Shown: positions 1-64,000 of the stretch, piece by piece
How positions within the stretch are numbered: position 1 is the stretch's first letter
Layout of the letters: the number at the start of each line of letters is the position of its first letter
From: Daphnia pulex
Lineage: Eukaryota; Arthropoda; Branchiopoda; Diplostraca; Daphniidae
Reading direction: 5' to 3'
DNA length: 64,000 nt
Assembly: GCF_021134715.1 (NCBI RefSeq)
Contig: NC_060017.1
Span: 1,612,001 to 1,676,000, forward strand
Notes under the pieces: generated by a model
Databases searched by the model: none
Told to the model about the DNA's origin: nothing
What the model saw: only the letters and a program-made list of their open reading frames with translations
Translations under genes and position numbers: made by a program

Positions 1-3000
1 TCTTTTTTTATTTTTATTTTTCTCTCTTGTAATATTAATGTTCTTTTTCTCGCCAGTTATTTCCTCCGGTGCTGTATAGTGTTGTTGTTGTTTCCTTCCA
101 CGCCAAGTTGTATTTAAGTAATTGAATCCGTTTCTATACTCTACTCCGTCAAGTCATCTTTTTTTTTTTCTTTATCTCCCCTACATATTTCCCCCCCCCC
201 TCCGTCCAAAAGAAAAGACCTTAACGGTATACAGACGTGTTATCTGAATTATGATTTGTCTACACATTTTCAGTCTGGCGCTGTGTGGCGCTCAATTTAA
301 ATTGAACTCGCCCGCTTCTTCAACGATTTTCATAAATCATTTATTCATTTATTATAACGGAGGGTGTTTGTATGTACACATACAATGACACTCATTCAAT
401 GAATTGCTGTAAAGTGGGACACATATGGAAGTGACGGTATTCCTATGTTTATTGTGTGTGTGCAGAGCGACGAAAAGAGCAGCGGATGAATAAATTAGCC
501 AGCAGGCCAAACCTGACAAAAAGCTCAAAGGGAATATAAAAACTTTTGTCTGCGACTTTGTCCGTTTTTGATTGGAAGGGGCTCGTCACTACATTGTGAA
601 TTCTTGGCAACTTTATGCTGGGTTTGGCAACTACTATCGTATGCCAGCCAAACAAATGGGCTTGGCAATCCCCAGCGTTTAAGTATAGTATAAGATTCCT
701 CTACGGCAAGGTCGCCCTTTGGCAGCTACGCTTCTCGTAATCATTCGGACTGATCAAAAAAAGGGGGAAAAAATGAAAACAAATCACAGAGTCGACCAGA
801 GGAATAATCATTTTCAAAAAATCCAATCGAATGCAAATGAACCGCCCGATCAGAGGGGAAAAAAATAAGAAGAAATCGGAAGAAATAAGCACAAACATCA
901 TCAAGGTGTGCGTGTGCACGTATAATCTTGACGAAATGCACGTCTGGATGGGTTCATCATCATCCGGAATTTCAGATGTGATTGGTCTACAAACAGGGGC
1001 AACCAATACGATCGCGCGCGCACGGTGATGTCCGCCACAGATTGGTATAATGCGACCGTTACCGACTGCGTTCGGTTCCGACGGCCAGCCGCTCTGTGGC
1101 CGGCCGCCGATGAGATAAGAAGCTAAAGTGAACAGGGAAAAATGGGCGTTCACAAAATGAATATGCAAATTTTAATCATTGGAAAATTAGCCATCCGCGC
1201 TGACTGGAGGAATAAGAGACGACCTTGTTTCGTTTCTCCTTGATGAGCCGCCACCGTAACGTTATTCTCTTCCGCTGGGTTTTTCTTTTTGAGTAACAAC
1301 GAAATTTGTTCCAAGTATTTACGCAAATTTGACCGTAAGGGATATTTTTCTTGTTTAAAAAAAAAAAAAATGCTGTTTTGATTTCGCGGTTGATGTTTGT
1401 TGCTGGCCAGTGAGTATGGGTTGAGCACGGGAGATAAATATCAACCGGCCGCTAATGAGAAATCGCTCTGCCTCCCGGCTTTTTATACTCCGGCGCAACC
1501 TGTCGATCGCACCAGGTTGCAATAAACTTTTTTACGATCTCCAACTGCACGTCAATTTTTTGTTTTTGTTTTTGCCTTTTCTTTTATTCCGTTTTCTTTT
1601 CATATTATTGTGTGTATTTGTTTTTTTAAATTTCCTTTTTTTCTCCCCTCGAAAAAAAAAAGAGTCGATTCAATGCAAACACCCCACGCCCCAACCCGGG
1701 AAAAAGAGAAATGGAAGGGAGAAAAAATCGAAGGGGAACGAAAAAGAAAAGAACTTCACTTTGTTTAGCAGAACATTGACATTTCCTCCCATTTCCTGGC
1801 CGTCAAGATATTCTCAAGAGCTGTACCATAGGCTCGTCGTTCTTTACCCCATTCTCCATGTACCCCGCTGGGAGAAACTTGCCTGCCGATAGCACACCTC
1901 CGCAAGAAGAAGAAGAAGAAAAGGGAGGAGTTGCCAAGGTGGGGTGGACTATTGGAGAGATGGTTGTGACTTGACATGACAACTTATAAAGAGAAGATGG
2001 AACAAATGTTAAGAGTAAGTCTATAGCTGAAAGAGGATAACTCTTAACATATTCCCTCTTTTCTTCTTCTTCTTTTTCTTGTGGTTCCTGCATATGATTT
2101 TATCCCCCCTCTAAAAGCTGAACAAGAAAAAAAGGGAAGAAGAAAACACATGGGACTTGATGAACAATTCCACGGATTTGATTCGATATCGGTGCTGGAG
2201 GGAATGCACTTCCAGACACGAGACGACGAGATATATAAATTCGGAAAAGTGACGGTGAATAATTTTATCGAGTCTGCCAATCAGGTGGATGAAGGTCAGC
2301 GCTCAAAGTGCAGAAACACACGGACAAGGATTTTGGCAGATTTTTCAATCTGTCCTGTCCAACTCAAACAAGGAAGGTCCATCATTAATTGCCCATTTCA
2401 TCCTCTTTGATTTATTCAAATGAGCTTTGACTTTTAAAAGTTCCCATCGATCTCATCGTCGATTTCCAGTTTATTAGAAAATCCCGAGCGCCACAACGCG
2501 TTCTCGATTGATCTTCCACTTTCAATCTCTTGCTGAAATCAAATGCATCGTCGACCGGAGAGGTGACGCTCGTCTGGGAAATGATTTGAGCATGTGCCAG
2601 AGAATCGCCGATTTCCCTCATCAATTGCGTAACGCGGTTGCTAAGGGGGGCGTAGGACAACAGCACACTCGAGTCGGAATCATTTTTTCAAGGGAAAAAC
2701 CCAGCATGGCGTGGATAGTGTTTGCACAGTTATTGTTGTCGTTGACTATATACTAAACTCCCAGTAGTCCAGGATTTTTGGGCGCTGACGAATGTAGCCA
2801 ACCAAACACGATAGAGAATTCGGGTGTGGACCGGACGCATCGGGGAATTGAGTCATTGTGTTGGAAAGAAGGGAGCAAGAAAGGGAGGTTTGTCTCATGT
2901 TATTATTATGGCAAAAGACGAGTGATAAGAATCGGCCAAATGACGACTAGACGAGATGACCATCTCGACTGGCTTTTTGTTTCGCCTTTTCTTCTATAAA

Positions 3001-6000
3001 CAACAAATAGTGACAGATCACTCTCTTTTTCTTCCTTACAAATCTTTTTGTCTTTTTCTTGACATAACAATAACAGCAAAAATCATACGCAAGGAGATGT
3101 CAAAGTTTTGTTCGACTTTTTTGGATTTTTCATCTGAAACGTTGGAGGCGTCCGTCCCCCGCCCCGATGAGAAGAGCCGGTTATGTTGCACGATTTTTTC
3201 TGTCTAGTATTTATAACCTAATACACCTGAGCGGGTCCATCAGCGTGTACTTTCGGTCAAGAAGACGGGTTATGATAATTTTTTCCTTTTTGTTTTTGTT
3301 TTTACCTTAAAAGGTCCAGCCAGGTCCGTGTTGTCTGATAATCGAAAGAAAAACAGCTCAACAGTCGCCTCTTGTACATTTTCGAGTTGCCAGGAGGAGA
3401 GTGTGCAGCATCAGCAGCAACAGCACAGAGCCTTGGTCCGCGTCCTTATTTCCCTCTACCGAATACACACATTCACGCTGGAAAGGACTAACTCTTCCAA
3501 GTGTTAATTAGACATTAATCACTGGGGCTCGGGCCGCGGCGCCGCCAGTTAACAGTCGAGTTGAGTGAGTAAGTGTTATTCCCCCTCCTACCTCTTTAGA
3601 GCCTTTATGTATTGGCCGCTTTGGCTGTCGGGACCGCTCCGTTATCCGCCTCCGCCTATCTCGGCGTTGTACGTACGCACGGGTCGACTACTACTACTCC
3701 TTCTTCTTCTTCTTCTTTTCCCGACTACTTTATAACATCTTCCGCACCTTTGATGGGAAATTTGATTCCCTGACTACTCCTCCTCCCTATATATCTTCCC
3801 GGATTGATACGTACTTGCGCCGGAAGGATGGTTGTATATAATCGAACGAACTCTACCGCCGCCGGTTGCCATGCTGGAGCGTTTTGGCGCGTCGTGATTA
3901 TTGCTGTTGGACGGGCGTCAACCTCCAACTGGTTGATGGATTGACACCATCAACGCCAACGCGGAGAGCTCTTCACGATTTCGCGCCGCCACCGCAGACT
4001 CCCAGTCTCCGTCCCCCCATTTAGTGTTATGACGTATTATCCGAACCGACTGCTATCATCTGCCACTCACGAGATGTTGAGACGAAAGCTGCGATCCCAG
4101 TCATGGAGCTGTACAAGTTGATAGATAACAGTTTGATATGGTAGAAACTTTTGGGTTATTCTTCTCGCCATTTTAGTTGAGTCGTCGAGCAGAACACAGT
4201 CAGGCGAACGCCAAAGAGAAAAAGCCACCGACCAGGGGAACCGGATCGGAGGATTTGATTGTCAGTCAGTCGATTGACGCGCTCTTCATCTTCTCTCATG
4301 AAATTGTCACTTCGTATATTTCACGATCGGTTAGTCCTTTTGAATCCGTCGAGCCGTCAGCAGAGACTATTTAGGAGATGACGTTCTTACTAATAATCTC
4401 TCTCCTAAAAGTTGAAAAGCTTTTAAGTTCACGTTAGGACGTGACGATCATAAAAGGCGTCAATAGAGTTCAAACGATAATTCTGTCGCACTGTTGCGCT
4501 TCACTTTATCAAACGTGGGTATAACTGAAACTCTTGTTTGTACAATTGAATCGCAAGTCACTCGACGGGTCAATTGTGTGTCCAAATGCATTTGCCAATC
4601 TACCGAGAAAGATAGGGAAAATAAATGTCGCCTCTGTTTGATATTGAAATGCGCGTTGGCCGAATAATAATCGCGCTCCTTTAGAGATAAAGTTGCCACC
4701 ACCACACCAAGGATTTGCATGGGGGCGATGATAGATAGTATCGCCAAGCAGCAGGTGAACCTGATTAGCAGTATTGTTTGTCCAGGACCCATGATCCACT
4801 GAACAATGAAGAAACATCTGACACGTCCGATCAAATCGCGATAAGAGATCATTAAGGTGAGATCGCCTCGGTGATTAAAGCTTTGGCGAGGGCCGTCATA
4901 AAAATTCAAACTAGAAAACGGGATGATAAAGAAAACGGTCAAGACGTGACTTGTAAAAAACACACACACACACAAGGCAAGGCAGCAGCCAGGGGAGGAG
5001 GAGAGTAATAGTCGACAATTTAATGAGCAAGAGGTAGTCTAGAAGAGACTGTTATACAACATGCAAAGGGGGGCCATAATAAGGAGAGATTCGAATCGCA
5101 AAATAGACACGAGGATAACAACAATTTTCGCCTTCTTTTTTTCCCCCCTTTCGAGATGTGGCCGTTTTTTTCATTGCGACTCATAATTTTTAACGACTCT
5201 CGGCTGCCGCTGATATTGCTGACGAGAGGGACGCAGTTTGCTAAGACCCAACAATAGGGTGATCCCGGTGTTTAACTGCCCAACGGTTGGCCTAGTTGGA
5301 GAATACTGAAATGCTGGGCAGCGGATAACAGTCCCGGAGAGCAGCTTAGATTCCTTGTTTCCAATTCAGTCGAGCTGCGTAAAAGCAATAAACGTTGAAA
5401 TCGCCCACTCTACGAGGAGTGATTGTTGTTCTCCTCGTTGCATTTGTTGGATGGACGTTATTTCGTTTTGACCGCTCTCTTGCTCATTGCACCTTGGCCA
5501 TCTGCTGTGCTTACCTTGTACTAGCGATCGATCTCCCGTTTGAAAAAAAAAAAATAAACAAATCAAATAAATGATTTGGCGCTTTGAATCAAAGCAAATA
5601 AAATAATAATAATAAAAAAAAGTGTGTTTCTCTGTACGTCGATTTTGAGTCGAGATATATGGCTTAATTGAAGCCCAGCGCCAGACGGACATGAAAAGTT
5701 TTTGTGCGGCGGAGATATCGAACTAAACGATGGCGAGTTGAGCGGCTGATTGGGGGAGGAGGAGGAGGAGGTTATGCGCGGCGAGCGAAGAGGAGGAGAA
5801 GGGCGTATTTTGGTTTTTTATCAAAAATTCCTCGGCGAGGACACGTTAACTGCATCACAATCAAAAGACCTCGTTTTCCAAGAAATAAGATCTGGCGATG
5901 GCGACGCGGGCCGAAGGGCCATGATGAGGCTGCTGGACGGCTAGGCAGTAGAGGCGGCTGGACTAGTCGTCGTCGAGGAACCTATACGGTACCGAGAAAG

Positions 6001-6063
6001 AGAATCATGGCTTTTGCCCCACAGCGGCCGGCCCATAGCCGACTGGCCCCCATCGAGTAGCTC

Positions 6064-6084
6064 TCTTCTTCTTCTTCTTCTTCT
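6064..6084. repeat. CTT trinucleotide microsatellite
   Basis: About seven CTT units in a row, read directly. No gene overlaps it. Confidence 0.8.
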
Positions 6085-7457
6085 TTTTCTCAGATCGATT
6101 AAGATTAGGCGAAAGTTTCGTTTCTTTTTGTTTTTTACTATGCTCATAGCAAAGTTGTCCTGTTGGATAACACGGGTGATTCCTTGTATGGCAAACAGCC
6201 CAGCAATGTCTCCGCCGCGTTGTCGTCTCCTAAAACATTCAATAAACAAGGCGGACTCGGGACATGCAACCGAGCCATTTAGCAGCCGTTCCCCTTGCTT
6301 GCTTACGCAACATGGCCAAGGATAAAAAACTAAGCAACATTTGCATATACGGCGTATCGGCTAGCGTATCGTCACCTCGTCTTTCGCAAGCGCGCACTTT
6401 CCGCCCTCGACAAAACTGTACACCGTGACGTCTCTCCCAGCTACTGTGGGTGTACAATGCATAATGGCGGCTAACTAATTTCCTCATCTCCGTTCAACTT
6501 CAATAAAGATAACTGAAATCCGACTAGAACGACAAGGCTAATTTTCAATGGTTCATTTAATCTACGCCGAGCAGGAAGTGATGGATTGAAAGGTTTGCAC
6601 TTTTATTTTATGATTTTCTTTTTTGTGGGAGTTGGGAGGGTCGGTTGCATAACAAGGCCAGCCCTTCTCTAGAATCAGGTTACGTGAAAACGTAATCAAC
6701 TGCATTGGCATCCAGCTGTTTTAAATTCAAAAGTCCCGTTCGTTCGTTTTATTGGCCGTAGAAAGTCGTTCCACCAGCAAGCGGCCGTTATTGCGAGAAG
6801 ACCCGAGTTTCCTATATTTATTACAAGCATTGATTAGCGATAAGCGAATCCAGCTGGACCGGCAAACGAATTGAATTAAACGTCCATAAAAGGCCGAACG
6901 TGTCCTTCGTGATAGATCGTATCATATAATCGGAATCAAATGTAATGCCCACAATTCCATTCCCCATTGATTCTCCATTTGAATTGACCCGAATGGAATG
7001 GAAAATTCAACTTCCCGTCACGCAATCATCCGTGAATGGGTCCATTCAGCTTCATATCTTTCACAACAAAATACGCTTCCGATCTCTTTGGCGTCATCTG
7101 TTATCAAATTCAATCAAATGGCAAAATATATCGTAGTTGTTTGGCAACAACAAAACGTGTAATTTCACGAGTAATGCAACCCTTTCTCATATAAACTGGT
7201 TTGACACAATGCAATAACTTTACGGATTTTTCGAACGGATTTCATTGAATATATATATATAGAGGGTGGAAAAAAAAGAAAGGTATTGGCAGAAGAGTGT
7301 GGAAAGGCGCAGCCGGCTGACGTTTTCCTTCGCGGGTGACCAAAAAGTTTAAATGCAACGGAAGAAGAAGTCAACGACTGCGCTATGGAAAGAAGGACAG
7401 ATGAAAGAAAAGAGTGAAGTTCCCGTGATTGGCGACTTGAAATGAAGTGGAAGCCAA

Positions 7458-7482
7458 AATAATAATAATAATAATAATAATA
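7458..7482. repeat. AAT trinucleotide microsatellite
   Basis: About eight AAT units, about 100 bp beyond the stop codon of the CLIP protease and so possibly in its 3' flank. Confidence 0.85.
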
Positions 7483-7583
7483 GTAAAAAACCGTCGATCG
7501 ATGGCTGGCGCTAAATGCGTAGTCCGGTTTGAAGCAGCAAGCGGAAGAGTTTAGTAATGTATTGTGACTGTCGGAATTCTTCT

Positions 7584-10500
7584 TTAAGACAAAACTTTGG
7601 CCTTTATCCAGTCTGAATAGGAAGTCACTCGAGTGTACACGCCCGGCTTGTCTTTCTCTGCGCAGCGGATGCCTGTCCGAGCGAAGAATAGCGTGTGAAA
7701 AAACTCATTCAAAATAACAAAACGAATGAAGATGTTCCTTACCCCAAGAGACTACGCCCACTACCGCCCATCGGCCAGTAGACATTTGATACATCAACGG
7801 ACCGCCAGAGTCACCCTGCAGATGTCAAATATTAGCGGCAATCAATACGGATGCCAACACTCTTTTTTCTTACCTGACAAGAGTCCTTGCCACCTGCTTT
7901 GTATCCGGCACATAGCTGTTGCTCACTGATTGGCTGAGTGTAAGCCTTTTGGCAATCAGCCAGGGCCCAAATGGGTAGGATTACTTCCAACAGGACTTCG
8001 CTAGCTTGTCCACTGTATGACGTCGTTCCCCATCCTAAAGAAATCAGAGTTCATACGATGATTAACAACAACTGATTTAGCGTTAGAAAAAAGCCAAACC
8101 TGTGACAAATGCGCTCTGTCCCTCGAGAACAACATTTGACGGAGGCAAACAGATGGGCCAAATGTCGCTGTTGAACGTGGCCTTCGTCTTGAGTTTGATG
8201 AGAGCAATATCATTCTTGTAGGTTCGCCGGTCGTACGATTCGTGCATGTAGATGGCTTCCGCACCGAAATCCCGGCGAGCCTCGCTCACCTGACTGAAAT
8301 CGTATTCGCCCAGTCGAACGGTCAACTCCTCTGGCTTGAAACTAGACGGTGGATTCGAAAATTTGTGTTAATCATATCAACCTTCTACTGGATGGATGTT
8401 AGGGGAAGTTTTACTTGTCGACGCAGTGGGAGGCAGTTAGAATGTGTTGGTCTGTGATGAGGACTCCACCGCAATACTGATCAGTCTTGTCACGGAGGAG
8501 AGCAGCCATCCAAGGCCATTCGCCCTTATCGGCCGGAACTCCGCCCACGATCCTTGTCGTCTGTTTCATGAGCTCGCCGCAACCTAGAGTGTCAATGAGG
8601 TCCATAAAGTCGATCTGAGAAACCATCAAATGTAAGAAAAATGTCTACCTTTCTTGGGTGCGGCAGCAGTCGGCACTGCTGCGACTGTGGTTGCAATAGG
8701 GGCTTTAGTAGTTGGAGCTGCGGTCGTAATGGGCGCTAGGGTAGTAGGAGCGGGTGTAGGGGGAGGTGGAGGCGGAGGCCGAGTTGATGGAACGGTTGGC
8801 TGGGTATTGTCTGGACAGCACACTCCCATATAACTGTCGTCAAAACAAAAAGAGAGTTAAACCATACGTCACATTCTTCTTTTAAAAGGCAATTGACCTG
8901 GAATTTCTTCAACTTAAAGAAAACAAAAACATGACACGAAATGACAAAAACTCACTCGCTGCCGATGGGACAAGCATAACTGACGAAGGCATTCAACGTA
9001 GCTATAATTTCTTGCCGGGCACAGTGCTGGACGAAGCGGCACCGGCCAGACTGACTCAGAGGAGTCGAACATGTTTGATAGGCGAAATCCGGCTGTATAT
9101 GAATATAAATAATAGGTGATGAATTAAGTATAATAATCATCAAATAGGATGGATATTAGATATAGTTACGTTGCCAAATCCAAGATAATATGCCCGGCCG
9201 GGAATGAATCCTGGGACGTTGGTGCCCGATGGCAGCCACAGCGTCGATGTGCTGTCGATGTACTGTGCCCAGGTGAGACCTTTGAGTTCTACAAGGAAAC
9301 AAAAAAAAAATTAGAGTAATTCTATAACTAAAGGCGAACCATTTAAAATCAAAGGGTAACTACAGAACATGAGCTAGCTACGTCTACGTGCAAATTCAAT
9401 CAAAAATTCAATCATAATTCTTGGAAGAGTCTCGCATTTTCTTGTTTCGCTGTTGAATTAAATACCATGGGGCAAGTTGGCAATAGGAGAGTGAGTTGAA
9501 AAAATTTCGCCGTGTCCATGCCCATGATCAATTTCGGGACTCGGACGACATCTCCGACTATTCGGTCGTTGACGGCAAAATTCCGGACTGCCAGGGAAGA
9601 AATTGTTTGGTCTGTTTCCTTTGTATCCAAATCGATCGTTGAAGGAAAAAGGCACAAAAATACATGACGCATTAAAACAAATAGACTTTGATTCATCAGT
9701 TGCGTCCGTCTAGCAGTTAATCCATCACCTTGTCGTTATGCTCTTCCTGCCGAAGCCAAATATGCCAACACCGTCCAGTTCCATAATCGCACAACAAAAA
9801 GAATCAATGACATTGCTCAGATGTTACCAGTAAAGTGTCAAAAATGAAACCTGTAGACCTGACTCCAAGAAAATTAATGGAACGTGCTCTACAAGTGCTA
9901 GGCATTTTTTTTTTAGGAATGGTTCTTTTTTAGTTTAAGAGTTAGTAACCAAAGCAAAATAGTGGAAAACTTTTTGGTAGATAAAAAAGGAAATGTGTCA
10001 TAAGAATATGTGCTAAATCTTGGATCGTGTTTCAGCTAAACTAACTACATGAAATCAGATGAATAAAGCCAACAACCGGAAACCTTCACCAACCTGGCAC
10101 ATCAGCGAGATTAACTATGGTTATTTCTGTTGGCGGATTTTTAGTGGTTGTTGTAAGTTTGCTTTTCGTAGCTTTTGCAGTCGTTGTCGCTTTAGTTTTA
10201 GCTGTCGTGGTAGCTTTAGTAGTCGTTGTGGTAACTTTACCAGGAAAACTGACGTCTCCACCTCCTCCTCCTGGCTGCTGCTGAAACGGAACGCCTTGTG
10301 GATTAGCACCGAAGTTGGCCCAGGCCTGCGGATTTCCGAAGATACCCAAACCTGAATTTACTCCGCCACCGTTGTTTGCAGGACGGGCCAAATTGCTCAA
10401 CGCTTGGTTGAAGATTCCGCCAATTAGACCTCCGAATGCGTTGTTATTCAAATCTAATTGTTTCCCAGTAGCAGCACCATTTGAAGCCTGAGTGGCGGGA

Positions 10501-11638
10501 GTCCCGCCAGCCGGTCGGCTCAATGACGAAAGCAGACTGAACGCGTCATTTTGATCAACTGTATGTAAAAAAAAAATATATAGGTATGTATAATTGTATA
10601 TTTATATAAATTCAAAGAAATAAAGGTGAATTTCATTACTGAAGAAGTGTAGATCAAATATTAGTTCATTTTGCCCTTCGATACACTCAATTTAATCCAT
10701 GACAAAATTCCTACGCCACTAATTACTTGTTGCGAGCAGAGTAAACAAATCATTTAAAACTCATTAATAACAAGTTAGAGGTTATTCCAGAGAAACAAAA
10801 TATTTCCTTAAGAGGAACTAAAGGAATTATGGGTAAATTTGTATCTAATGTTTGAAATAAATGGAAAAAAATCGAATTAACGGATATATTAATCTACCAA
10901 ATCGAAAGACGACACTCAAGGATATCTACTTTTCCCATTTGCGTTCTTAAAATAAACGAGATATTTCAAATGCTCCGGCAGTTGGCATCCGAGACGAGCA
11001 AGGTCGTTCGACTAAAATCGTTTCGTGCGACTAACTTCCAGGTTTTCATTTCCTTCCTCATTCATTCCCATATTTGGAAATATTACCATGGACAAATGAA
11101 ACAAATAACTGACGTACATATGTGAATAGAACTAAACAATTTTAAGAAATTGGGCAACAGTGACTGATGATTCACGAATCGAGTAGAAAAAGCCGAAAGA
11201 ATTGAAAAGAAGCGGCTGAATGAAAATCAACAAAGAGGAAATGGATAGAAAAAAGAAAAAAAAAAATTGTCCGCCGGCTATTTTGTACGTTGCGCCATAC
11301 ACTCTTTATCCCCAAGGTTCAGACTGTGAGCCGACTCTTCTTCGCCTTGCCTTAATATTCTCTCGGCTTCGTTCGCCATCCCTCAAAGAATATTTGCACG
11401 AACTCAACAATTCCGTTATTCGCTTACCGATGTAACATTTTACAATATTTCACGATTTCAATAGACTAGCACTAGTAAAAAAGAATGACATTCTACCTTG
11501 ACGTTTCCTTCGCTCTTTAGGCCCGAACGATGATGGGTAGTCGATGTGGCCACGGCCGCTGACCGTCACTAATTCAGCCATTACGATGAGGCCGACGGTC
11601 AAATATACCCAACGTGATGTGGCTGAATTCCCCATCAT
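7584..11638 (-). CDS. CLIP-domain serine protease, trypsin specificity, 644 aa
   Basis: Secreted zymogen of the arthropod CLIP protease family, which acts in hemolymph cascades (clotting, melanisation, Toll). Eleven exons with GT-AG introns keep one frame: 11497-11638, 10094-10558, 9466-9618, 9170-9288, 8956-9092, 8649-8833, 8415-8583, 8100-8341, 7874-8034, 7743-7815, 7584-7672. Order: signal peptide (about 1-30); Gly/Asn-rich then Thr/Lys-rich region (about 50-200); CLIP domain with six Cys (about 298-346); Pro/Thr linker; protease domain. Activation site Arg411-Ile412 (RIVGG); His453, Asp501 and Ser594 form the triad; Asp588 at the S1 pocket base predicts cleavage after Arg/Lys. Cys402 is the usual link to the released light chain. 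The Thr-rich mucin-like insert is long for the family. The target protein cannot be told from sequence. It lies head to head with amylase A; its first seven exons have a partial copy at 17144-18052. Confidence 0.88.
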
Positions 11639-14248
11639 TTTAACACTGAAATCATCCGGGGGTCGAAATCACGTCACGATGCGACCAACACGCACTCTCA
11701 CAAAATACAAATGAAGAGAGGGAATAGAAATGTGAGAATGGTATAAGTTGACCAATTGTTGAGGTGATTACGATGCGTTGGGGCCAGAGAGCAGAGACGG
11801 TGAAATCCACCTGTGACACCGTGCGCAGCTGACGGGAGACTGAGGCTGCGAGTATGTAATGGCCGCTTCAACCACGAACCTTGGTTCTCTCCTGTTCTCT
11901 TCAATGTTTCTTTTTTTTCCCATACACCCACACATTTACGGCTTACCTGGGCCATTTTTCTTCTTCTTTTCTATTTTTCCAAGGCCTCTACAGTCGGCTT
12001 AGATTGAAAAATGCGCAATCGAAGACAAAGGACAATAATAAAAAGAAGGAAGAGAGGGAAAAAAGAGCACCGAGTACAACGAAAGTGAATACCGTACCAT
12101 ATGTTAGGGGAGGATAGGTTTAAACTGTAAACAGGTAAAATCATTCTGTCGTGTTTAATGGAGCTGAGATTACGACTAGAAGATTTTAGTTTTTCTTGTT
12201 CGTTGTGCTTACCTTTCCTTGCAATTACCTGCTTTTTTATTATTTTTATTTCTCAAGACGAAACATGTAGCACTCAATGCCAATGTCGTCTTTTTTAAAT
12301 TTGGGTTTCCCCCATGTTGGTAGATGCTCTACCTGTGCCGGATCTGAGTGAGACGGACATCATGACCATAGTGAAAGTTCTCCTCGCCACACAGGCACAG
12401 GCACACACACGTCTTCACAGTCTTGGCATCGTGTAATAAATGCCGGGCTTTTCCCAATTCTCACAAAAGAAAAGTATACCAGGAACCCGAATGGGAAAGG
12501 CCAAACAGAATTGCCTTGGTGACGTCATTTTCTCTATGAACTACATGTTTCCGGTTACGTATTTGAATATCCCTGTAAAAAAACAAGAGCATGTAAGGAC
12601 ACATTGTTGACGTCGGATATTTTGCGTGAATCCAACTGGAACAGTAGCGCAACTGAAGAGACAACGTGGGGGCCATTTTAATCAGTGGTGACTTGAACGA
12701 AGGAGCGGTAAGCTATATGTTTACACGACAGGGCGCTAATTTGGCGATCGCCTTGGACTGAGATTGACGATGTGGTTTTTTAGCTAGTTTCATTAATATA
12801 TATTTGGCTTTACATTAAATTGATTTGGTCAATGTCGGTCAAAAGCCGATAACCAAACGTATATTGCAAGGTAGTATGCATTATTTTAACCGCTAAGAGT
12901 AAATTTGTTTACTTTCAGATGAGATCGCCACACGACGGCAACGTAGAACAATCACATACTTTGCAAATTATTTCTCAGGAAGGCTTAAGCAATGATAAAA
13001 AAATTGGGTGAATGTCGAATTCTCGCAGACGTTCTGGCGTAATATTCACGCTATTCGCCGGGATTTACTGGGATTTACTTGACGGAGAATTTCTAAACTA
13101 TGCGTGAAATTACATGAACGCCATAATAAAGATTCAGGGTCGTTTGTTTATGCGAAACACAAGAATAGGAGATGTGATTTACAGTGTGTCGCTTTTATAT
13201 GTGGATTTTTTTGTCTTATTCCATCCGATTCCTTCTTGACAATAAAAGCAAGGTGCCCAATGTACTAATGCGTTTCGACGGTTCTTTCACGGCCGCAGCT
13301 ATACATACATGTATGATTTCAGAAAACCTTGTCCAATGAGTATTATTAAAATTGTGTGTTTTTTTTTTAAGCAGCATTGTGAATATTGCACTGCTCGAAT
13401 TTTTGATACAAAAAGTTTGTTTCTTTTGAACATGGGATGCAACCGTCTTGTTTTGCGTCCTCATTTGGCTTCATACCACGAAACGATTCCATCAAAAGGA
13501 AGCAATTTCCTTCCGGTATTTGGGCTGCTACAATTTTACCACACCCAACAGCCAACAAATAGCACCACACGCAACTTGACATCGATTCAAATCGCACATA
13601 ACAACTAAGGGCCAAAACGTTACAGGAGCGTGACTCCATCTTACGATAAAAAGCAATATCACTTTCAATTTTGTCATATTCAATTTTGTTCGTTTTAGAT
13701 TTGAAAAAAAAAATCAAGAACTTCTGGAGTAAAACGACACGGCAACTCTACAGGATGTGAATTTAAACGTGTATCAAGATAATGTATGATACGAGAAAAA
13801 GAGACTTTGAAATAGGTCACCCCTTGAAATTGTTAGTGATTTCGTAATGGTTAGCACCTGATCGGCATTGGCGCTTGTACGTCAGAGCAAACAAATATTG
13901 ATTCTTTTGGGCCAAGCAGAAAAACAAAAAATAACCTTTGGCATACAGTCAACAAACTGCAATGAAAAACAACATTTGATGCAAGCAGAGCAATTATCAG
14001 ATGCGGCGTTATGTCATTATGAACTACAAAATTAACAAAACCACATCACCTAGCCAATCAGTTAACGGTGATTCTACATGAAAAGCACAACTAGATTCTA
14101 GCCAAGCGTGTTCAACTTGAATTTTTAAGGTAATTTTTAATGCAAGAAAATCAGAATCTATTCAATATCAATTAATTAAAATAAAAGCGTTCTAAGAACT
14201 AAAGATTGGATTAATTAACTACAAGCTGATTAACTTTTTGGTAATAGA
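11639..14248. other. Intergenic region between CLIP protease and amylase A
   Basis: No gene found. It serves as the shared 5' flank of two divergent genes. Parts recur in the second repeat unit: 12560-12675 matches 18090-18195, and 12940-14248 matches about 19045-20558 with small indels. A TTATCA element (GATA site on the minus strand) near 13995 is conserved in the copy near 20268. Confidence 0.6.
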
Positions 14249-16523
14249 ATGAAGTTGTTCTTGCTGGTGATTGGGTTGCTGTTTTTGGGTGTTGGACAAA
14301 GTAAAGTGTTGCTACAAGGCTTTTGGTGGGAGTTTCAGAACGATAACTACCCGAATGCATGGGCCGACTATTTGGCCGAACTGTCACCCAGACTGGCCGA
14401 AATAGGCGTCGATTCCGTCTGGGTACCACCGACTATAAAAAATCAAGGCTATGGGGTAGGTTATGCCCCATTCGACCACTACGATCTTGGAGACAAGTAT
14501 CAAAAGGGTTTCACTGGAACGCGCATCGGGACTAAAGATGAGCTACTCCGTATGGTGGCCATTATGCATGCCAATGGAATTGATGTCGTTCAAGATGGGT
14601 ATAAACGCTTATCTGCTATTTAAATGTTACCCTCCTGAACTTGCTATCACATTCAGAGTACTTAACCATTTAATTGGAGCCGGTTCGAGCGACGGTTCCG
14701 GAGGGACTGATCCGGCTGCCTGGAACGATAAATACACAAACTTCCGTTATGTCAGTTTCGCCACTCCTGCCACGACAGAAAACGAAGCCGATTATCTTTC
14801 CCGAGCTGGAAGATTTCCAAAGAACTGGGAAAATTTCCACAACAATCCAGTATTATTTTATACCGTTAATTTCAGAATGTTGACATGTGCAATACATATT
14901 TTCTTATTTTTTAGGGACACGATTGTTTGTCCGGAGATATTTGCGCTGGATATTGGGGACCTGACGTCTGTTACTATCCAGATGCTTACGGACAGAGCTC
15001 GAATGCCATATACAATCCTCCGCAGTCGTCCGATTACATGCGAAACGAAGTGCGCAAATGGATCATCTGGTACAAAAAGCAAATGGGAATCGACGGATGG
15101 AGATTTGACGCTGTCAAACACTTTTTGCCGTCCGCCATGGAGGACTTCCTTTACAATCTGCAATTTAACGCCGGATGGGCTAGCGGAGGAGATGAAATGT
15201 TCGCCGTGGGAGAGTACGTCGGAGGAGGCGCAGAGCTTGACAACTGGTGTAACAGCGTTCAAAATCGAGCGGGAACTTTTGACTTTGGTCTTCGAGGATC
15301 CATTTATGGACTCGTCACTGGTAATGGCAACTTTGACATGGGATCCATCCCAGGGGCACAGCAAGGAAACCGATTGCGAACCGTGCCATTCGTTAACAAT
15401 CACGACACATTCCGGCCAATCTTGACCACCGATGGTAATTACAATGGCTGGGACACTTCAAACGAACTGGCGACCCATATAGATCCTTACGATGGACGCC
15501 TATCAGCTGCTTATGCTGTCGCATTCGCCGTCGATGGAACTCCCGCTGTTTTCATCGAGGACCTTTTTGATTTGGGAAAACTTGGAAATCGGTTCACTCA
15601 CGATCCTAAAGACGCTGCCCAGTTGCCTATGCGGTCGAACATTGCCAACATTATCTGGTGCCACCAACATCTTCGTTTCAAAGAGGGCGCTTACAAAGTA
15701 CCTCACAGATCCGGCGATCTGTTGGTCATTGAACGAAGCGCCAAGGCTATTATAGGCGTCACAGACAGCTGGACCGTATGGCAAACCGTCACTATAGGAA
15801 CCGATTTCCCGGCCGGCACAGTCCTGAAGGATTACTCTGGGGCCACTGTCGAAACTGCAACTGTTGGAGGAGACAAGAAGGTCACTATTAAAGTTCCACC
15901 TTGCAACGGCGAAGCTCTCAATGGAAGAAGGTGTTACGCCATCTGGGGTCCGCTTACTCCGCCTGGTTACACTGCTAACGTGCGCGAAACAACCCAAGAG
16001 TGGGAAATGGCCGATGATTTGGGCGACAGTCATCCGCTTTCGTTGCAGCAAGGCGGCCAGCTGCCAGCTTATTCCGTCGAGACACGAACAGTTGGAAAGA
16101 TTTTCGTCGCGGCTTCTTCGCCCGTTACCTTCTATCTTTTCTTAGCCGATTCTTTGAATGGAGTAACCGTCGAGCTCTACAACGACCAAACGCTCGTCCA
16201 CAGTGAATCACCCAGCGCCACAGGAAGCTATACTCCTAATTTCACTGGATGGTAATAACATGATTGGCTTACGCCCTACAGGCATAACTTGTTGAATGAC
16301 TCTTTAATATTACTCATTGATTCGATTTTATTTTGTCGGTTCAAGGCTTACCATCAAAATTAGAAATACGGAGGCCACATCACCTGGGCAAATAGTTTGG
16401 GTGGTCATGACATACAAACCGCCTGCCCAAGTCACCACGGATCTTTTTGACTCGAAATTGAACGCCACCGGTGACTGGGATCTTTATCATCGAATGGTCA
16501 ATTGGCCGCGATCTAAACTCTGA
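14249..16523 (+). CDS. Alpha-amylase, GH13, bacterial-like type, copy A, 685 aa
   Basis: Secreted endo-acting starch/glycogen hydrolase (alpha-1,4 bonds). Four exons join in frame: 14249-14598, 14657-14849, 14915-16251, 16346-16523. A signal peptide (about 1-18) precedes KVLLQGFWWEF. Conserved GH13 regions: VQDGVLNH (about 114-121), GWRFDAVKH with nucleophile Asp246, acid/base Glu281 in FAVGEY, and FVNNHDT with Asp345. After the barrel come a beta domain (about 440-540) and a further C-terminal beta-rich region. Classical animal amylases are shorter (about 500 aa) and have different region II wording (typically GFRxDAxKHM); this one resembles liquefying bacterial enzymes (AxxGVDSVWVPP, YDLGDKYQKG). 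A polyadenylation signal lies at 16632-16637. Copy B at 20559 is nearly identical. Starch digestion is the likely job. Ancient transfer from bacteria is possible but unproven. Confidence 0.93.
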
Positions 16524-16800
16524 AATTGAATAGGGTTTTTTAATACTTCACCTTTTTTTTTTTTTTGTTTTGTTTGTTTGTTTTTTTGCTTTAGTAAACC
16601 GTGCTTCATTATAAATATTCACGGGACACAGAATAAACTTGAATTAGCCTAAATATTATGTCCAGGTAGTAGTACATTCTACTGAATTCTAACGTGAACA
16701 ATTTTACACAAGGCAGAATATATATATCACAACTATAGCTTGATTTTTCAAGGTTTTTTAAAAATTGAATTTATAAGGGGTATCTCACTTGTCTCAACGA

Positions 16801-18052
16801 TCAAATCGATGATATTTTATCAATCCAATCGGAGATTGCCGATACTCTTGTATAAACACCTGGTTGTCCAGCTACTGCACATTTGCCGTCAAATGAGTCA
16901 ATGCCTGTGAAAATTTTTGTGACACATTAATTACGTTCACGTACTTATAATGTCTGAATATCTTTTTATTGATGAATACTTGAATAGCGTACCCCATGAA
17001 ACGATTCCAACCACAGCCCATCGACCGGATTCCATTTTGTACACGAGTGGTCCACCCGAGTCGCCCTAGACGTACAATCAATTTTTAGTTTTGTAAAAAC
17101 CCCGCCTTCGACTTGATGAAGGTTGGAATAACGGAAGTTATACTTGTCGACGCAGTGGGAGGCAGTTAGAATGTGTTGGTCTGTGATGAGGACTCCACCG
17201 CAATACTGATCTGTCTTGTCACGGAGGAGAGCAGCCATCCAAGGCCATTCGCCCGTATCGGCCGGAACTCCGCCCACGATCCTTGTCATCTGTTTCCTGA
17301 GCTCGCCGCAACCTAGAGTGTCAATGAGGTCCATAAAGTCGATCTGAGAAACCATCAAATGTAAGACAATGTCTACCTTTCTTGGGTGTGGCAGCAGTCG
17401 GCACTGCTGCGACTGTGGTTGCAATAGGGGCTTTAGTAGATTGAGCTGCGGTCGTAATGGGCGCTAGAGTAGTAGGTGTAGGGGGAGGCGGAGGCGGAGG
17501 CCGAGTTGCTGGAACAGTTTGCTGGGTATTGTCTGGACAGCACACTCCTATATAACTGTCGTCAAAACAAAAAGAGAGTTAAACCATACGTCACTTTCTT
17601 CTTTCAAAAGGCAATTCTGTCCCGATTCTTGATGTCAAGTGTATGACAGTTACATGAGAGATTGGGGAAAAATTGACCTGGAATTCTTCAACGTAAAAAA
17701 AATACACGAAATGACAAACACATACTCGCTATTGATGGGACAAGCGTAAATGACGAAGGTATTCAAAGTGGCTATAATTTCTGGTCGGACGAAGCGGCAC
17801 CGGCAACATTGACTCAGAGGAGTCAAACAAGATTGATGGGCGAAATCCGGCTGTAAATGAATAAAAATGTTGGTTGATAAATTACGTATAAAAAATAATT
17901 ATCATCTTGTAGGGTGGATTATAGATATAGTTACGTTGGAAAATCCAAAATAATATGCCAGGCCGGAAATTAATCCTGGGACGTTGGAACGATGGCAGCC
18001 ACAGCAATCGATGTACTGTCAATGCATTGGGCCCAGGTGAGACCTTTGAGTT
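16801..18052 (-). pseudogene. Chimeric, truncated serine protease pseudogene
   Basis: Exon-like blocks: 17935-18052, 17726-17850, 17377-17555, 17144-17312 (copies of CLIP protease exons 4-7), then 16993-17065 and 16801-16904 (copies of the last two exons of the protease at 25130-27296). Exons for the catalytic Asp and the S1 pocket are missing, as are CLIP exons 1-3. The exon 4 copy carries small indels that give a stop. The CLIP copy has lost nine bases with one Cys and gained two Cys. Joining 17144 to 17065 would shift frame. The His and Ser blocks remain readable (TASHC, DSGGP). The swap from one parent to the other falls inside an intron at about 17093-17108. This looks like an unequal-crossover product, not a working gene. 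Confidence 0.85.
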
Positions 18053-20558
18053 CTGCAAAGAAACAAAAAACGACGCACTCGCATTTGAATATCCCTGTAA
18101 GAATTAACATGTAAGGACATATTGTTGACGTCAGATATTTTGCGTGAATCTAACTGGAACAGTAGCGCACTGAAGAGACAACGTGGGGGCCATCGTCCGG
18201 AAAATTGAAATAAAATGAGGAATCGTTCTTTTCTTTCTTCTTCTTCTCAAAAGAAAAAAAATTCTATCGAATAATCAAAAGAAAAATAGCGAAAAATAGT
18301 CGGGAGACAAGAGAGATACAAGATAACACGACTGGTATAGTAGGTACAGTAGGTACAGCACTGATAAGAGTAGGTAGTACTGGTAGAGTAGGTACAGTAA
18401 CACGGCTGGTATAGTTATGTGGAATCTTTTGAGCCGATCTCTTATTGGCGCTTGGTGGCATCAACCTGCGAGCAGAGGTTCACCAGCAGAGACACACCGG
18501 TATATTAATATTATATAGCGTGTGTGGGGGGGTCTGAACGTGCGCGTCTGCGCGAGCCCCCCGCTCGCCCGCCTCTTATTCTCTTGTGCTGTGCGGTTGT
18601 TTATACAAGCCGTGAAGGTATGGGTCGCAGCGGTGTATCTCTATCTTATTGTACACGAACGGAAAATTTCATTCATTCGCCCAGCAGAAAGAACCCTCAA
18701 TCATCGTGAAGCCACAGTCGAGAAGGATGCTGCGTGAAAATACAATAGCTTTTCGAGCTTTTCTTTTTCTGCTGACGTAATGTTAAAATTGTTTTTGTAT
18801 GAACTGGGGTTGTTGACAGTATGAAAAAATAAATTTCCATTTTCTTCTTCTTAGATTTCCTTTTTCTTTTTAAATCCTGAGAGTCTCTAATGATTCGGTT
18901 GCATTCAAATGACCTCTGATTGTTGTGGGTGGGTTGCATTTTTTTTTTTTGGTCTCGGTAGAGGACCAGCACTTCTCACACACGGTAATTAGACACCACA
19001 GGCCACTTGCCGGCACACGGTGGTACGTAGTTAGGTACAGTATAAAAATCACATACTTTGCAAATTATTTCTAAGAAAGCTTCAAAGGCAACTATAGAAA
19101 ATTGGGTGAATGTCGAATTCTCGCAGACGTTCTGACGTAATATTCACGCTATTCGCCGGGATTTACCAGACTGCGAATTTCTAAACAATTCGCGTGAAAT
19201 GACATGAACACCATCAAGATTCAGGGTCATTTGTTGATGTAAAACAAGAATAGGAGATGTGATTTACAGTGTGTCGCTTTCATATGTGGATTTTGTTTGT
19301 CCTATTCCCTTTTGACACCAAGAGCAGAGTGTCCAATGTGTTATGCGTTTCAACGTTCCTTTCACGGCCGCCGCTATACATTATTTCTACATGCGTGTAC
19401 AGTATGATTTCAGAAAACCTTGACCTATGAGTATTTATTAAAACTGCTATTTTCAAAGTAGCATTTGTGATTTTTGCACTGCTTGAATTATTGATACAAA
19501 TTTGAAATTTGTTTCTTTTGAACACGAGATGCAACCTTTTTATTTGATGTCCTCATTTGGCTTCATACCATGAAACGATCCATCGAAAGGAAGCGATTTT
19601 CTTCCGGTCTTTACTCTTTAGGCTACTCAAATTTTACCACACCCAACCGCTTACAATTAGAACCACACGCAACTCGACGTCGATTCAAATTGCGCATAAC
19701 AACCATGTACCGCAACGTTACAGGAACGTGACTCCATCTTACGATAAAAAGCAATATCATGTTCGATGTTGTTATGTTCAAATTTGTTTGTTTTCGATTG
19801 GAACGATCTAGAACTTTTTAGAGGTAAAACGACACGTCAATTCTAAACAGGATGTGAATTTAAACGTGTATCAAGATAATTTATGATACGAGAAAAAGAG
19901 ACTTTGAAATAGGTCACTCCTTGAAATGGTTCTGATTTCATAATGGTCAGCACCTGATGGGCATTGGCACAGGCTTTAACCACCGTGATAGATTTTCCTG
20001 TCGCTTTTTGGACGAGCGTACCAGGGGCGGGCATTGAGTGGATTTGTACTGGTGATCAGTATACATACTACTTTATCAGGTTTGCGAGGATAAGGAACAT
20101 GAAACAACAGAAAAACAAGGAGGCGCGGTACGCTTGTACGTCAGAGCGTCAGAGCAAAGTAAAAAACAAATATTGATTCTTTTAGGTTAAGCAGAACAAC
20201 AAGAAATAACCTTTGGCATATAGTCAACAAACCGCATGAAAAACAACATTTGATGCAAGCGGAGCAATTATCAGATGCGGCATTATGTCGTTATTCACTA
20301 TTGAATTAACAAAACTACATCACCTAGCCAATCAGTTAACGGTGATTCTGCATGAAAAGCACAACTAGATTCTAACCAAGCGTGTTCAACTTAAATTTTT
20401 AAGGTAAATTCTTGATACAAGAAAATCAGATTCTATTCAATTTTAAATCATGACAGGAACCATAAAGTGCATTAGCAAAGGAATTGAGCTATGAGCTTTA
20501 TAAAATCTAGAGATTGGATTAACTAATAACTATAAGCTGTTAACTTTTTGGTAATAGA
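18053..20558. other. Intergenic region upstream of amylase B
   Basis: No gene found. 18090-18195 and about 19045-20558 copy the region upstream of amylase A. The stretch 18200-19040 is not found there: it includes the repeat at 18323-18417 and a GC- and CpG-rich patch near 18520-18600. A TATA-like sequence (TTTATAAAAT) lies near 20497, about 60 bp before the amylase B start codon; copy A lacks a good match. Confidence 0.55.
18323..18417. repeat. Short degenerate tandem repeat (TAGGTACAG-type)
   Basis: Two versions of an ACACGRCTGGTATAGT element frame repeated TAGGTACAG and CTGGTAGAGTAGG units. Read directly; copies are imperfect. Absent from the matching region upstream of amylase A. Confidence 0.6.
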
Positions 20559-22855
20559 ATGAAGTTGTTCTTGCTGGTGATTGGGTTGCTGTTTTTGGGT
20601 GTTGGACAAAGTAAAGTGTTGCTACAAGGCTTTTGGTGGGATTTTTGGAACGATAACTACCCGAATGCATGGGCCGACTATTTGGCCGAGCTGTCACCGA
20701 GGCTGGCCGAAATAGGCGTCGATTCCGTCTGGATACCACCGACAATAAAAAATCCAGGCTATTGGGTAGGTTATGCACCATTCGACCACTACGATCTAGG
20801 AGACAAGTATCAAAAGGGTTTCACTGGAACGCGAATCGGGACTAAAGATGAGCTACTCCGTATGGTGGCCATTATGCATGCAAATGGAATTGATGTCGTT
20901 CAAGATGGGTATAAACGCTTATCTGCTATTTAGATGTTACTTCGGCAGAGTCTCCTAAACTTTTTGTGACACATTTAGAGTACTCAACCATGTAACGGGA
21001 GCCGGAGCGAGCGATGGTTCCGGAGGGTCTGATCCGGCTGCTTGGAATGATAAATATACAAACTTCCGTTATGTCAGTTTCGCCACTCCCGTCACGACAG
21101 ATAACGAAGCTGATTACCTTTCCCGAGCTGGAAGATTTCCAAAGAACTGGGAAAATTTCCACAACAATCCAGTATTATTTTATACCGTTAATTTCAGAAT
21201 GTTGACATGTGCAATACATATTTTCTTATTTTTTAGGGACACGATTGTTTGTCCGGAGATATTTGCGCTGGATATTGGGGACCTGACGTCTGTTACTATC
21301 CAGGTGCTTACGGACAGAGCTCGAATGCCATACACAATCCTCCGCAGTCGTCCGATTACATGCGAAACGAAATGCGCAGCTGGCTCATCTGGTACAAAAA
21401 GCAAATGGGAATCGACGGATGGAGATTTGACGCTGTCAAACACTTTTTGCCGTCCGCCATGGAGGACTTCCTTTACAATCTGCAATTTAGCGCCGGATGG
21501 GCTAGCGGTGGAGATGAAATGTTCGCCGTGGGAGAGTACGTTGGAGGAGGCGCAGAACTTGACAACTGGTGTGCCAGCGTTCAAAATCGAGCGGGAACTT
21601 TTGACTTTGGTCTTCGAGGATCCATTTATGGAATCATCACTGGTAATGGCAACTTTGACATGGGATCCATCCCAGGGGCACAGCAAGGAAACCGATTGCG
21701 AACCGTGCCATTCGTTAACAATCACGACACATTCCGGCCAATCTTGACCACCGATGGTAATTACAATGGCTGGGACACTTCACAAGAACTGGCGGCCCAT
21801 ATAGATCCTTACGATGGACGCCTATCAGCTGCTTATGCTGTCGCTTTCGCCGTCGATGGAACTCCCACTGTTTTCATCGAGGACCTTTTCGATTTGGGAA
21901 AACTTGGCAATCGATTCACTCACGATCCTAAAGTCGCTGCCCAGTTGCCTATGCGGTCGGATATTGCCAACATTATCTGGTGCCACCAGCATCTTCGTTT
22001 CAAAGAGGGCGCATACAAAGTACCTCACGGATCCGGCGATCTTTTGGTCATCGAACGAAGCGCCAAGGCCATTATAGGCGTCACAGACAGTTGGACCGTA
22101 TGGCAAACCGTCACTATAGGAACCGATTTCCCGGCTGGCACAGTCCTGAAGGATCACTCTGGGGCCACTGTCGAAACTGCAACTGTTGGAGGAGACAAGA
22201 CAGTCACTATTAAAGTTCCACCTTGCAACGGCGAAGCTCTCAATGGAAGAAGGTGTTACGCCATCTGGGGTCCCCTTACTCCGCCTGGTTACACTGCTAA
22301 CGTGCGCGAAACAACCCAAGAGTGGGAAATGGCCGATGATTTGGGCGACAGTCATCCGCTTTCGTTGCAGCAAGGCGGCCAGCTGCCAGCTTATTCCGTT
22401 GAGACCCGAACAGTTGGAAAGATTTTCGTCGCGGCTTCTTCGCCCGTTACCTTCTATCTTTTCTTAGCCGATTCTTTGAATGGAGTAACCGTCGAGCTCT
22501 ACAACGACCAAACGCTCGTCCACAGTGAATCACCCAGCGTCACAGGAAGCTATACTCCTAATTTCACCGGATGGTAATAACATAATGGGCTTACGCCCTA
22601 CAGGCATAACTTGTCGAATGACTCTTTGATGATATTACGTAATGATTCGTTTTTGTTATTTTTTTTTTCGTTTTAAGGCTAACCATCAAGGTTAGAAATA
22701 CGGAGGCCACATCACCAGGGCAAATAGTTTGGGTGGTCATGACATACAAACCCCCTGCCCAAGTCACAACGGATCTTTTTGACTCGAAATTGAACGCCAC
22801 CGGTGATTGGGACCTTTATCATCGAATGGTTAATTGGCCGCGATCTAAACTCTGA
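20559..22855 (+). CDS. Alpha-amylase, GH13, bacterial-like type, copy B, 685 aa
   Basis: Same gene model as copy A: exons 20559-20908, 20979-21171, 21237-22573, 22678-22855, all phases matching. Same length, signal peptide and catalytic residues (Asp246, Glu281, Asp345). Differences are scattered substitutions, for example DFWNDN for EFQNDN near the N-terminus, MRSWLIW for VRKWIIW before region II, and GIITG for GLVTG. Intron 1 has diverged, yet the 65-bp intron 2 is identical to that of copy A, hinting at recent gene conversion. A polyadenylation signal is at 22939-22944. Both copies look functional, so the duplication probably raises dosage. Confidence 0.93.
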
Positions 22856-23741
22856 AATTGAATAAGGTTTCATTGCTTCGTTTGTTTGTTTTTTACTTTA
22901 GCAAACCGTGCTTCATTACAAATATTAACGGGACACAGAATAAACTTGAATTAAATATTCTTTGTCCAATCTTAAAAGTAAAATCAACTTTATCCAGGAT
23001 TGATCAATAATTAGAATTAATATAATAGTGCAAGTAGACGATTAAATTTGTTTGGCTCCTCAATCCTCATTGGAAATTGGAGAAACAAATTAATCGGCAA
23101 ATCGATCAACACCAAACGAAGTACGGTACTAGCGGCTTTTATCTAGTTAATAGTTCCCCAAGGTAGGTTATGGGTGTGGGATAAACAAGAAGGTAACCCT
23201 TTTTCTTTTCTTTATGAAGTATACTTTGAACTTGGGACAACAAGATGAAAAACAAATAGAAAAAGAAACCCAAACACATTTTTAGCAATAGTGTTTCTTT
23301 ATCGACATTTAAAAACACACTGCAAGCTTGTAAATAACACTTCATTACTAAGCTAGCTGGAATGATATACTGTATATAACTTCAAATTTCCACCACGTCG
23401 ATTTCAAAACGCAGAAAATAATAGACCTTTCACTCGCTGAAAGATTTAGGGGCTTACCTGTTACGCCAACAGGCTACACTTCAGTAAATTGTGGTTCGAC
23501 CGAAGAGTTGCCATAAATGCCAGAAACAATTTGGAGGACATCCATCGACTTTCTATCCGACGATGTAGAAAATTACCGACAAATGCAAGTAGGGGATTCA
23601 AGCGGTTAGGAAAACCTTTGTTAAGGGTTTTCGCCAACCATTTTGAGTTGTTCAGATAAATTCAGTTACGCATAATGTCTTATTGTACCCGCGCGGCACT
23701 CAGGTATAGTGCGCTAGGTAATATATATGTGTGCACTCTAG

Positions 23742-23930
23742 ATTTCACCGGATGGCAATAATAAATGGGGCTGACCTCTTTTATTAGGCATGTGCTTGTC
23801 CAAGGATTGTTTGGTATTATGTAATAGTTTGTGTTTATTTAGGCTGACCACCAAGGTTATAGAAATACGGAGGCCACTTCAGCTTGGACAAACGGCTGCT
23901 GTCTGGATTGTCATGACCTATAAAAAAATT
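23742..23930 (+). pseudogene. Relic of a third amylase (3' end only)
   Basis: The end of exon 3 (TTTCACCGGATGG), the intron, and part of exon 4 are recognisable. At about 23843-23928 the frame reads LTTKVIEIRRPLQLGQTAAV and continues to WIVMTYK, matching the amylase C-terminus LTIKIRNTEATSPGQIVWVV. The homology stops after MTYK. Only these parts exist; no catalytic region is present. Confidence 0.8.
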
Positions 23931-25129
23931 GCATTACATTGGGTTCCAATAATATCCAGAATTTTATGTTACACTTTGGTTGGAGAACTTTACCGAAATT
24001 TAAAATAATATATATACATGAATCTCCTTATTTCCAAAACAGGAATAATATTGCTTTCCACTCTTTATTTTTTTTAACTAACAGAAACAAATGTTTTTAT
24101 TTACAGGTCCAGAAAATTGTTCTATAATGCATGTTGAACTGTTGATTTTCATTTGACCTTGCAGAGTACTCGTGTATGCTTGGTAATAATACGTTTCCAA
24201 ACCGGTCTGAATCCCTCACTCTAACAAAAGATATTTTACGAGCATTGTCAGGCATGAAGGACGAATTCACAGGTAAACAAAATGAAACCACGTGCTAAAA
24301 CTGATGTTGGACCGTATAAGTCAATAACGGATTTCCATATACAAACTCGGAGCCTAGAGCAACGGTGAAGTAGCGCTTACATATAAATGGTCAATGACGT
24401 CGAGAAAATTTTGGAGGCTGCTGAGCCAACAAGTTGATTCGTTTCCAAGGGCGTCAACTACAAATAATATTAAAATGCATTCTTCCTTCTTCCCGTAAAT
24501 AAAATGTAGGTCAGTTTCTGGTAGACAAGCATGGAATAAGTATTCTTGAAACGGCTATTTAAAAAAAAATCAATTCATTCGATCCTTTGTTACTCGAAAG
24601 TTGTGCAAAGCAATTTTATTCATTATTGCTTGAATACCCGTTGCATAATAATAACTTCCAAATTTTCAATAAACTTTCCAATATGCTCCGATTGCGCAAT
24701 ATCAAGTAAATATACGTCGTGACCGTCAAAGGAAGCAGGAAGGTCATGATCAAGGTGATGCGCACCAACATCAAATTAGTTTCTAAGAGATCAACAACTT
24801 GGACCGCCCTCGAGTTTCAAAATAATCAGTCCGGGTAGCTCGTTCTGCTGAATCCTATCGCAAACAATTTTGTACAAGGCAGAAAAGTGAAAGCTAGACT
24901 ACTGCTAAACAACAAAAATTTACTAAAGTTTGACTTTTCATGGGGATTTTTATTGGATTTATTGGGGTACACCAAGTACAACATGTTTTAAAAGAGATAC
25001 GTATTTATATTGCTGATGATGAGTTTGTATTCTATAAATAACATAACAGAGAGCTCATGGCCGTGGCAGATTCTAACACTTAAATAACGCAGCTTCCTCA
25101 CGAGGATGACGTTGTTTTTGCCTCAACGA
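23931..25129. other. Intergenic stretch between amylase relic and serine protease
   Basis: No gene found. The part from about 24840 to the protease stop resembles 16680-16800, as expected for the duplicated 3' flank. Confidence 0.5.
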
Positions 25130-27296
<2,167 letters not shown>

Positions 27297-29786
27297 TGAT
27301 TGTTTTTTTTTTTTTTTTTTTTCGGCTAACAAAAAGTCTCGAAACGGTACACAAATCCACTCGACACGACGGAAAATGACAAGCGCAACGTTGCTGGCGA
27401 CTCGGCCGGAGCAAAGGCTCACGAGCGACTGACTGGAGGTGGTGGACCGAGAATACCCGAATGGAAAGTGAACTGGTGGGCCAGTTGATTTTATCAAGGA
27501 CTTGCTTGTTGTGGATTTATAGCGTGTAGATGAACACTGGTGTAGTGCAGCAAGGTGGATGTCCTTGACTGCTTATGCTTGTTGCCGTCCCATCCAACTG
27601 ACGCCGCCGGCTCACCGACGGTTCAGCAACTAGCGAAAAAAAAAAAACCACATCAGCAGAGAAACTATTGACTCATTCGACTGAGTAACTAACTACGTAA
27701 TGCAATTTAGTTCTATTATTTCTAGTGTTTCCCATGAGTAAGTAAACAACTGCCGCTGGTTCGTTACTTCTGAATGGCGAAACGTCATCCCTTTTGTGGT
27801 TATTGTCATCACATATTCAACTATTTGTATCGACACAAACGCAAGGAGAATATTGCAAACCGCATTATCGCTATACCTACAAAAGTTAAGGTAGGGTTTG
27901 CGTATGCTCCATCATTGAGCAAAACCTCATCAGAACTCGATTTGGCAGGTATATCCTGAAGATGCGCCTTCATCCGTCTTTCCCTTTTTTTCGCCGTAGC
28001 GCTTCCAGCAGATTGGGCTGTGCGGACTACAAGGTGAATTTTCATCACGAAACATTTTCTTGTTATACTTGCAGATGTTCACTTGATATTCCGGCGACGC
28101 TGTTATAGCCATCCATCTCCAACCGAGACTTGATGCACAGATTCGGTGCGCTCCCTCACGAAAATGACTTTCTGTTTTGATGCACTGACTGCAATATGTT
28201 TGTGTTATTATGTATATAGTGGTTTTCTGTGGGTTATGGCAAATGTATGGGCATATCATATAAATTGCAGAGTGCTCATTTCGAGAAGAAGAAGAAGAAG
28301 AGTCTGTAAAAGAAAAAATTGCCAAAAAAATGGATGCTGACAGTGGATTCCTTTTTTGGCGCACCTGCATCCCTTTTAGTTTTTGACGTTTTCCGGGGAA
28401 AGAGAGAGGGGGGGGGGGCTCCAGCTCCAGCACTATATACCTACAGCACGACGAACAATTCTCTCACTAATTATAGCGATGCGCACAGATTATTTTGCTG
28501 GAAATCACGCATCAGTATAATTGGGCGACGGTGTCGGACGCGCAAATTCCAGTCATTAGGTGCCGAATTTGCGGACGAGGAGTCACGCTGGAGCGATTCA
28601 CTTTTACTCTTCACTTCGATGTAATTTGCTTTAATTGACTCGAGAGTTGAGATGATGTCAAAACCAGCCGGAAGGTATTTTTGGCCGTTCACTATTTTCC
28701 CAAGCAAGAAGTGAGATTTTTACCCGGTGACTCTGCAGATCGTCATCACACTGGAAGAGAGTTGAATGGACGGTTAGTACCTTGGCCTTTATTTTTGCAT
28801 AAACTGCTTTTTCTGTAGCGATGCTGGACCAGTTGCACTTATATAGCTACCATGAAATTGGCAAACTGCATAGCGTGAAACTAGAATATAACAATGCTGG
28901 TAGTTTCTCGCTGGCGTCCCATTGGAAAACGCATTCAAAGCACAACAGATGGAACGTAAAAATGCAGCAAAAAAAATAAATAAAGAAAAAGAAAAAGGAA
29001 GGTTTTGTTTTCGGAAAGCGAAAGGGCGAAAAACCGGTTTTTCAATCTTTTCAGTTGCTCATAGCACATAGTACATTTTTTGAGTCGCGACAGACGTTCC
29101 CTTTCGAGCGAAACATGTTTTTTTTTCTTCTTGACACTCATCGCATGTGATGCGTTGATGCGTAGTACACGGTATATCTTTTCTCTGTTGCTTTCGTTAC
29201 AAAGACATTGACTTCCAAGCTTCTTTTTACAATTTCTTCGAGTTTCATCCGCGAAATTTACATTCATAGTCGTGTTGAGGGAGAGAGGACATATGCTGAC
29301 GTGGATTCAGTGATGTGGCATTTATGTGACAGAGTTGTTGTGTTCCGTCAACACTTCGTGACGAAATAACAGCCCACTAACTAGAAAGTACGAGAAAGTA
29401 TATGTACAACAGAGGCGCAAAAGGCCTAACCATCTTTTATCAAAATTGTTTGCCCAAGGGGTTGTGGAATCCGATTAGAAAACCAAAACTTAACGAATTG
29501 AAGTAAAAGTTTTTAAAAAAGATGATTACAAGATGTTTTGAGCAGAAAAAATGCAAAAGTTGCGGGGCGATCGTAGAACAACTCAACCAATCGGTAATCG
29601 TCTAAAATCAGAAAATAAACAAACGTGTCGCCATGGAAAGGAGCTATTGTGTATAGCCGTGTTACAATTAGTCAAAAATCAACAAACGCACACGGACCTG
29701 GATTTGTGAGTCTTGACAGATTTCCAAACAATATGCCTACATGTCGTGTGGCGCAACAGGAAACTCCAAATGCTGAAAAACAAATC
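27297..29786. other. Region with no confirmed gene; possible small minus-strand unit
   Basis: No family recognised. On the minus strand a TATA-like TATATAA near 28840-28848 is followed by open frames at 28471-28730 and 27930-28180. The second encodes a Cys-bearing stretch with WRWMAITASPEYQVNICKYN. I could not join them with sound splice sites. A 20-base T run lies at 27303-27322 and a G run near 28409-28420. Confidence 0.3.
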
Positions 29787-29833
29787 GATAAGCTTCGAGA
29801 ATTAGATTATGAAATTTCCAGTCGTTATAAAAG
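29787..29833 (+). promoter_or_regulatory. Promoter of trypsin T1: GATA site and TATA box
   Basis: CGATAAG at 29787-29793 and TATAAAAG at 29826-29833, about 58 bp before the start codon. Spacing resembles the other trypsin promoters, although no clear TCAGT initiator is present. Confidence 0.6.
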
Positions 29834-29883
29834 ACAGTGGTTATTCTCTTCGACCACAGAGCAGACCAAATTGTTCACCAAAA

Positions 29884-31375
<1,492 letters not shown>

Positions 31376-32171
31376 AAAGTACCTGATATGTTCGTATGCA
31401 ATACATAATAAAATTATATTGCCGCAATATAGTTCTTGTTGGAAAAATGAATATAAAATATGGATGCATAGAATTATAGAAAAATCCTGTTTTATTATTG
31501 GTTGAAATGAAAGATGAATACTTTTCAGTAAAATCATTTGAATTTCGTGTCGATACAAAATTGATAAGTACAAATATAAACTGTCTAGATACAACTGACG
31601 CACAGTGAATTTTTTAACGATATCGAATGGGTCACTAGTGAACACCACACTTCACTGATAAATATCAGATTGTATTGTTTGTTTGTAAAAATCAATAACA
31701 AAAATGTGGTGTTTTGGTATTAATTTGGTGATTGACGTTCAGCTTTGCTGGTCACTTCTATCCTCAGCACAAAGGTTTTTCTAAAACAGCTCAGGGACTG
31801 ATATAAGCCTGATAACCTTTTATCATTTGTTTTTTTTTAAACGATGGTACGCTAAAGTCAAAGTCTCTGGCAAAACCTGAAAAAATATACTATAACCAAA
31901 CCCCAAAATCAAAACGAAAAACTGTTGCGATTATCCATACTGTATCGCCAAATTTAAATGATTTTGATTTGACATTAGAATTAACTATGTAGGATGCCAC
32001 AATTTCACATTTGTCTTGATCAAGCAATATTGAAAGCAGTGTTCATTTTTACGCGGACAATAACGGATTCTTTACTCTGAAAAATAACAGGATTGTTTGC
32101 TTTTTACGTAACCGTTTGAACAAAAAAGTACATGAGAACTAAGGACTAAGGAGGATCTATCTATTAGGCCC
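31376..32171. other. Intergenic, T1 to T2
   Basis: AT-rich; nothing recognised beyond the T1 polyadenylation signal. Confidence 0.5.
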
Positions 32172-32251
32172 TGATAAGAGCATATGGAAATTCAGCTCGA
32201 ATATACAATAAAATGATGAAAGTACGTTGCGACCAACAAACTTTCGTCAGT
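32172..32251 (+). promoter_or_regulatory. Promoter of trypsin T2: GATA site and initiator
   Basis: TGATAAGA at 32172-32179, a weak TATA-like ATATAC near 32203, and TCAGT at 32247-32251, 18 bp before the start codon. Confidence 0.6.
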
Positions 32252-32268
32252 AGCTGGATTCAGACAAG

Positions 32269-33689
32269 ATGAAGTTCGTCGTTCTTGCCACTTTGCTTAC
32301 CTATTCCTGGGGTAGGACCCACATGTATTACTAAATCGATAAATAAACATTTGAAATCAATTAATTGACAAATCAAAGCAGTTCAGCAACTGCCCTATAA
32401 ATAAAATTTCATTACTTATGTACACGTTCTTTTTTTTTAAATATAATTATACAGCTGCCCCCCATCCACCAATTTTGCCTCGTCTGCCAATAAACGACAT
32501 CGTGAGCGGTCATCAACTGAAGTTGTCCGAAAAGATCATCGGGGGAGTGGAGGTTGTTCCTAATTCGCTGCCTTTTCAGGTCTCGATACAGAGAGGAAGC
32601 GCCGGCGTTTATACGCAATCATGCGGTGGGTCCATTCTAAACGAAACCACAGTTCTCACCGCCGCTCACTGCGTGGATGGGTAAACTAAAAAATACAAAA
32701 CAGTATAGATCTGGAAAAAAAACTAGTAGCAACGCTTATCGCTGGCAAACATATTTGGCGAATATAATATTCAGAGCCGTCGTAAGAGCCCTACGAGTTG
32801 TGGCGGGCGAGCACAGTCTGAACAATGAAAGCGGCTTGGAACAAAACAGGGATGTTGCCTTCTATTCGATGCATCCTCGCTACACGGCTAGTACATGGGA
32901 AGATGACATTGCTCTCATTGTGGTACGTATATAAACTCAACTAATTTCTGTCTGCATTTCCTATATAGAATCTGATTGATTTGTTTTTATTCAAAAGTTG
33001 ACCGAACCATTTGACCTGAGCGTACCTTCTGCCAAGCCGGTTAACCTACCACCGCCTACTTCCGAATACGATGCTCCGGCGGGAACCGTCTTCACTGTCT
33101 CCGGATGGGGAACCACGAGAGTAATTTTTCGTTTTCTATTTAGGGTCCTTTTTCAAATTTGAAAACGTTTGAAAACTTTTTCAAAAATGGCTGCTTGTGA
33201 GACCAATGATGTATGATTTTATTTGACCATACAGTACGGTGGCATTTTGGTCTCTGACGTTCTCCTAAGCGTAGATGTCCCGGTAGTTGCTGATGTGGAC
33301 TGCGACGCTTATTATGGAGGAACTAGCGAAAAGCCAGAAGTTTATCCATCCATGCTTTGCGCTGGAAACACCACCGACGGTATTAGATACCTTATTTATT
33401 TTTTCACGAACAAAATTTCGAATAATATTTATTATTCGGTTCCTTTAGGTGGCATCGATGCATGCCAAGGTGACTCTGGAGGTCCGTTATTCTCGGGCAG
33501 TGGAGAGACAGCTGTCCAGCACGGCATCGTTTCATGGGGAAAGAGTTGCGCCGAACCCCAGTGGCCCGGTATGACATCATTTTCAAAATTCAGTTACCAT
33601 TTTATCAAATTGTCTTTCGTATTTCGTTTACAGGCGTGTACACCCAGGTCTCGTACTTTGTCGAATGGATTGCCCTTGCCATGCAATAA
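32269..33689 (+). CDS. Trypsin-like serine protease T2, 286 aa
   Basis: Seven exons: 32269-32311, 32455-32680, 32775-32922, 32998-33120, 33235-33379, 33449-33568, 33634-33689. Signal peptide MKFVVLATLLTYSWG; propeptide ends SEK before IIGG. Triad: His in TAAHC, Asp in EDDIALI, Ser in GDSGG; Asp189 in GGIDACQ; all six Cys kept. This is the simplest exon layout of the array, shared with T3, T9 and T10, and probably close to the ancestral one. It is more diverged from T4-T8 than those are from one another. Secreted digestive trypsin is the likely role. Polyadenylation signal at 33808-33813. Confidence 0.92.
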
Positions 33690-34028
33690 TTTCTTCTCTT
33701 ATAGTCATTTTTCACCAGGACTCTGTATCAAGACAAAGTTTAGCTACGCAAGCGCACTGTGATACATAACGGTCCATAAGATGATTAATGTAGCCTACTT
33801 ATATAACAATAAAAAATTTTGAAGCTATATAGCAACGTATTTGGCTTGCAATCCATCAGCACGTGAAGACCGATATGACAAAACATTTTGTAGCCTAGCT
33901 ATCGTTATACTTGATTTTGAGAGTAAAATTGAATCATGATGTTAGGTAATGAATTTCTTTTTTTTCAAAAAATTGCTGAGGATGAGCCAATCATGCAAAG
34001 TCGTCTATACATCGATCGCTCTCTCACC
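33690..34028. other. Intergenic, T2 to T3
   Basis: AT-rich; nothing beyond the T2 polyadenylation signal. Confidence 0.5.
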
Positions 34029-34082
34029 GATAACAGGGTTTAAAAGCTTTGACGTTTGCTTGAATAAACAACTCTCGTCAGT
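34029..34082 (+). promoter_or_regulatory. Promoter of T3: GATA-like site, degenerate TATA, initiator
   Basis: GATAAC at 34029-34034, TTTAAAAG at about 34039, and TCAGT at 34078-34082. The GATA to TATA spacing is much shorter than in the other copies. Confidence 0.5.
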
Positions 34083-34099
34083 TGCTGTCACTAACCAAG

Positions 34100-35511
34100 A
34101 TGAAGTGCTTCCTTCTAGCCACTCTGTTAGTCTTTGCTTGGGGTAAGTTGCTACCGTCCTTCCTAGAAGTTTATTTTTCATTAACAAATTTTTATTGATT
34201 CATCAAAATTACAGCTGCCCCTCAGCAGCGCGCGGTTTTGCCCCGCTTGCCCTTAAACATCATTTTAAATAAGCGGTTCCAAAATGCAATCTCGTCCGAT
34301 AGGATCCTCAGCGGAAGTGAGGTGGTCCCGAACTCGTTGCCCTTCCAGGTCTCGCTGCAGCGACGAGGACTGAACGGTGCCTATGTGCAAGTAGGTGGTG
34401 GATCCATCCTCGACGATTCTACTATTCTGCATGCTGCTCACGGTGTTGTCGGGTAATGAGAAATTCAATAAAAATACTAACAAATCAGATCAAACTTCGT
34501 ATTCATTGCTGTGCCTTGTTCCTGTACTGCTACGCAGGATAATGAGCTTGGTTGAATACCGCATTGTCGCTGGCGAGCATAGTCTCTCCGTCGATAGCGG
34601 TCTCGAACAAATCCGAGCGGTTTCATCCATTGTCACACATCCAAATTTCGATGACATCACCTATGAGGATGACATTTCTCTTATTTTCGTGAGTGCCTCA
34701 TCCCTTGCCTTATGTAGAAAGACAGCCTTACTGAGCTGATCATTCGTTATTCCGATATTGTTCCGTTATTCCGTTTTTAGTTAACAGAGCCGCTGGACCT
34801 GAGCGTTCCCTCTGCCAAACCGATCGCTTTGCCAGGCCCAACGGCTGAGTTTGACCCTCCTGCTGGATTCCGAGTCAACGTTTCTGGATGGGGAACCACA
34901 ACCGTACGAGCTTTTCTTAAGACACATGTTCTTATTAGTTTATTCATTTAAACTTGCCACGTACAGTCGGACGGAGATGTTTCAGACGTCCTCCGCAGCG
35001 TGGAAGTTCCTGTGATCCCCGATTTTGATTGCGATGCCGCATACGGAGGTGACGGTGTATACATAGCCGTTTTTCCGTCCATGGTGTGCGCCGGAGATAC
35101 CGTCACGAGTAATTCCTGCCAGTTTACAGACTTGATAATCGTAAGGAAATCGATCAATTCTATTTTTTCTTCAACCAGGTCGCATTCCGTATTGCCAAGG
35201 AGATTCTGGAGGGCCATTCTTCACCGGAACCGGTGAGACGGCTGTCCAACACGGAATCGTTTCATGGGGACAGTCTTGTACTTACTCACAATTCCCTGGT
35301 AAATAACCATTACTTAAATGCTTTTTTGAATTTCCGTTTGATATTTTACGTTCAGTCCTACTAAAACATACAGTGCAGCTTTCAGATGAACTTTAGTATC
35401 CCTTTGCCCCTCTAAAAATCTCATTTAATAATACTAATCTTAACAATATGTTTAGGTGTGTACACCCAAGTGTCATACTACCTGGACTGGATCGCCGCTA
35501 ACAGACGCTAA
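34100..35511 (+). CDS. Divergent trypsin-family protease T3, 290 aa
   Basis: Seven intact exons: 34100-34142, 34215-34452, 34538-34688, 34781-34903, 34967-35108, 35179-35298, 35456-35511. Signal peptide MKCFLLATLLVFAWG. The activation site reads DR-ILSG instead of DK-IVGG. The triad is complete (His90, Asp139, Ser242), but both Cys of the His-loop disulfide are Gly (Gly75, Gly91; each TGC to GGT). The pocket segment reads SRIPYCQGDSGG, so Asp189 is Pro236 and Ser190 is Tyr237. The other two disulfides remain. Trypsin specificity is therefore unlikely; a changed specificity or a non-digestive role is inferred. The open frame with good splice sites argues against simple decay. It could also be an early pseudogene. 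Confidence 0.85.
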
Positions 35512-36694
35512 AGAATAGAGAGCTTTTCAATTTTAAATCTCTTCTGAATACAATGTCTTATGAATAAGAAAATGATGGCATAGAGAATTAATTTTTTTTT
35601 CGCAGTACTGTGCAGTTCACAAGAGGAAGTTACTCTCTGCAAATAATGCCAGCTAAAAACATTATGTACGTGGCATGATTGGCGATAGAAATCGAAATTT
35701 GGATACATAAACTCATAGTGCTAGTAAACCAGTATTTGGGTTTTTCACTTGCAAACGAACTTCATGATAAGCCTGTGAACTGAACAACCCAACTACATAG
35801 GGATTGAAACATAAAGTTTACCAACGCATGTCGGTCATTACATTTGAAAGTCGCTATTTGGACCAAACGACCACATGTCACTCGATGCTGTCAGTCTTAG
35901 GTACTCAGTGACGGCCGCTAATACGTCACATCTGATTTTCCAGCTTCAATTGTTTACAAAAGGAGTATAACGACTTATGGCGGATCCAATGCTCTGCGCA
36001 AAGGTCTTTTCAAGTCCTGTCTAAGTCAGATCACTAACTGATAGCTTATCACTCTTCTATCTGCTACGTATCTGAAATGGGAGCAGTCACGCAAACGGAT
36101 GTAAAATGAAGAACATACAACGCTAAATCCTGAACGTCAATAACAAAACGACGAAAAACCATAGCTTAATTGAATCAAAGCCTGCGTTTGACGTATTTTA
36201 CTTGATCAACAACACCACACATTTTATTTTGGTGCTGTCTACCGGTAGTAGTAACGATGACAAGATGAAAGGTTGGTAAATATGGACTCTTTGTGATTAA
36301 TTGCTGATTACCGAGGGAGATTAACGCGTGTAAATGCTTCTATTAAGTATTTTTACGCGCGCTATCTGAAATATAAGTTTTGAAAATTGATAGTCCCCAG
36401 GGAAACCAAACAAAAAATTCTGTGTTTCCGAAGTAAAAAAATTAAATAAAACTGAAAACAGGATTGAAATCCAGCCAGGATGCAGATAGCTTCACGGATA
36501 TGACGAGTCATATTACACACGCTTCAATACAATAATCAATATAATCCAGTTAAAAATAGCGATGAAATATTAAGTGTGCTAAGACAGAATAACTGCCCAC
36601 TGCAAATATAGCCCCTATTTGTAAACAAATGAACGTACAGAAGAACCAATCACAAGGCGAAGACGTGGTCAAATAATAACAATCCGGATTGTCC
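35512..36694. other. Intergenic, T3 to T4
   Basis: No gene found. A start-like CAAGATGAAAGGTTGGTAAAT near 36260 recalls the beginning of a trypsin first exon, but no signal peptide or second exon follows. Confidence 0.45.
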
Positions 36695-36768
36695 TGATAA
36701 CGACCAACCAAATCCCCTTTCGGAAGGTATAAATATTGAGTTCTTATTTCAGCAGCAACACTTGTCAG
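36695..36768 (+). promoter_or_regulatory. Promoter of trypsin T4: GATA, TATA, initiator
   Basis: TGATAAC at 36695-36701, TATAAATA at 36728-36735, TCAGT at 36764-36768, start codon at 36787. Confidence 0.72.
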
Positions 36769-36786
36769 TAGCACCTTCTGGTCAAG

Positions 36787-38290
36787 ATGAAATTCCTCGT
36801 TCTAGCCGCTTTGTTCGCTTGTGCCTGCGGTAAGTCTTTTTGGGCTCATTTTTGTTAGCTAATTAGTACACTTATTGGTTTACTCCAAAACTGCAATGTA
36901 CAGCATCGCACTACGATTCTATATTAATAAATAACAACTTTGCAGCTCTTCCTCAGCGCATGGTTTTGCCCCGCCTTCCGGCTTCGGTCATTTCCAAGGG
37001 AAAATTCCAGTTGATCCCGTCCAACAAGATCGTCGGTGGAACTGAAGTTGAGCCCAACTCGTTGCCCTTCCAGGTTTCCCTCCAGCGCAAAGGCCTCACT
37101 GGTCTCTACTCGCAATCGTGCGGTGGATCCATCCTCGATGAAAACACCATCCTTGATGCTGCCCACTGCGTTGACGGGTACGACAACATCTTTCGTTTTG
37201 ATTCTAGTGTTCTTGTATACCTGCTGACAGAATAGATGCTAATTGAATTGTTTCAACATTACAGAGCTAATATCCCAAATTTGCGCATCGTCGCTGGTGA
37301 GCACAGCCTTTCCGTTGAGAGCGGCCTCGAACAGAACCGTCTGGTCACCCGTGTTGCAACTCACCCCAGATACAACAGCGCCACCTACGAGGATGACATC
37401 TCCTTGATTTTCGTGAGTATTTAGTTTCGTTTACAATTTTTTCATAAAAGCGAGAAGAACAAAGTTTATACTGTTCGAAAACTATTTCTGTATTCAGCTA
37501 AGTTTTATGGTGTCGTTTTTTTAGTTGGACGCTCCGTTGGACCTCAGCGTTCCCTCTGCCAAGGCTATTTCTCTGCCACCCCCTACTTCTGAATTGGATC
37601 CTCCCGCTGGAACCGTTGTCACCTGCTCCGGATGGGGAACCACCAGCGTGAGTGATTGTATTCAATGAAAAATCCGAGCTTCGCTAGTCTTCAATGTTTT
37701 CTCTTTTTGAATGTTCCAGTCAGGCGGAAGCATTTCTGACGTCCTTCGCAGTGTTGACATCCCAGTTGTTTCCGATGCTGATTGCGATTCTGCTTACGGA
37801 GGTTTGCGAACCAAGAAAAACGAAATGAAAAGAAACTGTTTGTTAAGATTTAAGTTTTTTTTTTTTGTCTTCAGGTACCGCCTCATCCCCATCCGTTTTT
37901 CCTTCCATGATGTGCGCTGGTGACACCGCCAACGGTAATATTACTTTATTAATTAAAATTAATCTTTTAAAAAGAAAATACTTGCAAGGCAAGAAATTTT
38001 AAAAGAAATTTTCAAATTGTGTTGCTTATAGGTGGCATCGACTCTTGCCAAGGTGACTCTGGCGGTCCCCTCTTCACCGGCACTGGTGAAACAGCCGTCC
38101 AACACGGAATCGTCTCCTGGGGTCAGGGCTGCGCTCTTGCCCGATTCCCCGGTAAATTATTGAATTCACCTAGTTCACTATTTTGGCGTTTAATTACTTA
38201 TTCCTAATTTCATGTATATTGTTTGATTTGCCAGGTGTCTACACCCAGGTGTCGTACTTCCTTGACTGGATCGCCGCTGCCAGGGGTTAA
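36787..38290 (+). CDS. Trypsin-like serine protease T4, 287 aa
   Basis: Eight exons: 36787-36829, 36946-37177, 37265-37412, 37525-37647, 37720-37801, 37875-37934, 38032-38151, 38235-38290. Signal peptide [15 protein letters not shown]; propeptide ends SNK42 before IVGG. Triad His88, Asp136, Ser239; Asp233 (Asp189) in the S1 pocket; the six usual Cys present. Two oddities: an extra intron within the fifth ancestral exon (after DSAYGG), and a Cys in VVTCSGWG where the others have VTVSGWG, which would be unpaired unless it bonds with another free Cys. Polyadenylation signal at 38412-38417. Likely a secreted gut trypsin. Confidence 0.92.
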
Positions 38291-39419
38291 AGAAAAAAGC
38301 TCTGTCATTTTTTAAGCTCTAACAAAATCACGGGCTTTAATATCCAGTTCGTATTGACGCATTTTCTTGAAAAAAAAAAGTATTTGATTGAAATTTTGGT
38401 TACCAAAACGAAATAAATCTGCAAAAGTTATGTTTTGGTTTTTTTTTCCAATTCCAATAAAAAGCTTTACCAAACTCTTAAAAAAATTCAATGTATCATT
38501 AAAAAAAAAGCGTGTGTTTGTTATACGCTTCATTTTTTTATACAAGAAAAGTCATTGACTTCCGTTGCCTTTGCTTTGGGCCTAAAATAGTGGTTGAAGT
38601 AGGAGAAATGGAAATAATTTTGATTGTGACTTATTGGGTCGCGTATAAATTTGATGAAAAATCCTGTTTTTTTTTTCATGCACATAACTAGATATTTATC
38701 AATAATCTACATTTGCACTTTATCTCCTTAACTGTGTCGAAATATTAAATGCATATACAGGTCACGTGTTGATGGCCTTTTGTAAATAGATTTTGAAATT
38801 GTTTACCTGTCGAACATTCGGGATGGCACACTATATGAACTATCGTATGATGAAAAATTCAGAAAGAACAAACAGTCAGTCAGAAACAGATGATTGGCAG
38901 CCAATATCAAATAATACGGGATGAACTGATAAAAAACATATCTTATGTGTAATAATAAACTATTATGGGCTGGAAATTTATCAGCTTACAGCCTTACAGT
39001 AGGACTTTTAATGTTACAATACTTACAAATCAAAAACAAATTAGAGTGGGAAAAACACTCAAGGTTTCACTAAAATACGTAAAAAGTATATAAGTAATAC
39101 GACAGAAAACAAACTAGCAGTCTTTATAAAAAGTTATGCAAAACGATATGTTGAAATGTTAATAAGCCTAAAATAATCTAAAAGATCTAAATTATATAAA
39201 TGTGAACCCAAAATTTACAATTTTTTGTATCGCGTCAAGCAATATTAAAATTTAATTTAATAAAATCAACTGTAACCATCTCTCTGTAACCGGATTCTAC
39301 ATGTTTGTCAGAAAAATGGACATACGGACTATGAAATCTGAATTAGTTAGGTAAGAAAACAACATCAGTAACCAATGATACAATACCATACGATTTTTTC
39401 CCACGTCACCAGACTTGAT
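38291..39419. other. Intergenic, T4 to T5
   Basis: AT-rich; no gene. From about 39270 it resembles the region upstream of T8 (about 48310 on). Confidence 0.5.
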
Positions 39420-39483
39420 TGATAAGAACAGGATACCCTAAGGGTATAAAAGGGAACAGAGCCGGCAATTAAGTTTCATCAGT
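39420..39483 (+). promoter_or_regulatory. Promoter of trypsin T5: GATA, TATA, initiator
   Basis: TGATAAGA at 39420-39427, TATAAAAG at 39445-39452, TCAGT at 39479-39483. The whole segment is almost identical to the T8 promoter. Confidence 0.8.
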
Positions 39484-39508
39484 CCTAATACAGCTGTTTC
39501 AAGCCAAA

Positions 39509-41069
<1,561 letters not shown>

Positions 41070-42035
41070 ACTTAATTGATGAACCAATATGTCCGAATTT
41101 ACCTTCCCCTTTAAAGCATTCCCACTGCGTTAGTTCCAATTTATATTCTAATAACACCTTTGCTCTGAATGTACACTGTTACCAACCAAGTACCAAAAGA
41201 AAAATAAATTTATGGACACACGCAAAATCTGTTTGTTTTTTTATCATGCTGAATCTGATCCTTATATTAATATTATAGCTTGTATAGTTTAAAGGCTATA
41301 CGTTAAGCGAGGTGTGGCGCTGAACATTCAAATCAATGATAAGTTATCACAGCCAAAATGGGTTGCAGATAGGGACGTGTCGAGTCTAAGACGAGTTTGC
41401 CTTTTCAGTTCTACCCTGCCATTCAAAAAATGAAAAGAAAATTAGCCAAAAAAAAAGTTCTTTATAATAAGATTTCCATTCTTATGCCGTTTTAACCGAT
41501 ACTGTATTTTACTGATATTACTCATACACTAGTGAAGCCATAAAGTTTTAAACAAAATTGAAAGTGGGTGGGTATTTTGAAGAGCGGTGTCTGCTGAACG
41601 GGGCACACGTTCGCTTATAATTGCGCTGCATTCTTGGCCTTTATATTGAATTGAGTACCCTATAAAGGAGATTCACGAAGAGGGAGCAGAAATGCAAATG
41701 CAAATCGGGATGAATAAAATTACAATTTATACACAGTTGGAGGAGCAAGGAATCGAACACGGGTCTTTTTATGGATAAGCTGAATTGCTAATGGCTTGAT
41801 GCCTTGATCCGATGACAATGTAAATGAAATTTCGATGTGAATTCAGTCAAATCAGGATGTTTTTATTAGTACTATTGTTTAATAATTCTTTTATCTTTTT
41901 CAGAATTATTTATAAACGTTATGTATGCACCTACAGAAAGAAAACACGTCAATCAAACCTGAACGTACTTGAAGTTTTTAACTACCCAAATAAAGAACAG
42001 TGATAAATTGTGAACAATACGTACTTCAATTCAGT
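41070..42035. other. Intergenic, T5 to T6
   Basis: No gene found. A tRNA-like string near 41742-41770 was examined and rejected (see rejected list). Confidence 0.5.
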
Positions 42036-42098
42036 TGATAAGATTGCGACAACGCAAGTATAAATGCGAACGGTGTCGTAGGTCCCATTTTCATCAGT
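42036..42098 (+). promoter_or_regulatory. Promoter of trypsin T6: GATA, TATA, initiator
   Basis: TGATAAGA at 42036-42043, TATAAAT at 42059-42065, TCAGT at 42094-42098, start codon at 42124. Confidence 0.75.
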
Positions 42099-42123
42099 TC
42101 CTCATCGTCATTTTTAAGAAACC

Positions 42124-43650
42124 ATGAAGATCATCGTTCTTGCGGCTCTCTTCGCCTGCGCTCTGGGTAAGAAACTCATTTTTACTAGAAACACAACACT
42201 CCCATGACAATTGTGTGTGTGACTCTAAATAATTCATTGACGCGCCTGCGTAAAAAGCTATGCCAAAGCGCATGGTGCTGCCCCGTCTGCCCGCTTCGGT
42301 CATCCTGAGCGGCAAGTACCAGCTCATACCCGAAGACAAAATCGTCGGAGGAACAGTTGTGGCACCCAACTCGCTTCCCTTTCAGGTTTCCCTGCAACGT
42401 CGCAGTGGCACCGGCTCCTATTCCCAGTCGTGCGGTGGTTCCATCCTCGACGCCAACGTCATCATTGACGCTGCCCATTGCGTTAGAAAGTAAACGCTTA
42501 TTATTAGTAAAAGATGCGCTAAGGCAATATAAACATTCGCTAATTTTTTGCTTTTCTTTTTTCTTTTTTTAATCTATCTCTCAAAAGTGCAAATGTTGAC
42601 GTTTTGCGCGTCGTTGCTGGTGAACATAGTTTGTCCCAGGACAGTGGCCTGGAACAGAACAGAAACGTCGTTAGCTACACCATCCATGAGAATTATGATG
42701 CGTAATTTTTTATCAATTTTAATATCTTTTACCTAAGACATTAGACTTTGCTAATAGAAACACATTTCCTATCTCTTATCAAGCCAAACATTTGAGAACG
42801 ACATAGCCCTAATTTTTGTAAGTCATTCAAGACACATTTGTCCGTTGTTAAAAACGGATGGCATTTGAGATTAATTTGTGCACTTCATTTGTATCGTCTT
42901 GGCGCAGATGGACGCTCCTTTGGACCTGAGCGTTGCCTCCGCTCAACCCGTTAACTTGCCACCTCCCACTTCCGAATTGGACCCTCCTGCAGGAACCGTT
43001 GTCACCGTTTCCGGATGGGGAACCACTAGCGTAAGAAATAACATTGTCGGTTCATTCGATAAATTTACTGATGCTTATGTGTTTTCGTTCTTCTTGTTGG
43101 TGACTGCAGTCCGGCGGCAGCATTTCTGACCTGCTCCGTAGTGTGGACGTTCCAGTCGTGTCCGACGCTGATTGTGATGCTGCTTATGGTGGCACCGCCC
43201 AAAGGCCAGCAGTTTTGCCTTCGATGCTCTGTGCTGGTGACATTTCTGACGGTAATCTGATTGATATTTTCACTTATGGACCTAATAAGATATTTCAACG
43301 ACTTAACTTGTGTCATTCTATCGATATTTTAGGTGGAATCGACTCTTGCCAAGGTGACTCTGGCGGCCCGCTCTTCACTGGCTCTGGCTCAACTGCCGTC
43401 CAACACGGAATCGTGTCTTGGGGCCAGGGATGCGCTCTTGCTGGCTACCCTGGTATGTTAATTTTCATCTAGCAAAAACTAATTTATGTCTTTATTTGCA
43501 ACATGAGACACAAGCCATGCATGTCAGGTCAATTGGATTGTATAGTACTTCAGCATGTTTAAAAACTATTTTGTGTTTTTCTCCCTACGTGCAGGTGTCT
43601 ACACTCAGGTGTCTTTCTTCTTGGACTGGATTTCCGCAAACAGAGTTTAA
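42124..43650 (+). CDS. Trypsin-like serine protease T6, 287 aa
   Basis: Eight exons: 42124-42166, 42258-42489, 42588-42701, 42784-42817, 42908-43030, 43110-43251, 43333-43452, 43595-43650. Signal peptide [15 protein letters not shown]; propeptide ends EDK before IVGG; triad in DAAHC, ENDIALI and GDSGG; Asp189 in GGIDSCQ; six Cys kept. The short fourth exon is one codon shorter than in T5. Exons 2-8 and several introns are very close to those of T8, so these two shared a recent duplication or conversion. Polyadenylation signal at 43751-43756. Likely secreted digestive trypsin. Confidence 0.93.
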
Positions 43651-44816
43651 ACCCAATGAATTCAATACGAAAATTTCCCAAAAAATCCTTCCTCTTAAAG
43701 CATTGAAATTTTTTCGAGCCCACAACAGTAACTTGTAACTAACAACGAGAAATAAAACGCATTTGGGCTAAAAAACAGTTAGTATTGTTAATTTAACGAT
43801 CCCTGGGTGTCTTAATGTTTTGTTTTGTTTGTTTGTTTTTGGTTTGTTTCATGAATTTACAAAATAATATGGGTTTTATTAAATAACGACAAGCGGTTGT
43901 ATATACTCTAAAGGGTGAGGCGAACATGAATATTTTTGTTTTGTTTTGTTTTTTACTTTATTACAAACGAATATTATCTAGACTGATTTCTTATGTTGCC
44001 CTATTGAAAATCCCAACGTAGAAATAAATCAAAATCATGTATACTGTGCTGATGTCTTAACTTAGGTCGAATTGTATAGTCATGTATAGCTGCATCTTGA
44101 CGCACTTATTGTTTGCAGTATAAGTTAGGAAATAGCAAAGATTTTTTTCCTAGACGCTTTTTTGTACTAAATAACAGTGACAGATTTATCAAAGCAAGTA
44201 CGAGTTAAGTACAGCAATTGGTGCTGGAAACTAAAGACCTTTCGATCAAAACAAACAGAAAGTCTGTACCACGATAAGCAGTATCTATTATGGCTCGTCA
44301 ATCATTGTAGGTGACTATACGGATCTTACGTCTGACACGCACACACAAAAATCGATGAAGGAGCTACACGTCATTCTCAAGGCCGTGACGAAATTCTACC
44401 TCAAATGCTCCACATTCAATTTAAGACTTGTAAATATTTCTCTACCTGAGAATCACAAAACAATTACTCTTTTTATTTAATCAGTTACTAAATACCAATA
44501 TGAATTAAGTTAATACGAAATAAGGAGTACCATTGGTCCATTGGTTATTCAGTAAATGACATTATCCGTTCTTGACAAAAATAAATGACCTTCATTACAT
44601 TGTTCTCAATAAAAAAGTTTGGTTTCATTGGTATAATTACACCCTTTAAAAGTTTTAAAAGTTTCTTTAACTTTATGCTATAGAAACAAACTCATGGAAA
44701 AGCGATGAGCACTAATAGAAATTTTACCTGTTGACGAGTCAATTATAAATCACTCAATCGATCTCAATGATCTTAAACTGGAATTAAAAAGTAGGACAAC
44801 GATGACACAGATTTTA
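43651..44816. other. Intergenic, T6 to trypsin relic
   Basis: AT-rich; no gene recognised. Confidence 0.5.
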
Positions 44817-45165
44817 ATTAAACAATTTTGTTGCGAATAACTAAATACTTAAAGTGCTGTCTTATTTTATTTCCTTTATTAAATAGGCCATTGACTTTGG
44901 AAAACGACATCTCCCTGATTTTCGTAAGTTTTTTTTTTATTTTGCGTAATGCTATAATTGAGGTCGCAGTGTCGACCATTTTGCTATGATTTATAAGAAA
45001 AGTGTTTACTAATTTCGTGTTATCTTGTGCAGTTTGACGCTCCATTAGACTTGAGCGTTCCTTCTGCCCAGCCCGTCGTCTTGCCTCCTTCTAAGTTCTA
45101 ACACCGAACTGGTAATTCCCACAGGAGCCATCGTTACCGTTTCCGGATGGGAAATCACTAGCGTA
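44817..45165 (+). pseudogene. Trypsin relic P1 (two exons only)
   Basis: 44817-44884 matches T5 intron sequence before its short fourth exon. It is followed by exon 4 (PLTLENDISLIF, ending at about 44922) and exon 5 at about 45032-45162. The latter begins [16 protein letters not shown], then has an inserted stretch with a stop before GAIVTVSGWEITS. SGWG has become SGWE. No signal peptide, His or Ser exon is left. A decayed T5-like copy. Confidence 0.85.
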
Positions 45166-45423
45166 AGATTGTGTTTCCTTTAACTGAAAGTCTAATTACA
45201 TCCTCGTATTAATTTTTCGGACGCTTATTTAAACTGGGCTCATTCCGGAATAAACGCCTGGAAAATGACAAATAAAAATCGGATAAATATAAACAAGATT
45301 GAATATTAAACCCATGATTAAACGTAGATTTATTAGTTGATTAAGCTGTAAAAAATGCAGATGAAAGTGTTTACGTCCGTGGCATTAAAAAAAAATTACC
45401 TAATTATTTTCAAAAAGAGGTTT

Positions 45424-46262
45424 TCAGCTTATACCGTATTTACCCGGGTAGCTGAACGCTCTACATCCAATACCCCGGGGTATTGGATTACAAGAAATGA
45501 TCCCGTGAATTACAGCCTCAGCTCCAGTTCCAGTGAAGAGTGGACCACCTAAGTCACGGTTGCATGCGTCAGCGTTAACTAATTGCTGATTCAGAAAAGT
45601 TAAAATATATTGACAAGATGTGTAGCCTGCAACGTAATAAAATTCTGATTTCAAAAGTTCTCAAAGCAAACCAGAACTCATTGGACTACGGTAGTTACTA
45701 TTTATAAGAGATAAAAAACAAAATTCTACGTATCATTTCCAGAACAAATCAGGTCTGGGAATACAAAAGTGCTGTTCTCATTGTCTCCATAAGCAAGGTT
45801 GCAAACGTCTTCAGCGACGATTGGTACGGTTGCGCTGATAAGTACATCCGAACCGGTTCCATTTACTTCCTGCATACAACACAATAGAAAATATTTAGTG
45901 CCGATGCAGCGTTCACGTTCACGGAAGTATAGGTTGTCATGTATTATACTGTTATGTATTTATAATGTGCTTACGACTGTGTCTCCCCAACCAGCAATAG
46001 TTAGTCCGGCTGGTGGATTCAATTCCGAAAGTGGTGGTGGGAGAACGACAGGCGCCACTTTGGATGTGTAGACCAAAGGAGTGGATAGCTGCATTCATAT
46101 ATCCATTGCGTTATGAAATAAAGAAATTGCAATTAATTATTTTGATTACCTAAACTATACCATACAATAAAAATAAAAAAATAACCTACTTAGCGACGCA
46201 ACCAGTAGAGTTCAAGATGGTCGATTCAATGAGGATAAAACCAGTACAAAGATGCGTAAATA
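45424..46262 (-). pseudogene. Inverted trypsin relic P2, triad destroyed
   Basis: Exon-like blocks read right to left: about 46197-46262 (GFILIESTILNSTGCVAK, so the catalytic His is Gly), about 45977-46091 (LPPPLSELNPPAGLTIAGWG), about 45738-45870 (SDVLISATVPIVAEDVCNLA), and about 45430-45590 ([20 protein letters not shown], so the catalytic Ser is Leu). The first exon and most of the second are missing. The last block holds a 24-bp perfect palindrome. It lies 3' of and on the same strand as T7. It cannot encode an active protease. Confidence 0.8.
45465..45488. repeat. Perfect 24-bp palindrome centred on CCCGGG
   Basis: Left arm ATCCAATACCCC and right arm GGGGTATTGGAT are exact reverse complements with no spacer. 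It sits in the relic P2 where other copies read SWGQGCA, so it looks like a local inverted duplication. Confidence 0.85.
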
Positions 46263-46582
46263 TGACGTAAACTGAAATGGGAATTGCACAATTACATTTC
46301 AACGTCCTAACTGAGATTCTGTACATTTCCGTCGTTTGTTATTACCATGTTACCAGTTTTGCGCAGTTTTGGTCTGGATTGTTACCACGAACGGCAAATA
46401 ATAAGGAAAACTTCACCTCCATTGACGATTTTTTTGTCGCCACTATTCACAATAAAAAAAAATATATATGGAAAAATTGTTTCTTGTCCGTATTAGTAAA
46501 TACATTGAGCTACACAATTTTCAAAACTACTATAGAATTGAGCTATAAGAATTTCAATATTCTTGAAACGAATTCATCTCTT

Positions 46583-48063
46583 CTAATCGTGATGCAATAT
46601 AATAATGGCAGAAAAGAACATAACCGAACATAACACCAAAAATTGCGCGGGATTATAATAATGGTCAGAAATCATTGGTCTTTTTATCCAGTCAAGGAAG
46701 TATGACACTTGGGTGTAGACAACAGGGTAATCAGCCAAAGCCCAGCCTCCTGCTGAACCGAATGAAACAACTCCGTGCTGGACAGCATCAGCTCCGATAC
46801 CAGTGAAAAGTGGGCCCCCAGAGTCATCTTGGCAAGAATCGACACCACCTAATATGGAAAACAACGAAAAATGTCCGTTTTATAGGCCTACTGTTTTTTG
46901 TTTGTAAAAAGTCGAAGTCTAAATGAGTGTTAACTGACAGGACCGCCAGCGCACAACACGGAAGGGAAGATTGGGTTAGGGTCGAAAACTCCGACATATG
47001 TGGCATTGCAGTCGGAATCGGAAACGATGGGGACATCAACGCTCAAGAGCACGTTGGAAATGCTGCCTCCAGACTGTGCATATAATATTTAATATTAATT
47101 TCGGTCTATGCGGTATATAATGGGAGTGAATTATTACGGAGGTAGTTCCCCATCCGGAAACAGTGGTAATGGTGCCAGCGGGTGGGTCGAATTCTGAGGT
47201 CGGTGGTGGCATGTTGACTGCCTTTGCCGATGGAACGCTCAAGTCCAGAGGTGAAGCCAAATAAATTGACAATCAGAACACATCATGATGAGTACAGATC
47301 GGACCCATGTAATCAATTCAATAATGGTTACTACGTAGATAAGGGCGATGTCGTTGGACGAGGTGCTGTTTCAACCATGAAATGATTCCAAACCAAAGAA
47401 TAGATGTATCAAATAAGGTTTAAATAAATCTCATGGCTAACGAAAAATCCAGTTATACCTTTTATCGTAGTCGGGATGCATCAAGTATCCACTAACGTCA
47501 CGATTCTGTTCCAAACCACTGACGACGGACAAGCTGTGTTCGCCGGCAACTACCCGGAAAACGGTCAGATCAGTGACTCTGTAAAGGCGGGAAGGAAATT
47601 TTTGAATCTGTCGCGATTACCAAAAGAAAACTGAATCAATGGCAATTTACCCGTCGACGCAATGGGCAGCATCGAGGATGGTGTTTTCGTTGAGAATGGA
47701 GCCACCGCATGATTGCGAGAAGCCACCGAAGCTGCGACGTTGCAGCGAAATCTGGAAAGGCAAAGAGTTGGGGGCGACTTCGCTACCTCCGACGATTTTA
47801 TCCTCGGGGATGAGCTGGTATTTGCCGTTCAGGATGACCTTAGCGGGCAGACGGGGAAGCACCATGCGCTGGGGAGCGGCTTTTTAAATCAAGACATTTC
47901 ACTTGTTAATTAAAGTGTATTTGTGTATCACTTGTTAATATTTCACTAGAATTAGCTATACAGTTTGAACGACAATGGCGTGTGAAATGAGAGATTTAAG
48001 CAGAAAGAGGTTCTTACCATAAGCGCAGGCAAAGAGAGCGGCTAGAAGGATGATCTTATTCAT
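46583..48063 (-). CDS. Inverted trypsin homologue T7, probably catalytically impaired, 317 aa
   Basis: The only largely intact minus-strand member. Exons: 48018-48063, 47651-47879, 47459-47578, 47335-47365, 47138-47260, 46935-47073, 46583-46848. Signal peptide [23 protein letters not shown]; His in DAAHC; Asp in SNDIALI; Asp189 in GVDSCQ. The Ser motif reads DDSGG, replacing Gly193 of the oxyanion hole (Asp237) by Asp; the Trp of SWG is Phe and Cys220 is lost. The last intron of the family is precisely absent, and the C-terminus runs on about 30 residues, ending in a hydrophobic stretch (FLVLCSVMFFSAIIILHH) that could be a membrane anchor. The acceptor before 47260 reads AT, not AG, so splicing of that exon is doubtful. 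Either a protease homologue or a young pseudogene. Confidence 0.62.
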
Positions 48064-48124
48064 CTCGGTTGTGAATTTCTCTGAGAAACTGGACACAAGT
48101 GTCTTCCCTCATCGAAACGACTTT

Positions 48125-48157
48125 AATTTATACCGCATCAATATCCGCCTCTTATCA
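48125..48157 (-). promoter_or_regulatory. Promoter of T7: GATA and TATA on the minus strand
   Basis: TGATAAGA at 48150-48157 and TATAAATT at 48125-48132, read on the minus strand, with the same 25-bp offset as in T5 and T8. Confidence 0.7.
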
Positions 48158-48447
48158 ATTAAATGAACATTGTTGCTTATTATATGCTTAAAATATTTAA
48201 AAAGCAAACAACAAACTTTATTGCAACTAGTTAACACCAGTTGGACTTTTTTTCATACACTTTTCAATAAACAAAAATTTAACTGAGCACAATTCGGATT
48301 TAGTTGAAAGCAATTAACTGCTGTACCCGGATTCTAATATATTTGTCAATGGACTATGAAATCTGAATAAGTTAGGTAAGAAAACGACAACACTAACCAA
48401 TGATAAAAAATCATAAATGATTTTTTTCCAACGTCACCAGATTTGAT

Positions 48448-48511
48448 CGATAAGAACAGGATACTCTAAGGGTATAAAATAGAACAGAGCCGCCAATTAA
48501 GATTCATCAGT
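48448..48511 (+). promoter_or_regulatory. Promoter of trypsin T8: GATA, TATA, initiator
   Basis: CGATAAGA at 48448-48455, TATAAAAT at 48473-48480, TCAGT at 48507-48511. Near copy of the T5 promoter. Confidence 0.8.
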
Positions 48512-48536
48512 CCTAATACAGCTGTTTCAAGCCAAA

Positions 48537-50814
<2,278 letters not shown>

Positions 50815-50863
50815 TGATAAGAACGAGTGCGAATCAAACGTTGGGTGCGATATTATTGTCAGT
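50815..50863 (+). promoter_or_regulatory. Promoter of trypsin T9: GATA and initiator, no TATA
   Basis: TGATAAGA at 50815-50822 and TCAGT at 50859-50863. The TATA position reads without a TATA-like motif. Confidence 0.6.
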
Positions 50864-50883
50864 CCCAAGTGTTTGAAGCCAAG

Positions 50884-52269
50884 ATGAAGATTAACGTCCT
50901 TGCCGCCTTTTTCGCCTTCGCTTTGGGTAAATAAAAACAGAAAGTCGAATTGAATCATAAATTTGCGCTGTTTTCAATTTTTCAATTTGCTTCTTTTGTT
51001 ATTATCTTAAACCGATTTAAATACTGTAATAGCCATGCCGAAGCGCATGGTATTGCCACGTCTTCCGGCTTCGGTCATGATGAGCGGCAAGTACCAGCTC
51101 ATCCCTGAAGACAAAATCGTCGGTGGAGCAGTTGTGGAACCCAACTCTCTTCCCTTCCAGGTTTCCCTGCAACGTCTAAGCAGCACTACTGGCCAGTATT
51201 CGCAGTCTTGCGGTGGTTCCATCCTCGACGACAGCACCATCCTCAATGCTGCCCACTGTGTCCGAGGGTAATTTGCTTTTTTTATTGTGAATTGTTTGCT
51301 ATTCATTGGGAAAAGTATGTTGACGTTCATTTTATATCTAGAGTTGACCCTGCTTCAATGCTCATTGTTGCCGGCGAGCACAGCTTATCCCAGGAAAGTG
51401 GCCTCGAACAGAAACGCTTTGTGATCAATACAACAGTTCACGAAAGATACGATTTCTTAACTTACGAGAACGACATCTCCCTTATCTTCGTAACACAACT
51501 CCGCATAAATGTATTAATTTTTTTCAATCAAATCCGCAAATATTTGTGTTATAGTTGGAGTCCCCTTTAGATCTGAGCGTCCCTTCTGCTCGGCCTATTT
51601 TGTTACCTCCGCCCACAGAAGAGTTTGACCCTCCGTCTGGACTCTTGCTCACCGTTTCAGGATGGGGTACCACTAGCGTGAGATTCTTACACTTACTAAT
51701 GTATTTTGCAGTATTCTAGTTACCGTATATAGTTACACCCGGTTACACCTCTATTTTTACAATTGTGATGCACAGCTTGGCGGAGTCATTTCCGACCAAC
51801 TGCGCAGTGTCGACATCCCAGTTGTAGACGATGCCGCTTGCAATTATGCCTATGGCGGCTCTACACAAAATCCAGACGTCTTTCCTTCCATGATCTGCGC
51901 TGGCGACATGTCGGCCGGTGATTATTTTCACACCAACAATTATTGCCTGTAAATTAAAAAAAATTGACAAACAACTCAATTGATCGTTCAAACATTTCAG
52001 GTGGGATTGATTCTTGCCAAGGTGATTCTGGCGGACCTCTCTTCCTACTCCCTCTGGATGGCAATGTTACTGAAGCACGGCAGATTGGTGTCGTCTCGTG
52101 GGGAAGAGGCTGCGCTATTTCTGCCTTTCCTGGTAAGTTTTCACATCTACGTACGTATAGGCTTTATGTCAAACGTTACATGTGATATCACCCAATTCTA
52201 TGTTTGCATATAGGTGTGTACACTCAGGTGTCCTACTTTTTGGACTGGATAGCCGCCAACAGAGTTTGA
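50884..52269 (+). CDS. Trypsin-like serine protease T9, 292 aa
   Basis: Seven exons: 50884-50926, 51033-51267, 51342-51489, 51555-51677, 51776-51917, 52001-52132, 52214-52269. Signal peptide MKINVLAAFFAFALA; EDK-IVGG; NAAHC, ENDISLI, GDSGG; Asp189 in GGIDSCQ; six Cys. After GGPLF it has four residues more than T1-T8 (LLPLDGNVTEARQIGVV), a surface loop near the active site that T10 shares. The seven-exon layout, without the extra intron of T5-T8, sets T9 and T10 apart as a subgroup. The loop could alter extended substrate binding. Polyadenylation signal at 52325-52330. Confidence 0.92.
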
Positions 52270-52995
52270 ACTCTGCTTGCCGACCTACAAGACGACCAAT
52301 CATCTTTATTAAAAACCAAATATTAATAAAACCTATATGCGTAATAACGTCGTATTTGTAATTTTTAGTAATCGAATTAAAAGGCAAAATACACAAATAC
52401 AATCAAGCAGGCTTGCAAAACTGATTGATTGATGCGTTACCAGCTTGTGCTCTGTCTAGCTGACATTTAGGCTATATACTATTGGTGATAATAATACTAC
52501 ATAGAAGAGTTTTCAAGACATCATCCAGATCACATTAGACACACAAAAACTTATAATATTATTATCCGGGCTACCCGGCTGCATGACCATATAAGGTATC
52601 GTGAAAATCAAGCAAACGAAAATATAAACAAACGACGAGATCTATGTTTGTGCAAGATAGCGATAGCGCTCAATGATAGTCTCGCGCTACACGAAAACAA
52701 ATGAGAACAGCAACAATCACACATAACTGCTATTAAATAAAACTGGGAGAAATAAAGTTAAGACATACATTTTTTTAAATTATTATTATTTGACCGCTGC
52801 GGCTTTGCCAGATCTCTGGACATCCTAGATCAAAACAATAATAAATAATGCATTATTTTTTAGCAGCGTATATGCATGCTATTAATAAGGCATACAATTT
52901 AATCGGACTGTAGGGTCGCGTTATGGCTGAACAACCAATCAAATTCGAGTGTTTTTTCAAGTTTCACTCCCATCAAGCCTCTCAAGGTTCTGGCC
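52270..52995. other. Intergenic, T9 to T10
   Basis: AT-rich; no gene recognised. Confidence 0.5.
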
Positions 52996-53027
52996 GATAA
53001 CAATCAATGATTAATGATAGGTGATAA
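52996..53027 (+). promoter_or_regulatory. GATA-site cluster upstream of T10
   Basis: GATAAC at about 52996, TGATAG at about 53014 and TGATAA at 53022-53027, 72-103 bp before the start codon. No clear TATA or TCAGT. Confidence 0.5.
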
Positions 53028-53098
53028 ACGAAACTGGCCTTGTAAATGATAGGACTTTATTGTGATCGCTTCGTCCTCTCGAGAAACACAGTGTCGAA

Positions 53099-54516
<1,418 letters not shown>

Positions 54517-55149
54517 GAATCCAGGAGAGTGAAACCAGAAAAAAAGCATGTTACGTCAATCAGCTTTTTTTTTTATTTTTGAATCCAAAAGTTTAATGCT
54601 GTTTCTTTTCAGTTTTTAAATGTCATATTCTGGTGCTCTGTATCCTCTCTGACAATATAAAACCAGTCTACTAAGGGGTCGTTGTCATTGTCATTTTTTA
54701 TGTATCAAGTAGCCTAGATGAAATCGTTGATGGAATCAAGGAGTATTTTGGAAATTGGTTATATCTACACGAATTGAAAAATCTATAAATCCTACTGTAG
54801 GCCTACAACACGAGAGATAGATTTACGCTTTTAATGTTTTCTGTCAGATTTCCCAAGCAAGCTACAATGAATAAGTATATAAGTAAGCATGTATCTATTA
54901 AGGGAAGTCACACTCACATTCAGACATATTTACAACACGTTTAGCCTGTTTAAGAGCAATTGTGTCTTGCACGCATAAAACCTATATATACGTAATTATT
55001 TTGTTTGTCCTAAAAAGGGGGCTTTGCGCTGGTTTAATAATTCATCTCGTGCAGCTATTAATTTTATAACTATTATGTACTCGTCGTCGCTTAGCTACGT
55101 ATATTGCGTTGCATAACTCTGTTCTAATTTTGTAATGAGGGTGTCTCTT
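54517..55149. other. Intergenic, T10 to T11
   Basis: AT-rich; nothing recognised apart from a possible AATATAA polyadenylation variant near 54652. Confidence 0.45.
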
Positions 55150-55254
55150 ATTGACAAGAACATGTGAAATTTGGATGAAGTATAAAAGAAAGTGAATTTG
55201 GCAAGGAAAAACACTTCGTCTCGTCTCGTCAAGAGGTTCGCACCTAATTCCAAA

Positions 55255-55568
55255 ATGAACAAAATTGTCATTCTAGCCTTATTATATTTCGCTTGCATCC
55301 ACGGTAAGAACACCAATTAATCCAAAAGTTTTAAATTTTTATGTATTGTGTTCTAATAAGAATATGTTTAAAATTTTAACAGCCGCTCCTCAGCGTATGG
55401 TGCTGCCCCGTCTGCCCGCTTCGGTCATCCTGAGTGGCAAATATCAGCTGATCCCGGAGGATAAGATTGTCGGTGGTAAGGAAGTCGTCCCCAACTCGCT
55501 ACCCTTTCAGATTTCGTTGCAGCGTAAAAGTTCCAGCGGCATTTTTTCTCAATCATGCGGCGGTTCTA
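55255..55568 (+). pseudogene. Truncated trypsin stub T11, right edge of the array
   Basis: First exon 55255-55303 (signal peptide MNKIVILALLYFACIHA) and exon 2 from 55383 ([27 protein letters not shown], to FSQSCGGSI at about 55565). The sequence then becomes unrelated (VAAAAIFLFKD) before the catalytic His. A TATA box TATAAAAG remains at about 55181; the upstream site reads TGACAAGA, one base from the usual TGATAAGA. The rest of the gene is not found downstream. Confidence 0.88.
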
Positions 55569-58500
55569 TTGTTGCTGCTGCCGCCATTTTTCTTTTCAAG
55601 GATCTCCAGTTTGGACAACAATCGCCGACGATTCAAACAAAGTTTCGTCGGCTGTCGGCTCGCACATATTACTATTATTTTCTATGGGTTTTTTTTTAAG
55701 AACTTCCTGGTGGCAAAAAGAGTCTGGTCACATTTGATGATTTTATGGAAAACGGGAAAGGACACAAGCCCGTGTCCCGCCAAGGTTCTTCCGCCCGTGA
55801 GAGCCACAGCCCTTCCGCATCATCTTTTTTATTTTTTGAATTCATTTCCCGCCCTCACTTGATCAATCAAGGCCAATTGTCGTCCAACTTTTTTTCTCTT
55901 CTCAAACGGCACAATTGATCCACTTTGTTTCTTCTTTTCTCTGCTGCAGATCCAATATCCGGTCGTGTGTGCACTGCGCCCGTATATTCACATCAAAACG
56001 ACCTTGATTAACTGATTTAGAGCTTTTTGAATGCGGCGCCAACAATCAAAAAAATCCACGGTCCGGGCGATTGTATATAAAACGAAAGATAAAAAGACAT
56101 TACAACATTTCGACGGTAGATGAAATGGATATGTAACATGTCTGTGTATCATGGCCTAGTTTAAAGTCGTTGCACTCTGCGTCACTCGATTAAAATACTT
56201 TTCGACGATAAATAATTATTCCGTCTGCGACTATTACGTGCGCATGGTCTATTTAATGGGATTATAAAAACACATTCACCTGCCATTTTTTCAGAAAGAA
56301 GAGAAATAATTTCTTGTTTCAAAAAATAGAAAAATAAAATATGTTTTTTATCTATTATTTGGTAAAAGATAACGTGTCCCTCCCTTATTTTTTTGAAAAA
56401 AGAAAGAGGAGGGTGCGGAGATAACAATGTCCGGACTTTTTTTTAAATGTACGTGACGCTGGCTTCAACACGTGGTCTCCACCCTCTTTTTTCTCTCTCT
56501 CTCCCCCCTATCAACAGACACCCTAAAAACTGTTTACCCTCGGCCAATATATACACACACGCACAATCTACATATACAGACAGTGTATATACACAGTTAA
56601 TATGATTTAAGTTGAAAGCCATATTTTTTTAGCAAATACATTATTTCGCCGAGTAGTTTATTCATAATAATATAAAAGAAATCGGTCATCTGAAACGGGG
56701 CGTCGATATGAAACGTGATCGAGCCGGGAGTCTGGTGTCTCGACGTCGACCTGTTGCAATCTGAATCCCGTGAAAAAGATTCCAATGCAAGTTGTAATAT
56801 ATATTATATAGTATGGTCCCCCCCCCCCAATTGAATGGTGGACGTTCTAATATATGCTGCGCTGGGCCAAACTCGCACAACAAGAGTCTCCAGTGACGTT
56901 TAATAGACATATAATGCGATCTCCCTCCTGCAATTCTCGTTAACATCCCGAAAAGAAAAAAACGGAACAAAAATCTTGTTCTTTTTCTTTTTTCTGAGAG
57001 GCTGAATATCCGTAAAATTGTATCACAAAATGGACGATCGTGTAGTCACATAACAATCGGATCTCATCAAATGCGTACCAACGCGTCCTTCAACGCGAGT
57101 CTGCGTTCCAGATGGCCACGAACACACACGAAATCGAACGAGAGATGAGAGAGAGAAAAAAGAGGTTATCTTATTGACGTATGTATATCAGATGTAAACG
57201 TTTTTAGCCAGTGGTTTTTTTTCGTTTCCACGTATTTATTTAACGGAGAAAATGGCAGACACGCATCTGTCAATGATCTCAGCTTTTATATATATTTTTT
57301 CCAAGTGATAAATTTATTTTGGTTGGCCTTCGCCGGCGACTTCCATGGCCGTTTCAATCTTGACCCTTGACCGAGACGAGAGATAACAACAACTCTGAGC
57401 TCTGCTGGTGCGATATAGCTATAGACTTCTCTCTCAAAAACGAAAATATGATAAGAAAAATGTGTGCGCACTTGAAACCGACTTTTCTATCCACACACAA
57501 ACAACATTTCAAAAGGCCTTTTTTATTTTCGACAAACAATGGCGGGGGCAAACCGGTGCAGACTTGACCGGCCAAACGTACACCTGATGAAAAATAGAAA
57601 CTTTTTTTTTTTTTTTAACTTTAAGGGCCATCAAACGGCTTGAGACAGTGAAAGTCTTATATACTACACACGACGACCCGATTTTTCAGATCCTTTTTTC
57701 GAAATAGTTTCGGGTCAAAGTTCGGAGAAATAAAAACAAATTTCTTTTTAAAATATTATAAACCCTTGTATTTTTTTTTTAATTATTTTTGTTGTTGCTG
57801 CTGTTTTGAAGAGAAAAATAAATTCATCGAGCCGTATCGTTAAACGCGAGACATGCAAAAAAAAATGATTGAATTAAAAAATTAGATGAAAAAAACACAT
57901 TTTCGAGTGGTCCGTTTCCATGGAAACAATCGTACACACATACATGCACACACACACATTAGGCATTTTTTCTCCGATTAATCATTTCATATATTAAAGA
58001 GGAGATGATAAAAATGAAGGGAGAGAAAACCAAAAAAAAAATATTGTCGACGATGAAAAACACGTCAGTCCAAAATAATAAAATGGGGTTGTCAAAACCT
58101 TATTATTTTTCAATATATAAAAAAGAAGACAAGAGCAGATCGATGGAAGAAAAACCAATGGGGTGTGAATATTTTGGAAAAAAAGAGAAAATAATTGAAA
58201 TAAAAAAAAAAGAAAAAAAAAGTCCCGTTAATTATTAACTTACGCTCCCTGACTAAATGAATAAGAATTAAAGAGAAATAATGAAAGTGTAGAAAAAAAA
58301 AAGAAAATACCTCATATTATAAATAAACTGCATAAATAACATAACACCTACTACGACGACGGTTTTGGAGGGGGATTACACATTCGCTTTTTGGTCCGGG
58401 GTTGGTGTGGGGGGCGGTTGGGAGAAGGACAACATGTTTCTTCTTGGTCAAAAACATTTATAACTTACGACACAGGCCCTTGAAAAATGAAAAAAAAAAT

Positions 58501-58799
58501 ACATTTGGGTGGGGGAGGGAAAGTCAAAAATCTTTTGCATGTTTTGGTCTGATTTTTTTTCTCAAAAAAAGAAACAAAAAAAAATTTGAATCATTTTCTA
58601 TCACAGTGGCGTCGAAATATATAAAGCCACACACTCTTCTCTCTTACGCGCACACCCACACACTTCCGGATTGGTTTTTTTTTTGCTTTTTTGCTTTTTT
58701 TTAGTGTAAATACCTCAAAGTTGATTAGTAAATAGCATGTGGTATGTTGTTGTTGTTGTTGTAGAAATAATCCCCCCTTTTTTTGCAATTTAGATTTTC
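55569..58799. other. AT-rich 3' flank between trypsin array and Tis11
   Basis: No coding exons recognised. The right part is probably the 3' untranslated region of the minus-strand Tis11 gene, with many A/T runs and minus-strand AUUUA motifs (58318-58339, and at about 58706 and 58727). A candidate minus-strand polyadenylation signal is TTTATT at 57522-57527, among others. Confidence 0.5.
58318..58339 (-). promoter_or_regulatory. AU-rich element pair in the probable Tis11 3' UTR
   Basis: On the minus strand TTATTTATG (58331-58339) and TTATTTATA (58318-58326) lie four bases apart, about 470 bp past the stop codon. UUAUUUAU is the known core bound by tandem CCCH proteins of the tristetraprolin family, so autoregulation is plausible. 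UTR extent is inferred. Confidence 0.65.
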
Positions 58800-60208
58800 T
58801 TAATCTTCGTTCAAAGTCTCGGAGATGCGGCTGAAAATGGGGAGCCGGAGAGCGCGTGAAGTATCCATGGGGCTGGAGATGGATGGTGGAGGGCTAGTGC
58901 CGCCATTGCTGCTGCTGCTGCAGCTCGTGCTGCCCAGACTCAGCGAATCCAAGTCGGAAGCCAAAGAGCCCACCGGTGAAGGCGAGTCCAATTCCGGAAT
59001 GAAATTCTTGCCAGTCGAAGTCACCGAACGCTTCAAATTGTTGTTGTTGGTGCTGCTATTGTTGTTGTTATTGTTGAAGGCAGACGAATAACTGTTGGCC
59101 TTTCCAGAGGAAAAGAGCGGCAAACCGAAATCGGTCGATCCAAACAGGAAGGCGGACGCGTTGCCCAATCCAGACGAAGATGAAGATGAAGAGGGTCCCA
59201 TTGGTGAAAACGGGTTGCCCGGATACATGTCATCCGAGAAGAAAGTGCTCATTGAGGTCGGAGACTCGCTCAATGACGACGGAGGAGACGGAGAATCAGC
59301 CGTCGATCCATTGCCACCCATTCCAACCACTCCGGCCGGAAGAGTGAATTTACCACGATGAGCGTGTTGATTGTTGTTGTTGTTCTTGGTGGTTGCCGGT
59401 GGTGGTGGCGAATTGTTGCGAGCCTCTTCGGCATTGTGGACGAAATGGCAACGTGGGCCGTAGGGGCAAAAGCCGATGGTGTGGAAAGTGCGGCACAATT
59501 CCGTCTTGTATTTGGGGTGACGGATGAGACTGCGAAGCTCGTGAAATCCGTGAGCAAATTGGCATTTGTCGCCATATTTGCAGGTTCCATTCTCTTCGTA
59601 AGGTCGGCACAGCTCCGTCTTGTAGCGGCTGGAATTGGATTGCTGCTGCTGATTGATTTGCTGTTGCTGCTGGGCCAATTGGGCAGATCGATCCACCACC
59701 GGCTCGCTGTGGCTCCTGTCCAGTTTGCGGTGACCGCTTCGATGCAATTGCATCATCAAAGTTGAATGATTATTGTGTTGCTGCAATTGATTCGTCAGCA
59801 GAGATGATAACGACGATAGCGAATCAGCTCCAAAGAGGCTGCCCTCGTCCGAATCTGGGCTGCCCGGAGGATTAGAACGGCGACGACTCAACGGCCTGTG
59901 AGCACCCACCGCTTTCGGGTCAATCTGATGATTCATCTAATAAACAGAAGAAATAAATAAAAATAAAATAAGGTTTAATTAAAAAAATAAATCCTTGAAT
60001 GCGCACAAGGTCTTTCCCAATAATGTTGTTGCAGCCAAAAAAGCTGGCCAATTCGATATCGAGGCCATGTAATGTCGAATTCCGGGTGTGTTCGGGCAAA
60101 AATAAATAAAAAACTTACGGTCGACGCCGCAACATCCTTCAAACGTGTCGGCTGTGTCGGAACAAAGCTCACTGGCACCGAATAACTACGGGACAAAGTT
60201 GAAGGCAT
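58800..60208 (-). CDS. Tis11: Tis11/tristetraprolin-family CCCH zinc-finger protein, 408 aa
   Basis: Cytoplasmic mRNA-decay factor that binds AU-rich elements and recruits the CCR4-NOT deadenylase. Two exons, phase 0: 60119-60208 ([20 protein letters not shown] onward, 30 aa) and 58800-59936. Two fingers, each preceded by YKTELC: C140-X8-C149-X5-C155-X3-H159 and C178-X8-C187-X5-C193-X3-H197, separated by 18 residues as in the family. The extreme C-terminus [16 protein letters not shown] matches the CNOT1-binding motif. Gln-rich (about 118-130), Asn- and Ser-rich stretches flank the fingers; RSHSEP resembles a 14-3-3/kinase target site. Start chosen for the conserved-looking N-terminus; translation could also begin at the Met opening exon 2. 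Neighbours suggest no functional link to the proteases. Confidence 0.95.
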
Positions 60209-61537
60209 TTCGTGTTGGTTGTTGGTAGAGATTTGGAGTTATCCAATGAGAGAAAAAAAGATGCACGACACGTCCAGCACGGAAGCTGGAAGGCGACTGA
60301 AGAATGGAAAGAGCTCCAACGTCCGTCCAATTCTATTTTTCCCAGTTAGAAAGTATCGAGGTGAAAATTGCGCGACTCCTTCCCCCCTCTCTGCCATCTC
60401 CAAGAGAAAGAGGGCGGAGTGGACGAGAGAGCAACAAGTAGGTCAGTAGGCCTCCCTTCCTCATTTTCCCTTTGTCCAACATTTTCTCTTTTTCTCTCCC
60501 TACAGCTAGTAGAAAGTTGACTTAATTGAATCAACGTTCCCAAACGAAACAACAAGAAGAAGAAGAAGAAAAGATGATCGGCACGCGAAAGTGTCGCAAT
60601 GGCTTCCCTTTGCACACACACACACGTGCACCTCGTGCCCGGAAGTTTTCCCTCAATCACGTGGACAAGACAGGACACACGAAAAAATATCCATCGACTG
60701 GCCGTTTCACAGTTTTTCTTATCGGCCAATGTGGCGCAAGTCTCTCTCGACAGATAAAAATAATAAGATACTTTTTTGGGGAAGAAAGAAAATAGACAAG
60801 AGCCGGTTCAAGAGTGGGTCTCGGGTGCAGGTAGGTCACCAGGTTAGTGGTTGAAAAACTGGTGAAAGAATTCCCTCTCTCAACTTTCTCCTAGTCATCT
60901 CTTGGCAGCAGCACCACTACGACATTAACTATTCAACACACACACACAGGACTTTTTAGATAATCATCATCGGGGATGGAGGAGGGAACAGAAAACTGAA
61001 AAAAATCTATCATGGCCGCTGGTCACGAACGACCTTGATTCGAGCGGGGTAAATTACATATAAAAAACACACAGTGACAAATTTTGGTATTTAATTTTTA
61101 CCTGATATTCGTTTAATGATCTCGCCAAAGCCGACATTTTCTTTTTTTTCCTTCTGATGAAAATCCACACAGTAGATGATGTCGAAATAATGAACGGGGC
61201 ACCGATTGGGAATTATAAAGATAAATCCGATGGAGGACTTGTAGTCGAGATAAGTGTGCACCGCTGCAAAGTGTGTGTGACAAGTGAGAGTGAAGAAGAC
61301 TGGCGTACGAATGGTCTGCAACGAACCCACTGGCCCACTCTTTATGCCCAATATTCCCCAGCACAGCTGATAGAGAGTGGGGGGTGGGGGGGTGGGGAGA
61401 CTACAGTGCTGCTGCCGCTTCTCTGTGGTTTTTTCTCCCCTGCCTTGGTCGCCCTCCAAAGTCCTTGAAAAACTGCTGGAAAAATTAAAACAAGGAAACG
61501 CGACCAATGGGAGAAGGCCCAGGAGGCGGGGCGGATC
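60209..61537. other. Upstream region of Tis11, no coding exon seen
   Basis: Probable 5' leader and promoter of the minus-strand Tis11 gene. Many short frames but none with domain or splice support. A GT-rich and G-rich tract lies near 61375-61400. Confidence 0.5.
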
Positions 61538-61550
61538 TGACGTCACGTCA
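61504..61550. promoter_or_regulatory. Candidate promoter block: CCAAT, GC box, CRE
   Basis: CCAAT at 61504-61508, GGCGGGGCGG at about 61525-61534, and the full CRE palindrome TGACGTCA at 61538-61545 with a second half-site CGTCA just after. Such a set is typical of stimulus-responsive promoters. Assignment to Tis11, 1.3 kb away, or to an unseen gene to the right is open. Confidence 0.5.
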
Positions 61551-64000
61551 TTTCGACTGTGACGAAAGCGAAAGTTAACAGACGGCCACCAGGGCGGCGC
61601 TGCCGAACCACTTCCCCGTTTCTCCCGCCGCCGCCCCGTAGGGTACCCAAAGGCACGGCCACGGCGGCGCTACACGAAACACGAGGAGCCCTCGAAATGC
61701 GTACACTGGAAAACCAAGCGACCGAAAACGTGATTCATGAATCACACACGAAACGAGAAGGAAAGAAGCGAATAGAAAATTGAATTTGCCATGAGGAAGT
61801 TCTTCTTCTGCTTCTTCTCTCGGGGCGACTGGCAATCGACGGCTGGAAGAGATTGGGACGTGTGTCACGTGGACTTTTTTCTTTTTTATCCGACCAATAT
61901 CTAGCCGTTTCCGGTGCAGACGAGATATTTTTAATCAACTACTTACTACGTTATTATCTACGTCTTAACAAAATTCCCATTTGTTTTAATTGGAAAAAAG
62001 GTTCGTCCATTTGTTGAAACCAACGTCGATTCGCGTCGAGTTTGACCTTGTCCGGTCAAAATGGTTGGTACATTTTTATAAAAGATAAAAAATTTTAATA
62101 TTTTTCCTTGGTGATTGGATTCAGAGCTATAGTCATCGGAGAAGATGTAACGCATTTCACTGCTGGCGCCCGACGGTCAGCGCACTTTGATCTTTTCCCA
62201 ACTCAACGGCAATTAAATAAAAAGAAGAAAATCAAAAAAACCATCGGGAGAGAGAAAATGGGTGAGAGTCGTCATGGAGAGAGTTGTGTGGTGGTGGTGC
62301 TTCTTTCTCTGTCGTCGAGAAAGTTTTTTGGGACAATAAATTTTTTTCCCCCAAATAAATAAAGTAAGAAGAAGATTATGGATGGGCTTTCTCGATTTTT
62401 TTGTGGCTTAGTTGATGAAGAAGAATTAAGAAGAAAAAAGTTCTCTCTAATCGACTACTAGGAGCCCATGAATCAGATGACGTCATCCACCTGTTGCTGG
62501 CCGCCATAATTCCCTCGAGTGACGTCATACTACAATGTTGTTTACAATCGTTTTTGAATGATTCATGATTCAAATACTAGGCACAACAAAATTCCCCCAC
62601 GATTTCGCCATTTGAATCACGTCCGGAAACCGAGAGTCGGACACATTCCAAGTCTCTCGGCAAGGATACAAATTGCATTCATTAATTAAATGCTGCTTTT
62701 TTTATCCCCCAAAAAAACGCTAATCAAATCACAAGATAACGCTTTCCCTTTTTTGTTTCGTTCGTTCGGGAAAAAACATGCACAATTTTTCTTGTCGTGT
62801 TGTTTTTTCCCGCCCTAAATTCTTCCTGTACTTTCTCCAAGGCTTTTCCCATGAGGAAAAAGATTTCGTGAAACTAGAAAGAAAAAAAAAAAGAGCTTTT
62901 ACTTGTTAATAACGAAGAAGGAGACCCGCATTTATTTATTTTTAAAATATATTTTTTTTTTTTAATAAAAAAAAAGTGTTGGCTGGCGGGGAGAATCGAT
63001 CCCGGAAGTCTTTTCGATTTTTCATTCGACGCTAAAGTTATTATGACGGCCAGCACAGACGGAAGTTTTTTTTCGCTCACCAGATGGCCTTGAATTTTCA
63101 CGAAATGTAGCGATCGTTTGCTGCTGCAGCTACAACCTCGTCTCGTTTTGTTGATTCCTGGGATATGAATCCCCCCTCTCTTTTTTATTTTATTTTTTAA
63201 TAAACAAAACAACCTTGGCGAACTTCTACAAATCCGAAATCCTTTTTACGAATGTATCAAAAAGTTGCAGCGATTTCCCGTCGACGAAACGAACGTCCAT
63301 CAAAAGCTTTCTCCTCCTCTCGAAAAAATCTAGGTTAAAGGGAGAGAGAAAAACTCTATTCGTCGTGTATAATATAGACTGACAAGTTGTTTCTTTTTTC
63401 TAGTGTGGCGCGCACTCGACCGTTTTCCATTTCCCCGACGAAAGGATACCGTTGGATGAGAGCAGACGACGCAGCGGCTGCTTTTCAAACTACGCGCCAA
63501 GCCCAATTTCTGCACTTTCTCCGACCTCATTTTTTCCGCCTCTAGGCTCTGCGAACGACCAGCTAGAACTAACAACCGAAAGAAGAAAGAAAGAAAGAAA
63601 GAAAAAATCTTTTGAATTGATCTTTAAGAAAAATTTTAAAAAAAAATAAAAAAATATATAGAAAAACGGGGGAAAGTTTTATGATCATTGAGTGTGTTGT
63701 ATAATATCGCCATCAGGCAAAGTCAGAACTATTATATTATATCCTTTCTGGCGTGTATATAGAAAAATAATGAAACATCCGGTTCGTTATTTCATTCACC
63801 CTCTCTTCTCGTAATTTGACGCAATCAAGGAATTACTAACAAGAAACCCAAGAGGAGAGTGATGAACGCACCGCGTGAGTCACGCGGGAGAAAAGAAAGA
63901 GAAACAAAAAATTTGTGTCGGCCTGCTGGCTAAGGGGAAAATCTAAAAAAAAAAAAAAAAAAAAAAAATTCCGCCTGGAGAGTGAAAATGAAGAAACGGA
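61551..64000. other. Right end of window, no gene recognised
   Basis: No exon series supported on either strand. Apart from the CRE pair, it holds A/T runs (an A run at 63945-63968) and a GAAA run near 63586-63602. It may be 5' leader or promoter of Tis11 or of a gene beyond the window. Confidence 0.45.
62478..62527. promoter_or_regulatory. Paired CRE palindromes
   Basis: Two exact TGACGTCA sites at 62478-62485 and 62520-62527, 42 bp apart, bind-site type of CREB/ATF factors. With the site at 61538 there are three within about 1 kb. Confidence 0.55.

Follow-up and report, generated by a model that had tools for sequence, protein, structure and literature searches.

Introduction

Chimeric genes that stand at the seam of a tandem duplication have their closest described examples in Drosophila yakuba and Drosophila simulans, where, in the available parts of two reports, partial tandem duplications end inside two genes and bring portions of both together (PMC5460883, PMC4503668). 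As to the way in which such ends are joined, the nearest body of data comes from CNV breakpoints in Drosophila. The accessible part of that work describes NAHR as negligible for CNV formation and non-homologous routes as dominant, with extra bases without microhomology forming a standard class of breakpoint (PMC4056370). Tandem amylases subject to concerted evolution, such as Amy1/Amy1', are already known from Daphnia pulex itself, according to the portion of the text available for PMC3096672.

Here, we describe a locus of D. pulex that touches on all three systems. It lies in a window of 64,000 nucleotides of contig NC_060017.1, and all positions below, unless another contig is named, are those of this window. 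As in the yakuba and simulans cases, the duplication ends lie inside two genes and a chimeric gene marks the seam. Unlike the chimeric genes reported there, however, the Daphnia chimera is a dead gene whose two parts are joined out of frame; its parents belong to one and the same superfamily, so that it mimics the product of a homologous crossover. The seam resembles the non-homologous breakpoints of Drosophila in its lack of homology and in the few bases that can be assigned to neither side, but it is old, and its original bases have been partly blurred by about 12% of divergence. The two amylases share with those described before their tandem arrangement and a short tract that looks converted; the D. 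pulex amylases treated in the available text have 6-14 introns, whereas the two reported here have only 3 and are of a bacterial type.

The chimeric seam adds a well-resolved case to a kind of event that is already known, and is a clear but ordinary scar. Its value is that of a near base-level record of how the amylase pair originated, provided with an internal clock. It also carries a more general caution: finding two related genes at its ends does not show that a duplication arose by homologous crossover, and both the register and the phase of the junction have to be examined. Of greater interest within the window would be the bacterial-type amylase, should it be confirmed.

The relic and its two parents

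The features of the locus are collected in Table 1.

Table 1. Features of the duplicated locus, in order of their position in the window
Feature	Position	Strand	Basis or remark
CLIP-type serine protease, left parent, intact; 10 coding exons, 592 aa	7584-11635	-	Splice-checked model; Pfam Trypsin 7.5e-69
Duplication unit 1, from CLIP intron 6 to P2 intron 6	8381-17098		Collinear blocks
CLIP block unusually close to the relic (counterpart about 17130-17630)	8398-8906	-	17/500 sites differ, against 58/394 in the remaining CLIP-relic alignment
Amylase 1, intact; 4 exons, 3 introns, 685 aa	14249-16523	+	Pfam PF00128
Relic, left part, P2-derived: E8p 16801-16904, intron, E7p 16993-17065 (GDSGGP exon), start of the fused intron	16801-17098	-	16789-17092 matches 25118-25398 at 84.4% (blastn, window against itself); both exons open and with their splice signals
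Seam: P2 intron 6 joined to CLIP intron 6 within a fused 78-bp intron (17066-17143)	17099-17105	-	Alignment to both parents
Relic, right part, CLIP-derived: E6c 17144-17312, E5c 17377-17555, E4c 17726-17850, E3c 17935-18052	17105-18052	-	17105-18070 matches 8381-9306 at 82.9% (blastn, window against itself)
Duplication unit 2	17105-25411		Collinear blocks
Amylase 2, intact; 4 exons, 3 introns, 685 aa	20559-22855	+	dS 0.104, dN 0.022 to amylase 1
Third amylase fragment, spanning intron 3 with the end of exon 3 and a portion of exon 4	23742-23924	+	blastn E 1.5e-9 to amylase 2
P2, second serine protease, right parent, intact; 8 coding exons, 501 aa	25130-27296	-	Splice-checked model; Pfam Trypsin 3e-54

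The relic that separates the two amylases is composed of exons 7 and 8 of P2 and of coding exons 3-6 of the CLIP-type gene (hereafter CLIP). When it is compared with the whole genome, the match to P2 is confined to its bases 6-292 and the match to CLIP to its bases 305-1252, and hence the two parts are not equally similar to one parent. Base-level alignment narrows the transition further, with P2 similarity ending at about 17098, CLIP similarity beginning at 17105 and about 6 bases in between that fit neither. The relic is confirmed to be a genuine chimeric pseudogene, and it marks the seam where the amylase was duplicated in tandem.

Most of this structure had been anticipated from the sequence alone. 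The original prediction correctly assigned the left part to the final two exons of the second protease, and the outer coordinates that it gave, 16801 and 18052, are reproduced exactly by GT/AG exon ends, E8p ending at the former and E3c starting at the latter. It was also right that the remainder copies CLIP, although the exons, called 4-7, are numbered one too high with respect to the 10-exon model. The switch had been located inside an intron at about 17093-17108, between P2 intron 6 and CLIP intron 7; the position (about 17099-17105) and the P2 intron hold, while the CLIP intron turns out to be the sixth.

In Pfam, the left parent matched Trypsin and no CLIP model at E 0.001; its cysteine pattern, we assume, resembles CLIP. 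About 150 bp of P2, comprising its last exon, the intron and the edge of exon 7 (25156-25308), also occur as a copy of 89% identity on another contig (G000:C9:4690613-4690756, L018).

The duplication units

Between their CLIP and P2 parts, the two units share blocks in the same order and orientation: 12558-12676 corresponds to 18080-18193, 12943-13872 to 19040-19968, 13889-16646, which holds the amylase, to 20164-22953, and 16669-16718 to 24835-24884. The idea that the stretches 8.4-17.1 and 17.1-25.4 kb would line up is upheld as far as the collinear order is concerned, but they do so in blocks only, with large gaps on either side. Thus, unit 2 is devoid of 9307-12557 (where coding exons 1-2 of CLIP and its upstream DNA lie), carries 18194-19039 in place of 12677-12942 and has about 0.18 kb extra at 19969-20163. 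About 1.9 kb of unit 2 (most of 22976-25117; about 22976-24834) is in turn absent from unit 1. A segment present only in unit 2, 18206-18968, has a homolog of 71-77% identity, in two pieces of the same orientation, elsewhere on the same contig at G000:C1:6837323-6838008, and is possibly a dispersed element.

At the relic, the right end of one unit joins the left end of the next, and the units on both sides of it are collinear. A tandem duplication of about 8.7 kb, from which two intact amylases resulted, has its seam in the relic and CLIP and P2 at its outer ends. That two amylases stand where there had been a single one, as originally proposed, agrees with the one intact gene found in each unit, but the word single is uncertain given the additional 3′ fragment at 23742-23924.

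It is extremely improbable that the doubled arrangement is an assembly error or the result of two merged haplotypes. The divergence of about 12% and the large differences between blocks go far beyond the silent diversity within D. pulex populations, which is 0.018 in the available part of PMC5427498.

Joining of the two ends

The CLIP and P2 proteins are 49% identical, and their register is fixed by the stretches ...SHCVDNFKPEE of CLIP and ...AHCLNDKRTEE of P2. In this register, CLIP intron 6 (8342-8414) corresponds to P2 intron 3 (26054-26152), and P2 intron 6 (25372-25450) to CLIP intron 8 (7816-7873), matching introns being of the same phase. The junction in the relic does not follow this correspondence. 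A phase-2 end (E6c) is joined there to a phase-0 start (E7p), and either CLIP exons 7-8 or P2 exons 4-6 are skipped, including the exon of the catalytic Asp.

The DNA at the breaks shows no similarity. The two joined introns reach a local score of 16 against 16.2 for shuffled sequences (z = -0.04), and an extension to about 300 bp on either side of each break (about 600 bp each) gives z = -0.85, whereas an in-register control, CLIP 7700-8400 against P2 25260-26150, scores 166 (z = 40). Within 300 bp of the breaks, the longest word shared by the two sides has 8 letters, a length that does not exceed those of 60 shuffles. Neither of the marks of NAHR, matching positions or long near-identical DNA, is found at the exchange point. 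A homologous crossover at the seam itself, considered as a candidate, was rejected on the register and on the absence of similarity at the breakpoints. The relic had been described as the precise product of recombination between the misaligned proteases, and in this form the claim is not supported, with CLIP intron 6 joined to a P2 intron that is not its counterpart and shows no similarity to it.

The wrong register, the clash of phases and the lack of breakpoint similarity together are better accounted for by non-homologous joining. Some microhomology of a few bp may have existed at the seam, and would now be illegible because of the divergence of about 12%.

The same seam could also result from a longer path, in which an unequal crossover in register first produced a full in-frame protease fusion and an internal deletion of about 0.5-0.7 kb later removed its middle exons. 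Such a path would draw on the homology and common orientation of the two proteases, on the agreement of phases at their matching introns and on the precedent of another large deletion in the relic, which removed the counterpart of 9307-12557. We nevertheless consider it rather unlikely: CLIP and P2 DNA are only 58% identical over their longest aligned stretch (481 columns), and of the 12 longest exact matches listed for them the longest that is in register measures 11 bp; the extra deletion would need both of its ends to fall by chance inside two introns; and the stretch 17066-17143 shows nothing left of the skipped exons.

A single head-to-tail duplication by non-homologous joining, followed by decay of the relic, is in our view the likely history, and it is built directly on the chimera, the collinearity, the register, the phase, the absence of similarity at the breaks and the divergence. 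For the joining pathway, the singleness of the event, the order of decay and the conversion, we infer the following course. A segment of about 8.7 kb, with its ends midway in CLIP intron 6 and P2 intron 6 and the amylase between them, would have been duplicated once, the two breaks in unrelated intron sequence being joined either by end joining or by a replication template switch. The seam would thereby have become a P2/CLIP protease chimera, out of register and out of phase, that could yield no working protease by normal splicing. The chimera would then have lost its first two coding exons and the DNA upstream, suffered a frameshift in exon 3 and the deletion of a cysteine in its CLIP region, and sequence exchange with the live CLIP gene would have continued in part of it. 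The two amylases have remained intact under purifying selection.

Divergence and age

The seven non-coding or relic segments of the duplication that were pooled differ at 225 of 1922 sites and are homogeneous (p = 0.54). Two segments were kept outside this test as less diverged, the exon-rich P2 part (20/285) and 12558-12676 (5/112), and once they are added p becomes 0.043; the conversion block (16/469) and amylase intron 2 (0/65), both of which look converted, stand outside both tests. With these lower segments excluded, divergence is about even along most of both units. The dS between the two amylases lies at about the level of the pooled segments, which fits one duplication event. The mean published silent divergence between D. 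pulex and Daphnia obtusa being 0.134 in the available part of PMC12926508, the duplication would fit an age about equal to that of the divergence of these two species, or slightly younger, if its rate has been average.

Decay and present state of the relic

Exon E3c carries a frameshift and a stop, and E4c keeps its frame but has lost 12 bp with a cysteine, whereas E5c, E6c, E7p and E8p are open; all six exons keep their splice signals (GT/AG). Besides these disabling lesions, the relic shows the other hallmark of a pseudogene, which is more change than in its live CLIP parent: with a CLIP paralog as outgroup, 39 changes among 895 compared sites fall on the relic lineage and 20 on that of CLIP, 15 being ambiguous. 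The paralog, at C1:287-291 kb (L017, 9.9 kb), was matched in blocks over most of the gene, and no amylase adjoins it in a blastn search of the 9.9 kb locus.

The inner splice signals and the five of six exons still open in their old frames might indicate that the relic is alive, as a shortened or new protein or as a regulatory RNA. We regard this as very improbable, since coding exons 1-2 and the upstream DNA are lost, and the stop in E3c, the cysteine missing from E4c, the absent catalytic Asp exon and the phase clash at the seam all weigh against a product. The low level of change in E7p and E8p, which differ from P2 at 10/168 sites (5/95 and 5/73), is about half the neutral level, as expected for a neutral copy of a constrained gene.

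The relic is thus best seen as a dead copy, part of which was probably homogenised later with the live CLIP gene by gene conversion. The CLIP block that suggests this (Table 1) is closer to the relic than in any of 200 permutations (0/200 as extreme), and it includes about one intron's length where only 1/59 sites differ and the outgroup is clearly diverged. Constraint on the CLIP exons may add to the low divergence of the block.

The amylases

At the level of coding DNA, selection (dN/dS about 0.2) keeps the two amylases about 96% identical. Wholesale gene conversion between them was rejected, their dS of 0.104 not being significantly below the flank (p = 0.11, with the flank value entered as a rough 115 differing and 800 equal sites, the actual count being 106/890). 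A tract at 14798-15055 holds 130 consecutive non-coding or third-codon sites that are identical between the genes, all of intron 2 included (permutation p 0.002), and is the only one of the six longest identical runs to pass the permutation test; it looks like a short conversion tract. In contrast to the concerted evolution of the D. pulex amylases described in the available part of PMC3096672, conversion between the present pair, whose whole-gene dS stays near that of the flank, would thus be local.

The third amylase fragment was seen only in unit 2. It was missed by an amylase protein search, in which 5 candidates were scored, and was found by a sensitive blast. It equals amylase 2 at 134/170 sites and amylase 1 at 124/170, and may be either a copy of greater age or one that was made later from part of amylase 2.

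Amylase 1 matches the Pfam Alpha-amylase model weakly, with 44 bits, against up to 245 bits for other loci of the genome. Its relatives are encoded by 76 of 78 candidate stretches in bacterial genomes, at 42-59% identity, the best Bacteroidota match reaching 59% over residues 19-661 and one Calditrichota protein 57%, both nearly full length. In a tree of bacterial rows only, built from 65 of the 76 loci, the two amylases take a place among Bacteroidota, with Crocinitomicaceae and other Flavobacteriales nearby, within a group of 14 that receives an SH-aLRT of 89 and whose inner forks are partly unresolved; the stem measures 0.47. The other 11 loci, which include Verrucomicrobia and a Calditrichia locus, comprise 9 without a reading frame by the motif filter and 2 with a short overlap. 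The spliced exons and the animal-type genes that flank them speak against contamination.

A bacterial origin of these amylases by horizontal transfer is a possible lead from sequence comparison. In its fullest form, for and against which we see the chances as evenly divided, a starch enzyme would have been captured by an animal lineage from a relative of aquatic Bacteroidota, gained introns and been doubled non-homologously at about the time of the D. pulex-D. obtusa split, the dead chimera at the seam having kept trading sequence with its live parent. Among the literature matches listed, a set that holds few subscription papers, there is no account of this amylase duplication or of a bacterial-type amylase in Daphnia; the available part of PMC12102780 contains no mention of amylase, and that of PMC7003070 no mention of crustacea or of GH13_5.

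Other genes of the window

To the right of the duplication, the interval 30000-56000 is occupied by a tandem array whose copies are direct and in some cases inverted, and in which three tested reading frames match Pfam Trypsin. Further on, an open frame on the minus strand (58800-59936) encodes 378 aa that include CCCH zinc fingers.
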